Shown piece after piece: positions 1 to 64,000 of a DNA stretch of 64,000 nucleotides. Positions within the stretch are counted from its first letter, which is position 1, and each line of letters begins with the position of its first letter. The stretch comes from Shinella sp. WSJ-2 (GTDB lineage: Bacteria; Pseudomonadota; Alphaproteobacteria; Rhizobiales; Rhizobiaceae), in NCBI RefSeq assembly GCF_003432075.1, contig NZ_QWBU01000010.1, forward strand, positions 1 through 64,000, in the 5' to 3' direction. The notes beneath the pieces are model-generated. The model had not been told where the DNA came from, made no database searches, and saw nothing but the letters and a program-made list of their open reading frames with translations. The translations under genes and the position numbers were made by a program.

Positions 1-2
1 TG

Positions 3-503
3 CGCCGCGAAGTCGGCATGGTGTTCCAGCACTTCAACCTCTTCCCGCATCTGACGATCCTGGAAAACTGCACGCTGGCGCCGATCTGGGTGCGCAAGAT
101 GCCGAAGAAGGACGCCGAGGAAGTGGCGATGCACTATCTGAAGCGCGTCAAGATTCCGGAACAGGCCAACAAGTATCCCGGTCAGCTCTCCGGCGGCCAG
201 CAGCAGCGCGTGGCGATCGCCCGCTCGCTGTGCATGAAGCCGAAGATCATGCTGTTCGACGAGCCGACCTCCGCACTCGATCCGGAAATGGTCAAGGAAG
301 TGCTCGACACGATGGTGTCGCTGGCCGAAGAAGGCATGACCATGCTGTGCGTGACGCACGAAATGGGCTTCGCCCGCCAGGTCGCCAACAGGGTGATCTT
401 CATGGACCAGGGCCAGATCGTCGAGCAGAACTCGCCGGCCGAATTCTTCGACAACCCGCAGCACGAGCGCACCAAGCTCTTCCTCAGCCAGATCCTGCAT
501 TGA
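3..503 (+). CDS. aapP: General L-amino acid ABC transporter ATP-binding protein (partial, 5' end cut by window)
   Basis: This is the C-terminal two thirds of a polar amino acid ABC ATPase; the frame is open to the left edge, so the Walker A loop lies outside the window. Visible parts are the Q-loop region ([11 protein letters not shown]), the ABC signature [14 protein letters not shown], Walker B (IMLFDEP) with catalytic Glu, the D-loop (SALDPE) and the switch His (CVTHEMG). The Q-loop to C-terminus reads like rhizobial AapP, the ATPase of the broad-specificity AapJQMP importer, including the segment [13 protein letters not shown] and the LSQILH end. AapJ, Q and M would lie just upstream, off-window. 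No clear terminator follows, but the next gene has its own Shine-Dalgarno sequence. A GlnQ-type paralogue is the alternative; the ATPase family itself is certain. Confidence 0.9.
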
Positions 504-576
504 GCGCAGACGACAAGACTGAACCCCTTTCCTGAAATGCTTTGCGTCCTTCCGGGCGTCGAGAGGCAATAGAACC

Positions 577-2199
577 ATGGCAGACACTCGGCTCACGACG
601 GGAGAATATCTCGTCCGACTTCTCGAATCCTACGGTGTCGAGCTGATCTTCGGCATTCCCGGCGTGCATACGGTGGAACTCTATCGCGGCCTGCCGGCCA
701 CGAAGATCCGCCATGTGACGCCCCGCCACGAGCAGGGGGCGGGCTTCATGGCCGACGGCTATGCACGCGTGACCCGCAAGCCGGGTGTCTGCTTCATCGT
801 TACCGGTCCCGGCATGACCAACATCGCCACCGCCATGGGCCAGGCCTATGCCGATTCCGTGCCGATGCTGGTCATCTCGGCGGTGAATGCACGTGATCAA
901 CTGGCCATGGGCCAGGGCCGGCTGCACGAACTGCCCTCGCAGCGCAATCTGGTGGCGGGCGTTTGCGCCTTCAGCCACACGCTGCTCGATCCCGCCCAGC
1001 TTCCCGAAGTGATGGCGCGCGCCTTCACGGTGTTCAATTCGGCGCGTCCGCGGCCCGTCCATATCGAAATCCCGCTTGACGTCATCGTCGCGGAGGCGGG
1101 ACATCTGTCGGCAGACGCCTGGCCGCTGCCCGGCCGCGCCGCTGCCGATCCGGCAGCGATCGAGAGAGCAGCATCGATCCTCAAGGGGGCCAAACGCCCG
1201 TTGATCGTCGCCGGCGGCGGGGCTGCTGATGCGGCTGCCGAGATTACGGCCATCGCCGAAAAGCTCGATGCCCCCGTCTTTATGACGATCAACGGCCGCG
1301 GCATCCTGAAGCCCGGCCATGCGCTGACGCTGACGGGCAATCTCGGCATGCCGCCGCTGCTTGCGGAACTCGAAGCCAGCGACGCGATCCTCGCCATCGG
1401 CACGGAGTTCGGCGAGACGGAGATGTACCCCGAGCCGAAGCCGCTCTCCTTCGGCGGCCCGCTGATCCGCATCGACATCGATCCGGCGCAGATCGTCACG
1501 GGGCTGCGCGCCGACGTGCCGATCGCCGCCGATGCGAAACTCGCCGCCACCGCGCTGAATGCCGCGTTGGACGATATCGGCAAGGCCGGCGACGGCGCTG
1601 CCCGCGCGAAGTCGGTCCGCGAGAGGGTTGAGGCTGGTCTCTGGCCCGCCTGCCGCACGCATGGAAGACTGATGGAGATCATCAGCAGGACCTTGCCGGA
1701 CGCCACCGTGGCGGGCGACCAGACGGAGCCGGTCTATGCGATCAATCAGTTCTATCAGGCGCCGCAAGTGCGCTCCTTCTTTAACTCTTCAACTGGCTAC
1801 GGCACGCTGGGCTACGGCTTGCCAGCGGCCTTCGGGGCCAAGCTCGGCGCGCCCCATCGCCCGTCCGTCTGCCTGATCGGTGACGGCGGGCTGCAGTTTT
1901 CGATACAGGAACTGGCGAGTGCGGTGGAAGCGGGCATCGCGACCGCCGTCGTGATCTGGAACAATACGAGCTACGGCGAGATCAAGGCTTTCATGGCAGA
2001 GCGCGACATCCCGCAGATCGGCGTCGATATCTTCACGCCCGACTTTGTGGGGCTTGCCAGGGCATTCGGCTGCGAAGCGTCGCGGCCGGGATCGATCGCC
2101 GCGCTGGAGGCCGAACTGACGGCATCGGCCGCCCGCAACGTGCCCACCGTCATCGAGATCATAGCGGATTCGGTATTGGCGAAAGCTTTGGAGAGATAA
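577..2199 (+). CDS. Thiamine-diphosphate decarboxylase, 5-guanidino-2-oxopentanoate decarboxylase (AruI) type
   Basis: A 540-residue ThDP enzyme of the acetolactate synthase/benzoylformate decarboxylase superfamily, full length. The N-terminal PYR domain carries the catalytic Glu in RHEQGAGF (Glu52). The middle domain spans roughly 185-330. The C-terminal PP domain has the Mg-ThDP motif GDGG (435-438) ending at Asn462-Asn463. The overall sequence resembles proteins annotated as 5-guanidino-2-oxopentanoate decarboxylase, which in the arginine transaminase route converts 2-ketoarginine to 4-guanidinobutanal. No AruH transaminase or aldehyde dehydrogenase is adjacent, so the substrate is inferred only from similarity. 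An acetolactate synthase-like or oxalyl-CoA-like role cannot be excluded. The start at 577 has GAGAGG upstream. It sits 73 bp after aapP in the same direction. Confidence 0.75.
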   Translation: MADTRLTTGEYLVRLLESYGVELIFGIPGVHTVELYRGLPATKIRHVTPRHEQGAGFMADGYARVTRKPGVCFIVTGPGMTNIATAMGQAYADSVPMLVISAVNARDQLAMGQGRLHELPSQRNLVAGVCAFSHTLLDPAQLPEVMARAFTVFNSARPRPVHIEIPLDVIVAEAGHLSADAWPLPGRAAADPAAIERAASILKGAKRPLIVAGGGAADAAAEITAIAEKLDAPVFMTINGRGILKPGHALTLTGNLGMPPLLAELEASDAILAIGTEFGETEMYPEPKPLSFGGPLIRIDIDPAQIVTGLRADVPIAADAKLAATALNAALDDIGKAGDGAARAKSVRERVEAGLWPACRTHGRLMEIISRTLPDATVAGDQTEPVYAINQFYQAPQVRSFFNSSTGYGTLGYGLPAAFGAKLGAPHRPSVCLIGDGGLQFSIQELASAVEAGIATAVVIWNNTSYGEIKAFMAERDIPQIGVDIFTPDFVGLARAFGCEASRPGSIAALEAELTASAARNVPTVIEIIADSVLAKALER

Positions 2200-2254
2200 G
2201 GAAAATGCCGGGCGACCTATAACCGGGACGGCGTGGTCTTGCTGCCGAAATCCC

Positions 2255-2398
2255 TTATTCGGCCGGTGTTTTGGCGACAGCCTCCACGCTCACAGCAGAA
2301 GGTCCTTGCTGTGAGGTGAAGAGGGCCATGCTCAGGATCGAGCCGAAAATGACGATGAAGGTCGCGAGCAGGCACAGGCCGATGAGGTTCGTTCGCAT
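2255..2398 (-). CDS. Small single-pass membrane protein, 47 aa
   Basis: An unannotated-size frame encodes 47 residues: a short MRTN start, a hydrophobic span of about 24 residues (LIGLCLLATFIVIFGSILSM), then a hydrophilic tail ending KTPAE. A Shine-Dalgarno-like AAAGAGA lies about 8 nt before the ATG. It is transcribed opposite to the flanking genes, in the gap between the ThDP enzyme and the secreted protein at 2619. Small proteins of this form (one helix plus a Ser/Ala/Pro tail) are common in rhizobial genomes and mostly uncharacterised. I do not recognise a named family. Coding is supported by the coherent membrane-protein composition and the ribosome-binding site, not by homology. Confidence 0.5.
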   Translation of the reverse strand: MRTNLIGLCLLATFIVIFGSILSMALFTSQQGPSAVSVEAVAKTPAE

Positions 2399-2618
2399 GG
2401 ATTAGTCTCTTTGTGAAAGGAGCGTTCCATAACGGTCAGATGTCATGGACATAATCGTGACGCGATAATCAATAAATCGCCCGTTTGTTCCCCATCCGTC
2501 TCCTTTGGTGCTGGTATTGCCTGAGGCGTAACTTGCTTTCCGTGAGGATGGAACATTGCCTCCACATGGGGTGTTCTTCGAACCATGCGGACTTGACCGC
2601 GCCAAAGAGGAGATATCC

Positions 2619-2939
2619 ATGTTTACGAAATTTACCACGATTGCCGCCGCTGCCACCCTGATCGGTTTTTCTGCTTTCGCCCAGACCAGCAGCGGTGAGG
2701 CCGCAGGTACCACCAACGCTGGCGACCAAGCGCAAATGCAGATGGACGATGCCACCGCCAACGTCTTCTACAGTGATGTAAAGGCCCGCACGATGCGTCC
2801 TGAAGCCGAATGGTCGAAGAACTGGGCCGGCCTGAGCGACGAACAGCGCGCCAAGATGAAGTCGGACTGCTCGACGAACGGTGCCACGGCACGGAGCGAA
2901 GGTGACACCCGCGTCTGCGAATGGGCCGGTAATAACTAA
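2619..2939 (+). CDS. Small secreted protein of unknown function, 106 aa
   Basis: The protein starts MFTKFTT and has a Sec signal peptide of about 21 residues ending AFA-Q, so it is predicted to be periplasmic or extracellular. The mature part of about 85 residues is acidic to neutral, with a low-complexity Ser/Gly/Ala/Gln/Met stretch followed by a more folded-looking region (VKARTMRPEAEWSKNWAGLS) and two Cys near the C-terminus that could form a disulfide. A strong AGGAG precedes the ATG at 2619, so an upstream in-frame extension from 2556 is rejected because it would place the signal peptide internally. A strong terminator follows. Similar small exported proteins occur in rhizobia as hypothetical proteins; I cannot assign a function. 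Confidence 0.75.
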   Translation: MFTKFTTIAAAATLIGFSAFAQTSSGEAAGTTNAGDQAQMQMDDATANVFYSDVKARTMRPEAEWSKNWAGLSDEQRAKMKSDCSTNGATARSEGDTRVCEWAGNN

Positions 2940-2963
2940 ATCGGCATCATAAAATGATGAAAA

Positions 2964-2987
2964 AGCCCCGCTTGGCGGGGCTTTTTT
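2964..2987 (+). terminator. Rho-independent terminator
   Basis: A perfect 8-bp GC-rich stem (AGCCCCGC / GCGGGGCT) with a 3-nt loop is followed by six T. It ends transcription of the secreted protein gene at 2619-2939. Confidence 0.9.
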
Positions 2988-3118
2988 ATGGGCTGACTCG
3001 CAGCAAGCGCTTTTGGCCTGCGGGTAATCGACGTCGCTGAAGGGATTTGTCGCGGTGACAATGCAGTCGATCGCTTTCAAACTGCAAGGCAGCCTATGAT
3101 GGAAGGGAGGAGAACAGG

Positions 3119-4006
3119 ATGACGCTTTTTAGTGGCCTTTCGGCCTTTACCATCACCCCGACGGACGCGGCAGGGCATGTCGATACCGAGACGCTTGGTC
3201 GCCTCCTCGACCGCATTACGCGCGCCGGCGCTGATTCCATCGGCCTTCTCGGCAGCACGGGCGGCTATGCCTTTCTCTCGCGCGACGAGCGGCGACGTGC
3301 GGTGGATACGGCGATGCAGCGCGTTGGCGATAGGGTTCCCGTTATCGTGGGTGTCGGCGCCTTGCGCACTGACGAGGCCGAGGCGCTCGCCCGCGATGCG
3401 AAGGCGGCGGGCGCGAATGGGCTGCTGCTTGCGCCCATGTCCTATACGCCGCTGACGGAGGAGGAAGTCTTTCAGCACATGGCGAGCGTTGCTGCGGCGG
3501 GTGAATTGCCACTCTGCATCTACAACAATCCGGGCACGACGCGTTTCGTTTTCAGCGATGATCTCATCGCGCGGCTCGCCAAGCTTCCCCTTATCGACGC
3601 TATCAAGATGCCGCTGCCCGCTGACGGCGATTTTCGCGGCGAGCTTGCCCGGTTGCGCGCCTTGACGCCGGAGGGTTTTTTCATCGGTTACAGTGGCGAC
3701 TGGGGGGCAGGACAATCGCTGCTGTCGGGCGGTGATGCCTGGTACAGCGTGGTCGGCGGGCTTCTGCCCGCTGAAGCGCTCGCCTTGACCCGTGCCGCCA
3801 TGGCTGGCGACCGGGCGGAAGCCGAACGGATCGATGCGACTTTCGAACCGCTCTGGGCGTTGTTCAAGCAATTCGGCAGTTTCCGGGTAATGTTTGCCAT
3901 CGCTGAGTTGCTCGACCTCTGCCGGGTTCTCCCGCCGCGGCCGGTCCTGCCGCTCGGTGCCGAGGATCGTCTTCGGGTGAAAGCGGCGCTGGAAAACCTG
4001 CAATAA
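3119..4006 (+). CDS. Dihydrodipicolinate synthase/N-acetylneuraminate lyase (DapA) family aldolase
   Basis: A 295-residue class I aldolase with the TIM-barrel fold of the DapA/NanA family, of normal length. The N-terminus (GLSAFTITPTD) and the GLLGSTGGYAFLS segment match the family's pyruvate/keto-acid binding region. The YNNPG motif supplies the conserved Tyr, and Lys163 in the DAIKMPL segment is the Schiff-base lysine. The family includes lysine biosynthesis DapA and many catabolic keto-acid aldolases and dehydratases. This copy diverges from housekeeping DapA and has no lysine gene nearby, so a catabolic aldolase is more likely. A strong GGGAGG precedes the ATG. A tautomerase gene follows 86 bp downstream, possibly in the same transcript. 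Confidence 0.8.
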   Translation: MTLFSGLSAFTITPTDAAGHVDTETLGRLLDRITRAGADSIGLLGSTGGYAFLSRDERRRAVDTAMQRVGDRVPVIVGVGALRTDEAEALARDAKAAGANGLLLAPMSYTPLTEEEVFQHMASVAAAGELPLCIYNNPGTTRFVFSDDLIARLAKLPLIDAIKMPLPADGDFRGELARLRALTPEGFFIGYSGDWGAGQSLLSGGDAWYSVVGGLLPAEALALTRAAMAGDRAEAERIDATFEPLWALFKQFGSFRVMFAIAELLDLCRVLPPRPVLPLGAEDRLRVKAALENLQ

Positions 4007-4092
4007 TGTCCAGCGCGGAATTTCGCATCCCAGCTTGAGATATCCTTCTCGCTCAGTCTAAGCTCCTCGCTCGAAATGCAATGGAGAGGACG

Positions 4093-4326
4093 ATGCCGCA
4101 CGTCATCTTGAAAATGCTCGAGGGTCGTAGCGAAGAGCAGAAACAGGCACTGGCCGAAGCCCTCACCAGAGCGGTGACAACGACGCTCGGCTGCGGCGAG
4201 GATCTTGTGTCGATCGGGATCGAGGATTTCAAGGACGCGGAATGGATGGCGAAGGTCTATGGGTCCGACATCCGGGAGCGTTCCGACACCATCTATAGAA
4301 TGCCGGGTTACGGTCCCGAAGATTGA
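4093..4326 (+). CDS. 4-oxalocrotonate tautomerase family protein
   Basis: The 77-residue product begins Met-Pro-His-Val-Ile. After Met removal the N-terminal proline is the catalytic base of this superfamily, and this decides the start at 4093 rather than the upstream ATG at 4081, which would bury the proline. The upstream GGAGAGG is at Shine-Dalgarno distance from 4093. The family forms small beta-alpha-beta subunits that assemble as hexamers or trimers and isomerise enol/keto acids. The C-terminal YRMPGYGPED is typical of tautomerases longer than 4-OT itself. The preceding DapA-family aldolase could share a keto-acid pathway with it, but no substrate can be named. Confidence 0.8.
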   Translation: MPHVILKMLEGRSEEQKQALAEALTRAVTTTLGCGEDLVSIGIEDFKDAEWMAKVYGSDIRERSDTIYRMPGYGPED

Positions 4327-4492
4327 GTTGCTGCCAGTCGGCGTTTGATATCGCCGCTGCGGATTCATCTCAACCGGGGCTTGCTCCCGGCTTGCGGTAG
4401 TGGTTCGAATGTCCTCCGTTCTTTTTTCAAAGGGCCGGGATTTTGTTTTGGGAGAAGCCCGTACCAGAGCGGGCGAAAAGGGAGTTGAGACA

Positions 4493-5608
4493 ATGCGAAA
4501 GATTCTGATCCTCGGCACGGCGCTCGGCCTGCTCATGGGGACCGCCGCGCGGGCGGACGACATTACCTTTGCGGTCGCCGGCCCGCTGACCGGTCCGCTC
4601 GCGACTATCGGCGACCAGTTCAAGCAGGGCGCGCAGGCCGCCGCCGACGCCATCAATGCCAAGGGCGGCGTGATGGGCAAGCAGATCAAGCTGCAGTTCG
4701 AAGACGACCAGTGCGATCCCAAGCAGGCCGTTTCGGTCGCCAACCGTATCGCGGCTGCCGGCATCAAGTTCGTCGATGGCCATGCCTGCTCAGGTTCGAG
4801 CATCCCGGCTTCGGCCGTCTACGCCGAAAACGGTACGCTGATGATGAGCCCGGCGTCGTCGAACCCGGTCATGACGGATGATGCCGCTGCCAAGGGCTGG
4901 ACGAATATCATGCGCCTCTACACGCGCGACGACGCGCAGGGCGCCTTCATCGGCCCGTGGATCGCCAAGCAATATGCCGGCAAGAACGTCGCCGTGCTGC
5001 ATGACAAGACGGCCTATGGCCAGGGTGTCGCGGATGCGGTGCGCGCCACGATGAATGCCAATGGCCTTAAGGAAGTGCTGGCCGAAGGCATCAATGCCGG
5101 CGAGAAGGACTACAACGCCCTCGTCACCAAGCTGAAGGATGCCAAGGTCGACGTCGTCTATTTCGGCGGTTACCATCCGGAAGCCGGCCTCATCCTGCGC
5201 CAGGCAGCCGAGCAGGCTTATAAGTTCCAGCTGATCATGCCCGATTCCATCGCCTCGCCGGAATTCTGGCAGGTGGCCGGTCCGGCCGGCGAAGGCACGC
5301 TGTTCGTCTTCCCGTCCGACCCGCAGGCAAAGCCGGAAGCGAAGGAAGCCGTCGCGAAGATCCAGGCCGGCGGTTTCAAGCCGGAAGGCTTTACGCTGTT
5401 CTCCTACGCCGTGATCCAGGCCTTTGCCCAGGGCATCGAGCGTGCCGGCTCGGATGATCCGACCGAAGTCGCCAAGGCGCTGAAGGACGGCAAGTCGATC
5501 GACACCGTCGTCGGAACGGTCACTTTCGACGAGAAGGGCGACCTGAAGGACGCGAGCTACGACATCAACCGCTGGAGCAACGGCAACTACGCGCCGATCG
5601 CGCAGTAA
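4493..5608 (+). CDS. Branched-chain amino acid ABC transporter substrate-binding protein (orphan, LivK/BraC type)
   Basis: A 371-residue periplasmic binding protein of the Leu/Ile/Val (type I) family. The signal peptide (MRKILILGTALGLLMGTAARA) is cut before DDITFAVAGPLTG, which fixes the start at 4493; GGGAG lies upstream. Family hallmarks are GPLTGP near the mature N-terminus, the GGVMGKQIKL segment, HACSGSSIPAS in the ligand-binding cleft, and AYGQGVAD in the second lobe. It is clearly paralogous to the binding protein at 47956, including a shared YGQG block and VYFGG/VYWGG. No permease or ATPase is adjacent, so it is an orphan that may feed the livHMGF transporter at 43.5-47.5 kb. Rhizobia are known to use additional BraC-like proteins with one transporter. 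A terminator follows. Confidence 0.85.
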   Translation: MRKILILGTALGLLMGTAARADDITFAVAGPLTGPLATIGDQFKQGAQAAADAINAKGGVMGKQIKLQFEDDQCDPKQAVSVANRIAAAGIKFVDGHACSGSSIPASAVYAENGTLMMSPASSNPVMTDDAAAKGWTNIMRLYTRDDAQGAFIGPWIAKQYAGKNVAVLHDKTAYGQGVADAVRATMNANGLKEVLAEGINAGEKDYNALVTKLKDAKVDVVYFGGYHPEAGLILRQAAEQAYKFQLIMPDSIASPEFWQVAGPAGEGTLFVFPSDPQAKPEAKEAVAKIQAGGFKPEGFTLFSYAVIQAFAQGIERAGSDDPTEVAKALKDGKSIDTVVGTVTFDEKGDLKDASYDINRWSNGNYAPIAQ

Positions 5609-5633
5609 GACGTTCTGGCCAGACGAAAACGGA

Positions 5634-5661
5634 AGGGCCCGGGCACGTGCCGGGCCTTTTT
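5634..5661 (+). terminator. Terminator between convergent genes
   Basis: A 7-bp stem (GGCCCGG / CCGGGCC) with a 7-nt loop is followed by five T. It ends the binding-protein gene. The T-run overlaps the stop codon of the minus-strand deacetylase gene, so it may also act, less well, in the other direction. Confidence 0.85.
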
Positions 5662-6397
5662 ACGCCGAGAGGATGACGGCTTCGATCCGACGGCTTTCGG
5701 CGGCATGGCCGGGGCATTGCATGGGGTCCGCGGCCGAGCCGGGATGCACCATCATGAGGCTGTCCGCCGGGGCGGCATCAAGTAGCCGTGGTAGCCAACG
5801 GGCCACCTGATCGGGATCGTCGAGGCGCAGGAAGCCGGAGAAATCGTGGTTCGTCGCCCAGCCCGCCTTGCGAAAGGTTCGCGCCGCCCGGGCGGCGAGC
5901 GCGGCGATCAGCAAAACCTTCGGACCGCCGGCGCGGACATTCAGCGTGAGGCCGGAGAGTGTGGCAGGGAGCGGGATGCGGATCCAGGTTTCCGTCCTAT
6001 GCGGTAATGTTGCCGCGCTGGCATCGAGACCGGGCAGGCAGTGGCAGTGCTGGTGTCCGTCATAGTAGTCGGGCAGAAAGCCGAAGACGGTCTGGAATGT
6101 TTCCGTCTGCCGCTGGAATTCATGCCTGATGTCTTCTGGCACACTGCCGGAAAGGCAGGCGCGGAGCAGGCGGCCGATGCCGCGATGGGCACCTTTCCCG
6201 GAGAAATCGTGTGTGACATTGAGGTGCAGTCCCACCTGCGCGCCGTGATTGCGCAAGAGGCGGAGCCGCTCGATGTCTGCGGGCGGGATGCCTCCGTCGA
6301 TCATCACCGACGTGCCGTCCAGCCGGCGGCGCTCGATCAGGTCCAGAATGACCCGATCGTGCTCGCGCCCCAGCCCGAAATCGTCGGCGATCCGCAT
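5660..6397 (-). CDS. ChbG/HpnK (YdjC) family carbohydrate deacetylase, NaxD-like
   Basis: A 245-residue metal-dependent deacetylase of the YdjC superfamily. Metal and catalytic motifs are ADDFG at residues 4-8, GLHLN with the conserved His, and the HQHCH cluster in the YDGHQHCHCLPG segment. The family removes N-acetyl groups from chito-oligosaccharides (ChbG), hopanoid glucosamine (HpnK) or undecaprenyl-phosphate N-acetylhexosamine (NaxD). It is the last gene of a four-gene minus-strand operon (GtrA, GT2, GT39, deacetylase), 7 nt after the GT39 stop and with GGAGTGAGGG before its ATG. That context argues for a lipid-linked sugar substrate as in NaxD rather than chitin. The N-terminus is short, with the ADDFG strand starting almost at Met1. 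Specificity is inferred. Confidence 0.8.
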   Translation of the reverse strand: MRIADDFGLGREHDRVILDLIERRRLDGTSVMIDGGIPPADIERLRLLRNHGAQVGLHLNVTHDFSGKGAHRGIGRLLRACLSGSVPEDIRHEFQRQTETFQTVFGFLPDYYDGHQHCHCLPGLDASAATLPHRTETWIRIPLPATLSGLTLNVRAGGPKVLLIAALAARAARTFRKAGWATNHDFSGFLRLDDPDQVARWLPRLLDAAPADSLMMVHPGSAADPMQCPGHAAESRRIEAVILSA

Positions 6398-6404
6398 CGT
6401 GCCC

Positions 6405-7916
6405 TCACTCCGCCGAGATATAGACGACCGCCAGTTCGAAATCGATCCGCTTGGGATAGCGGAACCCCGAACGATGTACGGTCAGAACTTTCGCCTCCGC
6501 CTTGAGGCCGTTTTCTGCGGCCCAGGCGATTGTTTCGTTCATGCAGGCCGTCTGGACCTTGCCCGGCAAAGCCAGGGAGCAGAGCACGACGCCGGCTTCG
6601 CTTTTCCAGCTTGCGCGTGGCGGATAATAGCCGGGTAGCCGGTCGGGAAGCGCCGGCAGTGCCTCGATCTCTTCCGGTGACAGCAGGGCAATATTGGCGG
6701 CATTGTTACCCGATGCGATCCATGCCAGCGGCTGGGTGTGTTCGCCCTTCCAGGTCTCGATGATCACCTGCGCGCTTTCTTCCCACGGCGTATACTGCTC
6801 CGTATTGCCCTTCACGCTCGCCATGACACCAGAAACGATGCCACCAACGATCATGAGCGGCCAGATGAAGCGGAAGGCAGAGACGATCTTGGGGCCGTTC
6901 GTTTCCAGCAGCGGCGCATCGGCATTGCGCACGAGATAGAGCGTGAAGGCGAGGCCGATCGGAATTGCCCAGGGTGTGGAGAGGACCGCGAGGCCGATGA
7001 TTGCGAAGCCGAGCGTGGTGAGCCATGGTCCGATGGCAACGAATGACAGCATGCTGTCGCCTGCCGGGCGCTTCAACAATTTTCCGAAGCGCCGCAGCGG
7101 CGAGCCTCCGACAAGGAAGAGCGCGGCGACGATTAGCGGCACCGGCCAATAGAAGAAGGGAGAGACCGCGAATTTTGCGATGTAGTAGATCGCCTCCTTC
7201 AACCCGTCGCCATTGCCTTGTTCGCTCGCATAAGCCACGGCTTCCCGGTGTTGGAGCAGCCAATAGAGATGCGGCGAGAGGATCAGCAGAAAGGCAATGA
7301 GAGCAATCCAGGGAACGGCGGTGAACCAGAGATGCCGTCGCGCGGATGTGAAGGTGCTCGCAAAAAGCGGGATGAGCAGTACGACGGAATAGTATTTGCT
7401 GAGGATCGATATGGCGGCGATGACGCCAAATAGCAGGGCATAGAGGTTTCTGCGACCACCCTCCGATGTCGTCACGCGCACGAACGCCCACGCCGTCCAG
7501 GGCCAGGTGGCGAGGCAGATCGAGTTCATGTTGAGCTTGCTGCTCAATGTCAGATAGGGCAGCGCCAGGACGCACAGGGCAAGCGCTACGGCGATGTGCC
7601 GCTCTTCGAATTTCAATGCCCGCGCGAGAGCTCGGATGCCGAATAGCGCGACGGCGAGATTGACCGCAGAGAGCAGATAGAAGGATGCCACGCTCTGCGG
7701 CGCAACCATGAACCACAGCTTCGCCATCCAGGGCAGGAACTGCGGGTGCTTGCTGGATCCGAGAAGCCAGTGCTGCGACCAGGCATAGACCTCCGCCATG
7801 TCGCCATACCCATCGAGCACGGTTTTTGCGGCGATGGTCATCAACCACCAAACGAGGGCATGGATCAGGATGAAGGGCGTCGTCCTGGTGAAGAATGCGT
7901 CTTTGCCTGTCGTCAT
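6405..7916 (-). CDS. Glycosyltransferase family 39 protein (ArnT/FlmK-like membrane transferase)
   Basis: A 503-residue integral membrane protein with about ten or more hydrophobic segments in the first 380 residues and a soluble periplasmic C-terminal domain. The first periplasmic loop contains DGYGDMAEVYAWSQHW followed by HPQF, the acidic loop that holds the catalytic Asp in the GT39/ArnT superfamily. These enzymes use a polyprenyl-phosphate sugar donor on the periplasmic side and transfer it to lipid A or another envelope acceptor. Its start overlaps the GT2 stop by ATGA, so the two are translationally coupled. With GtrA, GT2 and a YdjC deacetylase it forms an Arn/Flm-like pathway. The acceptor (lipid A, core or another glycolipid) is not visible from sequence. 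Confidence 0.8.
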   Translation of the reverse strand: MTTGKDAFFTRTTPFILIHALVWWLMTIAAKTVLDGYGDMAEVYAWSQHWLLGSSKHPQFLPWMAKLWFMVAPQSVASFYLLSAVNLAVALFGIRALARALKFEERHIAVALALCVLALPYLTLSSKLNMNSICLATWPWTAWAFVRVTTSEGGRRNLYALLFGVIAAISILSKYYSVVLLIPLFASTFTSARRHLWFTAVPWIALIAFLLILSPHLYWLLQHREAVAYASEQGNGDGLKEAIYYIAKFAVSPFFYWPVPLIVAALFLVGGSPLRRFGKLLKRPAGDSMLSFVAIGPWLTTLGFAIIGLAVLSTPWAIPIGLAFTLYLVRNADAPLLETNGPKIVSAFRFIWPLMIVGGIVSGVMASVKGNTEQYTPWEESAQVIIETWKGEHTQPLAWIASGNNAANIALLSPEEIEALPALPDRLPGYYPPRASWKSEAGVVLCSLALPGKVQTACMNETIAWAAENGLKAEAKVLTVHRSGFRYPKRIDFELAVVYISAE

Positions 7917-8914
7917 GGAGAAGCCTGATTGTCCGTCGCCTGGTGAACGGCGATCTCTGGCGTTGCGCCGAATGTGACGTCTTGCGCCAGAAGGTAGGCG
8001 GGGCGGCGTTTCGCTTCGAGGACGGTTTTTCCGATATATTCCCCGAGAAGGCCGAGGAAGATCATCTGGATACCGCCAAAGAAGGAAACGAGCGCAAGCA
8101 CCGAGGAAATGCCGATGCCGCTCGACATGAAGAACAGACGCTCGATGACGATATAGAGACCATAAAGCGAACTGAGACCGGCAATGACGAGGCCCGCCAC
8201 GCCCATCAGCCGCAGCGGTGCGGTGGTGAAGCTGGTCATCGCATCGAAAGACAGGGCCACGAGGCGCCAGGCATTGAAGCTGGAAACGCCGTGCTGGCGC
8301 GGCGGCGGCGTCATCGGCACACCGCGCTGCTGGAAGCCGACCCAGCCGTAAAGCCCTTTCATGAAGCGTTCGCTTTCCGGCAGCTGGCGCAAGGCATTCG
8401 CGAAGCGCCGGCTGATCAGCCGGAAGTCGCCGGCATTCTGTGTGATGTCGAAGCGCGTGCCGCGATTGATGATCCAGTAGAAGCCGCCGGTCAGGGCGGA
8501 TTTCAGCCAGCCTTCGGAGACGCGGCGGTCTTCTTTGTACGCATAGACGCTGTCGATGCCCTCCGCACGCCAGATGCGCACGAGATCGAGGACAAGTTCG
8601 GGCGGATGCTGAAGATCGGCGTCCATCATCACGATCGCATCCACATCCGCTGCCGCTTCGATGCCGGCGGAGAGCGCAGCCTCCTTGCCGAAATTGCGGG
8701 AGAACTGCAGCAGGCGCACGGCCCTACCCAGGAAGTCGGTTCGTGCGAGCAGGTCAAAACTGCCATCGCGGCTGCCGTCGTCGATGAAGACATATGAGGT
8801 CGTCACACCGTGCTCGTCCCGAAGACGGCCGGCGATGAGGTTCAGCCTCTCCACGAGAGCCGTCAGGTTTTCCGCCTCGTTATAGATCGGAACGACGATC
8901 GCGATGGTGCTCAT
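7913..8914 (-). CDS. GT2 polyprenyl-phosphate glycosyltransferase (GtrB/ArnC/FlmF2 type)
   Basis: A 333-residue enzyme with an N-terminal GT-A domain (IAIVVPIYNEAENL, DDGSRDGS, and the MMDADLQHPPEL metal-binding DXD region) and two C-terminal membrane helices (about 230-300), the architecture of DPM1-like GtrB and ArnC proteins. Such enzymes transfer a sugar from a nucleotide donor to undecaprenyl phosphate on the cytoplasmic side. The start at 8914 is chosen because its ATG overlaps the GtrA stop (ATGA) and gives MSTIAIVVPIYNE; the longer open frame to 9100 only overlaps GtrA. The product would be flipped by GtrA and used by the GT39 protein. Sugar identity is unknown, but the deacetylase suggests an N-acetylhexosamine. 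Confidence 0.85.
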   Translation of the reverse strand: MSTIAIVVPIYNEAENLTALVERLNLIAGRLRDEHGVTTSYVFIDDGSRDGSFDLLARTDFLGRAVRLLQFSRNFGKEAALSAGIEAAADVDAIVMMDADLQHPPELVLDLVRIWRAEGIDSVYAYKEDRRVSEGWLKSALTGGFYWIINRGTRFDITQNAGDFRLISRRFANALRQLPESERFMKGLYGWVGFQQRGVPMTPPPRQHGVSSFNAWRLVALSFDAMTSFTTAPLRLMGVAGLVIAGLSSLYGLYIVIERLFFMSSGIGISSVLALVSFFGGIQMIFLGLLGEYIGKTVLEAKRRPAYLLAQDVTFGATPEIAVHQATDNQASP

Positions 8915-9363
8915 TCGCTTCCCTTCAGGAAGATTAACATGGACGAGACGGCGAAATTGAACACCGAGACGATGACGATGACGACGGCAAGGGCGATGGG
9001 AAGCGGAACGTCGGCGAGAACGAAAGCGTGCAGCAGAAGGGCGCGCAGAGCAAAAACCACGACGGCCAGAAGCAGGAAGCGAATGTAGCGCCGCTGCCAT
9101 CCCGCCTTGCTGCCGGGAAAGGTGATTTTTTCATGATAGGCGAAGACGACCGAGGCACTGACGGCCATGGAGAGGGCGAGCGCCACGCTTGGCGAGACAC
9201 CCATGAGGGAACTCAGGAGCAGCGTTGCCACATAGTCAATCACCGCCCCGATGAGCGAGCCGCCCCCGAAGGTGAGAAAACGCTTTGCCAGCGATATATA
9301 GGGCGTAAGTGCTGCCATCGTCGACGAAAAAGGCGCCGTCACATGCGCGATCGGCCAATGCAT
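8911..9363 (-). CDS. GtrA-family membrane protein (putative lipid-linked sugar flippase)
   Basis: A 150-residue protein with four predicted transmembrane helices, of GtrA/DPMS2-like length. Typical features are FGGGSLIGAVIDY in helix 1 and FAYHEKITF between helices 2 and 3, with NF in the last helix. GtrA proteins are thought to flip polyprenyl-phosphate sugars made by the partner GT2 enzyme, or to anchor that enzyme. It is the first gene of the minus-strand operon and its stop overlaps the GT2 start. The start is uncertain: Met1 (9363) has no good Shine-Dalgarno sequence, and an internal Met at 9318 would give 135 residues and still keep all helices. Confidence 0.8.
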   Translation of the reverse strand: MHWPIAHVTAPFSSTMAALTPYISLAKRFLTFGGGSLIGAVIDYVATLLLSSLMGVSPSVALALSMAVSASVVFAYHEKITFPGSKAGWQRRYIRFLLLAVVVFALRALLLHAFVLADVPLPIALAVVIVIVSVFNFAVSSMLIFLKGSE

Positions 9364-9492
9364 GGGTTCTTACAGCATTCCGCGCGGATTGCCATGGCTT
9401 CCTGTGGACGGCTGCCCGTTCGGCTCGTCGGGTGCGTTTTGGTAACCATATCTTCAAGAGATCGTCGCACTGTCCTGCCCAGGAGATTGGGT

Positions 9493-10116
9493 ATGGCGAA
9501 GAAGACGACGAGACGGAAAAAAACGACGGGTGCGAAGCGGGCATCGCCCGCCACGCGGCATGGCGGCATGGCACATTGGTATGTGCTGGGTGCGGCGGTG
9601 ATCGGCGGGATTGTTTACATGGATTATCGCGGGCCGGGACCGGAGCCTGCAGCGACCGGCATTCGTACGGCTTCCATCGAACGCACGGAAAAGAAGGCCG
9701 AGCGCGAGGCGGTGCAGGTCAAGCCGAAACAGCGGCCCTCACAGCTTGAAGAACTGGCGCTTCCTGCCGCCGAAAAGCTGCCGGCCTTTTCCGGAAAGTG
9801 GTTCATCTGCACCACGCAGACCGATTATTGCGTGCTCGACGGCAGCACGATCCTCTATGCCGGCCGGAAGGTGCGGCTTGCCGATATCGACGCGCCGGCC
9901 ATTGCGGAGGCGAAATGCGATGCGGAGCGCTCACGCGGCGGCGATGCAAAGCTGCGCCTGCGGGAAATCTTGAGCGAGGGCGACGTCTCGCTTGTCGCAG
10001 CCCAGGGCGAGGGAAGACATCTCGTGATGCGCGACGGCCGATCGATCGGCCAGCGGCTCGTTCAGGAGGGCTTTGCCCGGTCGTGGACGGGACGGCATCA
10101 ATCCTGGTGCGGCTGA
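9493..10116 (+). CDS. Membrane-anchored SNase-like (thermonuclease family) protein, active site degenerate
   Basis: A 207-residue protein: a Lys/Arg-rich N-terminus (residues 1-22), one transmembrane segment (about 27-43, HWYVLGAAVIGGIVYM), a Pro/Glu/Lys linker, and a C-terminal OB-fold domain resembling staphylococcal nuclease. The domain shows VLDGSTI, KVRLADIDAP and VMRDGRSIGQRLVQEGFAR at family positions. Active nucleases usually have DGDT and an acidic residue after DAP; here these read DGST and DAPAI, so catalysis is doubtful. AGGAG precedes the ATG at 9493. The larger open frame upstream runs antisense through gtrA and is not coding. The protein would face the periplasm. Function unknown; a binding role is possible. 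Confidence 0.65.
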   Translation: MAKKTTRRKKTTGAKRASPATRHGGMAHWYVLGAAVIGGIVYMDYRGPGPEPAATGIRTASIERTEKKAEREAVQVKPKQRPSQLEELALPAAEKLPAFSGKWFICTTQTDYCVLDGSTILYAGRKVRLADIDAPAIAEAKCDAERSRGGDAKLRLREILSEGDVSLVAAQGEGRHLVMRDGRSIGQRLVQEGFARSWTGRHQSWCG

Positions 10117-10223
10117 CATTCTTCCTTGCGAACGATGTGTCTTTCCGGCACAAGCCATGCGCAAGCCTGCGTCGCTATGGTTTGCGTCAACCGGGATGGT
10201 GCCGGCTGAAAAAGGACAATGAT

Positions 10224-10385
10224 ATGTCGAACGACCTCGAGCGCTATAGCGATCCTGACAATGCTACGGTCGCGCTTTTCCTTCTCGAAAACGATGCAGA
10301 CGAACTGACGGACATTCTGGTGGCTGCACTGGATGAAGCCTTCCGCATTCTCGATGACCAAGCGTCGCCTTCGACTTTCCACTGA
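10224..10385 (+). CDS. Small acidic protein, 53 aa
   Basis: A 53-residue soluble protein starting MSNDLERYSD, with AAAGGA at Shine-Dalgarno distance. It is rich in Asp/Glu and Leu (FLLENDADELTDILVAALDEAF), compatible with one amphipathic helix, and has no signal peptide or Cys. A clean terminator follows directly, which supports it as a real transcription unit. It does not match a family I can name. It may belong with the preceding nuclease-like gene (107 bp upstream), but the gap and separate ribosome-binding site leave that open. Confidence 0.6.
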   Translation: MSNDLERYSDPDNATVALFLLENDADELTDILVAALDEAFRILDDQASPSTFH

Positions 10386-10398
10386 TCGCTGAAACGAA

Positions 10399-10427
10399 AG
10401 AGGGCCCCCAGAGGCCCTCTCGCTTTT
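10399..10427. terminator. Bidirectional terminator between convergent genes
   Basis: An 8-bp stem (AGAGGGCC / GGCCCTCT) is followed by CGCTTTT on the plus strand and TTCGTTTC on the minus strand. It serves the 53-aa gene and the minus-strand FAH-family gene. Confidence 0.8.
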
Positions 10428-10437
10428 GAGGCTGCGT

Positions 10438-11277
10438 TCAGCCGGCGGCCACGATCTGGCGCTGCGTGCCGAGGCCGGCAATGGACACTTCCATGCGGTC
10501 GCCCGGCTTCAGATAACGCGGCGGCTTCATGCCCATGCCGACGCCGGGCGGCGTGCCCGTCGTGATGACGTCACCGGGCTCCAGGATCATGAACTGCGAG
10601 ATGTAGTGCACGAGGAACGGCACCTTGAAGACCATGGTGCTCGACGAACCGTTCTGCACCAGTTTGCCGTTGACGCTCAGCGTCATCGCAAGATCGGATG
10701 TATCCACCTCGTCTTCCGTCACCAGCCAGGGGCCGATCGGGCCGAAGGTCGGGCAACCCTTGCCCTTGGTCCACTGGCCGCCACGCTCGATCTGGTAGGC
10801 GCGCTCGGAAATATCGTTGCAGACGCAGTAGCCGGCCACGTAGTTCAGGGCATCGGCCTCCGAGACGTAGGAAGCGCGCTCGCCAATGACGACCGCAAGT
10901 TCGACTTCCCAGTCGGTCTTTTCCGAGCCGCGCGGAATGAGGATCGTATCGTCGGGGCCACCGATGCAGGAGGGGGCCTTGTTGAACAGCACGGGCTCGG
11001 CCGGCACCGCCATGCCGCTTTCGGCGGCGTGGTCTGCATAGTTCAGGCCGACGGCGATGAAGTTGCCGACGCGGCCGACGCAGGCGCCGTAGCGGCTGCC
11101 TTCCGGCGCAAGCGGCAGGCTTGCCGGATCAAGCGCGCGCAGGCGCTCGCGGCCCGCGCGGCTCAGCACATCGCCGGAAATATCCGCGACGACGCCTGAG
11201 AGGTCGCGGATCTTCCCATCCGCATCGATCAGTCCGGGCTTTTCCGCGCCCGCCGCGCCAAAGCGCACCAGTTTCAT
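10438..11277 (-). CDS. Fumarylacetoacetate hydrolase (FAH) family protein
   Basis: A 279-residue member of the FAH superfamily (Mg/Mn-dependent C-C hydrolases, decarboxylases and isomerases such as 2-hydroxyhepta-2,4-diene-1,7-dioate isomerase or acylpyruvate hydrolase). The C-terminal domain shows the metal-binding set: GLNYADHA, the EVELAVVIG acidic pair, and NDISERAYQ, with TGTPPGVGMG near the end. The start at 11277 (MKLVRFG) is preferred over 11289 because GGAGGA lies just before it. It is divergent from a GntR-family gene with a perfect palindrome between them, so the regulator probably controls it. The substrate, likely an acylpyruvate or ring-cleavage product, cannot be named. Confidence 0.85.
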   Translation of the reverse strand: MKLVRFGAAGAEKPGLIDADGKIRDLSGVVADISGDVLSRAGRERLRALDPASLPLAPEGSRYGACVGRVGNFIAVGLNYADHAAESGMAVPAEPVLFNKAPSCIGGPDDTILIPRGSEKTDWEVELAVVIGERASYVSEADALNYVAGYCVCNDISERAYQIERGGQWTKGKGCPTFGPIGPWLVTEDEVDTSDLAMTLSVNGKLVQNGSSSTMVFKVPFLVHYISQFMILEPGDVITTGTPPGVGMGMKPPRYLKPGDRMEVSIAGLGTQRQIVAAG

Positions 11278-11366
11278 GCTGTCCTCCATTCAAATGCCGG
11301 CCTTTGTGGCCGGTGTGACCGATTTCGGTTGCAGGCACCATCTATCCGGTTTTACATAGAGTCAAC

Positions 11367-11380
11367 GATTTTCGAAAATC
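11367..11380. promoter_or_regulatory. Palindromic operator candidate between FAH and GntR genes
   Basis: The sequence GATTTTCGAAAATC is a perfect 14-bp palindrome in the 118-bp divergent gap. A TTGACT motif on the minus strand (11360-11365) lies immediately next to it and could be the -35 box of the FAH gene. GntR-family dimers usually bind such dyads near their own promoter, so this is the likely operator; binding is inferred. Confidence 0.5.
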
Positions 11381-11395
11381 CGTTCTATTTTATAA

Positions 11396-12079
11396 GTGAG
11401 CGACATGGAGCAGAAGCGCACGAGTGGCCGCACGCTGGCAGGCGATGCCTATGATGCAATCCGTCAGGCGATCGGCGTGGGGACCTTCAAGCCGGGAGAC
11501 CGGCTGCGCTTTGCCGATCTTCAGGCACTCTGCAACATGAGCGTGACCCCAGTGCGCGAGGCCTTGGCCCGATTGACGGCGGAAGGGTTCACGCTGCTCG
11601 ACGACCACCGTGGCTACAGTGTCGCGCCGCTGTCGCTGGCCGAACTGCGCGATGTCACGGCGACGCGCCAGCTCTGCGAGGGTGAGGCGCTCAGGCTATC
11701 GGTGCTGAAGGGGGATGCGGACTGGGAGGCAAGGCTGATCGCCGCGCACCACCTGATGGCGCGCATCCCGCAGGTGCGGGACGATCTGCCCTCGGCCATG
11801 CGGGAGGACTGGGAGGCGCGGCATGCGGCCTTCCATGCAGCGCTGGTTTCGGCCTGCGGCTCGCCGATCCTCCTGGAACTCTGTGAGAAGCTGTTTTCGC
11901 GAGCGGATCGCTACCGACGCCTGTCCGTCAGCTTGAACGGTGGGGCGCGGGATGTCGCCGGCGAACATCGCCGGCTGATGGAGCTTGCGCTGGCGCGCGA
12001 TGCGGAAGGGGCCGCACGGGCCCTTCGCGAGCACTACGGCCAGACGGCCGCAGCGCTCGAAGGGTTCTTTTCAGTCTGA
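11396..12079 (+). CDS. GntR-family transcriptional regulator (FCD domain)
   Basis: A 227-residue regulator with an N-terminal winged helix-turn-helix (about 12-78: AYDAIRQAIGVGTFKPGDRL, recognition region SVTPVREALARL) and a C-terminal FCD all-helical ligand domain with the conserved Asp/His metal- or acid-binding residues (RHAAFHAAL, GEHRRL). Members of this FadR subgroup sense organic acids and repress catabolic genes. The frame starts with GTG at 11396; the ATG at 11405 gives an almost identical protein and is equally plausible. It is divergent from the FAH-family hydrolase, its likely target. It ends 1 nt from the end of the convergent outer-membrane factor gene, with no terminator between them. 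Confidence 0.9.
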   Translation: MSDMEQKRTSGRTLAGDAYDAIRQAIGVGTFKPGDRLRFADLQALCNMSVTPVREALARLTAEGFTLLDDHRGYSVAPLSLAELRDVTATRQLCEGEALRLSVLKGDADWEARLIAAHHLMARIPQVRDDLPSAMREDWEARHAAFHAALVSACGSPILLELCEKLFSRADRYRRLSVSLNGGARDVAGEHRRLMELALARDAEGAARALREHYGQTAAALEGFFSV

Positions 12080-12080
12080 G

Positions 12081-13511
12081 TTATTTGGTGGCCACGACGG
12101 CCGGGGTGCCGATCGCCGAGCCGCCGCCGATGGCGACATTCAGCGAGACATAGTCGCGGGCGAGCTGGCGGATCGCCGAAGCGAGCGACAGGCGGGCGGT
12201 TGCGACGTTGCGTTCGGCATCGAGAACGTCGAGAATGGTGCTGGCGCCGCCGCGATAGCTTTCGCGGGCAAGGTTCAGCGTCTGCTCGTAGGAATTCACG
12301 ACCTTGCGCAGGGCGGCGACCGTCTGGCCGTCGCGGATCAGCGCGGTCTGGGCGTTTTCCACTTCCTCGACAGCGTTCAGCACCGTCGATTTCCAGTTCA
12401 GATACTGCTGCTCGGCTTCCGAGCGGGCGATCTTGACCTGCGCTTTGAGCGCGCCGCCATTGAAGATCGGCAGCGAGAGCGACGGGCCGAAGGACCAGCT
12501 GGTGAGATTGCCGGCAACCGGGTTGAAGTTGCGCGTTGCGCCGATCGAGCCGCCGAGCTGAATGCTCGGATAGAGATCGGCTTCCGCCACGCCGATCGCT
12601 GCCGTCGCGGCCTGCAGGCGGCGCTCGGCCGCGCGGATGTCCGGACGGTTGCGGATCAGGTCAGCCGGAACGCCGGTGCGCGTGGCGTAACGCGGCATCG
12701 GCTGAGACGAGCCCTTGATCAGGCTGGACGTGATCGTGGCGGCGGGAACGCCGAGAAGAGTCGCGATATGGTTGGCCGACTGGTGGAAGCCGGTTTCCAG
12801 CGCCGGCAGATCGGCGAGCGTCTGGTTGACGAGGCCTTCGGTCTGCAGCACGTCGAGGCTGGAGGCGGCACCCGCTTCCTTGATCTCGTTGGTCAGCTTG
12901 AGGCTTTCGCGGCGGGACTGAAGGTTCTTGCGCGAGAGCGCCAGGGCTTCCTGATAGTAACGCGCATTGATGTAGCTCGACACGAGGTCCGAGAGATAGG
13001 CGAGGCGCGCGACATTGACGTCGTCATAAGCAGCGTCGAGCGAGGCGTTCGCGGCTTCCTTCTGGCGGCGGTACTGGCCGAAGAAATCGAGCAGCCAAGA
13101 AGCGCTAAGGCCGGCACTGATGGATTTTGATTCGGAATGATCACTGGTGGTTGTGCGGCGCAGATAGCTGCCGTCCCGACCGCTGACATTGCCCTCCGCC
13201 GACGCGCCAAGGCTCGGCAGAGCGCCGGCGCCGGCAACGATGACGTTCGCTTCGGCCGCGTCGATGCGCTCGAGCGCCTGCAGGACTGTCAGGTTTTCGT
13301 TCATGCCCTGATGGACGAGATCATTGAGGCGCTTATCGCGGAAGGACTCCCACCACGGATTGAGCGTCACGTTATCGGCACTCGCGGATTTGCTCTCCGA
13401 GAATTTGGCCGGGAGTGCGGTTTCAGGCTTCTGGTAGTCGGGCCCGACAACGCAGCCCGAAAGGAGGAGCATGCTCAGGGGAAAAAGCGTCCTGGTGAAA
13501 TTCATGATCAT
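12081..13511 (-). CDS. RND efflux outer-membrane factor lipoprotein (NodT/OprM family)
   Basis: A 476-residue TolC-like outer-membrane factor. The lipobox LLLSGC within the first 20 residues predicts a lipid-anchored Cys, followed by the family N-terminus VVGPDYQKPE and LNPWWESFRD. Two structural repeats end in the typical RNRPDIRAAERRLQAATAAIG and GGASTILDVLDAERN segments. These proteins form trimeric exit ducts for RND or ABC efflux systems. No inner-membrane permease or adaptor is adjacent, so it is an orphan that may serve one or both RND systems at 21-26 and 52-57 kb, neither of which has its own outer-membrane gene. Translation may begin at Met1 or Met3 (13505). Confidence 0.9.
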   Translation of the reverse strand: MIMNFTRTLFPLSMLLLSGCVVGPDYQKPETALPAKFSESKSASADNVTLNPWWESFRDKRLNDLVHQGMNENLTVLQALERIDAAEANVIVAGAGALPSLGASAEGNVSGRDGSYLRRTTTSDHSESKSISAGLSASWLLDFFGQYRRQKEAANASLDAAYDDVNVARLAYLSDLVSSYINARYYQEALALSRKNLQSRRESLKLTNEIKEAGAASSLDVLQTEGLVNQTLADLPALETGFHQSANHIATLLGVPAATITSSLIKGSSQPMPRYATRTGVPADLIRNRPDIRAAERRLQAATAAIGVAEADLYPSIQLGGSIGATRNFNPVAGNLTSWSFGPSLSLPIFNGGALKAQVKIARSEAEQQYLNWKSTVLNAVEEVENAQTALIRDGQTVAALRKVVNSYEQTLNLARESYRGGASTILDVLDAERNVATARLSLASAIRQLARDYVSLNVAIGGGSAIGTPAVVATK

Positions 13512-13872
13512 ATCCTGCCGGCCTTACGCCACACTTAACGGAACATATTTGCGATTCACTCTTTATTCATGTTTGGACCGCAGATCGAGTCCCTCACAAA
13601 AAAAGAATGGTCCCACAGCGTTTTTTCCCCGCTTCCGTGGCCGGGTGTGTCTGTGGCGCAACTGGAGCATTTGCCCCAAGCAAGAAAGTGTGCGCGTTCT
13701 GCGAAAGCGGCTATTTCGTGCTGCGCTGCAGGGTTGCGCCTCGGTATTTCCTAGGAATGTCCCTTCTTGCGACATATTTTCCTGAAAAATGCTGCAAGAG
13801 CGAACATTATTTTGTGATTCGAATTGTCACACAAATCCGGCAGCAATTTATTCCAAAATTCTACGGATTCCA
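13512..13872. other. Intergenic stretch without a supported gene
   Basis: This holds the upstream region of the outer-membrane factor gene and an A+T-richer segment (about 13790-13870). Open frames on both strands here have poor composition and no ribosome-binding site. I see no repeat or named RNA. Confidence 0.4.
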
Positions 13873-13901
13873 TTGACATCAGGAGGAGACCGTATTATCT
13901 G
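13873..13901 (+). promoter_or_regulatory. Sigma-70-type promoter candidate
   Basis: TTGACA (13873-13878), a 17-bp spacer and TATCTG (13896-13901) face the small genes at 13995 and 14158. The match is visual only. A CTGACGC/GCGTCAG hairpin (13948-13972) would lie in the transcript leader. Confidence 0.35.
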
Positions 13902-13994
13902 TTGCAGCATCGCATGAGGGCCGCATGCGTTTTGTTTCGGTCCAATCCTGACGCGTCCTTTTTTAGCGTCAGCGCCAACCAGAGGGAGTGTGAC

Positions 13995-14087
13995 ATGTTC
14001 CATATCAACTACATCGCCTCCGCGTGTGTGGCGTGCTCCTGTCGTGAAGCGATTACCGGGAAAACATCGACGCTCCGTCGAATGTAA
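13995..14087 (+). CDS. Putative Cys-rich 30-aa small ORF or leader peptide
   Basis: The ATG at 13995 is preceded by AGGGAG at suitable distance and opens a 30-codon frame with three Cys close together (ACVACSC). It lies downstream of a promoter-like TTGACA...TATCTG and a leader hairpin, and 70 bp before the 71-aa gene. It could be a regulatory leader peptide, a small protein or chance. There is no homology evidence. Confidence 0.25.
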   Translation: MFHINYIASACVACSCREAITGKTSTLRRM

Positions 14088-14157
14088 TCTGAAATTCCCT
14101 CTTCGATTTTAGCGCAAATGAAAATTGGCTGTGCCTCTGGGTGCGGCAGGAGTTGTT

Positions 14158-14373
14158 ATGCAAAAGCAGGTTATCGAAATCGGTGGAGAAGCTTTGGGCG
14201 TCGTCGTTCCCGATGAGGATCGACTGAAGTTTGTGGCTGTCAAATATTCGGTATGGGATCTCGATTCGCAGCGCTTCTCCTCGGCAGACGAGGTGCGCGC
14301 GGCGATCCGGCGTCTCCTCAACGATCCGTCCGCCGCACAGCGGGCGGTGAACCCGGCCAATGTTGCGGCCTGA
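14158..14373 (+). CDS. Conserved-looking small protein, 71 aa
   Basis: A 71-residue soluble protein starting MQKQVIEIGGEALG, with AGGAG 6 nt upstream. This rules out the TTG-initiated longer frame from 14125. It has a compact beta-rich first half (VVVPDEDRLKFVAVKYSVWDLD) and a helical second half (SSADEVRAAIRRLLND), so it looks like a folded domain rather than random sequence. I do not recognise the family; proteins of this size and shape are listed as hypothetical in rhizobia. A terminator follows, making it the likely end of a short unit that begins near 13900. Confidence 0.65.
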   Translation: MQKQVIEIGGEALGVVVPDEDRLKFVAVKYSVWDLDSQRFSSADEVRAAIRRLLNDPSAAQRAVNPANVAA

Positions 14374-14417
14374 ACCCCTAATTCTCACGAATCGGCACCG
14401 TTTCGTGCTGGTTGACG

Positions 14418-14451
14418 ACGGGCCTTGCTTTGTGCAGGGCCCGTTTCTTTT
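14418..14451 (+). terminator. Rho-independent terminator
   Basis: A 7-bp stem (ACGGGCC / GGCCCGT) with a 13-nt loop is followed by TTCTTTTT. It follows the 71-aa gene. Confidence 0.8.
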
Positions 14452-14531
14452 TGTGAACAATCCATTCACCGGACGCCGGCTGGCGCGGGGTGCGGAATTT
14501 TGATTGGGTACCTCTCGAAAGGAGGTGCCCC

Positions 14532-16088
14532 ATGCAGAGCGGCATCCATCACATCACGGGGATTACCCGGAAAATCCAGGCGAACGTCGATTTCTACGCG
14601 GGCTTCCTGGGCCTGAAACTCGTCAAGCGCACGGCCGGCTTCGAAGACGCCGACCAGCTTCACCTCTTCTATGGCGACGCGGCCGCCAGCCCCGGTTCGC
14701 TGGTCACCTTTCTGGCCTGGGAGGATGGTTCTCCCGGCCGGGTTGGCCTCGGTCAGCCCGCCGAGATCGCCTTTGCGATCCAGCCGGAGGCGATCGGCTT
14801 CTGGCTGACGCGCGCCTTGACGAAGAATATCGCCATGAGCGGTCCCGCGCAGGAGTTCGGCGAGCCCGTGCTCCGGCTGAAGGATCCAGATGGCATCATC
14901 GTCAAGCTGGTCGGCGAGGCAGGCGTGAAAGGCCCGGCGCCGCATGTCACGAAGGAGATCGCGGCCACGGATGCCATTCAGCGCATCCGCGGTGCGACGA
15001 TCTTTTCGGAGAAGCCGGCGGAGACGGCGGCCTTCATCGGCAGCCATTTCGGCTTCCGGGCGGTCGCCGAGGCAAACGGCATCAAACGGCTGGCCGGTGA
15101 TGCCGGCGATATCCTTGATATCCGTGATGCCAGCGGTTTCTGGACCTCGGCGCCCGGCACAGGAACGATCGACCATATCGCGCTGCGTGCGCCGGATCGG
15201 GCGGCCGTCGAGGCTGTTGCCGAAAGGCTGGCGGCGGACGATGCGGGCGACATGAACATGCACGACCGCACCTACTTCTACTCGCTCTATGTACGAGAAC
15301 CCGGCGGCTCGCTTGTCGAATATGCGACCGACGGTCCCGGCATGACGATCGACGAAACCCTGGAGACGCTGGGCACCACGCTCTTCGTCCCGAAGCATTT
15401 CGGTGCCGATCCGGCGGATGTCCGGGCGCGCCTTCCGCAGTTTTCCTTGCCAGGAGAAGAAAGAACGACCGAACGAGACCTGCCTTTCATTCACCGGGTG
15501 CATCGCCCGGAAACCCCTGACGGCACCGCGATCGTGCTGCTGCATGGCACCGGCGGCAACGAGACGAGCCTTCTGCCGTTTGGCGCACGATTGGCGCCGG
15601 GTGCAGTGCTGCTCAGCCCCCGTGGCCGCAGCGCGGACGAAGGCTATCCGCGCTTCTTCCGCCGCATCACCGCGACGACCTTCGACCAGAAGGACATTGT
15701 CGGCGAGGCGGAGGCCTTTGCGGCCTTCATGGAAGGGGCGAATGCGGCCTACGGGCTCGACCCGGCAAAAACGCTGTTCGTCGGCTATTCCAACGGTGCA
15801 AACATGATCGGCGCCGTCATGCTGCTGCATCCCGGCATTATCCGCAACGCGGTGCTGCTGCGCGGCATGAATGTGCTGGAAAACGCGCCGGCGGCCGATC
15901 TCTCCGGCGTCAATGTGCTGATGGTCTCGGGCCAGTCCGACCCCTACGGCCGCTTCGCCGGGGAGCTCGAGTCGCTGCTCAAGACATCGGGTGCGACGGT
16001 CGAAAGCACGTTGCTGGCCGCCGGTCACGACATCGGCACGGCCGATCTCGAACTGGCCAAGGCCTACAAGGAGCGCATCATCGGCTGA
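14532..16088 (+). CDS. Fused VOC ring-cleaving dioxygenase and alpha/beta hydrolase (MhqO-MhqD-like)
   Basis: A 518-residue two-part protein. Residues 1 to about 280 are two vicinal-oxygen-chelate modules (IHHITGITRKIQANVDFY; second module from about 150) resembling MhqO/LinE-type extradiol (hydroquinone/catechol) dioxygenases, with metal ligands in GIHHIT and IDHIALR and a Glu in SLVEYATDGPG. Residues from about 310 to 518 are an alpha/beta hydrolase of the MhqD/carboxylesterase type with Ser420 (GYSNG), Asp470 (QSDPYG) and His499 (AGHDIG) as a complete triad. In Bacillus the equivalent MhqO and MhqD are separate proteins used against quinone-like electrophiles. AGGAGGT before 14532 decides the start. 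The convergent neighbours, an FMN reductase and another VOC dioxygenase, complete the set. Confidence 0.85.
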   Translation: MQSGIHHITGITRKIQANVDFYAGFLGLKLVKRTAGFEDADQLHLFYGDAAASPGSLVTFLAWEDGSPGRVGLGQPAEIAFAIQPEAIGFWLTRALTKNIAMSGPAQEFGEPVLRLKDPDGIIVKLVGEAGVKGPAPHVTKEIAATDAIQRIRGATIFSEKPAETAAFIGSHFGFRAVAEANGIKRLAGDAGDILDIRDASGFWTSAPGTGTIDHIALRAPDRAAVEAVAERLAADDAGDMNMHDRTYFYSLYVREPGGSLVEYATDGPGMTIDETLETLGTTLFVPKHFGADPADVRARLPQFSLPGEERTTERDLPFIHRVHRPETPDGTAIVLLHGTGGNETSLLPFGARLAPGAVLLSPRGRSADEGYPRFFRRITATTFDQKDIVGEAEAFAAFMEGANAAYGLDPAKTLFVGYSNGANMIGAVMLLHPGIIRNAVLLRGMNVLENAPAADLSGVNVLMVSGQSDPYGRFAGELESLLKTSGATVESTLLAAGHDIGTADLELAKAYKERIIG

Positions 16089-16107
16089 TGCCGGTGATGG
16101 CAAAAGA

Positions 16108-16143
16108 AAAAAGGGGGCGCACCGCAAGGTACGCCCCCTTTTT
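16108..16143. terminator. Bidirectional terminator between convergent genes
   Basis: An 11-bp stem (GGGGGCGCACC / GGTACGCCCCC, one mismatch) with a GCAA tetraloop, flanked by A-run and T-run, ends both the fusion gene and the FMN reductase gene. Confidence 0.9.
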
Positions 16144-16155
16144 CACATCATTGGA

Positions 16156-16713
16156 TTATCGGGTGTAGTTCGCCACGAAGGCCGCGAAGCCGGAAACGAA
16201 ATCGCGCAGCTTCTTCTCCGTCGCGTCATCGACAATCGTGCCATCGGCAATGACCGAGCCGGCGCGCGAAACCATCAGCTTGGCGCCGAACCACGGCACC
16301 GTGCCAAGCGTGCGCATGATCGGCAGCCAGGCTTCCTGCGATAGCAGCGTGCCGAAATTGCCCGGGGACGCGCCGGTAATGGCGAAAGGTTTATTGCCGA
16401 AGACGCGGGCGATATCGGAGGAGGGGCGGCTCATCCAGTCGATGGCGTTCTTGAAGACGCCGGGAATGCCGTTGTTGTATTCCGGCGTGAAGAGAATGAC
16501 GCCATCGGCGTCGGCGACGAGGTCCTTCAGGCGCGTCACGGCATCAGGGATGCCTTCCGCGGCTTCCACGTCGCCGTCGTAAAGCGGAATTCCGCGGATC
16601 GAGCCTTCTACAACTTCCACGCCGTCGGGCGCCATGGCCAGCGCGGCGTGCAGGAGCGCGGTGTTGAAGGAGGCCTTGCGCAGGCTGCCCGAGATAAGGA
16701 CGAGTTTCGTCAT
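16156..16713 (-). CDS. NADPH-dependent FMN reductase / quinone reductase family protein
   Basis: A 185-residue flavodoxin-fold reductase. The phosphate-binding loop GSLRKASFN (9-17) binds FMN phosphate, and FTPEYNNGIPGVFKNAIDW is the family's isoalloxazine-binding and dimer-contact region. Relatives include ChrR and azo/quinone reductases that reduce quinones by two electrons using NAD(P)H. It lies between two ring-cleaving dioxygenase genes, matching the reductase role of MhqN/AzoR-type enzymes in quinone detoxification, although the family differs. It shares the minus strand with the VOC gene upstream, but a terminator separates them, so it probably has its own promoter in the 70-bp gap or is reached by read-through. 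Confidence 0.85.
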   Translation of the reverse strand: MTKLVLISGSLRKASFNTALLHAALAMAPDGVEVVEGSIRGIPLYDGDVEAAEGIPDAVTRLKDLVADADGVILFTPEYNNGIPGVFKNAIDWMSRPSSDIARVFGNKPFAITGASPGNFGTLLSQEAWLPIMRTLGTVPWFGAKLMVSRAGSVIADGTIVDDATEKKLRDFVSGFAAFVANYTR

Positions 16714-16737
16714 GTCGTTTCTCCGTTTTCAGACATC

Positions 16738-16774
16738 AAAAACCCCGGCGGACGGTGTGTCACGCCGGGGTTTC
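16738..16774 (-). terminator. Terminator after the second VOC dioxygenase gene
   Basis: On the minus strand an 8-bp stem (CCCCGGCG / CGCCGGGG) with a 12-nt loop is followed by TTTTTGATG. It lies between the VOC gene stop and the FMN reductase start. Confidence 0.8.
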
Positions 16775-16783
16775 GCTAAGTGG

Positions 16784-17737
16784 TTAAGCGAGCGGCTTCA
16801 GCCTGGCCTCGATCTGCGCCCGGCGCGGCTCCAGGAAGGGCGGCAGCGACAGGCTTTCGCCGAGTGTCTCCATCGGCTCGTCCACGGCAAAGCCGGGACC
16901 GTCGGTGGCGATCTCGAACAGGATGCCGTTCGGCTCGCGGAAATAGAGCGAGCGGAAGTAGAAGCGCTCGACCTCGCCGCTGGAAGGCAGGCGGAAGCCG
17001 CGCAGGCGCTCCGTCCAGGCATGCAGCGCTTCCACATCGGGGGCGCGGAAGGCGACGTGGTGCACGGCGCCCGCACCCTGATGGGCGGCCGGCAGGTCCG
17101 GTTCGACGGCGACATGCAGCTCGGCTGCCGGGCCGCCTTCGCCCATCGAGAAGACATGAACTTCGCCTTCGCCATCCGGGTTCGGATAGGTCGAGGTCTG
17201 CGTCATGTTCATCACATGGACGAGCACCGTCTCCGTGTTGCGGATGTCGGGCACGCTGAGCGTGATCGGGCCGAGGCCCTTGATCTGGTGCTCGGCCGGA
17301 ACCGGGCTCTTGTCCCAGGGGTTGGAGGGCGCGCCGGCATTGTCGACCGTCAGGCGGAAACGCTGGCCCTCGTCATCTTCGAAATCGAGCGTGGCACGAC
17401 CGCCGATCTCCCTGATGTCGCCGGCCTTGACCTTCTCCTCGGCAAAGCGGGCCTTCCACCATTCGAGCGTGGAAAGGGCCGCGACGCGCAGGCCCGTGCG
17501 GGAAACGCTGTGCGTACCGCGCCGCTCGTGGCCGACCGGCCAGTCGAAAAAGGTGAGGTCCGAGCCGGGCGAGGCAAGCCCGTCGGCATAGAACAGATGA
17601 TAGGCGCTGGTATCGTCCTGGTTCACGGTCTTCTTGACGAGGCGCAGGCCGAGGACCTGGGTGTAGAAGCGCAGGTTCTCCGCCGCGTTGGCGGTGATCG
17701 CGGTCAGATGGTGGATGCCGGTAAGCTGAAGGGTCAT
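16784..17737 (-). CDS. VOC-family ring-cleaving dioxygenase (MhqO/MhqA-like)
   Basis: A 317-residue extradiol-type dioxygenase with two VOC modules. The N-terminus [25 protein letters not shown] and YHLFYADG are hallmark segments of the MhqO subgroup, which opens hydroquinone or catechol rings. Metal ligands are His in GIHH, His in VHHVAFR and Glu in [18 protein letters not shown] precedes the ATG at 17737; a longer in-frame extension to 17911 has poor composition and is rejected. It is the unfused counterpart of the N-terminal half of the protein at 14532. A perfect 8-bp hairpin (17775-17794) sits about 40 nt upstream in its leader. The closest named function is quinone detoxification; the natural substrate is unknown. 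Confidence 0.85.
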
Positions 17738-18115
17738 GGCAAACTCCTCCCCGGAGACGTCCGGGATGTTCGTGCGGCCCCGCCGTCGGGGCCGTCTGTT
17801 GAAGCGAATATCGCCCCTTGCCTGCACTGCCGGAAGACCGGGGGCGGCGAACGGATTGTTCACTTTTTCTGAACGACGCGCGCCTTTCGCCAAAACTCGT
17901 TTGCGCGCCATGCCTTCATTCGTCCCAGCAACAGCGTTTTACCCACCCGTTCTGTTCCCACTGGCGTTCATTCGAATTTTATCGATTCATAAACCAGCAT
18001 GCGCTTACGCTGCCCGCCTGCGAAATGATTTCGTCCCTGTTCCGCCGCGCCGCCGGCATGTCCCGCGATTTTTGAGCCATTGCCGGCGCGTTCCGCGCCC
18101 TTCAGGAGACGTTTC
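17738..18115. other. Divergent promoter region with a GC-rich hairpin
   Basis: This gap between the VOC gene (minus) and the chemoreceptor gene (plus) holds a perfect 8-bp stem, CGGCCCCG/CGGGGCCG, with a CCGT loop at 17775-17794. No T-run follows on either strand, so it is unlikely to be a terminator and may be a leader structure or protein site. I see no gene in the rest. Confidence 0.4.
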
Positions 18116-20440
18116 ATGCTGCCAAAGACTGCGACTGCCCGAAACATGTTCGCCATCGTGGCGGCAGGCGTTGCGACGACCGTGGCGACGGCGGGTATTT
18201 TGCTCTGGCTCTCCTACCACGCGGTGCAGGAGCGTTCGGTTTCCGAGATGGTCAATGCGGCACAGGCGAGCGCCGGCAAGGTGGAGACGACCTTCGCCGG
18301 AGTGAAGGCACTGAGCTGGAACATGCGTTCCGTGCTCTTTGCAATGAAAAAGGACGAGGTGCCGAGCCGCGAGGCGTTCAACGCGATGATGGACCGGTTG
18401 CTGACGGAAAACCCGATCGCTGTCGGCGTCTATACGGCTTGGGAGCCGAACGCCTTCGACGGCAAGGACGCCGACTATAGCGGGAAGCCCGGCCATGATG
18501 CGAGCGGCCGCTATATTCCCTATACGATCCGGGCGAACGGCGGCACGACGATCGAGGCGCTGGTCGATTACGACAAGCCGGGTCCGGGCGACTATTACCA
18601 AGTGCCGAAGAGCACCGGCAAGGATTACCTCTCCGAGCCCTATCAGTATAATGTCGGCGGCAAGGATACGATGATGACGTCCTTCGTGGTGCCGCTGATG
18701 TTCGATGGCACCTTCAAGGGTATGGCCGGCACCGACATTGCGCTCGATGCGCTTGCAGCCGATATCGCCAAGCTGAAGCCACTCGGCGAAGGCTACGTTG
18801 CGCTCTTGAGCGCCGGCGGCAGCGTCATCAGCCACCCCGATAAGGCGGCACTCGGCAAGTCGCTAAAGGATTCGGGCCTTGATGCGGCCGCCTGGCAGCA
18901 GCTGATCGACAATCCCGGCAAGGCCTTCGAGCTGACGGATGCCAGCGGCATTGCCTCCATGGCGGTTGCCGTGCCGGTCAATGTGAACCCTGGTTCCATC
19001 TGGTATGCCGTCGTCTCGGTGCCGAAGTCTGTTCTGTTCGCCAGCCTTTCGACGCTGGCCATCACCTCCATCATCGTCAGCGCGATTGCGACCGGTTTGA
19101 TGATCATCGTCGGCTGGCTGCTCGCCACGCGCTTCCGCAAGCGTCTTGCCACCGTCATCTCCGCCACCAGCGAGATCGCCCGTGGCCGCACGGATGTCGA
19201 TCTCTCGGAATCCGCGCGTCAGGACGAAATCGGCGAAATGGCCCGTTCGCTGGCCGTGCTGCGCGATGCGACGCTCGCCAAGATCCGCCTTGAGGGCGAG
19301 GCGGAGCAGAACCGCGCGCTTTCGGAAGACGAACGCCGTCAGCGCGCCGAGCAAGCCGCCGAACAGGAACGCCAGACACGCCAGGCCGTCGAAGCGCTTG
19401 CCGATGGTCTCCAGCGGCTGGCCGATGGCGATATGACCCACCGTATCGACAGCGCCTTTGCCGGTTCGCTCGATGAGGTGCGTCAGGATTTCAACGCGTC
19501 CGTCGAGAAGCTGCAGGCGGCGCTCCGTTCGGTTGGCGGCAATGCCAATGCCATTCAGGCGGGCTCGGCGGAAATCCGTTCGGCCTCCGACGATCTCGCC
19601 AAACGCACCGAGCAGCAGGCGGCCTCCGTCGAGGAGACGGCGGCAGCCCTGGAGGAGATCACCACCTCGCTCAAGGACGCCACCAAGCGGGCGGAAGACG
19701 CCGGCCAGTTGGTCGAGCGCACCCGACTGGGCGCCGAAAAGTCGGGCGAGGTCGTGCGCCGCGCCGTCACGGCGATGAGCGGCATCGAGACCTCCTCGCG
19801 CGAAATCTCCAACATCATCGGCGTGATCGACGAAATCGCCTTCCAGACCAACCTGCTGGCGCTAAATGCGGGTGTCGAGGCCGCCCGCGCGGGCGAGGCC
19901 GGAAAGGGCTTTGCTGTCGTGGCCCAGGAGGTACGCGAGCTTGCCCAACGTTCGGCCAATGCCGCCAAGGAGATCAAGGCGCTCATCACCAAGTCGGGCG
20001 AGCAGGTCAATCTCGGCGTTACGCTGGTTGGCGAGACCGGCTCGGCGCTCACGGAAATCGTTGATCAGGTTCAGGAAATCGACCAGAACGTTGCCGCCAT
20101 CGTACGTTCTGCCCGGGAGCAGTCGACGGGCCTGCACGAGATCAGCGCCGCGGTGAACGCAATCGATCAGGGCACGCAGAAGAATGCGGCGATGGTCGAG
20201 GAGCAGACGGCGGCAAGCCATGCGCTCGCAACCGAGGCCTCGGCGCTCAATACGCTGCTGGCGCAGTTCCGCCTTGGGACCAGTAGTACGGCTTCGCGCC
20301 CGGTCGTCGCTTCGGCTGCCGAGCATCGTCCGGCCGCGTCCGGCGCCCGTGCGCTCGGTAACAAGCTCAACCGCGCCTTCGGCGGCGGGCAGGCCGCCAC
20401 GGCCAGCGCGGCGGCGGTACAGGACTGGGAAGAATTCTGA
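18116..20440 (+). CDS. Methyl-accepting chemotaxis protein with dCache-like sensor and CheR-tether tail
   Basis: A 774-residue chemoreceptor. One transmembrane helix near the N-terminus (about 10-32) and one at about 304-336 enclose a periplasmic domain of about 270 residues of Cache type (VYTAWEPNAFDGKDAD, a YIPYTIRANGG segment and MAGTDIALDAL in the distal module). HAMP domains follow, with a helical linker, and the signalling hairpin tip EIAFQTNLLALNAGVEAARAG lies at about 571-612. The C-terminus ends QDWEEF, a W-x-x-F tail like the CheR/CheB tethering pentapeptide of long receptors. AGGAGA before 18116 decides the start. Cache receptors commonly sense amino or organic acids; no che gene is nearby. 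A terminator follows. Confidence 0.9.
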   Translation: MLPKTATARNMFAIVAAGVATTVATAGILLWLSYHAVQERSVSEMVNAAQASAGKVETTFAGVKALSWNMRSVLFAMKKDEVPSREAFNAMMDRLLTENPIAVGVYTAWEPNAFDGKDADYSGKPGHDASGRYIPYTIRANGGTTIEALVDYDKPGPGDYYQVPKSTGKDYLSEPYQYNVGGKDTMMTSFVVPLMFDGTFKGMAGTDIALDALAADIAKLKPLGEGYVALLSAGGSVISHPDKAALGKSLKDSGLDAAAWQQLIDNPGKAFELTDASGIASMAVAVPVNVNPGSIWYAVVSVPKSVLFASLSTLAITSIIVSAIATGLMIIVGWLLATRFRKRLATVISATSEIARGRTDVDLSESARQDEIGEMARSLAVLRDATLAKIRLEGEAEQNRALSEDERRQRAEQAAEQERQTRQAVEALADGLQRLADGDMTHRIDSAFAGSLDEVRQDFNASVEKLQAALRSVGGNANAIQAGSAEIRSASDDLAKRTEQQAASVEETAAALEEITTSLKDATKRAEDAGQLVERTRLGAEKSGEVVRRAVTAMSGIETSSREISNIIGVIDEIAFQTNLLALNAGVEAARAGEAGKGFAVVAQEVRELAQRSANAAKEIKALITKSGEQVNLGVTLVGETGSALTEIVDQVQEIDQNVAAIVRSAREQSTGLHEISAAVNAIDQGTQKNAAMVEEQTAASHALATEASALNTLLAQFRLGTSSTASRPVVASAAEHRPAASGARALGNKLNRAFGGGQAATASAAAVQDWEEF

Positions 20441-20465
20441 GATTTCCCCTGGGGCTGAGGGGAAG

Positions 20466-20497
20466 GGCGGTCCGGTGACGGGCCGCCTTTTTGTTTT
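20466..20497 (+). terminator. Rho-independent terminator of the chemoreceptor gene
   Basis: An 8-bp stem (GGCGGTCC / GGGCCGCC with one G-T pair) is followed by TTTTTGTTTT. Confidence 0.85.
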
Positions 20498-20628
20498 GCG
20501 GCAGAGCCGCGCAATTTTTGTGCGTTGCCCACGAATTGCACAGGTTGCGACGGCCGTTTTGGATGTTCCATGATTTAGAGATTACTTTAGTAATATGAAA
20601 TCACTTTTGAATCCGGATTCTCTCGGGT

Positions 20629-20644
20629 TGGCACGCTTCCTGCT
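20629..20644 (+). promoter_or_regulatory. Sigma-54 (RpoN) promoter candidate
   Basis: TGGCACG-CTTC-CTGCT has the -24 GG (20630-20631) and -12 GC (20642-20643) dinucleotides exactly 12 nt apart, matching TGGCACG-N4-TTGC except for one T. Transcription would start near 20655. An ATTACT-TT-AGTAAT dyad (20581-20594) lies just upstream and a TGTGC-N14-GCACA dyad at about 20520-20544; either could be an activator site. The first downstream gene is about 340 bp away. Confidence 0.55.
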
Positions 20645-20649
20645 TATTA

Positions 20650-20765
20650 TTGGACAGGTCCAGAGGGGACCGAAGAGAAGCGTCCAACGAATGATGCTCC
20701 GATAAAGCCGCTGTGCTGCACGCTAGAAACCAGTCGGTTTTTAAGGCAGCCGGCGGCTTTGTTGT
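20650..20765 (+). ncRNA. Possible structured leader or small RNA from the sigma-54 promoter
   Basis: From the predicted start, TTGGAC (20650-20655) can pair with GTCCAA (20682-20687), enclosing a GGTCC/GGACC hairpin (20657-20671). Further on, AAACC-AGTC-GGTTT followed by TTAA gives a weak terminator-like element near 20728-20743, and AAAGCCGC (20704-20711) can pair with GCGGCTTT (20753-20760). No known RNA family was recognised. It could be a discrete small RNA or the 5' leader of the RND operon. Confidence 0.35.
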
Positions 20766-20992
20766 TTCGGCGCGGTGTCGTCTTCGAGCCGTTGCGGTAT
20801 GCTAGCCTGCTGAAAAATATGATTTATTATATTTTCTTGTCGCCGCGCGTTGCCGGTTGGCTTTTTTCCTGAACTTCGCCACACTCGGTCGGGCTGGCGC
20901 AACGCTTGATGGTGTCGAGGCTTGCCAGTCTGATCTTCGCGATATAATGAGGACCCATATTAAATGGGTTTTCTGCAAAGCTGGAGGCGACG

Positions 20993-22063
20993 ATGACCCG
21001 ATCGGGCAGAATGATGCTGGGAGCCCTGTTGCTGTCTGCCGCCGCCGCGCCGGCTTGGGCCGATGGGTTGGCGCGGCCGGTGCGCATCGCGCCGGTGCAT
21101 TTCGAGGAACGTGAGCAATCGGTCACGATCACGGGTGAGGTCGTTGCACGGGTGGAGACGGATCTGTCCTTCCGCGTCGGTGGACGCATCACCGGCTGGT
21201 TCGTCGATGTCGGCAGCGCAGTGAAGGAAGGTCAGATTCTGGCCCGGCTCGACCCCGAAGAGCAGAAGGCGGATGTCGAGGCGGCGGAAGCCGGCGTGCG
21301 CGCTGCGGATGCCCAGCTCAAGCTTGCCCGCGCCAATTTTGACCGCCAGAAATCCCTTCTGAACGACGGCATCAGCACGCGGCGGGATTTCGACGATGCC
21401 GAAACGGCCTTGCGCACTGCCGAGAGCGCCCGCGAATCGGCGATCGCCCAGCGCGACACGGCCAAGGATGTGCTCTCCTACACCGAGCTGCGCGCACCGA
21501 CGGACGGGATCGTCACCGCGCGTCTTGCCGAGACCGGCCAAGTGGCGCAGGCGGCGCAGACCATGTTCACCATCGCCGATACCGGCCCGCGCGACGCCGT
21601 CTTCGATGTCTATGAATCGCTGTTCTTCGCTCAGCCGGCCAAGGACGGCGTGATCGTGACCCTGCTCAGCGACGACAGGGTGCGCACGACGGGCAATGTG
21701 CGCGAGGTCTCGCCGACCATTGACACGCAGACCGGCACGGTGCGCGTGAAGATCGCCATGGACCGGACGCCGCCGGAAATGACGCTTGGCGCCTCGGTCG
21801 TCGGTGTCGGGGCGCTGGCACCGCGGCGCGTGGCCGTCGTGCCATGGCAGGCGCTGTCAGGCGTGGCGGGCAAGCCGGCGCTCTGGGTGGTCGACAAGGC
21901 GAAGAACACCGTCAGCCTCCGCCCTGTCCAGGTTTTGTCCTTCGAAACCGGCTCGGCGCTGGTTCTCGACGGTGTCGAGGAGGGCGAGACCTATGTCGCC
22001 GACGGCACCAAGCTGTTACGCCCCGGCCAGACCGTGACCGCCCTCGAAGGAGCCGCCCAATGA
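20993..22063 (+). CDS. RND efflux periplasmic adaptor (first of two)
   Basis: A 356-residue membrane-fusion protein. A signal peptide (TRSGRMMLGALLLSAAAAPAWA) precedes the mature start DGLARPVRI. The lipoyl half-motifs flank a helical hairpin (VARVETDLSFRVGGRI and LSYTELRAPTDGIV), with the beta-barrel and membrane-proximal domains after them. The adaptor bridges the inner-membrane permease and an outer-membrane duct. GGAGG lies before the ATG. Its stop overlaps the start of the next adaptor (ATGA), so the three genes 20993-26213 form one translationally coupled operon. Two adaptors with one permease recall TriABC-type systems. There is no adjacent regulator or outer-membrane factor. Confidence 0.9.
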   Translation: MTRSGRMMLGALLLSAAAAPAWADGLARPVRIAPVHFEEREQSVTITGEVVARVETDLSFRVGGRITGWFVDVGSAVKEGQILARLDPEEQKADVEAAEAGVRAADAQLKLARANFDRQKSLLNDGISTRRDFDDAETALRTAESARESAIAQRDTAKDVLSYTELRAPTDGIVTARLAETGQVAQAAQTMFTIADTGPRDAVFDVYESLFFAQPAKDGVIVTLLSDDRVRTTGNVREVSPTIDTQTGTVRVKIAMDRTPPEMTLGASVVGVGALAPRRVAVVPWQALSGVAGKPALWVVDKAKNTVSLRPVQVLSFETGSALVLDGVEEGETYVADGTKLLRPGQTVTALEGAAQ

Positions 22064-23133
22064 GGACGCCCGTCCCGCTCGCCTTTGCTCTCGCCGCCGC
22101 TCTGGCGCTTTCTGCCTGCAAGAAAGAAGAGGAAGTCGCCGCGCCACCACGACCGGTGCTCTCCGTCGTCGTAACGCCGACCGCGCTGCCTGGTACGCGC
22201 TTTGCCGGCACGGTCCAGGCGAAAGTGCAGGCGGCCCTCGGTTCGCGTGTCGCCGGTCGGCTCGTGTCGCGCTCCGTGCATGTCGGCGATCTCGTGAAGA
22301 AGGGCGATGTGCTCGCCGTGCTCGACGCGACGGCCTATGAATTGGCGGTCCGCTCGGCGCGCGCGGAGCTTTCCAGCGCCGAGGCGACGCTTGCGAGCGC
22401 CGTCGCCAGCGAGGAGCGGCAGAAGACGCTACTGCAATCCAATGCTGCGGCGAAAGCAGCCGTCGAAAGCGCCGAGCAATCGCGGGAGGCGGCCGACGCA
22501 GGCCTCATTCGAGCTCGCACGGCGCTGGTGAAGGCCGAGGAGCAGCTCTCCTACACGCGAATCGAGGCCGAATTCGACGGCGTGGTCATCGCAACGGGCG
22601 CCGAGGTCGGTCAGACCGTTTCGCCTGGCGAGGCCATCGTCACGGTCGCCCGCCCGGAAGAACGCGACGCCGTCGTCGATATCCCTGAAACCGCGGAAAC
22701 CATAGCGATGGGAAGCCGCTTTACGGTGTCGCTGCAAATCAACCCTGCCGTCACCGTTAAGGGCAAGGTGCGTGAGGTCGCGCCGTCGGCCGATGCCGTC
22801 ACGCGCACGCGCCGGGTCAAGATCGCGCTCGACAACCCGCCGGATACGGTGCGGCTCGGCACGACGATCACGGCGGAACTGGAAGGCCCGAACCTGACGG
22901 CGATCCTGGTGCCGGAAACGGCCGTGCTGGAAAAGGACGGCAAGCCGTATGTCTGGCTGGTCGATGCAGCCAAGGGCGAGGTGCATCTCGCCGCCATCGA
23001 GACGGGTGCCGTGGCCGGCCGCTATGTGCCGGTTGCCAAGGGGCTGAAGGACGGCGACCGTGTCGTCACCGCCGGGGTGCACAGCCTCGAAGAGGGCCAG
23101 AAAGTGAAGATCGAAGACGAGGCAAGCCTATGA
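22060..23133 (+). CDS. RND efflux periplasmic adaptor lipoprotein (second of two)
   Basis: A 357-residue adaptor with a lipoprotein signal peptide (lipobox ALSAC, Cys at about residue 20, followed by KKEEE), so it should be lipid-anchored to the inner membrane, unlike the first adaptor, which seems soluble. The lipoyl halves are VQAALGSRVAGRLV and LSYTRIEAEFDGVV, with about 80 residues of helical hairpin between them. The ATG overlaps the preceding stop and the stop overlaps the permease ATG. The longer open frame starting at 21844 overlaps the first adaptor and is not used. Two different adaptors may form a hexamer of alternating subunits, as proposed for TriA/TriB. Confidence 0.9.
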   Translation: MRTPVPLAFALAAALALSACKKEEEVAAPPRPVLSVVVTPTALPGTRFAGTVQAKVQAALGSRVAGRLVSRSVHVGDLVKKGDVLAVLDATAYELAVRSARAELSSAEATLASAVASEERQKTLLQSNAAAKAAVESAEQSREAADAGLIRARTALVKAEEQLSYTRIEAEFDGVVIATGAEVGQTVSPGEAIVTVARPEERDAVVDIPETAETIAMGSRFTVSLQINPAVTVKGKVREVAPSADAVTRTRRVKIALDNPPDTVRLGTTITAELEGPNLTAILVPETAVLEKDGKPYVWLVDAAKGEVHLAAIETGAVAGRYVPVAKGLKDGDRVVTAGVHSLEEGQKVKIEDEASL

Positions 23134-26100
23134 AGAAGTTCAACCTTTCCGACTGGGCGCTCGAACACGCATCGCTCGTCTGGTACTTCATGATCGTCTT
23201 CGCGCTGCTCGGCTTTTTCACCTACCAGAACCTCGGCCGCGAGGAGGACCCGTCCTTCGTCATCAAGACGATGACGATCAGCGCGGCCTGGCCCGGCGCC
23301 TCCGTGGAAGAGACGACGCGGCAAGTGACCGAACGCATCGAACGCAAGCTGGAGGAGCTGGAATCGCTCGACTTCAGCCGCAGCGTCACGACGGCGGGCC
23401 AGACGCTGGTCTTCGTTAACCTGAAGCCGACGACGCGCGCCCGCGATGTGCCCGGTACCTGGCTGACGGTTCGCAACATGATCAATGACATCCGAGGGCA
23501 GTTCCCCTCCGGTGTTATCGGGCCTGCCTTCAACGACCGTTTCGGCGACGTCTTCGGCAACATCTATGCCTTCACCGCCGATGGCCTGACGCCGCGCCAA
23601 CTGCGCGACTATGTCGAGGATGCCCGCACCCGTATCCTCACCGTGCCGAATGTCGGCAAGGTCGATCTGGTCGGCGCGCAGGACGAGGTGATCTATCTCG
23701 AATTCTCGACTCGCCAGCTTGCGGCGCTCGGCATCTCCACCCAGCAGGTTGTCTCGACGTTGCAGGCGCAGAACGCCATTGCACCCTCCGGCGTGGTCCA
23801 GGCCGGCGGTGAGCGCGTCAGCGTGCGCGTCGGCGGGCAGTTTTCCTCCGAAGCGAGCCTGCGCGACGTCAATCTGCGCGTCAACAATCGCTTCTTCCGC
23901 CTGAGCGATATCGCTACGATCACCCGCGGTTACGAGGACCCGCCGTCCAGTCTCTTCCGCTTCAACGGCGAGCCGGCGATCGGTCTTGCCATCGGCATGA
24001 AACAGGGCGCCAACCTGCTCGAATTCGGCGCGAAGGTGGAGAAGGAAATCGAAATCCTCTCGCATGACCTGCCCGTCGGCGTCGACGTGCATCTGGTTTC
24101 CGACCAGCCGAAGGTCGTCGAGGAGGCCGTGTCGGGCTTCACGCAAGCGCTGTTCGAGGCGGTCGCCATCGTTCTGATCGTCAGCTTTGTCAGCCTTGGC
24201 ATCCGCGCCGGTCTCGTCGTGGCGCTCTCGATCCCGCTGACGCTCGCGATCACATTCGTCTTCATGTATTACGACGGCATATCGTTGCAGCGCGTGTCGC
24301 TCGGCGCGCTGATCATCGCGCTCGGCCTGCTGGTCGACGACGCCATGATCGCCGTCGAAATGATGGTGGCGCGGCTTGAGGCGGGCGACACGCTGCGCAA
24401 GGCGGCGACCTATGTCTATACCTCCACCGCCTTCCCCATGTTGACTGGCACCCTGGTGACGGTAGCGGGCTTCATCCCGATCGGCCTCAACAGCAGTGCC
24501 GCCGGCGAGTTCACCTTCAGCCTCTTCGTCGTCATCGCGATCTCGCTCGTCGTCTCCTGGGTGGTGGCTGTCATCTTCACGCCGCTGCTCGGCGTCACGA
24601 TCCTGCCGAAGAGCATGAAGAGCCATCATGAGCAGAAGGGCTGGTTCGGCCGTACCTTCGCCCGCATCCTCGATGTCTGCATGCGCTGGAAGTGGACAAC
24701 GATCGTCGCGACCGTGCTCATCTTTGTCCTCTCTGTCTTCGGTATGCGTTTCGTGCCGGAGCAGTTCTTCCCGTCTTCGGACCGTCCTGAGCTCGTCATC
24801 GACTGGGCCCTGCCGCAGAATGCCTCGATTGCCGAGACCAATGCGCAGATTGCCAAGTTCGAAGAGGAGAAGCTGAAGGGCAATCCCGATATCGAGCGCT
24901 GGTCGTCTTATGTCGGGGAAGGGGCCGTGCGCTTCCTGCTGTCCTTCGACGTGCAGCCGCCGTCGCCGGCCTTCGGCCAGACGGTCATCGTCAGCAAGGA
25001 CCTCGAGGCGCGGGATCGCCTGAGGGCCGACCTTCAGGACTATTTGCGCAAGACCTTCGTCGGCACCGACGCGCTGGTCAAACTGCTCGATATCGGCCCG
25101 CCGGTGGGGCGACCGATCCAGTATCGCATCAGCGGTCCCGATATCCAGGAGGTGCGCAGCCACGCGCTGGCCTTCGGCGAAGTGCTCGGCAAAAACACCC
25201 GTCTCGGCGATATCGTCTATGACTGGAACGAGCCGGCGCGCGTCGTGAAGGTCGATGTTCTCCAGGACAAGGCCCGCCAGCTCGGCGTGACCTCGCAGGA
25301 TATTGCCTCGGCGCTAAACGGCGTCACCGGCGGCACCACCGTCACCCAGATTCGCGACGACGTCTATCTGATCGATGTCATCGGCCGGGCGCGGGCGGTG
25401 GAGCGCGAATCCATCGAGACCCTGCGTCAGTTGCAGCTGCCCACGGCAAACGGTACCTCGGTGCCGCTCGCCGCTGTCGCGAACTTCCGCTACGAGATGG
25501 AGCAGCCCGTCGTGTGGCGCCGCTCGCGCCAGCCGACCATCACCGTCAAGGCGAGCATTACGGGCGGTGTGCAGCCGGCGACGATCGTCTCGCAGATGGA
25601 CAAGGACGTCGCGAGCTTCCGCGAAACGCTGCCCTCCGGCTACCAGATCACAGTCGGCGGTTCGGTGGAGGAAAGCGCCAACAGCCAGGCGCCGATCGTT
25701 GCGGTCGTGCCGCTGATGCTGTTTGCGATGGCCACCATCCTGATGCTGCAGTTGCAGAGCTTCTCACGGCTGTTCCTCGTCTTCGCCGTGGCGCCGCTTG
25801 CGTTGATCGGGGTGGTCATAGCGCTGCTCGGCAGTGGCGCGCCGCTCGGTTTCGTAGCGATCCTCGGCGTGCTGGCGCTGATCGGCATCCTCATCCGCAA
25901 CTCGGTCATCCTTGTCGTGCAGATCGAGGATCTGAGGCGGGAGGGTATGCCTGCGTGGGCGGCGGTTCGCGAGGCGACGGAGCACCGCATGCGGCCTATC
26001 ATGCTGACGGCAGCGGCGGCGAGCCTGGCGCTCATCCCCATTTCACGCGAAGTCTTCTGGGGACCGATGGCCTATGCCATGATGGGCGGCATCATTGTCG

Positions 26101-26213
26101 GCACGGTACTGACGCTGCTTTTCCTGCCGGCGCTGTATATTGCCTGGTTCCGTATCAAGCCGGAAGAACGTCAGGAGTCTGTCGCTCAGTCGGCGCCGAT
26201 CGAGGCCTCGTAA
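23130..26213 (+). CDS. RND multidrug efflux permease (HAE1 family)
   Basis: A 1027-residue proton-driven RND transporter of normal length with twelve expected membrane helices in two repeats, each followed by a large periplasmic loop. The N-terminal segment LGREEDPSFVIKTM is typical of the TriC/VexF-like branch rather than AcrB itself. The proton-relay Asp pair is in GLLVDDAMIAVE (about residues 400-410), and IGILIRNSVILVVQIEDL in the second half holds the helix-10 residues. It is coupled by ATGA to the second adaptor. Substrate cannot be read from sequence. The outer-membrane partner is probably the orphan duct at 12081-13511 or another elsewhere. The stop is followed by a hairpin without a T-run. 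Confidence 0.93.
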   Translation: MKKFNLSDWALEHASLVWYFMIVFALLGFFTYQNLGREEDPSFVIKTMTISAAWPGASVEETTRQVTERIERKLEELESLDFSRSVTTAGQTLVFVNLKPTTRARDVPGTWLTVRNMINDIRGQFPSGVIGPAFNDRFGDVFGNIYAFTADGLTPRQLRDYVEDARTRILTVPNVGKVDLVGAQDEVIYLEFSTRQLAALGISTQQVVSTLQAQNAIAPSGVVQAGGERVSVRVGGQFSSEASLRDVNLRVNNRFFRLSDIATITRGYEDPPSSLFRFNGEPAIGLAIGMKQGANLLEFGAKVEKEIEILSHDLPVGVDVHLVSDQPKVVEEAVSGFTQALFEAVAIVLIVSFVSLGIRAGLVVALSIPLTLAITFVFMYYDGISLQRVSLGALIIALGLLVDDAMIAVEMMVARLEAGDTLRKAATYVYTSTAFPMLTGTLVTVAGFIPIGLNSSAAGEFTFSLFVVIAISLVVSWVVAVIFTPLLGVTILPKSMKSHHEQKGWFGRTFARILDVCMRWKWTTIVATVLIFVLSVFGMRFVPEQFFPSSDRPELVIDWALPQNASIAETNAQIAKFEEEKLKGNPDIERWSSYVGEGAVRFLLSFDVQPPSPAFGQTVIVSKDLEARDRLRADLQDYLRKTFVGTDALVKLLDIGPPVGRPIQYRISGPDIQEVRSHALAFGEVLGKNTRLGDIVYDWNEPARVVKVDVLQDKARQLGVTSQDIASALNGVTGGTTVTQIRDDVYLIDVIGRARAVERESIETLRQLQLPTANGTSVPLAAVANFRYEMEQPVVWRRSRQPTITVKASITGGVQPATIVSQMDKDVASFRETLPSGYQITVGGSVEESANSQAPIVAVVPLMLFAMATILMLQLQSFSRLFLVFAVAPLALIGVVIALLGSGAPLGFVAILGVLALIGILIRNSVILVVQIEDLRREGMPAWAAVREATEHRMRPIMLTAAAASLALIPISREVFWGPMAYAMMGGIIVGTVLTLLFLPALYIAWFRIKPEERQESVAQSAPIEAS

Positions 26214-26626
26214 CGCTCTCTCAATTTCGCCCACATCCCTCGAAAGGGTCGGGCAAGGCACGGTTCCGAAAAGGAGCCGTGACTTAAGTGTAGCTGATTC
26301 CATCGGACTGGCTGCGGCCGGCGTGCTGATCCTTGTTATCGGGGTGGAGCGGTTGCGTTCTTTTTGTCGCACCCGCCATTAAAAAGCCGGTGGAAAAAGT
26401 TGATTTTGAACACAAACGGGCAAGGCCGCTTTTCAGGCTGTAACGAATGTGCAAGGGATTTGCTCCATGGTGTCGGCGGGGGCCGTGAGTGTGCATGATT
26501 GGGACAAGGTTTGGTCATGGGACTTGACGAAACGTCTGAACTGCATGTCTATGCCGATCCGGCGTGGCGAGCGGCCGGTTCTTGCCTCGTGTCTATGAAG
26601 ACGCGGTCAACAGGAAATGCAGTGTG
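26214..26626. other. Intergenic region between RND and capsule operons
   Basis: A CACGGTTCC/GGAGCCGTG hairpin (26259-26281, one G-T pair) without a T-run lies 45 nt after the permease stop. TTGACG at 26524 with GTCTAT 17 bp on is a weak promoter candidate for the capsule genes. Open frames here have no ribosome-binding sites and were not called. Confidence 0.4.
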
Positions 26627-27844
26627 ATGATCGGAATTGAAGACGTGAATGGGCCGCGCAGGGCGTTGAGCGTATTTACGCGTATTCTTGCGGCCGGTAC
26701 GGTGTTGACGCTGGCCGGTTGCGTGGTCCCGAATGACGGACCGCTGACCCAGGAAGTGCTTTCCGCCGGCGCAGGCGGCAAGACCTACGAAATTCCCCAG
26801 ACCAAGCTCATCTTCGACGTCGTCGATATCGACCAGCGCGTCGCCAATGGCGTCAATGCCGGCGTTCGCCAGGGCTTGTCCAGCACCTTCGGCTTCGGTG
26901 GCGGCGGCAGCACGCCGGTCATCGGTGTCGGCGACCGTCTGGAAGTCACGATTTTCGAAGCAGGTCCCGATGGCCTCTTCTCGACCGTCGAGCGTAAGTC
27001 GACGACGATCCCTGTCGTTGTGCAGCCGGATGGTCATGGCCAGATTCCGTATGTCGGATCCGTGCGTTTCGCCGGTATGACCATCGATTCAGCCCGCGCG
27101 ACGATCGTCGATGCGCTTAAAGCGAAGGCGGTCGAGCCCGACGTCATCGTAGCTATGGCGGACAACGCGTCGCGCACTGTTTCGGTGCAGGGCGATGTGA
27201 ACAAATCGACGATCGTGCCGCTCGGCCTGAACGGCGTTCACCTCAGCGAGGTGATCGCCATGGCGGGCGGCGCGTCAAAGCAGCCTTACGACACCTATGT
27301 CAGCCTGAAGCGCGGTGGTCGCTCGCGCTCGGTTCTGCTGCAGACGGTCATCGACAATCCGAAGGAAGACATCTACGTCAAGCCGGACGATCAGATCTAC
27401 GTCAGCTACGACCCGCAGACCTTCTCGGCGCTGGGCCAGACGGAGAAGAGCGGCAAGATTCCGTTCAACGCCGCCAAGCTCAGCCTCGTCGAGGCCGCAG
27501 CGCTTGCCGGCGGCGGCAATATCGCGACGGCTGACCCCAAGGGCTATTTCGTCTTCCGTTACGAAAACGAAAACGTCTATCGCAGCGTTGTCGGCGACGA
27601 TCGCTTCCGTGATCTGATCTCGCGCGGCATGGCACCGGATGGTGAAGGCCGTTATCCGATCGTCTATCGCCTCGATCTCGGCGCGACGCAGAGCTACATC
27701 ATTGCGCAGAACTTCCCCGTGCGGAACAAGGACGTGATCTATCTTTCGCGGCATGTCGCAACGGATCTGGCGAAGTTCCTGAGTATTCTTTCCAGCGGGT
27801 CCAGCGCAGCCTATAATATTCAACGCACTGCCAGGGCGCTCTAA
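26627..27844 (+). CDS. Capsule polysaccharide export outer-membrane lipoprotein (Wza/CtrA/BexD type)
   Basis: A 405-residue outer-membrane polysaccharide export protein. The N-terminus (RRALSVFTRILAAGTVLTLAGC) is a lipoprotein signal with lipobox LAGC, followed by the PES domain (GVGDRLEVTIFEAGPDG) and SLBB repeats (SVQGDVNKSTIVPL, LSLVEAAALAGGG). Proteins of this family form the octameric outer-membrane channel for capsule. The start at 26627 (or GTG 26624) places the signal peptide properly; the longer GTG frame from 26564 adds 21 unlikely residues. It heads a plus-strand group with kpsC and kpsS. The ABC export genes face it from the opposite strand at 31.6-34.5 kb, so the whole region is an ABC-dependent capsule locus. 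Confidence 0.9.
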   Translation: MIGIEDVNGPRRALSVFTRILAAGTVLTLAGCVVPNDGPLTQEVLSAGAGGKTYEIPQTKLIFDVVDIDQRVANGVNAGVRQGLSSTFGFGGGGSTPVIGVGDRLEVTIFEAGPDGLFSTVERKSTTIPVVVQPDGHGQIPYVGSVRFAGMTIDSARATIVDALKAKAVEPDVIVAMADNASRTVSVQGDVNKSTIVPLGLNGVHLSEVIAMAGGASKQPYDTYVSLKRGGRSRSVLLQTVIDNPKEDIYVKPDDQIYVSYDPQTFSALGQTEKSGKIPFNAAKLSLVEAAALAGGGNIATADPKGYFVFRYENENVYRSVVGDDRFRDLISRGMAPDGEGRYPIVYRLDLGATQSYIIAQNFPVRNKDVIYLSRHVATDLAKFLSILSSGSSAAYNIQRTARAL

Positions 27845-27921
27845 ACGCGTTGTGCTGCCATCCGCAGTGTCGAAAACGCTGCGGATGGCCGGTGGTAGGC
27901 GTTCGATCGATAGGGAGCTGG

Positions 27922-29949
27922 ATGGTCGGGCGGGCACGCAAAACCTATGCGCTTCTTTCGCATGGCCTCTGGCGACAGCGGAACGATATTGCGCGTTTGC
28001 TTGACGCTGATATTGTCGCATGGCCCTTTGTTCTTACCAACAGGATCGATGGTTTCATCGGTTGGGGGCGGCGGCCGTCTGGCATGCGTGCCGTTCAGCT
28101 TGCCAAGCGGTTCGGCAAGGAGATCCTTACGCTTGAGGATGGCTTCCTGCGGGGCTTTGCACCGGGGCAGGCCGAACCAAGCCACTCCTATGTGATCGAC
28201 CGGCAGGGTATCTATTTCGAGACACGGCATCCAAACGATCTCGAAAACCTGCTGGCGCAGCCACAGACGGATCCATTGGCGCTGGAGCGGGCACGTCGTC
28301 TGATGGCGTGGCTGCGGGAGGAGCGCCTCTCCAAATACAACAACAGTCCACTCGTAACCCCGGCAGTCGCCGGTGTGCCGCAGGGCCGCCCGTTCGTGCT
28401 CCTCGTCGATCAGGTCGCAGGTGACGCCTCCATTGCCGGTGCTGGTGCTGATGCCGAACGTTTCCAGCTTATGCTGGAGCATGCCGCCGCGTCCAATCCG
28501 GACAAGACGCTTGTCGTGCGCACCCATCCAGCTGCCGGCGAAAAAAGCCTGCTGCGCCAAGCTGCAGCGGCGCTTGGTTTGGCAATCGTTGTGCCCGAGC
28601 GCATGAACCCCTGGCCTTTGCTGGAAGAGGCCGACGGCGTCTATACCGTGTCGAGCCAGCTCGGCTTCGAAGCGCTAATGGCCGGCCGTCCGGTTCATTG
28701 CTTTGGCTCCACCTATTATTCCGGCCGGGGTCTGACGGAGGATCACGGGGAACTCAATGTGGCTAAGGGGCCGGCCTCTCTGGAGCAAGTTTTTCACGCG
28801 GCCTTTCTTGATTACACGCGCTATCTGGACCTGCATACAAGGCAGCTTTGTTCTGCGGAATGCGCCATCGAGCAGGCGATCACCCTACGCAACCAACGCT
28901 CCCGTTTGACACGCAAGGTGTTTACAGCCGGGTTCTCGCCATGGAAGCGCCGCGCCATGACGCCGTTCCTGAAGGGCATGGCGGGGGATCCCGTTCACCT
29001 GCGCTCCATGGAGGCCGCCGTGCGGGCCGCACAGGCTGCGGGTGGTATCGTGGCCGTGTGGGGCAGTGACAAGCCCTTGCCCGATACGGCGCCGGCGATC
29101 CGCCTCGAGGATGGCTTCATCCGTTCGAAGGGGCTCGGCGTGGCGTTGACGCTTCCTTCCTCCATCGCCATCGATGACGATCATGTCTACTATGACGCAC
29201 GCGGCGCGAGCCGCCTCGAAACCCTGATCGAGGAAGGCGTGTTTGACGAGCGCCTGTTGGCCCGCGCACGCAGCCTCGCCCGCCTTTTGATCGAGCGCGG
29301 TGTCTCGAAGTATAATCTTGGCACCGCTGCAAACTTGCCTGTCGTGGCTGAGGGGCGGATGAAGATCCTCATTCCAGGTCAGGTGGAGAAGGATGCCTCC
29401 ATCCGCTACGGGTCGCCCGAAGTACGATCCAATGCCGCCCTCGTCACGGCAGTGCGGCAGCTCTATCCCGATGCCTTCATCGTTTACAAGATGCACCCCG
29501 ATGTGGTCTCCGGTGTGCGGGGCGGCGGCGATGCGCCGAGTGATGCGGACCGAATCGCCTTGGATGGTGACGTCCTTCAGTGGATCGCCTGGGCTGATCG
29601 TGTGGAGACCATGACGTCGCTGACCGGGTTTGAAGCGCTTCTGCGCGGCAAAATGGTCGGAGTGCATGGCATGCCGTTTTATGCCGGCTGGGGCCTCACC
29701 GAAGACCGCCTTGCTATCCCGCGCCGGCGGCGCAGGATCGATTTCGACATGCTCGTGGCTGCGAGCCTCATTCTCTATCCGCTCTATGTGCATCCTCTAA
29801 GCGGTCTTCCATGCCGGCCGGAAGACCTTGTCACGGAGATTTCCGGTGGCGCCACGAAAAAGTCCGGTCCGTTGGGCATGCTTTTTTTAGGTGCGGCGCA
29901 ACAAATAAACCGGTTGGGGGTCTTGTTGCGCGACTCCCGGTTGCGGTAG
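27922..29949 (+). CDS. kpsC: Capsular polysaccharide beta-Kdo transferase KpsC
   Basis: A 675-residue protein built of two homologous halves, the signature of KpsC. The first half has LEDGFLRGF and YNNSPL; the second half repeats LEDGFIRSKGLG and YNLG, each with the QVEKDAS/QVAGDAS type segment and an HPD/HPA motif. KpsC uses CMP-Kdo to build the beta-linked poly-Kdo linker on lyso-phosphatidylglycerol, acting after KpsS. This linker anchors group 2-like capsules. The ATG at 27922 has AGGGAG upstream and gives MVGRARKTYALLSHG; the longer frame from 27850 is discarded. In Sinorhizobium the comparable gene is rkpJ. It lies 77 bp after the export lipoprotein gene. Confidence 0.9.
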   Translation: MVGRARKTYALLSHGLWRQRNDIARLLDADIVAWPFVLTNRIDGFIGWGRRPSGMRAVQLAKRFGKEILTLEDGFLRGFAPGQAEPSHSYVIDRQGIYFETRHPNDLENLLAQPQTDPLALERARRLMAWLREERLSKYNNSPLVTPAVAGVPQGRPFVLLVDQVAGDASIAGAGADAERFQLMLEHAAASNPDKTLVVRTHPAAGEKSLLRQAAAALGLAIVVPERMNPWPLLEEADGVYTVSSQLGFEALMAGRPVHCFGSTYYSGRGLTEDHGELNVAKGPASLEQVFHAAFLDYTRYLDLHTRQLCSAECAIEQAITLRNQRSRLTRKVFTAGFSPWKRRAMTPFLKGMAGDPVHLRSMEAAVRAAQAAGGIVAVWGSDKPLPDTAPAIRLEDGFIRSKGLGVALTLPSSIAIDDDHVYYDARGASRLETLIEEGVFDERLLARARSLARLLIERGVSKYNLGTAANLPVVAEGRMKILIPGQVEKDASIRYGSPEVRSNAALVTAVRQLYPDAFIVYKMHPDVVSGVRGGGDAPSDADRIALDGDVLQWIAWADRVETMTSLTGFEALLRGKMVGVHGMPFYAGWGLTEDRLAIPRRRRRIDFDMLVAASLILYPLYVHPLSGLPCRPEDLVTEISGGATKKSGPLGMLFLGAAQQINRLGVLLRDSRLR

Positions 29950-30118
29950 TATAGCAACCATAAGGTGGAGATGTCGTGCCGATTGGATCATGGGGATTGT
30001 TGCCCGTCCACATCGCATGGGGGATTTTTGGGGAAGCGCGGCTGATGCAATTGCTAAAGAGGCAGCTTTGTGCCATGACGGATGCTTCTAGCATCATTCC
30101 GAGTTGAGCCAGCCTGTC

Positions 30119-31555
30119 ATGACTGAGCAGCATGATAAAGATTTGAAGGCCGGTCGATTTGAGTCCGATAGTGCTTCATCAATTGGCTCGCGCCTGATAA
30201 ATCTTTCATTGCGTCGCAAATTTTCGAAGCGTTTCCCTTCGAAAAGTGCGCCGCGTGTGCTTTTGTTGCAGGGGCCGGTCGGCCCGTTCTTCCGGAAAGT
30301 GCAAAATCTTCTCAATCAAAACGGCTTCGAAGCTTGGCGCGTTTGCTTCAATGCTGGCGACCGGCTTTTTGCGCGTGGTAGCCAGAATCTACATTTTTCG
30401 GGTACCGCGGACGCTTGGCGTGAATGGTTCACGGAGATTGTCGGCGAACACGGTTTCGATTATGTTGTTCTTTTCGGCTGCGAGCGTGAAATCCACAAGA
30501 TTGCGCGCGAGCAATGTGTTGTGCTCGGCGTTCCGGTTCTCTGTCTTGAAGAGGGCTATATTCGTCCCGGTTTCGTGACGATGGAATTGGGTGGTAACAA
30601 CTGGCGCTCTCCTATCATGGGCAAGCTGCCGGAAGAGGGTGACTCCGACGCTCTCGTCGAGCGGCCGAAGGGGGTAAGCTACCCTTCTTCATTCGGTGCA
30701 ATGGCAACCTATGCCTATACTTATTTCGCCGTTCGGGGTGTGTTTTCTAAGCTGAGCGAGCGCAAGCTTTTTCACAAGCCTAAGCGTTCATTCGTCCGGG
30801 AGATGTTTTACTGGATCAAGAACTACTATCGAAAGTTCAGCAATCTCGGCCGAAACTACCGCAGCATGGAGCGCTTGCTTGAGCATCATGACAAACGTTA
30901 CTATCTGGTACCGTTGCAGGTTCATGACGACGGTCAGCTTGGTGCTGCTGCGAGCGGTTGGAGCAATCAGAAACTCATTCTGAAATCGATCGTATCCTTT
31001 GCGCGGAATGCGCCGGCGGCGTGCCAGCTTGTGTTCAAGATTCATCCCATGGAACGCGGGCATAGCCAAGATAGCCAATTCATCCGCCAAGTGAGCGTTC
31101 TTAATAATGTTGCGGACCGTGTTCATATCCTTGATGGCGGCTCACTAGGACTTCTGACCCGGCATTCTGCCGGTATGGTTACGATCAACAGCACATCCGG
31201 CCTGTCTGCTTTGCTGCATGGTGTTCCACTTGCTGTCCTGGGACAAGCTTTTTACCGTCATCCAAATCTCGCCTTTTGTGTAAAGAAAGGCATTGAGCTT
31301 GATCAGTTCTGGTCATCCGGTCATGTGGCTCCAGCGAGCCTTCGTCGCGAGTATCTGAATTGGATCACCCGGAAGTGTTTGCAGCCTGGTGATTTTTACG
31401 CTTATGAGGGAATGGAGGTCGCTGCGAGTTCGCTTCTGGCAAAGCTTCGCGAGCTTGATGAAGTGTCAGGATCAGTGAGTCAGCTGCGTTTGCAGGCTGA
31501 TGTCGTTGACTACACATCCGAGCGCTTTCGCGCTGCTCAAAGAGCAAAAAACTGA
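30119..31555 (+). CDS. kpsS: KpsS-like capsule Kdo transferase
   Basis: A 478-residue protein of the KpsS/LipB-like family. Features include RVLLLQGPVGPFFRKV near the N-terminus, LEEGYIRPGFVTME, FKIHPMERGH, and the ITINSTSGL-type VTINSTSGLSALLHGVP segment that forms the donor-binding region. KpsS adds the first Kdo to lyso-phosphatidylglycerol before KpsC extends it. The gene uses many A/T-ending codons and is visibly lower in G+C than its neighbours, as are the 170 bases before it, so it may have been acquired separately or be under different selection. The start is uncertain: ATG at 30119 has a weak ribosome-binding site and TTG at 30104 is possible. Confidence 0.8.
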   Translation: MTEQHDKDLKAGRFESDSASSIGSRLINLSLRRKFSKRFPSKSAPRVLLLQGPVGPFFRKVQNLLNQNGFEAWRVCFNAGDRLFARGSQNLHFSGTADAWREWFTEIVGEHGFDYVVLFGCEREIHKIAREQCVVLGVPVLCLEEGYIRPGFVTMELGGNNWRSPIMGKLPEEGDSDALVERPKGVSYPSSFGAMATYAYTYFAVRGVFSKLSERKLFHKPKRSFVREMFYWIKNYYRKFSNLGRNYRSMERLLEHHDKRYYLVPLQVHDDGQLGAAASGWSNQKLILKSIVSFARNAPAACQLVFKIHPMERGHSQDSQFIRQVSVLNNVADRVHILDGGSLGLLTRHSAGMVTINSTSGLSALLHGVPLAVLGQAFYRHPNLAFCVKKGIELDQFWSSGHVAPASLRREYLNWITRKCLQPGDFYAYEGMEVAASSLLAKLRELDEVSGSVSQLRLQADVVDYTSERFRAAQRAKN

Positions 31556-31585
31556 TTCCTTTGTGATAAATAAAAGAATAGGCCA

Positions 31586-32269
31586 TTAGGCCGATTTTGA
31601 TCGCGCCGCAGTAGAGCGCAGAATTTCCTCATGGACCTGAATAGCCTCTTCAATATCATTGAAGAACGTCAGTTGGCCGTTGTGCATCACGCCGCCTATG
31701 TCGCAGAACGAGCGGAGCAAGCCGGCAGAGTGTGAAACGAGCAAGAGGGAGGCATTTTCTCGTCGCTGCTCGAAGACTTCCTTACATTTCTTCTTGAACG
31801 TGGAGTCACCAACGGCAATTACCTCATCGATCAGAAAATACTCGAACTCGATCGCCATGCAAATGCCGAACGCAAGCCGCGCCTTCATGCCGGCGGAGTA
31901 GGTCTTGACCGGCATATCCAGATAAGGCCCCAGTTCCGAAAACTCCGTGACGAAATCGAGCACTTTGTTGCGCGGCTTGCCGTAGATATCGGCAATGAAG
32001 CGGGTGTTCTGGGCGCCTGTGAGCTTGCCATGAACGCCGCCATTGAAACCTAGAGGCCAAGAGATCCTGCCTTCACGCAGAATACGTCCGGAATCCGGCA
32101 TTTCACTACCAGAAATCATCCGCATCATGGTGGATTTGCCCGCGCCGTTTCTGCCGAGGATGCCGATATTGATGCCCGGAGGAAAGGTCGCGGTGAAGCT
32201 TTCAAGGATAGTCTTCTTGCCACCGTCAGGGCGAGGGTAGGCCTTACTGACCTTATCAAAGATAATCAT
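31586..32269 (-). CDS. kpsT: Capsule polysaccharide ABC exporter ATPase KpsT
   Basis: A 227-residue ATPase of the ABC-2 polysaccharide exporter type. Walker A is GRNGAGKST (about 37-45), the shortened signature is SAGMKARLAF and Walker B is YFLIDE, with a switch His in LLVSHSAG. These features and the length are typical of KpsT/CtrD/BexA. It energises export of lipid-linked capsule chains through KpsM. Its ATG overlaps the KpsM stop by 4 nt. The gene is the last of the minus-strand set kpsE-kpsM-kpsT and converges with kpsS, with 30 bp between stops. In rhizobia the corresponding set is called rkpRST. Confidence 0.92.
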   Translation of the reverse strand: MIIFDKVSKAYPRPDGGKKTILESFTATFPPGINIGILGRNGAGKSTMMRMISGSEMPDSGRILREGRISWPLGFNGGVHGKLTGAQNTRFIADIYGKPRNKVLDFVTEFSELGPYLDMPVKTYSAGMKARLAFGICMAIEFEYFLIDEVIAVGDSTFKKKCKEVFEQRRENASLLLVSHSAGLLRSFCDIGGVMHNGQLTFFNDIEEAIQVHEEILRSTAARSKSA

Positions 32270-33060
32270 GAGCTGATGATTCTTCTACGAAAGATACGCT
32301 CAAGGCTCAGGGCAGTTGCAAGCAAACCGGTAGAAAGGCCAAGCAGGTATTCCTTGCTGAGCAGCGGGTTGTAATCGAGATAGGTCGACGTCCGGAACCA
32401 CTCGACGCAGTGCACGAACGGGTTCCACCAAAGAATGGCCTGAAATTCTGGCGGCGTTTCAGTCGGCAAGAAGAAAACCCCCGACATCAGCATTAGTGGC
32501 ATGTTCAGTACGTTGAGAAATGTATCATAGCGAGGAACAAGACCGCTGACCGTGGCATTAAAAGCAGCAAAGGCAAGCGCAAAATACAGAATCGCCAGCA
32601 GGCATTCGGCGAATTGGGCGGGATAGACGATAACCGAGCGGTCCATTGTGAGGGAAAGCCCTCCCATGAACAACCAGCAGATAATGAGCCAGATCGTCGT
32701 TTCGGTGAGGAACGTGGCGATGATGGTATCCAGCGGACGGACAAGTGGATACGTCAACATCGGCTGATTGCTGATGATCCCCCGTTCTGACTTGCGTGCA
32801 ATGCCGCGTGTCATTCGAAAACCGAAAATACCGGTGAGAACGAAAAGAATCGCATTATCGCCGAAGGGAATCCGAGTGCCCATCGACGCGTGGATGGCGA
32901 GATAGATGCCAACATAGGCCATGGGCTCTAGCAGAACCCATATGAAGCCAATGCGACTTTCGCCGAAGCGCGTCACTGCGCTCCTCACGACAAGCGCGGC
33001 GATAACCCGCATGTTCTCGTTAAGGGCATAAGCAAAACTTTTTTCAGTTGCTATCTTCAT
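32266..33060 (-). CDS. kpsM: Capsule polysaccharide ABC exporter permease KpsM
   Basis: A 264-residue ABC-2 permease with six predicted membrane helices. Family segments are SRIGFIWVLLEPMAYVGIYL after an amphipathic N-terminus, and the C-terminal FFLPTETPPEFQAILWWNPFVHCVEWFR, the characteristic loop and re-entrant region of KpsM/CtrC/BexB. It forms the inner-membrane pore for capsule chains. It overlaps kpsT by ATGA and starts 24 bp after the kpsE stop, so the three genes are one operon. Two Cys-containing helices and the YNPLLSKEYLLGL tail are within family variation. Confidence 0.92.
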   Translation of the reverse strand: MKIATEKSFAYALNENMRVIAALVVRSAVTRFGESRIGFIWVLLEPMAYVGIYLAIHASMGTRIPFGDNAILFVLTGIFGFRMTRGIARKSERGIISNQPMLTYPLVRPLDTIIATFLTETTIWLIICWLFMGGLSLTMDRSVIVYPAQFAECLLAILYFALAFAAFNATVSGLVPRYDTFLNVLNMPLMLMSGVFFLPTETPPEFQAILWWNPFVHCVEWFRTSTYLDYNPLLSKEYLLGLSTGLLATALSLERIFRRRIISS

Positions 33061-33084
33061 CGTACCGCTCGGTTTCAGGCGCCG

Positions 33085-34485
33085 TCAGATCGCATGATCC
33101 TTGACGGAGCGGAAGACGAAGTAGCCGATGAGCCAGAAGCCGAATGAAGCCAAGAAAACAATACCCGTGTTCAGGACGCTGAACGGATAAAGGGCAACTT
33201 CCGGTTCGCGTGGCGGCACATAGACGGCGAAATACCGTTCCTGCTTCTGCGCCTCCTGCATGGATGTTTCCAGCGCAGCGAGGGAGGCCGTATAGGCTTT
33301 CACCGCAAACTCCTGCTCGACGCCGAGTTCGGAGAAACGACTGATCATCTGAGGCAAAGCGTTAGACGTATCGGCGCCCGCGCGCGTCCTTTTGCCATCA
33401 TCAGGCTGGCCTTTTGCCTCACCGGTAAGGCGCTTTTTCTGCTCGACCAATTGCGCTTCCAGCGCGCTGATATTGCGTTCGATCACCCTGGCAGAAGGCG
33501 CATCGCTACTGACAGTATCGACGAGTGCCTTATAGCGTGTGCGAAGGTTTGCCAGTTCCTGCTCGAGCGAACTGATGATTGTCGCTTCCATCGTTGCAAC
33601 CGCCGTCGGATCGACCGCCTGCTCGGTTATCTGCAACTCAGTCATCTGCTTGCGAATGTTGCGTAATCTTTCTTCGGAGCGCGCCACCTGCTGGTTTGCA
33701 GCCTCGACGACCTGCTGGCGCGACTTCTCCGATAGAGCGTTCACAAGATGCTCAGAAACCGATAGGATAGACTGAGCAATCTGCTTGGCGTCACTCGGCG
33801 AGAACGCGAAAACGCGCATCGTCACGTTTCCGGTGGTGGCGTTATAGCTGACATTCACCATGTTGCGCCAGTAATCGCGGAACTCATCCAGCGAACGCGT
33901 TCCGTTCTCGCGATAGAGGAAATCGATAGTTGGGCGGGAATATACCGTCCGAATATCGACGCCTGTCTGTGACTTTATATCGGGTAGAATCTGGGCGGAA
34001 TGAATGTAATCGGCCACGATATAAGAATCCCCAGATTGCGCTCCCCCGCCGACTAAGGCTGGCAATCCCAGTGCACCGAGAGAGGCCTGCCCGGCGCCGC
34101 GAACTGAAAATTGCGTTTCAACGACATATTGTGGGCTGGCGATGAAGGCGAAGTAAAGCGCGGTCAGGATCGTGGGGATCGCCACGACGAGGCCGAAGGA
34201 AATCGGCGTCCATGGGAGCTGACGCTTCCGCTTCGGCATTTCAGGCAGCGTCAGAATGGTCTTGACGATATCGGCTGCTTTACGCGCGCGCGCGCCAAGC
34301 TCTTCTTCGTCATCTGCGAGCGCAACCGCGGGGCGCTTTGCCGGAGGCGCCTTTTTCAGAGGCACGACTTTTTTGTCGCTGGCGCGCTGTTGCGCGCGCT
34401 GCTTGGCGATATCAAGCAGGCTGCTGGCTCCAGTGGCGACGTGGGGCTGGGCTTCCGCCGGCTCGGGGGTCTTTTCTTCTTTCAC
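33085..34485 (-). CDS. kpsE: Capsule export inner-membrane polysaccharide co-polymerase KpsE/RkpR-like
   Basis: A 466-residue protein. The first 90 residues are cytoplasmic and Lys/Ala/Glu-rich, followed by one membrane helix (about 105-127, LVVAIPTILTALYFAFIA), a long periplasmic region with coiled-coil stretches (about 240-360, with repeated Leu/Glu/Gln), and a second helix near the C-terminus (VLNTGIVFLASFGFWLIGYFVF). This is the PCP-3 type adaptor of ABC-dependent capsule export (KpsE/CtrB/BexC), which links KpsMT to the outer-membrane channel. FSVRGAGQASLGALG and VALYPFSVLNTG are family-like. It is the first gene of the minus-strand operon. The cytoplasmic N-terminal extension is longer than in E. 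coli KpsE, as in RkpR. Confidence 0.88.
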   Translation of the reverse strand: MKEEKTPEPAEAQPHVATGASSLLDIAKQRAQQRASDKKVVPLKKAPPAKRPAVALADDEEELGARARKAADIVKTILTLPEMPKRKRQLPWTPISFGLVVAIPTILTALYFAFIASPQYVVETQFSVRGAGQASLGALGLPALVGGGAQSGDSYIVADYIHSAQILPDIKSQTGVDIRTVYSRPTIDFLYRENGTRSLDEFRDYWRNMVNVSYNATTGNVTMRVFAFSPSDAKQIAQSILSVSEHLVNALSEKSRQQVVEAANQQVARSEERLRNIRKQMTELQITEQAVDPTAVATMEATIISSLEQELANLRTRYKALVDTVSSDAPSARVIERNISALEAQLVEQKKRLTGEAKGQPDDGKRTRAGADTSNALPQMISRFSELGVEQEFAVKAYTASLAALETSMQEAQKQERYFAVYVPPREPEVALYPFSVLNTGIVFLASFGFWLIGYFVFRSVKDHAI

Positions 34486-34672
34486 GTCGAACCACTCTTT
34501 CCTGAGAAAACGGTTAGTCGCCTAAATGCTTGTCTTCGGCAGATTATTCGAAATAACCTTTACAGACAACAAAAATGCCGTGGGCTATGCCGCAGAGCAG
34601 CCCTGCAATCAAGGTTTTTTCGCATTTGTGTCCTCTCAAACGCGTGCTTTCTCCTCAAGCAATCGGGTTATT

Positions 34673-35491
34673 TTATGACCCGCCGGCCTTGCGCCAGTCG
34701 GCACCGGAGGCGATGAAATTCGGGTTGGCGAAGTCGGTGTCGTGGAGTTGGTTGCGTTTGCCATAAGCAAGCGAGGCGCCATCGAGGGTGCGGGTTTGGC
34801 CTCCAGCGGCGCGCAGCACGGCGTCACCTGCGGCGGTATCCCATTCCATGGTGCGGCTAAAGCGGGGATAGACGTCGGCTAGACCTTCGGCGACGAGGCA
34901 GAACTTCAGCGAGGAGCCGATCGCGGTGCAGGCTTCGACGCCGTGATCATCCAGGAAGCGGGCGGTCTCGGGCGTGTCGTGCGAGCGGCTCGCGACGGCG
35001 GTCAGCGCCTTGCCGCGGCCGCGACAGCCGATATCCTGACGGTTGGCGAGGGTGTGACCATCTGCCACGGTGAAGCGTTCGGCACGGCCATCAACGGCAA
35101 TGAAGCCGGAGGCCAGCGCCGGGGCATAAACGATACCGGCGATTGGTGCGTCCGATTCGATCAGGGCGATGTTGACGGTGAACTCGTTGCGGCCGGCGAC
35201 AAACTCCTTGGTGCCATCGAGAGGGTCCACGAGGAAGAACAGGCCGCCGGAAATGTCAGGCACCCGGCCGGCGGCAACCGCCTCTTCGGCAACGACTGGA
35301 ATATCGGGAAAATACCGGGCAAGCGCCTCGAGAATCACGCTCTCGGCTTCCTCATCCGCTTGTGTCACAGGAGAGCTGTCGGGCTTGAAGTGCACATCGG
35401 GGCCGGTATTGTGAACGGCCATGATGGCACGGCCTGCGGCGAGCGCGGCACTTTCCATCACGCGTTTCAGCTCTGTTGCCTTTGCCTGCAT
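34673..35491 (-). CDS. cysQ: 3'(2'),5'-bisphosphate nucleotidase CysQ
   Basis: A 272-residue member of the inositol monophosphatase superfamily. The metal-binding motifs are complete: EEA (residues around 70), DPLDGTKEF, and WDTAAGDA near the C-terminus. CysQ hydrolyses PAP (adenosine 3',5'-bisphosphate) to AMP, clearing the by-product of sulfate transfer and sulfate reduction. The start is uncertain: 35491 (MQAKATELKRV) gives a family-length protein, while the open frame extends to 35578 with an atypical N-terminus. It lies between the capsule locus and soxB, on the same strand as kpsE and divergent from soxB. The neighbourhood permits, but does not prove, a link to sulfated surface polysaccharide. 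Confidence 0.85.
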   Translation of the reverse strand: MQAKATELKRVMESAALAAGRAIMAVHNTGPDVHFKPDSSPVTQADEEAESVILEALARYFPDIPVVAEEAVAAGRVPDISGGLFFLVDPLDGTKEFVAGRNEFTVNIALIESDAPIAGIVYAPALASGFIAVDGRAERFTVADGHTLANRQDIGCRGRGKALTAVASRSHDTPETARFLDDHGVEACTAIGSSLKFCLVAEGLADVYPRFSRTMEWDTAAGDAVLRAAGGQTRTLDGASLAYGKRNQLHDTDFANPNFIASGADWRKAGGS

Positions 35492-35634
35492 CGTTTCCGG
35501 CCTTTCTGCTTCTGGCTTAGCCGCGGCGTTGCCGGAAAGCAAATACTGCATGTGGAAACCGCGCGGGACTTTCGCCATGGTCTTGCCGTTTGTGCTGCAT
35601 ATGCGAATGTGGCGCGACTGATCTGGGATATCTC

Positions 35635-36885
35635 ATGCGTTACTCTGCCCTTTCGATCCTGAAACAAGCCTTTGCCGGAAATCTCGGCTGGAAGCCGGTC
35701 TGGCGGGAGCCGGAGCCGAAGGCGCATTACGATGTAATCATCGTCGGTGGCGGCGGGCATGGTCTCGCGACAGCCTATTATCTCGCTAAGGAATTCGGCA
35801 TCCGCAATGTCGCGGTCATCGAGAAGGGCTATCTCGGCTCCGGCAATGTCGGCCGCAACACGACGATCGTGCGGTCGAACTACATGCTGCCGGGTAACGA
35901 GCCCTTCTACGAGTTCTCGCTGAAACTCTGGGAGGGCCTGGAGCAGGGCCTTAACTACAATGTGATGCTGTCGCAGCGCGGCATCATCAGCCTCTTTCAT
36001 AATGACGGTCAGCGCGATCATTATATCCGCCGCGGCAACGCCATGATGATGGAGGGGGTTGCGGCAGAGCTTCTCGACCGCGAAACGCTGAAGGGCATGC
36101 TGCCCTTCCTGAATTTCGAGCACGGACGCTTCCCGATCATCGGCGGCCTGTTGCAGCGCCGGGCGGGAACCGCACGGCATGATGCCGTCGCCTGGGGTTT
36201 CGCACGCGGGGCCGACCGGCTGGGCGTCGATCTTATCCAGAACTGCGAAGTCACCGGCATCCGCCGAGAGAACGGCGTCGTCACCGGCGTCGAAACGACG
36301 AAGGGCTTCATCGGCTGCAACAAGCTGGCGCTGGCGGCGGCGGGCAATTCCTCGCGCGTCGCAGAGATGGCGGGGCTGAAGCTGCCGCTGGAAAGCCATG
36401 TGCTGCAGGCCTTCGTGACGGAGGGCCTGAAGCCTTGCATCGATCACGTCATCACCTATGGCGCGGGACATTTCTATATCTCGCAGTCGGACAAGGGCGG
36501 GCTGGTCTTCGGCGCGGAGATCGACGGCTATTCCTCCTATGCGCAGCGCGGCAACCTTGCGACGGCCGAGCATGTGATGGAGGAGGGGGTGACGATGATC
36601 CCCGGTCTTTCTCGCGTGCGGGTGCTGCGCAGCTGGGGCGGGGTCATGGACATGTCGATGGATGGCTCGCCGATTATCGACCGGACGTCCATCGAAAATC
36701 TCTATCTCAATTGCGGTTGGTGCTACGGCGGCTTCAAGGCGACACCGGCCTCCGGCTTCTGCTTCGCGCATCTCCTGGCCAAGGGCGAGAGCCACCATGT
36801 GGCGCGCGCGCTGCGGCTCGATCGTTTCGAGCGCGGCTTCCCCATCGACGAGGCGGGTGCCGGCACCCAGCCCAACCTGCATTGA
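35635..36885 (+). CDS. soxB: Sarcosine oxidase subunit beta
   Basis: A 416-residue FAD/FMN-binding subunit of heterotetrameric sarcosine oxidase, essentially family length. The N-terminus MRYSALSILKQAF leads into the Rossmann motif DVIIVGGGGHGLATAYYL; the C-terminal NLYLNCGWCYGGFKATPASG is typical of SoxB. The segment RRAGTARHDAVAWG contains the His that in characterised homologues carries the covalent FMN. The enzyme oxidises sarcosine to glycine with tetrahydrofolate as formaldehyde acceptor. The ATG at 35635 is chosen over the frame start at 35590 because it gives the canonical N-terminus. It is the first gene of the soxBDAG operon, with soxD starting 8 bp downstream. Confidence 0.95.
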   Translation: MRYSALSILKQAFAGNLGWKPVWREPEPKAHYDVIIVGGGGHGLATAYYLAKEFGIRNVAVIEKGYLGSGNVGRNTTIVRSNYMLPGNEPFYEFSLKLWEGLEQGLNYNVMLSQRGIISLFHNDGQRDHYIRRGNAMMMEGVAAELLDRETLKGMLPFLNFEHGRFPIIGGLLQRRAGTARHDAVAWGFARGADRLGVDLIQNCEVTGIRRENGVVTGVETTKGFIGCNKLALAAAGNSSRVAEMAGLKLPLESHVLQAFVTEGLKPCIDHVITYGAGHFYISQSDKGGLVFGAEIDGYSSYAQRGNLATAEHVMEEGVTMIPGLSRVRVLRSWGGVMDMSMDGSPIIDRTSIENLYLNCGWCYGGFKATPASGFCFAHLLAKGESHHVARALRLDRFERGFPIDEAGAGTQPNLH

Positions 36886-36893
36886 GCTGAACC

Positions 36894-37169
36894 ATGGCAA
36901 GCCTGATTTCCTGCCCGCATTGCGGCACGCGCCCCAAGGAAGAGTTTTTCATCCGCGGGGATGCCACGCCCGTTCGCCCGGCGCTGATGGCGGCCGAGGA
37001 GGTGTGGCATGACTATGTGCATCTGCGCGCCAATCCGCGCGGCCGCATTCGCGAGCATTGGCAGCATGTTGCCGGCTGCCGGCGCTGGCTGGTGGTGGAG
37101 CGGGACAACTTTACCCATGAGGTGTTCGGCGTCACCGATGCGGCCAAGGCCGGGGAGGGCGCACGATGA
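36894..37169 (+). CDS. soxD: Sarcosine oxidase subunit delta
   Basis: A 91-residue subunit with the zinc site of the family: Cys7 and Cys10 in SCPHCG, and His58 and Cys62 in HVAGC. It carries no flavin and stabilises the heterotetramer. The sequence HDYVHLRANPRGRIREHW is strongly conserved. The stop overlaps the soxA start by ATGA. Confidence 0.95.
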   Translation: MASLISCPHCGTRPKEEFFIRGDATPVRPALMAAEEVWHDYVHLRANPRGRIREHWQHVAGCRRWLVVERDNFTHEVFGVTDAAKAGEGAR

Positions 37170-40123
37170 CCGCCTATCGCCTTGCCTCCGGCGGTCTTGT
37201 CGATCGCAGCCATGGCATCCGTTTCACCTTCGATGGCGCGACCCTCACGGGCCATGCCGGCGATACGCTGGCTTCGGCCTTGCTGGCCAATGACACGCTG
37301 CTTGTCGGCCGCAGCTTCAAATATCATCGCCCGCGCGGCATCGTGACCGCTGGCCCCTCCGAGCCGAACGGGCTGGTGACGATCGGCAGCGGCGTGCGGC
37401 GCGATCCGAATACCAGGGCGACGGTTGCCGAGCTCTACGACGGTCTGGAGGCTCGCAGCCAGAACCGTTGGCCGAGCCTTGCCTATGACATCGGCGCCGT
37501 GAACAACTTGATGTCGCGGTTCCTCTCGGCCGGGTTCTACTACAAGACCTTCATGTGGCCGGCCGCCTTCTGGGAAAAGGTCTATGAACCGCTGATCCGC
37601 CGCGCCGCCGGCCTCGGCCGCACCGACCTGCCGCGCGATCCTGACAGCTACGAGAAGAGCTGGGCGCATTGTGACCTGCTCGTCGTCGGCTCCGGCCCGG
37701 CGGGCCTGTCAGCGGCGCTCGTCGCAGCTCGTTCGGGTCTGCGTGTCATCCTTGCCGAGCAGGATTTCGTTTTTGGCGGTGCGCTGCTTTCTGAGGCGAT
37801 GCCCATCGGCGGCGAGCCGGCCTATGTCTTCGCCCGCCGCGTGGTCGAGGAACTGCAAAGCAGCCCCAATGTCACGCTCCTGCCGCGCACCACGGTATTC
37901 GGCTGGTACGACGACAATGTTTTCGGCGCAGTCGAGCGCGTCCAGAAGGGCGTCGCCGTCGTCGATGCGACAAAGCCTGTCGAGCGGATGTGGCGCATCG
38001 TGGCGAAACACGCGATCCTTGCGACCGGGGCCGAGGAGCGGCCGCTGGTGTTCGGCGGCAATGATCGGCCGGGCATTCTCACGGCAAGTGCGGTCAGCAC
38101 CTATGCCAACCGGTTCGGCGTCGCGGCCGGCGAGTCCGTCACCGTTTTCACCAATGGCGCGTCCGGGTATCGTACGGCACGCGATCTGGCGGCACAGGGC
38201 GTCGAGATCGCGGCGCTGATCGATAGCCGCCCGGCATCTGGGGATATTGCACCTGCCGGTGTGCGCCTGCTACGCGGCGGCGCGATCGTCGATACGAAGG
38301 GCCGCCACCGCGTGCGCGCCGTCGTCGCCGATCGCGGCGGTTTCGAAGAGCTGATCGCCTGTGATGCGGTCGCTATGTCCGGCGGCTGGAGCCCGGTCAT
38401 CCATCTCGCCTGCCAGCGCGGCGGCAAGCCGGTCTGGTCGGAGGCGCTTCAGGCGTTCATGGCACCCGATGTTGGCTCAGGGCTTGTTATGGCCGGCGCT
38501 GCGGCGGGGCACTATCTGCTTTCCGAATGTTTTGACGACGGTGCGCGCAAGGCTTCGGCCGTTGTGGAAGCGGTCGGCCGGTCGGTGTCCGGTGTCGAAC
38601 AGCCCGTAATCGGCGAGGAAGCCGACCCATCCTTCACGGCGCTCTGGCACGTGCCGGGCGCGAAATCCAAGGCCTTTGTCGATTTCCAGAACGACGTGCA
38701 CACCAAGGACCTGGGCCTTGCCGTGCGCGAGGGCTTTGGCCATGTCGAGCATGCCAAGCGCTATACGACGGGCGGCATGGCGACGGACCAGGGCAAGCTC
38801 GGCAATATCAACGCCATCGGCATTCTCGCGGGCATGCGCGGGGTCAGCCCCGCTGAAGTCGGCACCACAACCTTCCGTCCGTTCTACACGCCGGTGTCCT
38901 TCGGGGCGATGGCCGGCGCATCGATCGGCGAACATGCCATGCCCACCCGCCGCTCGCCGTTGCATGGCTGGGCGGCGCGCAACGGCGCGGTCTTCATCGA
39001 TGCTGGCTTGTGGTATCGCTCCTCCTGGTTCCCGAAGGCCGTTGAGAAGAGCTGGCGCGAGAGCGTCGATCGCGAAGTGCGCAACGTGCGCGAAAACGCG
39101 GGCCTGTGCGATGTCTCGACGCTCGGCAAGATCGAAGTGTTTGGACCCGATGCGGCCGAATTCCTCAACCGGCTCTACTGCAATCCCGTGCTGAAACTGC
39201 CCGTCGGCAAGGCCCGCTACGGCCTGATGCTGCGCGAGGACGGCATGGTCTATGACGACGGCACCGTAAGCCGGCTCGGCGACGAGCATTTCTTCGTCAC
39301 CACCACGACGGCGATGGCCTCCGGCGTGCTCTCGCACATGGAATTCGCCGCGCAGGTGCTGTGGCCGGATTTGCGCGTGCGCTTCCTCTCCGTCTCCGAC
39401 CAGTGGGCGCAGATGTCGATCGCCGGGCCGAAGGCGCGCACCATCCTGCAGGCCGTGGTCGAGGACGACATTTCCAACGCATCCTTCCCGTTCCTGGCGG
39501 CGCGCGAGGTGCGGCTGAAGGGTAATCTCAAGGCGCGGCTGTTCCGCATCTCATTTTCGGGGGAGCTTGCCTATGAGCTGGCGGTACCGGCCGGACATGG
39601 CGAAGCGGTGGCCGATGCGCTGATGCGGGCCGGCGCCTCGCACGGTATCTGCGCGTATGGCGTGGAGACGCTGAATGTGCTGCGCCTCGAAAAGGGCCAT
39701 GTCACCCATGCCGAACTCGACGGGCGCGTGACACCCGACGACGCCGGCCTTGGCCGTATGATGGGCACGAGCAAGGCTGATTTCATCGGCAAGCGCCTCT
39801 CCACTCGCTTCGGCCTGACGGCGGCGGACCGGATGCAACTGGTCGGCCTTAAATCGGTGGAGCCGGAGAAGGACATGCGGGCCGGCGCGCATCTCTTGAA
39901 GGATGGCGTCAAGCCCTCGACGATCAATGACCAGGGCTGGGTCAGCTCCACCTGTTTCTCGCCGACGCTCGGCGGTCACATCGCGCTGGCCTTCCTGAAA
40001 TCCGGCCGCGAACGCTATGGCGAGAAAATCGTGGTCTGGGATCAGCTGCGCGGCGTGGAGACCTTTGCCGAGGTCTGCGATCCCGTCTTCGTCGATCCCG
40101 AAAACACCAAGCTGATGGCGTGA
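37166..40123 (+). CDS. soxA: Sarcosine oxidase subunit alpha
   Basis: A 985-residue subunit, full length. The N-terminal ferredoxin-like part (RSFKYHRPRGIVTAGPSEPN) is followed by an NAD-binding Rossmann domain (LVVGSGPAGLSAALVAARSG, about residues 170-190) and a second nucleotide motif, then a C-terminal aminomethyltransferase-like (GcvT) domain from about residue 600 that binds tetrahydrofolate. In the complex it holds NAD+ and the folate site, converting the iminium product to 5,10-methylene-THF. It is coupled to soxD by overlap and is followed 10 bp later by soxG. No formyl- or methylene-THF gene (purU, folD, glyA) is present in the window, unlike some sox operons. Confidence 0.95.
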   Translation: MTAYRLASGGLVDRSHGIRFTFDGATLTGHAGDTLASALLANDTLLVGRSFKYHRPRGIVTAGPSEPNGLVTIGSGVRRDPNTRATVAELYDGLEARSQNRWPSLAYDIGAVNNLMSRFLSAGFYYKTFMWPAAFWEKVYEPLIRRAAGLGRTDLPRDPDSYEKSWAHCDLLVVGSGPAGLSAALVAARSGLRVILAEQDFVFGGALLSEAMPIGGEPAYVFARRVVEELQSSPNVTLLPRTTVFGWYDDNVFGAVERVQKGVAVVDATKPVERMWRIVAKHAILATGAEERPLVFGGNDRPGILTASAVSTYANRFGVAAGESVTVFTNGASGYRTARDLAAQGVEIAALIDSRPASGDIAPAGVRLLRGGAIVDTKGRHRVRAVVADRGGFEELIACDAVAMSGGWSPVIHLACQRGGKPVWSEALQAFMAPDVGSGLVMAGAAAGHYLLSECFDDGARKASAVVEAVGRSVSGVEQPVIGEEADPSFTALWHVPGAKSKAFVDFQNDVHTKDLGLAVREGFGHVEHAKRYTTGGMATDQGKLGNINAIGILAGMRGVSPAEVGTTTFRPFYTPVSFGAMAGASIGEHAMPTRRSPLHGWAARNGAVFIDAGLWYRSSWFPKAVEKSWRESVDREVRNVRENAGLCDVSTLGKIEVFGPDAAEFLNRLYCNPVLKLPVGKARYGLMLREDGMVYDDGTVSRLGDEHFFVTTTTAMASGVLSHMEFAAQVLWPDLRVRFLSVSDQWAQMSIAGPKARTILQAVVEDDISNASFPFLAAREVRLKGNLKARLFRISFSGELAYELAVPAGHGEAVADALMRAGASHGICAYGVETLNVLRLEKGHVTHAELDGRVTPDDAGLGRMMGTSKADFIGKRLSTRFGLTAADRMQLVGLKSVEPEKDMRAGAHLLKDGVKPSTINDQGWVSSTCFSPTLGGHIALAFLKSGRERYGEKIVVWDQLRGVETFAEVCDPVFVDPENTKLMA

Positions 40124-40133
40124 GGTAGAGGCG

Positions 40134-40688
40134 ATGGCTTACGAATATCAGGCGGTGCATGCCCTCGACGGAACGATCGGCGCGATTGCCGAGCGGCGGG
40201 CGAATCATCTCTCCGTGCATCGCACGACGGCCGTCGCCATGGTGCTCGCTGTTCCCGGCCAAACGGCCGAGGCCGCCGGCATTCTTTTGTCGAGCGGTGA
40301 GTTCGAGGCGCGCTTCTCCGGTCCCGGTGAATGGCTCGTCCTGTCGGAGGTGCATGCGCCGGAAACGCTGGCCGCCGAGCTTTCCGTCCGGCTCGGCGAT
40401 TTCGCCTTCGTCGTCGATCAGAGCCATGGCCGGGTCGTACTGACCTTGTCGGGGCCGGATGCCGCCCGCATCCTTGCAAACGGCATTGCGGTCGATCTGC
40501 ATGCGGATGCCTTCCCGGTCGGGCGCGCGGCGAATGTGCTGTGCAGCCATCTTTCGATCAACCTTGCCCGTACCGGAAACGAGAGTTTCGACCTCGTGGT
40601 GATGCGCAGCTTCGCCGAGGCTCTGGTCGATGATCTCAAGGTGATGGCGCGTAGCCACGACCTGTCCGTGGATTTCGCGACGCGCTGA
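40134..40688 (+). CDS. soxG: Sarcosine oxidase subunit gamma
   Basis: A 184-residue subunit with fold similarity to the GcvT folate-binding domain. Family segments are VVDQSHGRVVLTLSGPDAARILANG and AVDLHADAFPVGRAANV. It completes the soxBDAG heterotetramer. The ATG at 40134 has GAGGTAGAGG upstream. The operon appears to end here: the next gene starts 151 bp downstream, in the same direction, after a region with a short GTGCT/AGCAC hairpin. Confidence 0.93.
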   Translation: MAYEYQAVHALDGTIGAIAERRANHLSVHRTTAVAMVLAVPGQTAEAAGILLSSGEFEARFSGPGEWLVLSEVHAPETLAAELSVRLGDFAFVVDQSHGRVVLTLSGPDAARILANGIAVDLHADAFPVGRAANVLCSHLSINLARTGNESFDLVVMRSFAEALVDDLKVMARSHDLSVDFATR

Positions 40689-40839
40689 CGACGGTCCGCG
40701 CGCCGCTGCCCGACATCCAAAATCGACAAAGCGACATGAGGTTTCGCACCACGGGCTTGTGAGGCCTCCGGGGGACAAAATAGGCTGTGCTTCTTCTGCA
40801 GCACGAAGTTCCCTTTAACCCGCCAAGCCGGAGTTTTTC

Positions 40840-43266
40840 ATGAAGAGCCATGCAAGGGTCGTCGTCATCGGGGGCGGCGTCGTCGGCTGTTCCGTCCTGT
40901 ATCACCTCACCAAATTCGGCTGGACCGATGTCGTGCTCGTCGAACGCTCGGAACTGACCTCCGGCTCGACCTGGCACGCCGCCGGGGGCATGCACACGAT
41001 CAACGGCGATCCCAACGTCGCCAAGCTGCAGAAATACACGGTGGAGCTCTACAAGGAGATCCAGGACTATTCCGGCCAGGATATCGGCCTGCACATGACG
41101 TCGGGCATGATGCTCGCGTCGACCAAGGACCGTTTCGACTGGATGAAGTCGATCCTTGCCAAGGGCCGTTACATGGGGCTGGACGCGCATCTGCTGACGC
41201 CGAAGGAAGCGCACGACCTGATGCCGCTGCTCGACCCCGACCAGTTTGTCGGTGCGGTGTTCGATCCCGTCGAAGGCCATCTCGATCCCTACGGCACGAC
41301 GCATGCCTACGCGAAATCGGCCAAGAAGAACGGCGCGGACATCTATCTGCACACCAAGGTGGAAGACCTCGTGCAGCGCGAGGACGGCAGCTGGCGCGTC
41401 ATCACCAATAAGGGCGAGATCATCGCCGAGCATGTCGTCAATTGCGGCGGCCTCTGGGCGCGCGAGGTCGGCCGCATGGTCGGTCTTGAACTGCCGGTTC
41501 TGGCCATGGAACACATGTATCTCATCACCGAGGACATGCCGGAGGTGATCGAGTTCAACCAGACGCGTGGCAAGGAACTGATGCACTGCGTCGACTTCGA
41601 CGGGGAAATCTATCTCCGCCAGGAGCGCAACGGCATGCTGATGGGCACCTATGAAAAGGCCTGCCGTCCCTGGTCGCCGCTCAACACGCCCTGGGATTTC
41701 GGCCACGAACTGCTTGCAGAAGACATCGAGCGCATCACGCCGGAGCTGGAAGTCGGTTTCCGCCACTTCCCGGCCTTCAACAAGGCAGGCATCAAGAAGG
41801 TCATCAACGGCCCCTTCACCTTCTCGCCGGATGGCAATCCGCTCGTCGGCCCGGTGCGCGGCATGACGAATTTCTGGTCGGCCTGCGCGGTCATGGCCGG
41901 TTTCAGCCAGGGCGGCGGCGTGGGGCTGGCGCTCGCCAACTGGATGATCAACGGCGATCCCGGTTTCGACGTCTTCGCCATGGATGTCGCGCGCTATGGT
42001 GATTTCGCGACACTCGGCTACACCAATGCCAAGGTGCGCGAAAACTATTCCCGCCGCTTCTCCATCCGCTATCCGAACGAGGAGCTGCCGGGCGGACGCC
42101 CGCTGCTGACCACGCCGATCTATGACAAGCTCAAGGCCGCCGGTGCTGTCTTCGGCGCCTCCTACGGTCTCGAAGCGCCGCTGTGGTTCGCGCCCGAGGG
42201 CGTCGAGGATCATTTCTCCTGGCGCCGCTCGACGGATTTCGACACGGTCGGCGCGGAGGCCAAGGCCGTGCGTGAAAGCGTCGGACTGATGGAGACGTCG
42301 GGCTTTGCGAAATATGCGGTGAAGGGCAGGGGTGCCGAAGCCTGGCTCGACCGGCTGCTGACCTGTCGCATTCCGGCGATCGGCCGCATGACGCTCGCGC
42401 CTATGCTGAAGGACGACGGCAAGCTGATCGGCGATTTCACGCTGGCCAAGCTCGGCGAGGGCGATTTCCTGCTCATCGGCTCCGGCATCGCGGAAGACTA
42501 CCACATGCGCTGGTTCGAGAGCCACTTGCCGGACGATGGCTCGGTGGCGCTCGAAGCGCTGAACCTGTCGCTCGTCGGCCTTGCCATTGCCGGTCCGAAG
42601 GCGCGCGATGTGCTGCAGAAGCTGACACATCAGGACCTGTCCACGTCGGCCTTTGGCTTCATGGATGTGCGCCGCATGGATCTCGGCATGGCGCCGGCCA
42701 TTGTCGGGCGCGTCAGCTATACCGGCGATCTCGGCTATGAAATCTGGATGAAGCCGCAATACCAGCGCTATCTCTATGACCTCATCCTCGATGCCGGTGC
42801 TGAATTCGGCATCCGCCTCTTCGGGCTGCGTGCCTTGAATGCGCTGCGGCTCGAAAAATCCTATGGCAGCTGGTCGCGCGAATATCGCCCGCTCTACGGC
42901 CCGCTGGAGGCCGGGCTGGAACGTTTCGTCGCGCTGCGCAAGGAGGCCGACTTCATTGGCAAGGAAGCGGCCAAAGCGGAACGCGAGACTGGCGGCTTGT
43001 TGCGTCTGCGCACCTTCATCCTCGAGGCGAAGGATGCGGATGTGATCGGCGACGAGCCGATCTATCTCGATGGCGAAGTGCGCGGCTGGGTGACGTCGGG
43101 CGGCTATGCCCATGCGTCAGGCCTTTCGGTCGCCGTCGGCTATGTGCCAAAGGAGATCGCGGACGTTGCGGCCGGATGGTCGATCGAACTTCTGGGCGAG
43201 GTGCTTCCGGCGCGTCTTCAGGCCGAACCTTTGTTCGATCCCTCGGGCGCGAAAATGCGCGCCTGA
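40840..43266 (+). CDS. FAD-dependent dimethylglycine/sarcosine dehydrogenase-like protein with GcvT domain
   Basis: An 808-residue two-domain flavoprotein. Residues 1 to about 400 are a DAO-type FAD domain: VVVIGGGVVGCSVLYHL at 7-23, and GSTWHAAGG with His46, the residue that carries covalent FAD in dimethylglycine and sarcosine dehydrogenases. Residues from about 430 to 808 are a GcvT/aminomethyltransferase domain that binds tetrahydrofolate (RVSYTGDLGYEIWM, LRLEKSYGSW). The predicted reaction is oxidative demethylation of dimethylglycine or sarcosine, producing methylene-THF. Following soxBDAG, it fits a glycine betaine to glycine route, although no betaine or dimethylglycine monooxygenase is visible here. 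Related rhizobial proteins can act on other methylated amines, so the exact substrate is open. Confidence 0.85.
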   Translation: MKSHARVVVIGGGVVGCSVLYHLTKFGWTDVVLVERSELTSGSTWHAAGGMHTINGDPNVAKLQKYTVELYKEIQDYSGQDIGLHMTSGMMLASTKDRFDWMKSILAKGRYMGLDAHLLTPKEAHDLMPLLDPDQFVGAVFDPVEGHLDPYGTTHAYAKSAKKNGADIYLHTKVEDLVQREDGSWRVITNKGEIIAEHVVNCGGLWAREVGRMVGLELPVLAMEHMYLITEDMPEVIEFNQTRGKELMHCVDFDGEIYLRQERNGMLMGTYEKACRPWSPLNTPWDFGHELLAEDIERITPELEVGFRHFPAFNKAGIKKVINGPFTFSPDGNPLVGPVRGMTNFWSACAVMAGFSQGGGVGLALANWMINGDPGFDVFAMDVARYGDFATLGYTNAKVRENYSRRFSIRYPNEELPGGRPLLTTPIYDKLKAAGAVFGASYGLEAPLWFAPEGVEDHFSWRRSTDFDTVGAEAKAVRESVGLMETSGFAKYAVKGRGAEAWLDRLLTCRIPAIGRMTLAPMLKDDGKLIGDFTLAKLGEGDFLLIGSGIAEDYHMRWFESHLPDDGSVALEALNLSLVGLAIAGPKARDVLQKLTHQDLSTSAFGFMDVRRMDLGMAPAIVGRVSYTGDLGYEIWMKPQYQRYLYDLILDAGAEFGIRLFGLRALNALRLEKSYGSWSREYRPLYGPLEAGLERFVALRKEADFIGKEAAKAERETGGLLRLRTFILEAKDADVIGDEPIYLDGEVRGWVTSGGYAHASGLSVAVGYVPKEIADVAAGWSIELLGEVLPARLQAEPLFDPSGAKMRA

Positions 43267-43380
43267 TTGTCCCGTAACGTGAGGCGGCGATGTCCCAGAT
43301 TGGGACGGCGCCGTTTTCGCGCTTTGTGCATCATTTTGCGCAAAGACGCCGATTTTCCTGCCGATTTTTTGGTTTCCGTG

Positions 43381-43403
43381 GCGTTAATTACGTCATTTAA
43401 CGC
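43381..43403. promoter_or_regulatory. Inverted repeat upstream of the liv operon
   Basis: GCGTTAA-N9-TTAACGC is a perfect 7-bp dyad with a centre near 43392, about 160 bp before livH. Spacing fits one helical turn-plus half-sites of a dimeric regulator. The regulator is unknown. Confidence 0.4.
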
Positions 43404-43515
43404 TTCTTACTAAAGAAATTGTCGATCGGGGCTTTTTGGGCTTCCCTTTTGTATCGAAAGCGGTATGGAATCCCCCTTGTCTAAACAAGCTCAAAAATGA
43501 GCGTCAAGAACAAGA

Positions 43516-43546
43516 GATGCGGCCCTCAGGAACCGCATCCGGGGGA
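43516..43546 (+). promoter_or_regulatory. Hairpin next to the livH ribosome-binding site
   Basis: GATGCGG (43516-43522) and CCGCATC (43533-43539) form a 7-bp stem ending one base before the Shine-Dalgarno GGGGGA (43541-43546). It may affect translation or mRNA stability; no function is known. Confidence 0.35.
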
Positions 43547-43552
43547 TTATAT

Positions 43553-44455
43553 ATGGAGTATTTCATCCAGCAGCTCGTCAACGGGCTGACGCTTGGATCT
43601 ATTTATGGTTTGATAGCCATCGGCTACACCATGGTTTACGGCATCATCGGCATGATCAATTTCGCCCACGGCGATATCTTCATGCTGGGTGGATTTGCCG
43701 CTCTCATCACCTTCCTTCTTCTGACCAGCGTCTTCGCCGGCCTTCCGGTCGTGCTGCTGCTTCTGGTCATGATCGCCGCGGCGATGCTTACCGCATCGCT
43801 GTGGAACTGGACGATCGAGAAGGTGGCCTACCGGCCGCTGCGCGGATCCTTCCGGCTTGCGCCGCTGATCACCGCGATCGGCATGTCGATTGCGCTGTCG
43901 AACTTCATCCAGGTGACCCAGGGTCCGCGCAACAAGCCGATCCCGCCGCTGGTCTCCTCGGTCTATAACGTCTTCGGCATCGCGATCTCGCTCAAGCAGC
44001 TGATCATCATGGTGCTGACGGTCGTGCTGCTCACGGTCTTCTGGTACATCGTCAACAAGACCTCGCTCGGCCGTGCCCAGCGCGCCACCGAACAGGACCG
44101 CAAGATGGCGGCGCTGCTCGGTATCGACGTTGACCGCACGATCTCCGTGACCTTTATCATGGGCGCATCGCTGGCGGCCGTCGCCGGCACCATGTACCTG
44201 ATGTATTACGGCGTGACCGTCTTCACCGACGGCTTCATTCCGGGCGTCAAGGCTTTCACGGCCGCGGTTCTGGGCGGCATCGGCTCGCTTCCGGGTGCCG
44301 TTCTCGGTGGCCTTCTCATCGGCCTCATCGAGAGCCTGTGGTCCGCCTACTTCACCATCGACTACAAGGACGTCGCGACGTTCTCCATCCTCGCCATCGT
44401 CCTGATCTTCAAGCCGTCCGGTATTCTCGGACGACCGGAAGTCGAGAAGGTTTGA
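43553..44455 (+). CDS. livH: Branched-chain amino acid ABC transporter permease LivH
   Basis: A 300-residue permease with about eight membrane helices. The N-terminal [27 protein letters not shown]-type region with NFAHGD, and the [18 protein letters not shown] loop followed by [20 protein letters not shown], are diagnostic of LivH/BraD. It forms the translocation pore with LivM. The ATG at 43553 with GGGGGA upstream is preferred to the open frame start at 43436, which adds 39 polar residues. It is the first gene of livHMGF. The 2-nt gap to livM keeps the genes coupled. Confidence 0.95.
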
Positions 44456-44457
44456 TC

Positions 44458-45846
44458 ATGTCCAACATTTCGAACACCAATGAGAGCGCCGGCGGTAACC
44501 TGACGGCGCGGGCTCTGCGCGAGGGCATTTTTGCCGGCATCATCGCGCTCGGCCTCTTCGTCCTCTTCGTCGGTCTCGAGACCACGCAGAACATCCGCAA
44601 CGAACTCGTGCTGAACCAGCGCTGGGGTCTGCTGGCGATCTTCGTGATCATCGCCGCCGTCGGCCGCTTCCTGACCGTCGCCTATTTCCAGCCCTCGATG
44701 GCCGCCCGCAAGGCCGCGGCGTCGAAGGTAGCAGCCGATACGGAAGAAAGCTTTTTCAAGCGCAATTTCAGCAAGATCGCGATTGTAGCACTGCTGATCT
44801 ATCCGCCGCTGATGGTCATGCTCTTCGGCGTGCAGGGCTCGCTGAAATGGGTCGACAACTTCGGTATCCAGATCCTCATCTATGTAATGCTGGCCTGGGG
44901 TCTGAACATCGTCGTCGGCCTTGCCGGTCTGCTCGACCTCGGTTACGTCGCCTTCTACGCGGTCGGCGCCTATTCCTACGCATTGCTATCGCAGCAGTTC
45001 GGCTTCTCCTTCTGGGTGCTTCTGCCGCTCGCCGGCATCCTGGCCGCTTTCTGGGGCATGATCCTCGGCTTCCCGGTGTTGCGTCTGAAGGGCGACTACC
45101 TCGCCATCGTGACGCTCGCCTTCGGGGAAATCATCCGCCTCGTGCTGATCAACTGGACGGAAGTGACCAAGGGCACGTTCGGCGTCTCGGGCATTCCGAA
45201 GGCCTCGATCTTCGGTATCTGGTCTTTCGACGTCAGCGCGCCGAACAACTTCGCCAAGGCCTTCGGTCTGCCGATGTCGTCGGCCTATTACAAGATCTTC
45301 CTCTTCTATCTCATCCTGGCGCTGGCTCTGCTCACCGCCTATGTGACGATCCGCCTGCGCCGCATGCCGATCGGCCGTGCCTGGGAAGCGCTGCGTGAAG
45401 ACGAGATCGCCTGCCGTTCGCTCGGCATCAATACGGTCACGACCAAGCTGACGGCGTTCGCCATCGGCGCGATGTTCGGCGGCTTTGCCGGCTCCTTCTT
45501 CGCCGTGCGCCAGGGCTTCGTCTCGCCGGAGAGCTTCGTCTTCCTGGAATCGGCGATCATTCTCGCCATCGTGGTTCTCGGCGGCATGGGTTCGCTCGTC
45601 GGTATCGCCGTTGCGGCGGCGGTGATGGTCGGCGGCACGGAGCTCCTGCGCGAGATGACCTTCCTGAAGGCGGTCTTCGGACCGGACTTCACGCCGGAAC
45701 TCTACCGCATGCTGATCTTCGGTCTGGCGATGGTCGTCGTCATGGTCTGGAAGCCGCGCGGCTTCGTCGGAAGCCGTGAACCGACCGCCTTCCTTCGGGA
45801 GCGCAAGTCCGTCTCCGGCAGCTTCACCAAGGAAGGGCACGGCTGA
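44458..45846 (+). CDS. livM: Branched-chain amino acid ABC transporter permease LivM
   Basis: A 462-residue permease, longer than typical LivM because of an N-terminal region of about 100 residues with extra hydrophobic segments ([33 protein letters not shown]). The core has [24 protein letters not shown]-type sequence, [20 protein letters not shown] and the EAA-like [17 protein letters not shown] loop that contacts the ATPases. The start at 44458 lies 2 nt after the livH stop. Its stop shares one base with the livG start (TGATG). Extended LivM proteins of this kind occur in alphaproteobacteria. Confidence 0.95.
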
Positions 45847-46751
45847 TGGCGCCCGAGACGAAGATAGCGACGAATACGATGACGAACGATCCCATCCTGA
45901 AAGTCGAGCATCTCTCGATGCGCTTCGGTGGTCTTATGGCCATCAACGACCTCTCCTTCGAAGCCCATCGCGGCGATATCACCGCGCTGATCGGCCCGAA
46001 CGGTGCTGGCAAGACCACGGTGTTCAACTGTGTAACCGGCTTCTACAAGCCGACCATGGGCATGATCACGATGCGTCAGAAGGCGGGCAAGGAGTTCCTG
46101 CTGGAACGCATGACCGACTTCGAGGTCAACCGCGATGCCAAGGTGGCGCGCACCTTCCAGAACATCCGGCTCTTCTCGGGTCTGACGGTTCTCGAAAACC
46201 TGCTCGTCGCCCAGCACAATGCGCTGATGAAAGCCTCCGGCTACACGATCCTCGGCCTGCTCGGCCTGCCCACTTACAAGAAGGCAGCAGCAGAATCGAT
46301 CGATATCGCCAAGTACTGGCTAGAGAAGGCGAACCTCATCGAGCGTGCCGACGACCCGGCCGGGGATCTGCCTTATGGTGCGCAGCGACGTCTCGAAATC
46401 GCCCGCGCCATGTGTACGGGACCGGAATTTCTGTGCCTCGACGAACCGGCCGCCGGCCTCAATCCGCGTGAATCGGCAGCACTCAATGATCTGCTCCGCT
46501 CGATCCGCAACGACAGCGGCACGTCGATCCTGCTTATCGAGCATGACATGTCGGTCGTCATGGAGATTTCCGATCATGTGGTCGTGCTCGAATACGGGCA
46601 GAAGATCTCCGACGGCACGCCAGACCATGTGAAGAACGATCCGAAGGTTATCGCGGCCTATCTCGGTGTTGAAGATGATGAGGTCGAAGAGGTGATCGAG
46701 GAGATCGAGGTGATCGCGGAAAACGACGGCACGCAGGGGGGCTCGCACTGA
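45846..46751 (+). CDS. livG: Branched-chain amino acid ABC transporter ATPase LivG
   Basis: A 301-residue ATPase. It has Walker A GPNGAGKTT, a signature region LPYGAQRRLEIARAM (the family's non-canonical YGxQR form), Walker B EFLCLDEP and the switch His LLIEHDMSVV. The N-terminus adds about 12 polar residues ([12 protein letters not shown]) and the C-terminus an acidic tail with repeated Glu/Val (DDEVEEVIEEIEVI), both longer than in E. coli LivG. It pairs with LivF to power the LivHM pore. Overlaps with livM and livF are single-base TGATG junctions. Confidence 0.95.
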   Translation: MAPETKIATNTMTNDPILKVEHLSMRFGGLMAINDLSFEAHRGDITALIGPNGAGKTTVFNCVTGFYKPTMGMITMRQKAGKEFLLERMTDFEVNRDAKVARTFQNIRLFSGLTVLENLLVAQHNALMKASGYTILGLLGLPTYKKAAAESIDIAKYWLEKANLIERADDPAGDLPYGAQRRLEIARAMCTGPEFLCLDEPAAGLNPRESAALNDLLRSIRNDSGTSILLIEHDMSVVMEISDHVVVLEYGQKISDGTPDHVKNDPKVIAAYLGVEDDEVEEVIEEIEVIAENDGTQGGSH

Positions 46752-47476
46752 TGAGCGATACACTTCTCAGCGTTCAGGGCGTGGAAACCTATTATGGCAA
46801 CATCCGCGCGCTCGCCGGCGTCAATGTCGAGGTCAAGAAGGGCGAGATCGTCTCGCTGATCGGTGCCAACGGTGCCGGCAAGTCGACCTTGATGATGACG
46901 GTCTGCGGCAGCCCGCAGGCCCGCACCGGCTCGATCATTTTCGATGGCGAGGACATCACCCGCCTGCCGACGCATCTTATTGCGCGCCGTCGCATCGCGC
47001 AGTCGCCCGAAGGGCGCCGCATCTTTCCGCGCATGACGGTCTATGAAAACCTCCAGATGGGCGCGAGCCTCGACAATCTGAAGTATTTCAACGAGGACGT
47101 GGAAAAGATCTTCACGCTCTTCCCGCGGCTCAAGGAACGCCAGTCTCAGCGCGGCGGCACGCTTTCGGGCGGCGAGCAGCAGATGCTGTCAATCGGCCGC
47201 GCGCTGATGGCGCGTCCCAAGTTGCTGCTTCTCGACGAACCGTCGTTGGGCCTCGCGCCGCTGATCATCAAGCAGATCTTCGACGCCATCAAGGTTTTGA
47301 ACGAGGAACAGGGGCTAACGGTGTTCCTTGTCGAGCAGAACGCCTTTGCCGCGCTCAAGCTCTCCCATCGGGCGTATGTGATGGTCAACGGCCAGGTGAC
47401 GATGAGCGGTTCGGGCAAGGAGCTTCTGGCCAATCCGGAAGTGCGCGCCGCCTACCTGGAAGGCGGACGCCACTAA
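46751..47476 (+). CDS. livF: Branched-chain amino acid ABC transporter ATPase LivF
   Basis: A 241-residue ATPase with Walker A GANGAGKST, signature LSGGEQQMLSIGRAL, Walker B LLLLDEPSLGLAP and the switch region FLVEQNAFAAL, which has Gln in place of His as usual in LivF. The QSPEGRRIFPRMTVYENL segment is typical. It ends the core transporter operon; a small membrane protein gene follows after 21 bp with its own GAGGAGAA. Confidence 0.95.
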   Translation: MSDTLLSVQGVETYYGNIRALAGVNVEVKKGEIVSLIGANGAGKSTLMMTVCGSPQARTGSIIFDGEDITRLPTHLIARRRIAQSPEGRRIFPRMTVYENLQMGASLDNLKYFNEDVEKIFTLFPRLKERQSQRGGTLSGGEQQMLSIGRALMARPKLLLLDEPSLGLAPLIIKQIFDAIKVLNEEQGLTVFLVEQNAFAALKLSHRAYVMVNGQVTMSGSGKELLANPEVRAAYLEGGRH

Positions 47477-47497
47477 GGCGGTCGAGAGGAGAAGAAA

Positions 47498-47842
47498 ATG
47501 CAGGGAATTCTCTACGAAGAACCGTCCATCTGGCAGTTCCTCTTCATCACCGTGATCATGGGTGGTTGGACCGCCTGGCGCACGGGCAAGAGTGTTGCGG
47601 ACGGTTGGCAGAACTACGGAACGCTTGTTGTCTACGTCCTTCTTCTGGGCGCTGCTATCCGTTTCGTGCACCACGCGCTGTTCCACGGCACCATGCTCAC
47701 GCCACAGTACTATGTCGTGGACACCGTCGTGCTTTTGTTGTTTGCTACGCTCGGCTATCGCTATTACCGTACGCGGCAAATGACGAATAACTACTACTGG
47801 CTCTATGAAAAGGCCTCGCCCTTTTCCTGGAAGTCCAAGTAA
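47498..47842 (+). CDS. Small membrane protein of the liv operon (DUF6867-like)
   Basis: A 114-residue protein with about three hydrophobic segments (WQFLFITVIMGGWTAW, YGTLVVYVLLLGAAI, VVDTVVLLLFATLGY) and a Tyr/Arg/Lys-rich C-terminus (YRYYRTRQMTNNYYWLYE). It lies 21 bp after livF and before livK, so it is embedded in the branched-chain amino acid transporter unit. I believe this is the alphaproteobacterial DUF6867 family, named without function; the assignment is from memory of size and context. It is not part of the E. coli Liv system. It could be an accessory subunit, an assembly factor or a regulator of transporter activity. Confidence 0.75.
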   Translation: MQGILYEEPSIWQFLFITVIMGGWTAWRTGKSVADGWQNYGTLVVYVLLLGAAIRFVHHALFHGTMLTPQYYVVDTVVLLLFATLGYRYYRTRQMTNNYYWLYEKASPFSWKSK

Positions 47843-47854
47843 CCAGAGGGAACG

Positions 47855-47877
47855 CCGCGACCGGTTGTCGGCCGCGG
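47855..47877 (+). other. Hairpin between the small membrane protein gene and livK
   Basis: CCGC-GA-CCG-GTTGT-CGG-CC-GCGG forms an interrupted 7-bp stem without a T-run. It may be an mRNA processing or stability element that lets livK be more abundant than the membrane subunits. Confidence 0.3.
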
Positions 47878-47955
47878 TCTAAAGATACCGGCGCAATGAA
47901 TGTGGGTGTTGCGACCGGTTGAAACGAACCCGCAATCAAATTTGGGAGTAATAAT

Positions 47956-49074
47956 ATGAAGAAGTCTCTCATGTCGGCTGTTGCTTTGGCTGCAATGGTC
48001 GCTTTCAGCGGCAGCGCCTGGGCCGACATCCTGATCGGCGTCGGTGGCCCGATCACCGGCCCGAACGCTGCCTTCGGCGCACAGCTGCAGAAGGGTGCCG
48101 AGCAGGCTGCTGCCGACATCAACGCAGCCGGCGGCATCAACGGCGAGCAGATCAAGATTGTGCTCGGCGACGACGTCTCCGACCCGAAGCAGGGCGTTTC
48201 GGTCGCCAACAAGTTCGTCGCTGACGGCGTCAAGTTTGTCGTCGGTCACTTCAACTCGGGCGTCTCCATCCCGGCATCGGAAATCTACGCTGAAAACGGC
48301 ATCCTGCAGATCACGCCGGCGTCCACGAACCCGACCTACACGGAACGCGGCCTGTGGAACACCTTCCGTACCTGCGGCCGTGACGACCAGCAGGGCGCCG
48401 TAGCAGGCTCCTTCATCGCTGCCAACTTCAAGGACGCCAAGGTTGCTGTCGTTCACGACAAGACCCCGTATGGCCAGGGCCTTGCCGACGAAACCAAGAA
48501 GGCAATGAACGAAGCCGGCATCACCGAAGCGCTTTACGAAGGCGTCAACATCGGCGACAAGGACTTCTCCGCTCTCATCGCCAAGATGAAGGAAGCCGGC
48601 GTTTCCGTCGTCTACTGGGGCGGTCTGCACACCGAGTTCGGCCTGATGGAACGCCAGGCTGCCGACCAGGGCCTGAAGGCAACCTTCATGTCGGGTGACG
48701 GTATCGTTTCGAACGAACTGGCTTCGATCGCCGGCGACGCCGTCGACGGTACGCTGATGACCTTCGCTCCGGATCCGCGCAAGAACGAAGCTGCAAAGGA
48801 ACTCGTCGAAAAGTTCCGCGCGTCGGGCTTCGAGCCGGAAGCCTACACGCTGTACTCCTACGCTGCTGTTCAGGTTATTGCTGAAGGCGCCAAGGCTGCC
48901 GGCGGCGTAGACCCGCAGGCCGTTGCCGAAGCCATCAAGGCGAAGGGTCCGTTCAAGACCGCTATCGGCGAACTCGGCTTCGACGAAAAGGGCGACATCA
49001 CCCGTCCTGACTACGTGATGTACACCTGGAAGAAGGGTGACGACGGTAAGTACACCTACGTCGAAAACCAGTAA
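47956..49074 (+). CDS. livK: Branched-chain amino acid ABC transporter substrate-binding protein
   Basis: A 372-residue LIV-family periplasmic binding protein with signal peptide ([20 protein letters not shown], cut after AWA) before [13 protein letters not shown]. Ligand-cleft segments include [12 protein letters not shown] and [21 protein letters not shown] lies in the second lobe. The codon choice (many GCT/AAG/GAC and few rare codons) suggests high expression, as expected for a binding protein. GGGAG is upstream. It is the cognate binding protein of livHMGF, 113 bp after the DUF6867-like gene. The orphan paralogue at 4493 shares the same architecture. A strong terminator follows. Confidence 0.95.
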
Positions 49075-49127
49075 TAGGTTTTTCACGGAACGGGCGGCGC
49101 ATGCACGCCGCCCGACCGAATTGCCTC

Positions 49128-49156
49128 AAGCCCGGCCGCCGTGCCGGGCTTTTTCT
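49128..49156 (+). terminator. Rho-independent terminator of livK
   Basis: A 9-bp stem (AAGCCCGGC / GCCGGGCTT) with a 6-nt loop is followed by TTTCTTT. A second hairpin, CGGGCGGCG/CGCCGCCCG at 49091-49114, stands just before it without T-run and may protect the 3' end. Confidence 0.88.
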
Positions 49157-49298
49157 TTGGTGGGATAGGGTGAAAACCGTGTCCCCTTCATTTACCGCTT
49201 GCCTAACCGCGCCGGCATGTCGAAAGTCGGAGGAGGCGAGGCGCGTTGCTGGAACACCCTTCCTGAAGCGCGCTCCTGTAAACCGACCGGGGGAGACC

Positions 49299-49553
49299 AT
49301 GCTTGAGCTTCGACCCAACTGCGAATGCTGCGACCGCGACCTGCCGCCGGAAAGCCCGGACGCGCTGATCTGCACGTTCGAATGCACCTTCTGCGCCGAT
49401 TGCGTTGAGGCGGTGCTGGGCGGCACCTGCCCGAACTGCGGCGGCGATTTCGTGCGCCGGCCGGTGCGGCCGGCAGCACTGCTTGTGAAATATCCGGCCT
49501 CGACCCGGCGCGTGCTCAAGGCCGAAGGCTGCAGGCCGGCGGAAGCGGCGTGA
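49299..49553 (+). CDS. DUF1272 zinc-ribbon-like small protein
   Basis: An 84-residue protein starting MLELRPNCECC. It has eight Cys arranged as CxCC, CTFxCxFCxxC and CPNCGG, a pattern that should bind two zinc ions in a cross-brace. This matches the DUF1272 family, which has no known function. GGGAG precedes the ATG; the open frame extends upstream but without Cys conservation. Three short plus-strand genes follow closely (49563, 49993, 50695). Confidence 0.8.
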   Translation: MLELRPNCECCDRDLPPESPDALICTFECTFCADCVEAVLGGTCPNCGGDFVRRPVRPAALLVKYPASTRRVLKAEGCRPAEAA

Positions 49554-49562
49554 GGGCAGGAC

Positions 49563-49982
49563 ATGATATCAAACCGTTTCTCCGGCGTTTTCCTCGCCGC
49601 CTTTCTCGCCTCGGCATCGCTTTGCGCCGCTGAGGACATCGATTGCGAAAATGCCCAAACGCAGATGGACATGAACATCTGCGCCGATAAGGACTACCAG
49701 CAGGCCGACAAGGCGCTGAACGTCGCCTACAAGAAGGCTGTTGCCGCTGCGCGCGAGATGGATGACAACGTCAAGGACATGGGTGAGGCTTATGTCGGCG
49801 CGGTTGATGCGTTGAAGCGCGCCCAGCGGGCCTGGATCGGCTATCGCGATGGCCAGTGCGAATTCGCCGGTTTCGAGGCGCGCGGCGGGTCCATGGAACC
49901 GATGCTGGTCTCCGGTTGCCTAGCCGATCTCACGCGCAAGCGGACCGATGAGTTGAAGGCCGTTTACGAACAACAGAACTGA
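49563..49982 (+). CDS. LprI/DUF1311 family secreted protein (lysozyme inhibitor-like)
   Basis: A 139-residue exported protein with signal peptide ending SLCAAEDIDC. The domain is the DUF1311/LprI type with four Cys: C near ENAQTQMDMNIC, and later QCEF and SGC, which likely form disulfides. The signature QAYKKAVA/ALNVAYKKAV and QRAWIGYRDGQCEF are family hallmarks. Some members inhibit host lysozyme; others have unknown roles. It starts 9 bp after the DUF1272 gene and ends 10 bp before the next. Confidence 0.85.
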   Translation: MISNRFSGVFLAAFLASASLCAAEDIDCENAQTQMDMNICADKDYQQADKALNVAYKKAVAAAREMDDNVKDMGEAYVGAVDALKRAQRAWIGYRDGQCEFAGFEARGGSMEPMLVSGCLADLTRKRTDELKAVYEQQN

Positions 49983-49992
49983 GGGACGCCCG

Positions 49993-50613
49993 GTGTCGCG
50001 CAGGATTGCCATCGTCGGGAACGGCGTCATTCCGGATGGCTTGGCGGGGTTGATAGACGGCGCCGATCTGGTGATCCGCTTCAACGGCTGCCGCTCGGCC
50101 GGGCGTGGCGGCTGGAAGACCGATATCATTGCCGCCTGCAACACCGGTCGCCCGGCCCTGGAGATGCTGGCCGGCGGGCGCTGGAAGTCAAGCCGGACCG
50201 TGCGGCAGGCGAAAGAAATCTGGTGCGTGCGTACGGCTTCGGTTTTTGCCGCCATGCGGGCGCCGCTTGCCTTAAGCCATCCCGATCTCGACGATTTCTG
50301 CGACGACTATACGGAGGGCTTCGCGACATTCGCCCGCGTCACGGGGCGTGTGCTGAAAGTCGTCCCTGCGGCGGTGCACCACGCCGTCGATGCCGAACTC
50401 GCTGCCTTCGATCCGTCGCCCTATGTTGTGCCGAGTTCGGGGTTGATTGTGATTGCCCACGTGCTTGCCAACATCGCCACGCCCGACGACCGCGTCTGCC
50501 TCGCCGGCTTCGGCCATGAGGGCTGGCAGTGGCACCCCTTTGCCGCCGAGCGGCGCTGGACGGAGTCGCAAATCGCCAGGCGCCGGCTTGACCGTTTCGA
50601 TGCTCTCCGGTGA
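49993..50613 (+). CDS. GT29 sialyltransferase-like protein ('urease operon accessory' type)
   Basis: A 206-residue protein starting with GTG (GAGGG upstream). The N-terminus IAIVGNGVIPDG, then GLIDGADLVIRFNGCRSAGRGG and KTDI, resembles sialylmotif L of family 29 sialyltransferases (VGNG... ID..D.ViRfN... T). The C-terminal VVPSSGLIVIAHVLANI and VCLAGFGHEG resemble sialylmotif S and the following GF segment. Rhizobial relatives are labelled urease operon accessory proteins, from genomic neighbourhood only; no urease gene is here. Enzyme activity is unproven; it may transfer a nonulosonic acid or another sugar. It lies 10 bp after the LprI-like gene. Confidence 0.6.
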   Translation: MSRRIAIVGNGVIPDGLAGLIDGADLVIRFNGCRSAGRGGWKTDIIAACNTGRPALEMLAGGRWKSSRTVRQAKEIWCVRTASVFAAMRAPLALSHPDLDDFCDDYTEGFATFARVTGRVLKVVPAAVHHAVDAELAAFDPSPYVVPSSGLIVIAHVLANIATPDDRVCLAGFGHEGWQWHPFAAERRWTESQIARRRLDRFDALR

Positions 50614-50694
50614 CGCCCGCGGGGATCGACGTTTCAAAACGGGACGATTAAACTTCTATCGATTGCTTTAGCCGTCTCTGAAAGAAAAGGTCCT

Positions 50695-51561
50695 ATGGTC
50701 CCTCCGTACATTATGGAGAGATCGATGCGTGGCAGGCTGGCCCTTTGGCTGAGGGCACAGATAGATTTGGGCGGCTTCGAAACGAACGCCGATATCTGGA
50801 CGTTCGTGCTGAACGCCGTTCTGGTTGCGACGGCGCTGGCGACTGCGACCTATCTGATGTTTGCCGCGATCCTCGCGAATTTCGGTCTTTTGCCCTATCC
50901 GTTCGGTACCGCGCTCGGCTTCGGCGGGTCGACCACCATCCTCATTGCTGCCAGTGTCACGGCGCTTTTGGCTTGGCTGATCGGCACGGCCGTCCATGAA
51001 CTCTCCTTGTCACGGGCGGCATTCGAGCGGTTGAGCCGGCTCGACCCGCTGTCAGGCCTTCTCAATCGGCGTGCCTTTTCAGAGATGGTGGAGACGAAGG
51101 TTAATGGCTTCTTGGTGCTGTTCGATATCGACCGTTTCAAGCTGGTCAACGACAGGCATGGCCATGCGGTTGGCGATTCGGTGATCGTTGCTGTAGCGGA
51201 AGAGCTGAAGCGGGTTTTCGAGCCAGCCCACCTCGTCAGCCGGTTCGGGGGCGAGGAGTTTGCCGTGCTGATTTCCAGCGATGATCGCGGCGATTGCTCC
51301 CTGCTGGTGGAGGAGGCTCGCCGCTCGGTGGGCGCGCGCCGTATCCAGACCGGCGGGAGGCCGGTCGCTGTCACTCTCTCTGTCGGCATTGCCGACCATG
51401 GGGCGGCGCGCGCGTTCGAGGCTACATTCGAAGCGGCAGATCGGGCGCTTTATCTCGCAAAGTCGTTCGGACGCGACCGGACGATCCATGAAGACGAGAG
51501 CGACGAGCTGCTGGCGCCAAGCCGCCGCGTTGCCGCCGGCGGCGGTCGCCGCCGCGCATAA
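50695..51561 (+). CDS. Membrane GGDEF diguanylate cyclase
   Basis: A 288-residue protein with two membrane helices (about 36-60 and 75-98) and a C-terminal GGDEF domain. The domain opens DPLSGLLNRRAF, has the metal Asp in LFDIDRFKLVND and the active-site motif GGEEF, so it should make cyclic di-GMP. The I-site RxxD is absent: the four residues at that position read EPAH, so product inhibition is unlikely. The short N-terminal membrane part has no large sensor. The start may be 50695 (AAAGG upstream) or the downstream ATG at 50725, without changing the domains. Confidence 0.88.
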   Translation: MVPPYIMERSMRGRLALWLRAQIDLGGFETNADIWTFVLNAVLVATALATATYLMFAAILANFGLLPYPFGTALGFGGSTTILIAASVTALLAWLIGTAVHELSLSRAAFERLSRLDPLSGLLNRRAFSEMVETKVNGFLVLFDIDRFKLVNDRHGHAVGDSVIVAVAEELKRVFEPAHLVSRFGGEEFAVLISSDDRGDCSLLVEEARRSVGARRIQTGGRPVAVTLSVGIADHGAARAFEATFEAADRALYLAKSFGRDRTIHEDESDELLAPSRRVAAGGGRRRA

Positions 51562-51570
51562 CGGCCCGCT

Positions 51571-52254
51571 TTAAACCCGGCGAAGCGCTTCCGGGTCGTT
51601 GATATGGACGAGGCGGCCGCGAACATTGACGCCGTAGCCGCGCAGCATGGAGAAAGCGCGGGAGAGGGCTTCCGGCGCAAGCCCCAATTTGCCGGCAAGC
51701 AGGCTCTTCTGGTAGGGCAACCGGAAGCTTGCCGGCTTGCCCTCGACGATGCAATGGGCGAGCAGGAAACGCGCCACGCGCTGCGGGGCGGTATGTAGCC
51801 GGTCGTTGGCGAGGCTTGCAAAGGCTTTTGCGAGCTGGGCGGAAAGCGCGTGGGTGAGCGCCACGGCGAGGTCCGGCCGGCGGTTTGCGATGTCGCGCAC
51901 ACGCTTCAGGTCGAATCGGGCAATCAGTGCGGGTTCGGCAGCCTGGGCCGTCGCGGTGTAGCGACCGCCGTCAAGCACGACGCTGGCGCCGATGAGGTCA
52001 CCGGGGCCGTAGAGTTCAACATCGGCCTCGCGGCCGTCGGGATCGAGCTTGTAGACGCGGACATAGCCCGACAGTACACAATGCAGGAGGTCGGCGGGCT
52101 CACCCTCGCGGAAAAGGATCTGGCGCGCCGGCAGGTTGCCGATCACCGCAATCTCCATCATCGCTGCGACGCTTTCCACGCCGAGCGCCGCCAGAAGGCC
52201 GGAATTCAGAAGGGTTTCCCGTTCCCGTATACCGGGTTTCATCAGCCTGTTCAT
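51571..52254 (-). CDS. Crp/Fnr-family transcriptional regulator
   Basis: A 227-residue regulator with an N-terminal cyclic-nucleotide-binding-like beta-roll (ILFREGEPADLLHCVLSGYVRVYKL, YGPGDLIGASVVLDG), a long dimer helix and a winged helix. The recognition helix APEALSRAFSML carries the E-x-x-S-R pattern of FNR-type proteins that read TTGAT half-sites. The N-terminal Cys cluster of oxygen-sensing FNR is absent, so it is more like FixK/NnrR/Dnr. The ATG at 52254 with GGAGTGAG upstream is preferred to GTG 52263. A perfect FNR-type box lies about 85 bp upstream. It converges with the diguanylate cyclase gene, 9 bp apart. Confidence 0.9.
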   Translation of the reverse strand: MNRLMKPGIRERETLLNSGLLAALGVESVAAMMEIAVIGNLPARQILFREGEPADLLHCVLSGYVRVYKLDPDGREADVELYGPGDLIGASVVLDGGRYTATAQAAEPALIARFDLKRVRDIANRRPDLAVALTHALSAQLAKAFASLANDRLHTAPQRVARFLLAHCIVEGKPASFRLPYQKSLLAGKLGLAPEALSRAFSMLRGYGVNVRGRLVHINDPEALRRV

Positions 52255-52331
52255 CGATCTCACTCCGCGCTCCCGCAGGCATTCCTTGCTCTTTAATGGG
52301 AGAACGATAGTCGAGGTCGGGCAATCCCGAC

Positions 52332-52345
52332 TTGATTTCGATCAA
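52332..52345. promoter_or_regulatory. FNR/FixK-type box (anaerobox)
   Basis: TTGAT-TTCG-ATCAA matches the FNR/FixK consensus TTGAT-N4-ATCAA exactly. It lies upstream of the Crp/Fnr gene (minus strand), so autoregulation or control by a global FNR/FixK protein is likely. Confidence 0.7.
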
Positions 52346-52350
52346 TCAGA

Positions 52351-52387
52351 GAAAACGGCCGGTTCGAGATCAATCGAACCGGCCGTT
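52351..52387 (-). terminator. Terminator of the RND permease gene (bidirectional stem)
   Basis: A perfect 15-bp stem (AAACGGCCGGTTCGA / TCGAACCGGCCGTTT) with a GATCAA loop is flanked by A- and T-runs. On the minus strand it follows the permease stop and ends in TTTTC. It separates that operon from the Crp/Fnr gene. Confidence 0.9.
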
Positions 52388-52408
52388 TTTGATCGAAACC
52401 CTTCTGGT

Positions 52409-55400
52409 CTATTCGGCCGCAAGCGGCGAGTGATGCACGACGGTAAATGGCTTGCGCTCGCCAGTCGCCTTCTTCTCGAGTGTCTCTATGCGCTTTTCGA
52501 GATCGGCGACATCGCGGCTCGTCTGGTCGGCGAGGCGGGTCAGCGCCTCCGGCTCCATGGCGAGCAACTCCTGATCCTTCTTGCCGACGAAGCGGCCAAA
52601 GAGCCAGCCAAGCAGGCGCGACAGGTCGTCCATGATCAGGAAGAAGGACGGCACGACGACGAGCGAGAGCACGGTCGACACAATGATGCCGCCGATCACG
52701 GCGATTGCCATCGGCGAGCGGAACGAACCGCCTTCGCCGACGCCGAGCGCGGAAGGCAGCATGCCGGCCGACATGGCGATGGAGGTCATGACGATCGGAC
52801 GGGCGCGCTTGCGGCCGGCCTCGATCATCGCTTCCACGCGGTTCATGCCCTTGTGCATCATCTCGATGGCGAAATCGACGAGCAGGATGGCGTTCTTCGT
52901 CACGATGCCCATCAGCATCAGGATGCCGATGAGGACGGGCATGGAGAGCGCGTTCTGTGTCAGGATCAGGCCTGCCGCCACACCGCCGATGGCGAGCGGC
53001 AGCGAGAGCAGGATGGTGAAAGGCTGGATCACGTCCTTGAAGAGCAGGATGAGAACCATCAGCACGAGCAGAAGGCCGAGCAGCATGGCGTTGCCGAAGG
53101 ACTGCTGCATTTCCGCCTGTACCTCTGCGTCGCCGCTTTCGGCAAACTGCACTGTGGGCGGCATGTCGACGCTGGCGGCGATCTCCTTGAAGCGGGCGGT
53201 CGCCGTGTCGAGCGCGACACCCGGACGAAGGTCGGAGCCGATCTGCACGACGCGGTTACGGTTGTGGCGCTTCACCGAGCTCGGGCCTTCCGAATAATCG
53301 ATGTCCGCGACGCTCGACAGCGGCACGAACTGACCGGCGGACGTCTGGATCTTGAGGTTCCGGATAGCGCCAAGATCGGCCCGGAAATCGCGGGCAACCT
53401 GAACGCGGATCGGGATCAGGCGGTCATCCAGCGAGACCTTGCTGAGCTGGGAGTCGATATCGCCGATGGTGGCGACGCGCACGATCTCCGAGATCTGCGC
53501 GGTGGTGATGCCGAAGCGGGCCATCTGGTCGTCGCGCGGGCGGATCTGCAGTTCCGGCCGCGGCAACGAGCCTTCCGAGCTGACATTGGAGAGCACCGGG
53601 TCGGCCCGCAGCTTGGCTTCCAGCACGCCGACCGTGGCGTTGAGGTCCGCCTCGTTGTTGGAGAGCAGGTTGAACGCCAGGTCGCGCTCGCCGCGGTCGT
53701 TGAGCTTGATGATGCGAACGTCCGGAATGTCGCGCAGCGTCGCGAAGATTTCCTTCTCGATATCCCACTGCGGACGCAGTCGTCCGTTGGCTTCCATTTT
53801 CGGCAGATAGGGCCCGATGACAGGGATGCGGCCGAAGACGTCATTGACCAGCTTGTGGAGCAGCGAATGTTCCAGCTTGTCGAGGATGACGGTCACGGAG
53901 GCGCGGCGCAGTTCGAGGTCGCCCTTGGGCGAGGAGCCGCCGAGCACGAAGACGCTCTGCACGCCGTTGATGCCCTTGACCCGGTCAAAGATCTGCGTGG
54001 TTGTGCGGTCGGTATCTTCGAGCATCGCATCCGGCGGCAGCTCGACCGACAGAACGACGCGCGAGGCGTCTTCCGGCGGCAGAAAGCTGCCGGGCACGGT
54101 GAAGAGCAGCATGACCGAGGCGACGAGGAAGGCGAAGGCGGCGACCAGGGTCGCGTAGCGGGCATACCACTTGCCCGTCGTCTTGCTGACGAGCCAGGTG
54201 TAACCGCGCATGAAGGCGCCTTCCTTCTCCTCGCCATGGCCATCCGCATCATGCGCGCGCATGAGATACGCTGCCATGACCGGCGTGATAAGACGCGCCA
54301 CCACCAGCGAGAAGAACACGGCGACGGCAACCGTCAGGCCGAACTGGATGAAGTACTGGCCCGGAATGCCCGGCATGAAGGAGACCGGCACGAAGACCGC
54401 GATGATGGTGAAGGTCGTCGCGATGACGGCAAGGCCGATTTCGTCGGCGGCTTCGATGGCCGCGCGGTAGGGCGTCTTGCCCATGCGGATGTGCCGCGCG
54501 ATGTTTTCGATCTCCACGATCGCGTCATCGACGAGAATGCCGGTCGCCAGGGTCAGCGCCAGGAAGGACACGAGATTGAGCGAGAAGCCCATCATGTCCA
54601 TGACGAAGAAGGTGGGGATTGCCGACAGCGGCAGCGCCACGGCCGAGATCAGCGTGGCACGCCAGTTGCGCAGGAACAGGAACACGACGAGCACGGCGAG
54701 AAGCGCGCCTTCGACCAGCGTGTGCAGTGCCGCCTCATAGTTGCCATAGGTGAAATAGACGCTGTCGTCGACCATCTCGATGGACACGTCGGGATATTGC
54801 GCACGCACCTTGGTAAGCGCCTTCTCGACGGATTCCGCCACGGTCACTTCGCTGGCGCCCTTCGAGCGGAAGACCGCGAAGGTGACCACCGGATTGCCGT
54901 TGAAGCGCGAGAAGGAACGTGGTTCCTCATAAGTGTCGGTGATCTTGCCGAGTTCGGCGAGGCGCACGAAGCGGCCGTTCGGCAGCGCGATCATCGTGTT
55001 GGTGAGTTTTTCCACCGATCGGGCATCGCCCAGCGTGCGGATCGCCTGTTCGGCGCCGGCGATCTGGCCGCGGCCGGAACCGGCATCCGCGTTCATGCTG
55101 CGGATTTGACGGTTCACATCGGCAGCGGTGACGCCGTAGGATTCGAGCTTGTCGGGGTTGAGGTCGACGCGCACTTCGCGGTCGGCGCCGCCGAAGCGGT
55201 CGATCTTGCCGATACCGGCCTGGCCCTGCAGCGCGCGCTTGACCTTGTCGTCGACGAACCAGGACAGTTCCTCGAGTGTCATGTTGGGCGAGGAGACGGC
55301 AAAGGTCTGGATCGCCTGGCCCTCAACATCGATCTTCGTGACGACGGGTTCTTCAACCGAGGCCGGCAGGTCGCTGCGGATGCGGTCGATCGCGTCCTTG

Positions 55401-55723
55401 ACGTCCTGAAGCGCCTGGTTCGTCGGCTTTTCGATCTCGAAGAGCACCGAGGTCAGCGAGCTGCCGTCCGTGACGGTGGACATGATGTCCTTGACGCCCT
55501 CGATGCCGGCGACCGCGTCCTCGATCTCCTTGGTGACCTGAACCTCGAGCTCGGCCGGGGCGGCGCCGCTCTGAGTCACGTTGATGGCGATGATCGGCAC
55601 GTCGATATTCGGGAACCGCGTGATGGGCAGCGCAAAAAACGAGGAAATGCCGACATAGATCAGCAGGAAAAACGCGAGCAGCGGCGCAATCGGATTGCGA
55701 ATGGACCAAGCTGAAAAGTTCAT
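52409..55723 (-). CDS. RND multidrug efflux permease (AcrB/HAE1 family) with C-terminal extension
   Basis: A 1104-residue RND transporter with two six-helix halves and two large periplasmic loops. The N-terminal MNFSAWSIRNPIAPLLAF and FPNIDVP, the proton-relay pair in GILVDDAIVEIENIARH, and GIVTKNAILLVDFAIEMM in the second half are canonical. It is about 55-60 residues longer than AcrB. The extra residues form a cytoplasmic C-terminal tail with a heptad-like stretch (ADLEKRIETLEKK), probably a coiled coil. The ATG at 55723 is chosen since upstream in-frame residues lack a ribosome-binding site. The adaptor gene lies just upstream on the same strand. No outer-membrane gene accompanies it. Confidence 0.93.
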   Translation of the reverse strand: MNFSAWSIRNPIAPLLAFFLLIYVGISSFFALPITRFPNIDVPIIAINVTQSGAAPAELEVQVTKEIEDAVAGIEGVKDIMSTVTDGSSLTSVLFEIEKPTNQALQDVKDAIDRIRSDLPASVEEPVVTKIDVEGQAIQTFAVSSPNMTLEELSWFVDDKVKRALQGQAGIGKIDRFGGADREVRVDLNPDKLESYGVTAADVNRQIRSMNADAGSGRGQIAGAEQAIRTLGDARSVEKLTNTMIALPNGRFVRLAELGKITDTYEEPRSFSRFNGNPVVTFAVFRSKGASEVTVAESVEKALTKVRAQYPDVSIEMVDDSVYFTYGNYEAALHTLVEGALLAVLVVFLFLRNWRATLISAVALPLSAIPTFFVMDMMGFSLNLVSFLALTLATGILVDDAIVEIENIARHIRMGKTPYRAAIEAADEIGLAVIATTFTIIAVFVPVSFMPGIPGQYFIQFGLTVAVAVFFSLVVARLITPVMAAYLMRAHDADGHGEEKEGAFMRGYTWLVSKTTGKWYARYATLVAAFAFLVASVMLLFTVPGSFLPPEDASRVVLSVELPPDAMLEDTDRTTTQIFDRVKGINGVQSVFVLGGSSPKGDLELRRASVTVILDKLEHSLLHKLVNDVFGRIPVIGPYLPKMEANGRLRPQWDIEKEIFATLRDIPDVRIIKLNDRGERDLAFNLLSNNEADLNATVGVLEAKLRADPVLSNVSSEGSLPRPELQIRPRDDQMARFGITTAQISEIVRVATIGDIDSQLSKVSLDDRLIPIRVQVARDFRADLGAIRNLKIQTSAGQFVPLSSVADIDYSEGPSSVKRHNRNRVVQIGSDLRPGVALDTATARFKEIAASVDMPPTVQFAESGDAEVQAEMQQSFGNAMLLGLLLVLMVLILLFKDVIQPFTILLSLPLAIGGVAAGLILTQNALSMPVLIGILMLMGIVTKNAILLVDFAIEMMHKGMNRVEAMIEAGRKRARPIVMTSIAMSAGMLPSALGVGEGGSFRSPMAIAVIGGIIVSTVLSLVVVPSFFLIMDDLSRLLGWLFGRFVGKKDQELLAMEPEALTRLADQTSRDVADLEKRIETLEKKATGERKPFTVVHHSPLAAE

Positions 55724-55842
55724 GTCCCCAAAGTCCTTGTAAAGAGACCAGACGTTAACGGGTTCCGGCCCCTCCCGGCTCACCCGCATGCCACCAGGCG
55801 CCCCGGCCCGGCATTATAGGCCCTTTCGGAAAGGGCCTTACG

Positions 55843-57051
55843 TCATTTCGTCGCCGAGGCCTGCTCGGCATGCACCGGATTGACCTTATCACCGTCGCGG
55901 ACATAGGCACCGGCTTTCGCCACGACCTCGTCGCCGGCCTTCAGGCCGCTGACGATTTCGAGAACCTGGCCGTCCTGTATACCGGTCTCGACCGGCACCA
56001 GCTTCACGACGCCGTTCTCGACCTTGCGCGCCACCGTCTTGCCGTCGGCCGTCGTGACGGCCGAGAGCGGCAGCACGATACCGTCACGCTCCGCGACGAC
56101 AATCTCGGCGCTGGCGAACATGCCGGCGCGGGCCTTGCCCGGTTCGTCGAAGTGGATATAGACGCGGCCAAGCCGGCTCTGCGGGTCGAGCGTCGGCTCG
56201 ACGAGGCGGATCGTCCCCGTCAGCGACGCGGCGCCGCCGGCAAGCTTGACCGTCGCCTTCTGGCCGGCGGCCAGCTTAAGCACGGTATCTTCCGATACAT
56301 CAGCCTTAAGCTCGATTTCGCCATCGCGGATGACGGTGAAGAGCGGCGCGCCGGCGCCGCTGGCGATGGCGCCGATCTTCGCCGTCCGGGCGGCGACGAC
56401 GCCTGCAACCGGCGATTTCACGGCGGTACGGGCAAGCTTCAGGGCGATATCGTCGATCTGGGTTTCGGCGACCTTGATGTCGGCCTCGGAAACGGCAATC
56501 GCCTGTTCGGCTGAGTTTACGCGGGCGAGCGCGGCATCGGCCGTTGCCACCGCCTGATCGGCATTAGCCTGCGATTGCGAGCCGGATTTCACCAGCTTCA
56601 ACGCACGGTCGCGGGCGCGGATGGCCTCGTCGGCATTGGCTTTCGCCTCGACCTGCTGCGCCTTGATCTGCGCCAGTGCTGCCTTCGCCTTGGCGAGGGA
56701 GGCTTCGGTCTGGCTCTTCTGCAGAATGAGCGTATCGTCGTTCAGGGTGGCGAGCGTGCCGTCCGCCGCGACCGTGTCACCGACATCGGCGGCGAGCGTG
56801 CGGATGGAGAGGCCATCGACCAACGGAACCACATAAACTTCCTCGACGGCCTGCACCGTGCCGGTCGCGATGACGCGGTCGACGATGGTGCGCGTCTCGG
56901 CGGCGCTGACGACGATCGCCGGCAGGTTCTCGGTCTGCTGCTTCGTTTCGCCGGTTGCCGTTGCCGCATCGGCAGCGAGCACGAGACCCGGCGTTGCCGT
57001 CATCAAAGCGGCGACCGAAAAAGAGAGGACTTTCCTATGTCCAAAAGCCAT
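55843..57051 (-). CDS. RND efflux periplasmic adaptor
   Basis: A 402-residue membrane-fusion protein, first gene of a two-gene unit with the permease at 52409. The signal peptide (MAFGHRKVLSFSVAALMTATPGLVLA) is followed by a low-complexity Ala/Thr stretch and then the core. One lipoyl half is EEVYVVPLVDGLSI and the other VKSPVAGVVAARTAKI, separated by about 100 residues of helical hairpin with Ala/Lys/Gln repeats. The start at 57051 is preferred over 57075 because a GGAAAG lies upstream and the signal peptide is better. A 119-bp gap separates it from the permease. No repressor gene is adjacent. Confidence 0.9.
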   Translation of the reverse strand: MAFGHRKVLSFSVAALMTATPGLVLAADAATATGETKQQTENLPAIVVSAAETRTIVDRVIATGTVQAVEEVYVVPLVDGLSIRTLAADVGDTVAADGTLATLNDDTLILQKSQTEASLAKAKAALAQIKAQQVEAKANADEAIRARDRALKLVKSGSQSQANADQAVATADAALARVNSAEQAIAVSEADIKVAETQIDDIALKLARTAVKSPVAGVVAARTAKIGAIASGAGAPLFTVIRDGEIELKADVSEDTVLKLAAGQKATVKLAGGAASLTGTIRLVEPTLDPQSRLGRVYIHFDEPGKARAGMFASAEIVVAERDGIVLPLSAVTTADGKTVARKVENGVVKLVPVETGIQDGQVLEIVSGLKAGDEVVAKAGAYVRDGDKVNPVHAEQASATK

Positions 57052-57303
57052 TGGCCGAACTTTCCCAAAGAGCATGACGTATATGATCGTGATCCGGGCG
57101 TTCTTTTTGTTTTCCGGACCCTATTCCTGCCAGTATAGCGGACACGGAAACGGCAATGTCGGCCTCTCCCAAGTTTCCCACTGTGCGGTCTATGTAATTG
57201 GCGCCCGTCAGCCTTACAAGAGGCAACGGAATGGTGCCTCATTATTTTATACGTTTGGCTTTTCCATGGCAATCGCGACCGGTCGCCGCAGAATTCCATG
57301 CCC
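57052..57303. other. Upstream region of the RND operon, no gene supported
   Basis: This contains the promoter region of the adaptor gene. Open minus-strand frames here are Arg/Ser/His-rich without ribosome-binding sites and are not called. No TetR or MarR regulator gene is present. Confidence 0.4.
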
Positions 57304-57339
57304 AGAAACGAAACGTGCGGGGCTTGTGGCCCCGCACGT
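57304..57339 (-). terminator. Terminator of the NitT/TauT-type ABC operon
   Basis: On the minus strand a perfect 11-bp stem (ACGTGCGGGGC / GCCCCGCACGT) with a 5-nt loop is followed by TTCGTTTC, 22 nt after the binding-protein stop. Confidence 0.8.
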
Positions 57340-57360
57340 CTATGCCATCGGAAGATGCGA

Positions 57361-58353
57361 CTACTTCAAGGCTGCATCGGTGATCTCATGCGTCCAGGCG
57401 CCTTCCGGCTCCTTGGAGATGACCGGGTCGGAGCCGCCGGCCAGAAGCGAGGCGACGGTGCGCTTGTAGTCCGCCTCGTCGAGCGCGCCGTTCGAGCCGG
57501 CGGTCAGCTTGGCGACTTCGCCCATCATGAACTTCTGGTGCGCCTCGGTCTGCGCGCCGGTCGAGTCGTTTTCCAGCACGATTCCGGCGGCCTCGTCCGG
57601 GTTCGCCTCGGCATATTTCCAGCCCTTCATGGAGGCGCGCACGAACTTGACCATCTTTTCCTTGAAGGCCGGGTCGGCGAGCTTATCCTGCAGAACGTAG
57701 AGGCCGTCTTCCAGCGTCGCGACGCCCTGGTCCTCATACTTGAAGGTCACGAGGTCCTCCGGCTTGATGCCGGCGTCGAGAACTTGACCATATTCGTTGT
57801 AGGTCATGGTCGAGATGCAGGCCGCCTGCTTCTGCAACAGCGGATCGACGTTGAAACCCTGCTTGAGGACCGTCACACCGTCAGGCCCGCCTTCGGTCGG
57901 GATCTTCAGGTGGCTCATCCAGGAGAGGAACGGATATTCGTTGCCGAAGAACCAGACGCCCAGCGTCTTGCCTTTGAAATCCTCAGGACCCTTGACGCCG
58001 GATTCTTTCAAACAGGTCAGCATCATGCCCGAGGACTTGAACGGCTGGGCGATATTGACCAGCGGCACGCCCTTCTCGCGGGTGGCGAGTGCGGAGGGCA
58101 TCCAGTCGACGATGACGTCGGCGCCGCCGCCGGCGATTACCTGTGCCGGGGCGATATCCGGGCCGCCCGGCTTGATATCGACATCGAGGCCTTCTTCCTC
58201 GTAGAAGCCCTTGTCCTTCGCGACATAGTAGCCGGCGAACTGGGCCTGGGTCACCCATTTCAGCTGGAGCGTCACCTTGTCGGCGGCCTCCGCCTGGAAA
58301 GCGGCAAGCGAGAAGGCGCTTGCGAGAAGCATGGAAGCAATCGTCTTTTTCAT
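57361..58353 (-). CDS. NitT/TauT (NMT1/ThiY-like) ABC transporter substrate-binding protein
   Basis: A 330-residue periplasmic binding protein with signal peptide MKKTIASMLLASAFSLAAFQAEA cut before ADKVTLQL. LKWVTQAQFAGYYVAKDKGFY-type sequence and DIKPGGPDIAPAQVIAGGGADV identify the NMT1/ThiY branch, which binds pyrimidine-like or small organic ligands. GGGAA before 58353 decides the start. It is the last gene of the operon ATPase, EmrE-like, permease, permease, binding protein. Nearby dihydropyrimidinase and carbamoylase genes suggest uracil, thymine, hydantoin or a related pyrimidine as ligand; the alternative is the thiamine precursor HMP. Confidence 0.85.
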   Translation of the reverse strand: MKKTIASMLLASAFSLAAFQAEAADKVTLQLKWVTQAQFAGYYVAKDKGFYEEEGLDVDIKPGGPDIAPAQVIAGGGADVIVDWMPSALATREKGVPLVNIAQPFKSSGMMLTCLKESGVKGPEDFKGKTLGVWFFGNEYPFLSWMSHLKIPTEGGPDGVTVLKQGFNVDPLLQKQAACISTMTYNEYGQVLDAGIKPEDLVTFKYEDQGVATLEDGLYVLQDKLADPAFKEKMVKFVRASMKGWKYAEANPDEAAGIVLENDSTGAQTEAHQKFMMGEVAKLTAGSNGALDEADYKRTVASLLAGGSDPVISKEPEGAWTHEITDAALK

Positions 58354-58378
58354 GTCAGTTCCCTCTTTCTTCTTTGTT

Positions 58379-59248
58379 TTACGCCTGTCCACCACGGACA
58401 GACGGATGCCAGAACGTGACGATCCGCTCGATGAGCGCGACCGCCCCATAGAAGGCGGAACCAGCCACCGCGGCAACCGCGATTTCGGCCCAGACCATGT
58501 CGACATTCATGCGGCCCACTTCCGTGGAAATCCGGAAGCCCATGCCGACGATGGGAGTTCCGAAGAACTCGGCGACGATGGCGCCGATCAGCGCCAGCGT
58601 CGAGTTGATCTTGAGAGCGTTGAAGATGAAGGGCCAGGCGGCGGGAAGGCGCAGCTTGACGAGCGTCTGGAACCAGTCGGCCGCATAGGTGCGCATCAGG
58701 TCGCGCTCCATGTGGCTCGTCGCGGCAAGGCCGGAGACCGTGTTCACCAGCATCGGGAAGAAGGTCATGATGACGACGACGGCGACCTTGGACTGCCAGT
58801 CGAAGCCGAACCACATGACCATGATGGGTGCGACGCCGATGACCGGCAGCGCCGAGACGAAATTGCCGAGCGGCAGCAGGCCCTTCTGCAGGAAGGGCGA
58901 GCGGTCGATGAGGATCGCGACGAGGAAGCCGAGGCCGCAGCCGAGCGCATAACCCGTGATCACCGATTTCAGGAAGGTCTGGCGGAAATCCGCCCAGAGC
59001 GTCGGCACCGAGTTGATCAGCCGTGCCCAGATCATGCTCGGCGGCGGCAGCAGCACGGAGGGCACGTTGAAGCCCCTGACGATGCCTTCCCACAGCACGA
59101 GGATAGTGATGCCGAAGATCAGCGGCACGGCGATGCGCGCCGCGCGACTGGCCGCGGGGTTCACGAATTTCCGGCGCACCAGCCATTCGTTGAGCGCCCA
59201 GGCGGCAAGCCAGAAGACGATGGCGGCAAAGAGGATAGAAAGGTTCAT
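58379..59248 (-). CDS. NitT/TauT-type ABC transporter permease (second)
   Basis: A 289-residue permease with about six to seven membrane helices. An N-terminal helix (ILFAAIVFWLAAWALNEWLV) precedes the BPD domain; the EAA-like ATPase contact is TYAADWFQTLVKLRLPAAWPFIFNALK. SGLAATSHMERDLMRT just before it is typical of SsuC-like proteins. Its ATG overlaps the stop of the first permease (ATGA). Two different permeases suggest a heterodimeric pore, unlike the homodimer usual in this family. Confidence 0.88.
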   Translation of the reverse strand: MNLSILFAAIVFWLAAWALNEWLVRRKFVNPAASRAARIAVPLIFGITILVLWEGIVRGFNVPSVLLPPPSMIWARLINSVPTLWADFRQTFLKSVITGYALGCGLGFLVAILIDRSPFLQKGLLPLGNFVSALPVIGVAPIMVMWFGFDWQSKVAVVVIMTFFPMLVNTVSGLAATSHMERDLMRTYAADWFQTLVKLRLPAAWPFIFNALKINSTLALIGAIVAEFFGTPIVGMGFRISTEVGRMNVDMVWAEIAVAAVAGSAFYGAVALIERIVTFWHPSVRGGQA

Positions 59249-60129
59249 GCCCGTGCCCCCATGCGCTTGAGGACAAGGCTATGGGCAAAGCCGACGACGA
59301 TGACCAGCAGGGCCGCAACCGCCGCCGCCATGAAGAGGGCCGCCCAGATCTGTACCGTCTGGCCATAGTAGGAGCCTGCCAGCAGGCGTGCGCCAAGGCC
59401 CGCGACGGCGCCGGTCGGCAATTCGCCGACGATCGCGCCGACGAGCGAGATGGCGATCGCCACTTTCAGCGAGGTGAAGAGATAGGGCATGGAGGACGGC
59501 CAGCGCAGCTTCCAGAAAGTTTGGGCGGCTGAGGCATTGTAGGTGTGCATCAGGTCGAGCTGGATCTGTTCGGGGCTGCGCAGGCCCTTCACCATACCGA
59601 CGACGATGGGGAAGAAGGACAGATAGGTCGAGATCAGCGCCTTCGGCATCAGGCCGGATATGCCGACCGCGTTCAGGACGACGATGATCATCGGCGCGAT
59701 CGCGAGGATGGGGATCGTCTGGCTGGCGATGACCCAGGGCATCAGCGAACGGTCCATGGCGCGGTTGTGCACGATGGCGATAGCAAGCAGGATGCCGAGC
59801 ACCGCCCCCATGCCAAAGCCGAGCAGCGTTGCCGAGAGCGTGACCCAGGCATGATAGACGAGGCTGCGCTTCGAGGTGATCGCCTTGTTGACGGTGGTAT
59901 CCCAGAGCTCGGCGAAGACCTGATGCGGTGCCGGCAGCACGGGCCGCTCCTGCGCCATGGTCTTCGGCAGGAGCTCCGTGAAGCCGATCGTCGTGCCGGC
60001 GCGGGCGGCGGTGTCGCGCTCGAAGGGCGCATTCAGCACCACGACGAAGACATACCAGAGGGCGAGGAGCGCGAGCACCACGGTGCCGATGGGGAGAAGG
60101 CGGTCTTTTAAAAAGCTTGCTTCCCCCAT
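59245..60129 (-). CDS. NitT/TauT-type ABC transporter permease (first)
   Basis: A 294-residue permease. An N-terminal anchor (LPIGTVVLALLALWYVFVVVLNAPF) is followed by a periplasmic loop that includes QERPVLPAPHQVFAELW, a region usually seen in NitT/TauT permeases, then five helices with the EAA-like segment MHTYNASAAQTFWKLRWPSSMPYLFTSLK. It starts 3 nt after the EmrE-like stop and is coupled to the second permease. The two permeases share layout but not close sequence, so they are old paralogues. Confidence 0.88.
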   Translation of the reverse strand: MGEASFLKDRLLPIGTVVLALLALWYVFVVVLNAPFERDTAARAGTTIGFTELLPKTMAQERPVLPAPHQVFAELWDTTVNKAITSKRSLVYHAWVTLSATLLGFGMGAVLGILLAIAIVHNRAMDRSLMPWVIASQTIPILAIAPMIIVVLNAVGISGLMPKALISTYLSFFPIVVGMVKGLRSPEQIQLDLMHTYNASAAQTFWKLRWPSSMPYLFTSLKVAIAISLVGAIVGELPTGAVAGLGARLLAGSYYGQTVQIWAALFMAAAVAALLVIVVGFAHSLVLKRMGARA

Positions 60130-60132
60130 GGC

Positions 60133-60471
60133 TTAGCTCCGCGCCGGGGAGGGCATGAGCATCAGCCCCATGGCAAGGATGCCGAGCGCGACGCCGGCCA
60201 GCTGCGTCTGGCTCAGCCGCTCGCCGAAGAAGAAAAAGGCGATGACATTGACCAGAAGCAGCTGCGTGATGGCCGAAAGCGAGATGGCAAGCCCGAGCCC
60301 GCCCTCGCGCATCAGCTTCAGCATCATCAGGTTGCCGACGATGTAGAGCGCCATGGAGAGCAGCAGATAAAGAATGTTCGTGGTGCCGATATAGGCGCGC
60401 GACGAGGTGGCCGCACCAATGAAGACGGCGGTGGCGCCGAACAGCCAGAGCACGAAGGAGAGCTTCATCAC
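60133..60471 (-). CDS. EmrE/EamA-like small membrane transporter in the ABC operon
   Basis: A 112-residue protein with four transmembrane helices, one DMT/EamA repeat of small multidrug resistance size. The hallmark region near the end is FFFFGERLSQTQLAGVALGILAMGLML, with the GER-LS motif of DMT proteins. Such half-size proteins act as dimers. Its ATG overlaps the ATPase stop by 4 nt and its stop lies 3 nt before the first permease ATG, so it is translated as part of the ABC operon. It may be an accessory membrane subunit, a partner exporter or a separate transporter of the same substrate; sequence alone does not decide. Confidence 0.8.
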   Translation of the reverse strand: MMKLSFVLWLFGATAVFIGAATSSRAYIGTTNILYLLLSMALYIVGNLMMLKLMREGGLGLAISLSAITQLLLVNVIAFFFFGERLSQTQLAGVALGILAMGLMLMPSPARS

Positions 60472-61271
60472 GCATGCTCCTCGTAGCTGTGGCCGGCGCG
60501 CAGGCCTTCACGGACGCGGTGGGCGATTTCGAGGAATTCGGGTGTTTCGCGGATATCGAGCGGGCGCTCCCTGGGCAGCGGCGATTCGATGATGTCGGTG
60601 ACGCGGCCGGGGCGGGGGCTCATCACGACGATCTTCGTGGAGAGATAGACGGCTTCCGGGATCGAATGGGTGACAAAGCAGATCGTCTTCTGGGTGGCGT
60701 CCCAGAGTTTCAGGAGCTGCTCGTTGAGATGGTCGCGCACGATCTCGTCGAGCGCGCCGAAGGGTTCGTCCATCAGGAGAAGATCGGCGTCGAAGGCGAG
60801 CGCGCGGGCAATCGAGGCGCGCTGCTGCATGCCGCCGGACAGCTGCCAGGGATATTTCTTGCCGAAGCCCGTGAGGTTGACGAGGTCGAGCGTTTTGGCG
60901 ATGCGCGCCTGCTGCTCGGCCTTCGAATAGCCCATGATTTCGAGCGGCAGCGCGATGTTGTTCTCGATCGTGCGCCAGGGATAAAGCGCTGCGGCCTGGA
61001 AGACATAGCCATAGGCGCGGCGCCGGCGGGCTTCTTCCGGCGTGAGGCCGTTGACGGTGATGGTGCCGGAGGTTGGCTTTTCCAGATCGGCGATGACACG
61101 CAAAAAAGTCGTCTTGCCGCAGCCGGACGGGCCGATGAAGGAGACGAAATCGCCCTTTTCGACAGTGAGATTGACGCCCGTCAGCGCAGTGACGGGGCCA
61201 TCGGCGGTCTGGAAGGTGAGGCCGAGATCCTTTGCACAGACGACGGTATTCGCTGGGGCCATGCTCATCAT
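60468..61271 (-). CDS. NitT/TauT-type ABC transporter ATPase
   Basis: A 267-residue ATPase of the SsuB/TauB/ThiZ type. Walker A is GPSGCGKTT, the signature LSGGMQQRASIARAL, Walker B LLLMDEPFGALDE and the switch His CFVTHSIPEAV. It is the first gene of the minus-strand operon and overlaps the EmrE-like gene. Initiation may be at 61271 or the in-frame ATG at 61262, which has GAAAG at a better distance. It is divergent from the cupin gene, with 116 bp between. Confidence 0.9.
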   Translation of the reverse strand: MMSMAPANTVVCAKDLGLTFQTADGPVTALTGVNLTVEKGDFVSFIGPSGCGKTTFLRVIADLEKPTSGTITVNGLTPEEARRRRAYGYVFQAAALYPWRTIENNIALPLEIMGYSKAEQQARIAKTLDLVNLTGFGKKYPWQLSGGMQQRASIARALAFDADLLLMDEPFGALDEIVRDHLNEQLLKLWDATQKTICFVTHSIPEAVYLSTKIVVMSPRPGRVTDIIESPLPRERPLDIRETPEFLEIAHRVREGLRAGHSYEEHA

Positions 61272-61387
61272 CTTTCGGCGCCTCGCACGGCGCGGTTTCC
61301 GGCAGACTGCATGTCCCTTTCCGGCATTGCAATCGGCTTTGTCTTCGCTATCACTTTGGGCACGGAATTCTTTCGGGGGAGAGGAAC

Positions 61388-61801
61388 ATGACGGGTGAAA
61401 CGAAAGCCGACTGCAGGATCGTGCGACCGGGCAGCACCTATGACGGCAAGCAGGGGTTCAGCTATTTCGAAGGTATCGCGCGCGAAAGCGTCGGCGCCTC
61501 GGGCATCTGCATGCATCTTCTGACGATCCCTCCGGGCGGCCGGGCGAAGGCGCATATGCACGAGAGCCACGAGACGGCGATCTACATGCTCTCCGGCGAG
61601 GCGCATACCTGGTACGGCGAGCGGCTGGAGAACCACGTGATCGTCAAGGCGGGCGAGATGTTCTACATCCCGGCCGGTATGCCGCATCTGCCCGCCAATC
61701 TCTCCGACCAGCCGGCGTCGGCGGTCATTGCCCGGACAGATCCCCACGAGCAGGAGAGCGTGGTGCTTCTGCCGCATCTCGAGGCGCTGGTTCCGCGATA
61801 A
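61388..61801 (+). CDS. Single-domain cupin protein
   Basis: A 137-residue cupin. The metal site is intact: His56 and His58 (HMHES), Glu62, and His100 in PAGMPHLPAN. Cupin motif 1 is GGRAKAHMHESHETAIYMLSGE and motif 2 is AGEMFYIPAGMPH; the first is a compact, metal-dependent type found in isomerases, dioxygenases and sensor-like proteins. GGGGGAGAGG precedes the ATG at 61388, which is preferred to the longer frame from 61232. It sits between the ABC operon and the pyrimidine genes, facing away from the ABC operon, and could act in the same pathway, but no reaction can be assigned. Confidence 0.75.
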   Translation: MTGETKADCRIVRPGSTYDGKQGFSYFEGIARESVGASGICMHLLTIPPGGRAKAHMHESHETAIYMLSGEAHTWYGERLENHVIVKAGEMFYIPAGMPHLPANLSDQPASAVIARTDPHEQESVVLLPHLEALVPR

Positions 61802-61920
61802 AACATTTCCGCTTTTCTCCGAATCGCGAAAACGCTCTATCTCTTTGTTTTCACGCGATGCCGGACGCAAAACCGCTGCGCACTTTTGCTGGAATTGCTC
61901 TAAACGTCTTCGCCCGCCCA

Positions 61921-62298
61921 TTATTTCTTGCACCGCTTCAGCGGCCCCCAGCGCGCGCCGTCAGGGAAGCTGATCGTATAGCCGCCATTTTCGGGCGTCA
62001 GCGTCAGTTCGTAGGGCGTGACGTCCTCGGAACCTTCCTCATGGCATTCGGCAGTGACTGTCGTCGCGCCGCCGACCTGCTTGCCGTCGCCCTTGAATTC
62101 GCAATAGGAGACGGCGGTGGTCACGCCCTCCTTGTTGAGCAGGAAGAAGATGTCGGAGCCGGAGGATTCGCCGGTTTCGGAATAGAGGCAACCGTCCTTG
62201 TCGCCATAGCTGCCGTCGACGATATCGGCCGCCGCGCCAGCCGGACCGGCGAGCAGAAGACAGATGAAGAGCGCGGGGAGGGCGCGGGCGGCCGGCAT
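61921..62298 (-). CDS. Small secreted protein coupled to dihydropyrimidinase
   Basis: A 125-residue exported protein with signal peptide MPAARALPALFICLLLAGPA and likely cleavage after GAAA. The mature part of about 100 residues contains four Cys (DGCLYS, SYCEFK, AECHEE, KRCKK), enough for two disulfides. It is acidic with a beta-rich look (DIFFLLNKEGVTTAVSY, GGYTISFPDG). The ATG shares one base with the hydA stop (TGATG), so translation is coupled. I do not recognise the family, and nothing in its sequence suggests a role in pyrimidine breakdown. The upstream part of the longer frame to 62811 is out-of-frame hydA sequence. Confidence 0.7.
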   Translation of the reverse strand: MPAARALPALFICLLLAGPAGAAADIVDGSYGDKDGCLYSETGESSGSDIFFLLNKEGVTTAVSYCEFKGDGKQVGGATTVTAECHEEGSEDVTPYELTLTPENGGYTISFPDGARWGPLKRCKK

Positions 62299-63752
62299 CA
62301 GACGCCGCTCGCCGGAATGCCGCTGCGCTCCACCTTGCGCGGCGCCGTGATCTCCTTCCAGGTCGACAGCGCCTTGCTTACGGCGGCGAAGGGTTCGCGC
62401 TTGACGAACTGGCCGTGGCCCTCGCGGGTCTTCACCGTGCTCTCCTCGATGGCGACGACGCCGCGCGTCAGCGTGTAGCGCGGCAGGCCGACGACCTCCT
62501 TGCCCTCGAAGACATTGTAGTCGATCGAGGACTGCTGACTCTTGGCAGAAATGGTCTTGGAGCGCTTCGGATCCCACACCACGATGTCCGCATCCGCGCC
62601 GACGAGGATCGCGCCCTTGCGTGGATAGACGTTGAGGATCTTGGCGATGTTGGTGGAGGTCACGGCGACGAACTCGTTCATCGTCAGACGGCCGGTGTTG
62701 ACGCCGTTGGTCCAGAGCATCGGCATGCGGTCTTCCAGGCCGCCGGTGCCGTTCGGGATCTTGCGGAAATCGCCCGCGCCCGTGCGCTTCTGGTCGGTCG
62801 TGAAGGCGCAATGGTCGGTCGCGACCACCTGCAGCGAGCCGCTGGCAAGACCGGCCCAGAGCGAATCCTGGTGCTGCTTGTTGCGGAAGGGCGGGCTCAT
62901 GACGCGGCGGGCGGCATGGTCCCAGTCCTTGTTGAAATATTCGCTCTCGTCGAGCGTCAGATGCTGGATCAGCGGTTCGCCATAGACGCGCATGCCGTTC
63001 TGACGGGCACGTCGGATGGCTTCATGCGCCTGTTCGCAGGAGGTGTGCACGACGTAGAGCGGCGCGCCCGCCATATCGGCGATGATGATGGCGCGGTTCG
63101 TCGCCTCGCCCTCGACGGACGGCGGGCGCGAATAGGCGTGTCCCTCCGGCCCGTTGTTGCCCTCATCCATCAGCTTCGACTGCATGGCGGCGACGACGTC
63201 ACCGTTTTCCGCATGGACGAGCGGCAGCGCGCCAAGCGCCGCGCAGCGCTGGAACGAGGCGAACATCTCGTCGTCGTTCACCATCAGCGCGCCCTTGTAG
63301 GCCATGAAATGCTTGAAGGTGTTGATGCCCTTGTCCTCGACGATCGTCTTCATCTCGTCGAAGACCTGCTCGCCCCACCAGGTCACCGACATGTGGAAGG
63401 AATAGTCGCAGTTGGCGCGGGTCGACTTGTTGTCCCAGCGCATCAGCGCATCAAGCAGCGACTGGCCGGGATCGGGCAGACAGAAGTCCACCACCATGGT
63501 CGTACCGCCAGCAAGGCCGGCGCGCGTGCCGCTCTCGAAATCGTCGGCCGAATAGGTACCCATGAAGGGCATTTCGAGATGCACATGCGGATCGATGCCG
63601 CCGGGCATGACATAACAGCCTGCCGCGTCCAGCACCTCGTCGCCGGAGAGGTTCGGGCCGATCTCGACGATCTTCCCGCCCTCGATCTTGACGTCCGCCT
63701 TGTAGGTCAGGTCGGCGGTGACAACGGTTCCGCCCTTGATGACTGTGCTCAT
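62298..63752 (-). CDS. hydA: Dihydropyrimidinase / D-hydantoinase
   Basis: A 484-residue amidohydrolase-superfamily enzyme of family length. The binuclear zinc site is visible: His56 and His58 in GGIDPHVHLE, the lysine-carboxylation segment FKHFMAYKG (about 146-154), His in PLVHAENGD and VVHTSCEQAH, and Asp in VVATDHCAFT. It opens 5,6-dihydrouracil or dihydrothymine (or 5-substituted hydantoins) to N-carbamoyl-beta-amino acids. Next to it upstream on the same strand is an N-carbamoyl amidohydrolase, the next step of the reductive pyrimidine pathway. The dihydropyrimidine dehydrogenase (PydA/PreTA) is not in the window. Downstream it is coupled to a small secreted protein. Confidence 0.92.
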   Translation of the reverse strand: MSTVIKGGTVVTADLTYKADVKIEGGKIVEIGPNLSGDEVLDAAGCYVMPGGIDPHVHLEMPFMGTYSADDFESGTRAGLAGGTTMVVDFCLPDPGQSLLDALMRWDNKSTRANCDYSFHMSVTWWGEQVFDEMKTIVEDKGINTFKHFMAYKGALMVNDDEMFASFQRCAALGALPLVHAENGDVVAAMQSKLMDEGNNGPEGHAYSRPPSVEGEATNRAIIIADMAGAPLYVVHTSCEQAHEAIRRARQNGMRVYGEPLIQHLTLDESEYFNKDWDHAARRVMSPPFRNKQHQDSLWAGLASGSLQVVATDHCAFTTDQKRTGAGDFRKIPNGTGGLEDRMPMLWTNGVNTGRLTMNEFVAVTSTNIAKILNVYPRKGAILVGADADIVVWDPKRSKTISAKSQQSSIDYNVFEGKEVVGLPRYTLTRGVVAIEESTVKTREGHGQFVKREPFAAVSKALSTWKEITAPRKVERSGIPASGV

Positions 63753-63801
63753 GTTGGTTCGTTCCCTGTCTTTAATTTTTGCTGGCGCCTGAAGCGCAAG
63801 A

Positions 63802-63822
63802 CCGCCCGGCGTGCCGGGCGGG
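63802..63822. other. Intergenic hairpin between the amidohydrolase and hydA
   Basis: CCGCCCGGC-GT-GCCGGGCGG is a perfect 9-bp stem with a 2-nt loop and no T-run. It could limit read-through or stabilise mRNA between the two pyrimidine genes. Confidence 0.5.
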
Positions 63823-63827
63823 AAAGA

Positions 63828-64000
63828 TCATTCGGCGATGCCCGCCGTCTCGATCACCGCATGCAAGAGCACGTCTGCACCCGCCGCGGCCCATTCCTTC
63901 GAAATGTCCTCCGCCTCGTTGTGCGAGAGGCCGCCGACGCAGGGGCACATGATCATCGTGGCGGGGGCGACCTTGGCGGCCCAGCAGGCATCGTGGCCGG
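63828..64000 (-). CDS. N-carbamoyl-beta-alanine (L-amino acid) amidohydrolase, C-terminal part
   Basis: Only the last 57 codons are present; the gene continues beyond the right edge. The reading frame gives GHDACWAAKVAPATMI, then MCPCVGGLSHNEAEDIS and ends HAVIETAGIAE. These are the strongly conserved C-terminal features of the M20 family hydantoinase/carbamoylase group (HyuC/PydC/allantoate amidohydrolase), including the GHDA His-Asp and the SHNE motif. With hydA it would release beta-alanine, CO2 and ammonia. Allantoate or ureidoglycolate activity is the alternative, but hydA next door favours N-carbamoyl-beta-alanine. Confidence 0.85.
   Translation of the reverse strand, partial: GHDACWAAKVAPATMIMCPCVGGLSHNEAEDISKEWAAAGADVLLHAVIETAGIAE

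Follow-up and report, generated by a model that had tools for sequence, protein, structure and literature searches.

A mobile GtrA–GT2–GT39–YdjC cassette of Shinella: proposed free-amine hexosamine decoration of an envelope glycolipid, with an exchanged transferase

Four minus-strand genes encoding a GtrA-like protein, a GT2, a GT39 and a YdjC-family deacetylase lie in a 64,000-nucleotide stretch of Shinella sp. WSJ-2 DNA (contig NZ_QWBU01000010.1; hereafter the window) and are, on balance, best read as a mobile cassette that attaches a free-amine hexosamine to an envelope glycolipid and in which the transferase has been exchanged on a shared donor module. What is new is this exchange next to a donor module that is itself conserved, and no report of it was found in the open-licence literature by topic searches, in which the exchange was not queried by name. 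Masking of outer-membrane charge with amino sugars has become known mainly through a small number of pathogens; here an accessory cassette of soil bacteria combines known donor chemistry with an exchanged last enzyme. A preliminary description of the region had likened the operon to the lipid A amino-sugar pathways of Francisella and Bordetella; its donor chemistry is probably right, but it is too confident on lipid A as the acceptor and mistaken on an ArnT-like sequence for the GT39.

The minus-strand operon and its junctions were confirmed by the coordinates and by Pfam, with all four proteins scoring above the family cut-offs (Table 1). The GtrA/GT2 and GT2/GT39 junctions are ATGA overlaps, and 7 nt separate the GT39 stop from the YdjC start; the end at 9363 given for GtrA is the first ATG of the reading frame, an inner ATG being possible as the start. 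The stem 3' of YdjC is a possible operon end, judging from the sequence; terminator-like sites in the region number 5, compared with 3.2 (sd 2.0) in shuffles, which alone is a weak signal. A promoter scan found none, and the ORF at 9499-10116 gave no Pfam match. The G+C content is 61.4% for the operon and 62.0% for the window. A search of 199 family genomes with GT39 alone returned three others with at least 50% identity (G075, G163 and G081), all three of which keep the four genes in identical order, so that the arrangement goes beyond chance. The full set also occurs in Shinella loci L031, L032 and L041 and in Shinella sp. PSBB067, which were found via YdjC or GT39 queries and carry less weight as independent support. 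The window genome encodes one PMT_2 protein and one YdjC protein; a single PAP2 protein was also recorded.

Table 1. Features of the operon region (positions in the window).
Feature	Position	Strand	Basis
GtrA-like protein	8911..9363	-	PF04138, E 3.2e-15
GT2, GtrB/ArnC type	7913..8914	-	PF00535, E 2.6e-18
GT39/PMT_2 GT-C transferase	6405..7916	-	PF13231, E 2.9e-20
YdjC-family deacetylase	5660..6397	-	PF04794, E 1.5e-29
Terminator-like stem, directly 3' of YdjC	5636..5656	-	7 G-C pairs and T-rich tail

GtrB and ArnC enzymes put sugar onto undecaprenyl phosphate. The earlier assignment of the GT2 to this polyprenyl-phosphate sugar-loading type is supported by a profile of ten relatives, which matched GtrB sll0501 (5ekp; E 6.3e-112) and ArnC (9hwj; E 1.4e-64) in the PDB. 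Two hydrophobic segments lie within residues 238-289, at the C-terminus, and the enzyme is proposed to be a polyprenyl-phosphate N-acetylhexosamine synthase with two predicted C-terminal membrane helices. The GtrA-like protein contains four hydrophobic segments, precedes the GT2 in sister loci too, and is proposed to act as a carrier-lipid flippase or as a partner of the GT2; a flippase role for GtrA is proposed in passages of PMC11127046.

Residues D5, D6, H58, D113, G114, H115, Q116 and H117 of the YdjC protein are invariant in an alignment of 32 rows, so that the D-D, H and H-H motifs of the family, presumably with metal-binding and catalytic roles, are kept. Together with identities of 33% to the deacetylase of Bordetella petrii and 30% to that of Acinetobacter colistiniresistens (which we take to belong to a locus of lgm layout and to be NaxD-type, respectively), and with scores far under the ChbG and HpnK cut-offs, these motifs bear out the reading of a NaxD-type deacetylase; as for NaxD and LgmC, a carrier-sugar synthase gene stands nearby. 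The AlphaFold2 model (pLDDT 96.2) has ChbG as its nearest solved structure (7vi8; E 2.2e-9, TM 0.71) and ChbG is also the best NCBIfam model, which would suit a ChbG-like enzyme of chitobiose catabolism with no relation to the envelope. However, the ChbG score of 29.7 bits compares with a curated cut-off of 227 bits, and YdjC is coupled to membrane glycosyltransferases, a GtrB/ArnC-type GT2 standing within 2 kb at 67 of 80 YdjC loci (the best 80 of 475; a raw count with no random-locus baseline); the chitobiose reading, rejected on the curated scores, is accordingly given very little credence. An HpnK-like role in hopanoid modification is still less credible, the HpnK score being a weak 22.6 bits against a cut-off of 232.6, and was rejected on the curated scores and the absent cyclase domain: SQHop_cyclase_N gave no match in the window genome, which is listed as 100% complete, in a search whose control matched 1 of 14 genomes (Bacillus subtilis); so far as this missing domain can tell, a hopanoid role is excluded. 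Both curated models were matched by all 32 YdjC rows at E 0.001 or better and therefore cannot separate YdjC subgroups. The protein has no hydrophobic segment, in keeping with a cytoplasmic location, where it is proposed, by analogy, to deacetylate carrier-linked HexNAc.

The analogy with Francisella and Bordetella holds for donor synthesis, in the type of the GT2 and the motifs of the YdjC protein, but not for the transferase. The NCBIfam ArnT model PRK13279 gave no match to the window GT39 at E up to 0.01; it matched all 16 ArnT-type rows scanned, from Hoeflea, Bordetella, Acinetobacter and other loci (16 of the 17 found, L039 being left out), and one of 15 GT39-type rows (E 0.0018), the window protein not being among the matches. 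BLAST of the window GT39 against the ArnT-type transferase of L034 likewise found no similarity (E 1.5), and the identification of GT39 as an ArnT by sequence was rejected on these two grounds. A profile-to-profile comparison of the GT39 and ArnT types gave 13% identity across 197 columns (probability 97.4, E 1.3e-11); on this sequence evidence the two are distant relatives in separate families. Searches of PDB sequences returned no match for the window GT39, and its profile matched ubiquitin hydrolase USP7 alone (E 0.5-0.7).

The part of the ArnT-like reading that stood is the predicted fold. The AF2 model of GT39 (pLDDT 86.6) is closest to Cupriavidus metallidurans ArnT (5ezm; Z 26.1, rmsd 5.4, 428 residues, covering model residues 6-503) and, as in ArnT, combines a GT-C fold with a C-terminal extramembrane domain, presumably on the periplasmic side; it is proposed to be a periplasmic aminohexosyl transferase. 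Pmt4 follows (Z 24.3, rmsd 3.9, residues 5-366 only), other GT-C enzymes also match at Z 24 and lower, and the lead of ArnT over Pmt4 is small. It is unlikely that a phospholipid, lipoprotein or periplasmic protein receives the free-amine hexosamine: PMT_2 enzymes do include protein mannosyltransferases, and Pmt4, the next fold group, is a protein O-mannosyltransferase, but the ArnT alignment, in contrast to that of Pmt4, takes in the C-terminal part, and no dedicated acceptor gene was recognised by eye among the window neighbours. Given the lack of ArnT signatures and the small lead over Pmt4, the acceptor may nevertheless differ from that of ArnT. The label 'ArnT-like' can thus be misleading for a GT39 encoded beside a deacetylase.

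The exchange of the transferase is apparent from eight sister loci (L033-L040) of Brucella tritici, a Rhizobiales isolate, Hoeflea, Ochrobactrum chromiisoli and two MAGs. Their YdjC proteins are 53-58% identical to that of the window and, in the six compared further (L033-L037 and L040), GtrA is 42-51% and GT2 58-63% identical, whereas the fourth gene is ArnT-type and stands after YdjC in all eight. The window-type GT39 was absent from all seven Hoeflea/Ochrobactrum-kind genomes searched (L038 being left out), and an ArnT-type profile gave no match in the six cassette-bearing Shinella genomes and a partial match in one of 21 Shinella genomes, one that lacks the cassette. In a quick YdjC tree of 88 rows (L021 omitted because L030 already represents its genome), the window kind and the Hoeflea/Ochrobactrum kind fell into one 17-row set with SH-aLRT 100; among the 17 are two Rhodobacteraceae, whose long branch drew a program warning. 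A careful tree of 32 rows, hand-chosen from the 88, placed both kinds in one 13-row set (support 100/100), with the window-kind deacetylases monophyletic in 39% of bootstrap trees only. Similarly, a quick GT2 tree (78 rows, pieces above 100 bits only, L021 and L028 left out) joined the seven window-kind rows to the seven Hoeflea/Ochrobactrum-kind rows in which a GT2 is present (support 97, under long-branch warnings). For GT39, by contrast, the nearest outside relatives were four-gene modules of Comamonas kerstersii and Acidovorax (quick tree of 29 rows above 60 bits, support 98, with long-branch warnings; the row L104 stands for a distant second gene at an ArnT-type locus), and grouping the Shinella-kind YdjC with that of these modules was rejected (lnL 227 lower, p-AU 2.9e-79).

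Common ancestry of the GtrA-GT2-YdjC donor module in the window and in the Hoeflea/Ochrobactrum loci is demonstrated at the level of sequence. Since related GtrA, GT2 and YdjC proteins accompany differing transferases and the Comamonadaceae YdjC grouping was rejected, the comparisons argue that the transferase of the carrier module has been exchanged, once or more often and in either direction. A more tentative proposal is that GtrA-GT2-YdjC forms a portable free-amine-hexosamine donor module with interchangeable GT-C families, and that in Shinella the exchange steered the charged sugar away from the lipid A phosphates served by ArnT and LgmB to some other acceptor; if true, the resulting cationic decoration of the surface would be of a new class. 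Shinella and Hoeflea offer natural matched pairs that could reveal acceptor determinants of ArnT-like enzymes.

In the favoured reading, that of an envelope glycolipid decorated with a free-amine hexosamine, the GT2 would, judging from its family, act on the cytoplasmic side and load polyprenyl phosphate with an N-acetylhexosamine taken from a UDP-sugar, and the soluble YdjC protein would strip the N-acetyl group from the carrier-linked sugar, as its motifs, its linkage to GT2 and the analogy with NaxD and LgmC suggest. GtrA may then assist passage of the carrier-sugar to the periplasmic face, where GT39 would pass on the sugar with its positive charge; the most probable acceptor is a phosphate or a sugar residue in lipid A or the inner core. 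The FlmF2-NaxD-FlmK system of Francisella, likened here by description only, proceeds from loading through deacetylation to the final transfer, by which galactosamine reaches lipid A. Passages of PMC4688374 treat flmF2 and flmK together with lipid A galactosamine, and NaxD appears as a cited title in PMC8149597.

The Bordetella lgm system combines an ArnC/GtrB-type GT2, a YdjC-type deacetylase and a GT-C transferase with the same division of labour. The GT2 and YdjC genes keep company in both, although in the window GT39 stands between them; gene order differs, and the Bordetella transferase, LgmB, is ArnT-type whereas the window GT39 is not. The Bordetella petrii locus (L075), which we take to be lgm from its layout, encodes a GT2 40% identical to that of the window; the GtrA-like match there is weak (29 bits). 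According to passages of PMC4993483, modification of the lipid A phosphates with glucosamine requires lgmA, lgmB and lgmC, whereas lgmD is not essential; the modification is seen as +161 in passages of PMC11895810 and PMC5454989, and loss of lgmB lowers cationic peptide resistance in passages of PMC8168481. The acceptor in Bordetella is established (PMC11895810, PMC5454989, in the same passages).

Lipid A is the likeliest candidate acceptor in Shinella, as suggested by the ArnT-like predicted fold, the analogy with the sister loci and signs of lipid A phosphates: EptA_B_N has one match in the window genome at E 1.9e-40 and one weak match at E 6.7e-5, which suggests that such phosphates are present. 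In Agrobacterium fabrum, a missing C-1 phosphate is treated as a variant in passages of PMC11901934. A literature search by title found nothing on Shinella lipid A structure, and word searches of papers on Ochrobactrum and B. intermedia returned no amino-sugar passage.

The cassette occurs in six of 21 Shinella genomes, with all four genes in each; the neighbouring gene (10441-11289), by contrast, is present in all 21. In the window and in L030, L032 and L041 the cassette adjoins one and the same set of four backbone genes; the eight genomes examined among the 15 without the cassette (L120-L124, L126, L127 and L131) all keep the backbone genes and lack the cassette there. In the genomes represented by L031/L129 and L119/L128 the cassette is found elsewhere than at the backbone; the backbone region of the L119/L128 genome is L125 and carries no cassette. 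The flanking labels Taut, FAH, GntR, TolC, SNase, BP6, DHDPS and AHS are our own reading of the genes; a Pfam scan of BP6 and the so-called SNase matched BP6 alone. Plasmid records gave one match, in Shinella sp. PSBB067, with no annotated features under the matching stretch. As judged from these genome comparisons, the cassette is accessory in Shinella, found at more than one place, and mobile.

Like many seroconversion systems, the cassette is patchy within its genus, and it is possible, though less likely, that it is a Gtr-like three-component system acting on an O-antigen, core oligosaccharide or other polysaccharide, with the deacetylase yielding an amino sugar side chain. GtrA, a GtrB-type GT2 and a GT-C transferase are present in one operon, the layout of periplasmic O-antigen glycosylation in passages of PMC11127046, and GT39 is unlike the ArnT type in sequence. 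Against this, the full-length predicted fold is nearest to ArnT, a lipid A enzyme, the sister loci carry ArnT-type transferases, and the window operon differs from GtrA-GtrB-Gtr systems in its added deacetylase and in that no O-antigen genes were recognised by eye beside it.

Beyond Shinella, YdjC scored above the cut-off at 51 places in 50 of 297 Rhizobiaceae genomes, with a PMT_2 gene within 5 kb at at least 22 of the 51 (hand count); PMT_2 by itself is widespread, occurring in 207 of the 297. Rhizobiaceae and Phyllobacteriaceae loci (L024-L026, L028, L029, L087 and L100) have the same families adjacent, as GT2-YdjC(-GtrA), the PMT_2 gene being at a place that appears conserved, but their GT39 proteins are 23-26% identical to that of the window and their deacetylases fall in a separate branch. 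In the best 80 of 475 confirmed YdjC stretches, on which all counts over 80 are based and which cover the closest relatives only, the YdjC proteins of the nearest loci were those of Shinella curvata (80% identity) and Shinella sp. CPCC 101442 (78%), with S. sumterensis at 68% and S. daejeonensis at 64%. A GtrA-like match lay within 5 kb at 46 of these 80 loci (no random-locus baseline). Among the 13 loci of the 80 without a GT2 nearby, the contig of L038 extends for fewer than 200 bases ahead of YdjC, and in L055, L070 and L081 the GT2 is present somewhat beyond 2 kb. The long partner within 5 kb was GT39-type at 20, ArnT-type at 17 and of a third type at 4 of the 80, with none of the three at 39; the third type adjoins YdjC in Ancylobacter and in L102.

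A second set of GT39 and GT2-YdjC(-GtrA) genes, divergent from that of the window, was observed at seven of the compared loci (L024-L026, L028, L029, L087 and L100), and looks to occupy a single conserved site across several Rhizobiaceae/Phyllobacteriaceae genomes. The Shinella cassette is movable, whereas this divergent set is apparently fixed in place. The ORF adjoining the cassette in the window was found in all Shinella backbone regions compared. One Shinella genome without the cassette (G157) has a YdjC match (E 9.9e-46) other than that of the cassette, and the PMT_2 search of this genome gave no match.

Coordinates of the ORF beside the cassette and of matches in other regions and genomes.
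Feature	Location	Strand	Remark
ORF beside cassette	window 9499-10116	+	no match in Pfam scan
Different YdjC	G157, C3:716728-717507
EptA_B_N match	window's genome, G000:C1:622941-623381		within 548-aa ORF
Split GT2 match	L105:8726-11063		Acinetobacter colistiniresistens

The deacetylase-adjacent GT2 match of A. colistiniresistens is split into two pieces approximately 1.3 kb apart, as if the gene were interrupted. At four loci (L059, L062, L073 and L102), three of them in Ancylobacter genomes and the fourth in a Rhodospirillales MAG, YdjC and GT2 are accompanied by a third kind of long protein (553-575 aa), distinct from the GT39- and ArnT-type transferases. Because of the EptA_B_N match, the window's genome may encode a second route for masking lipid A phosphates.
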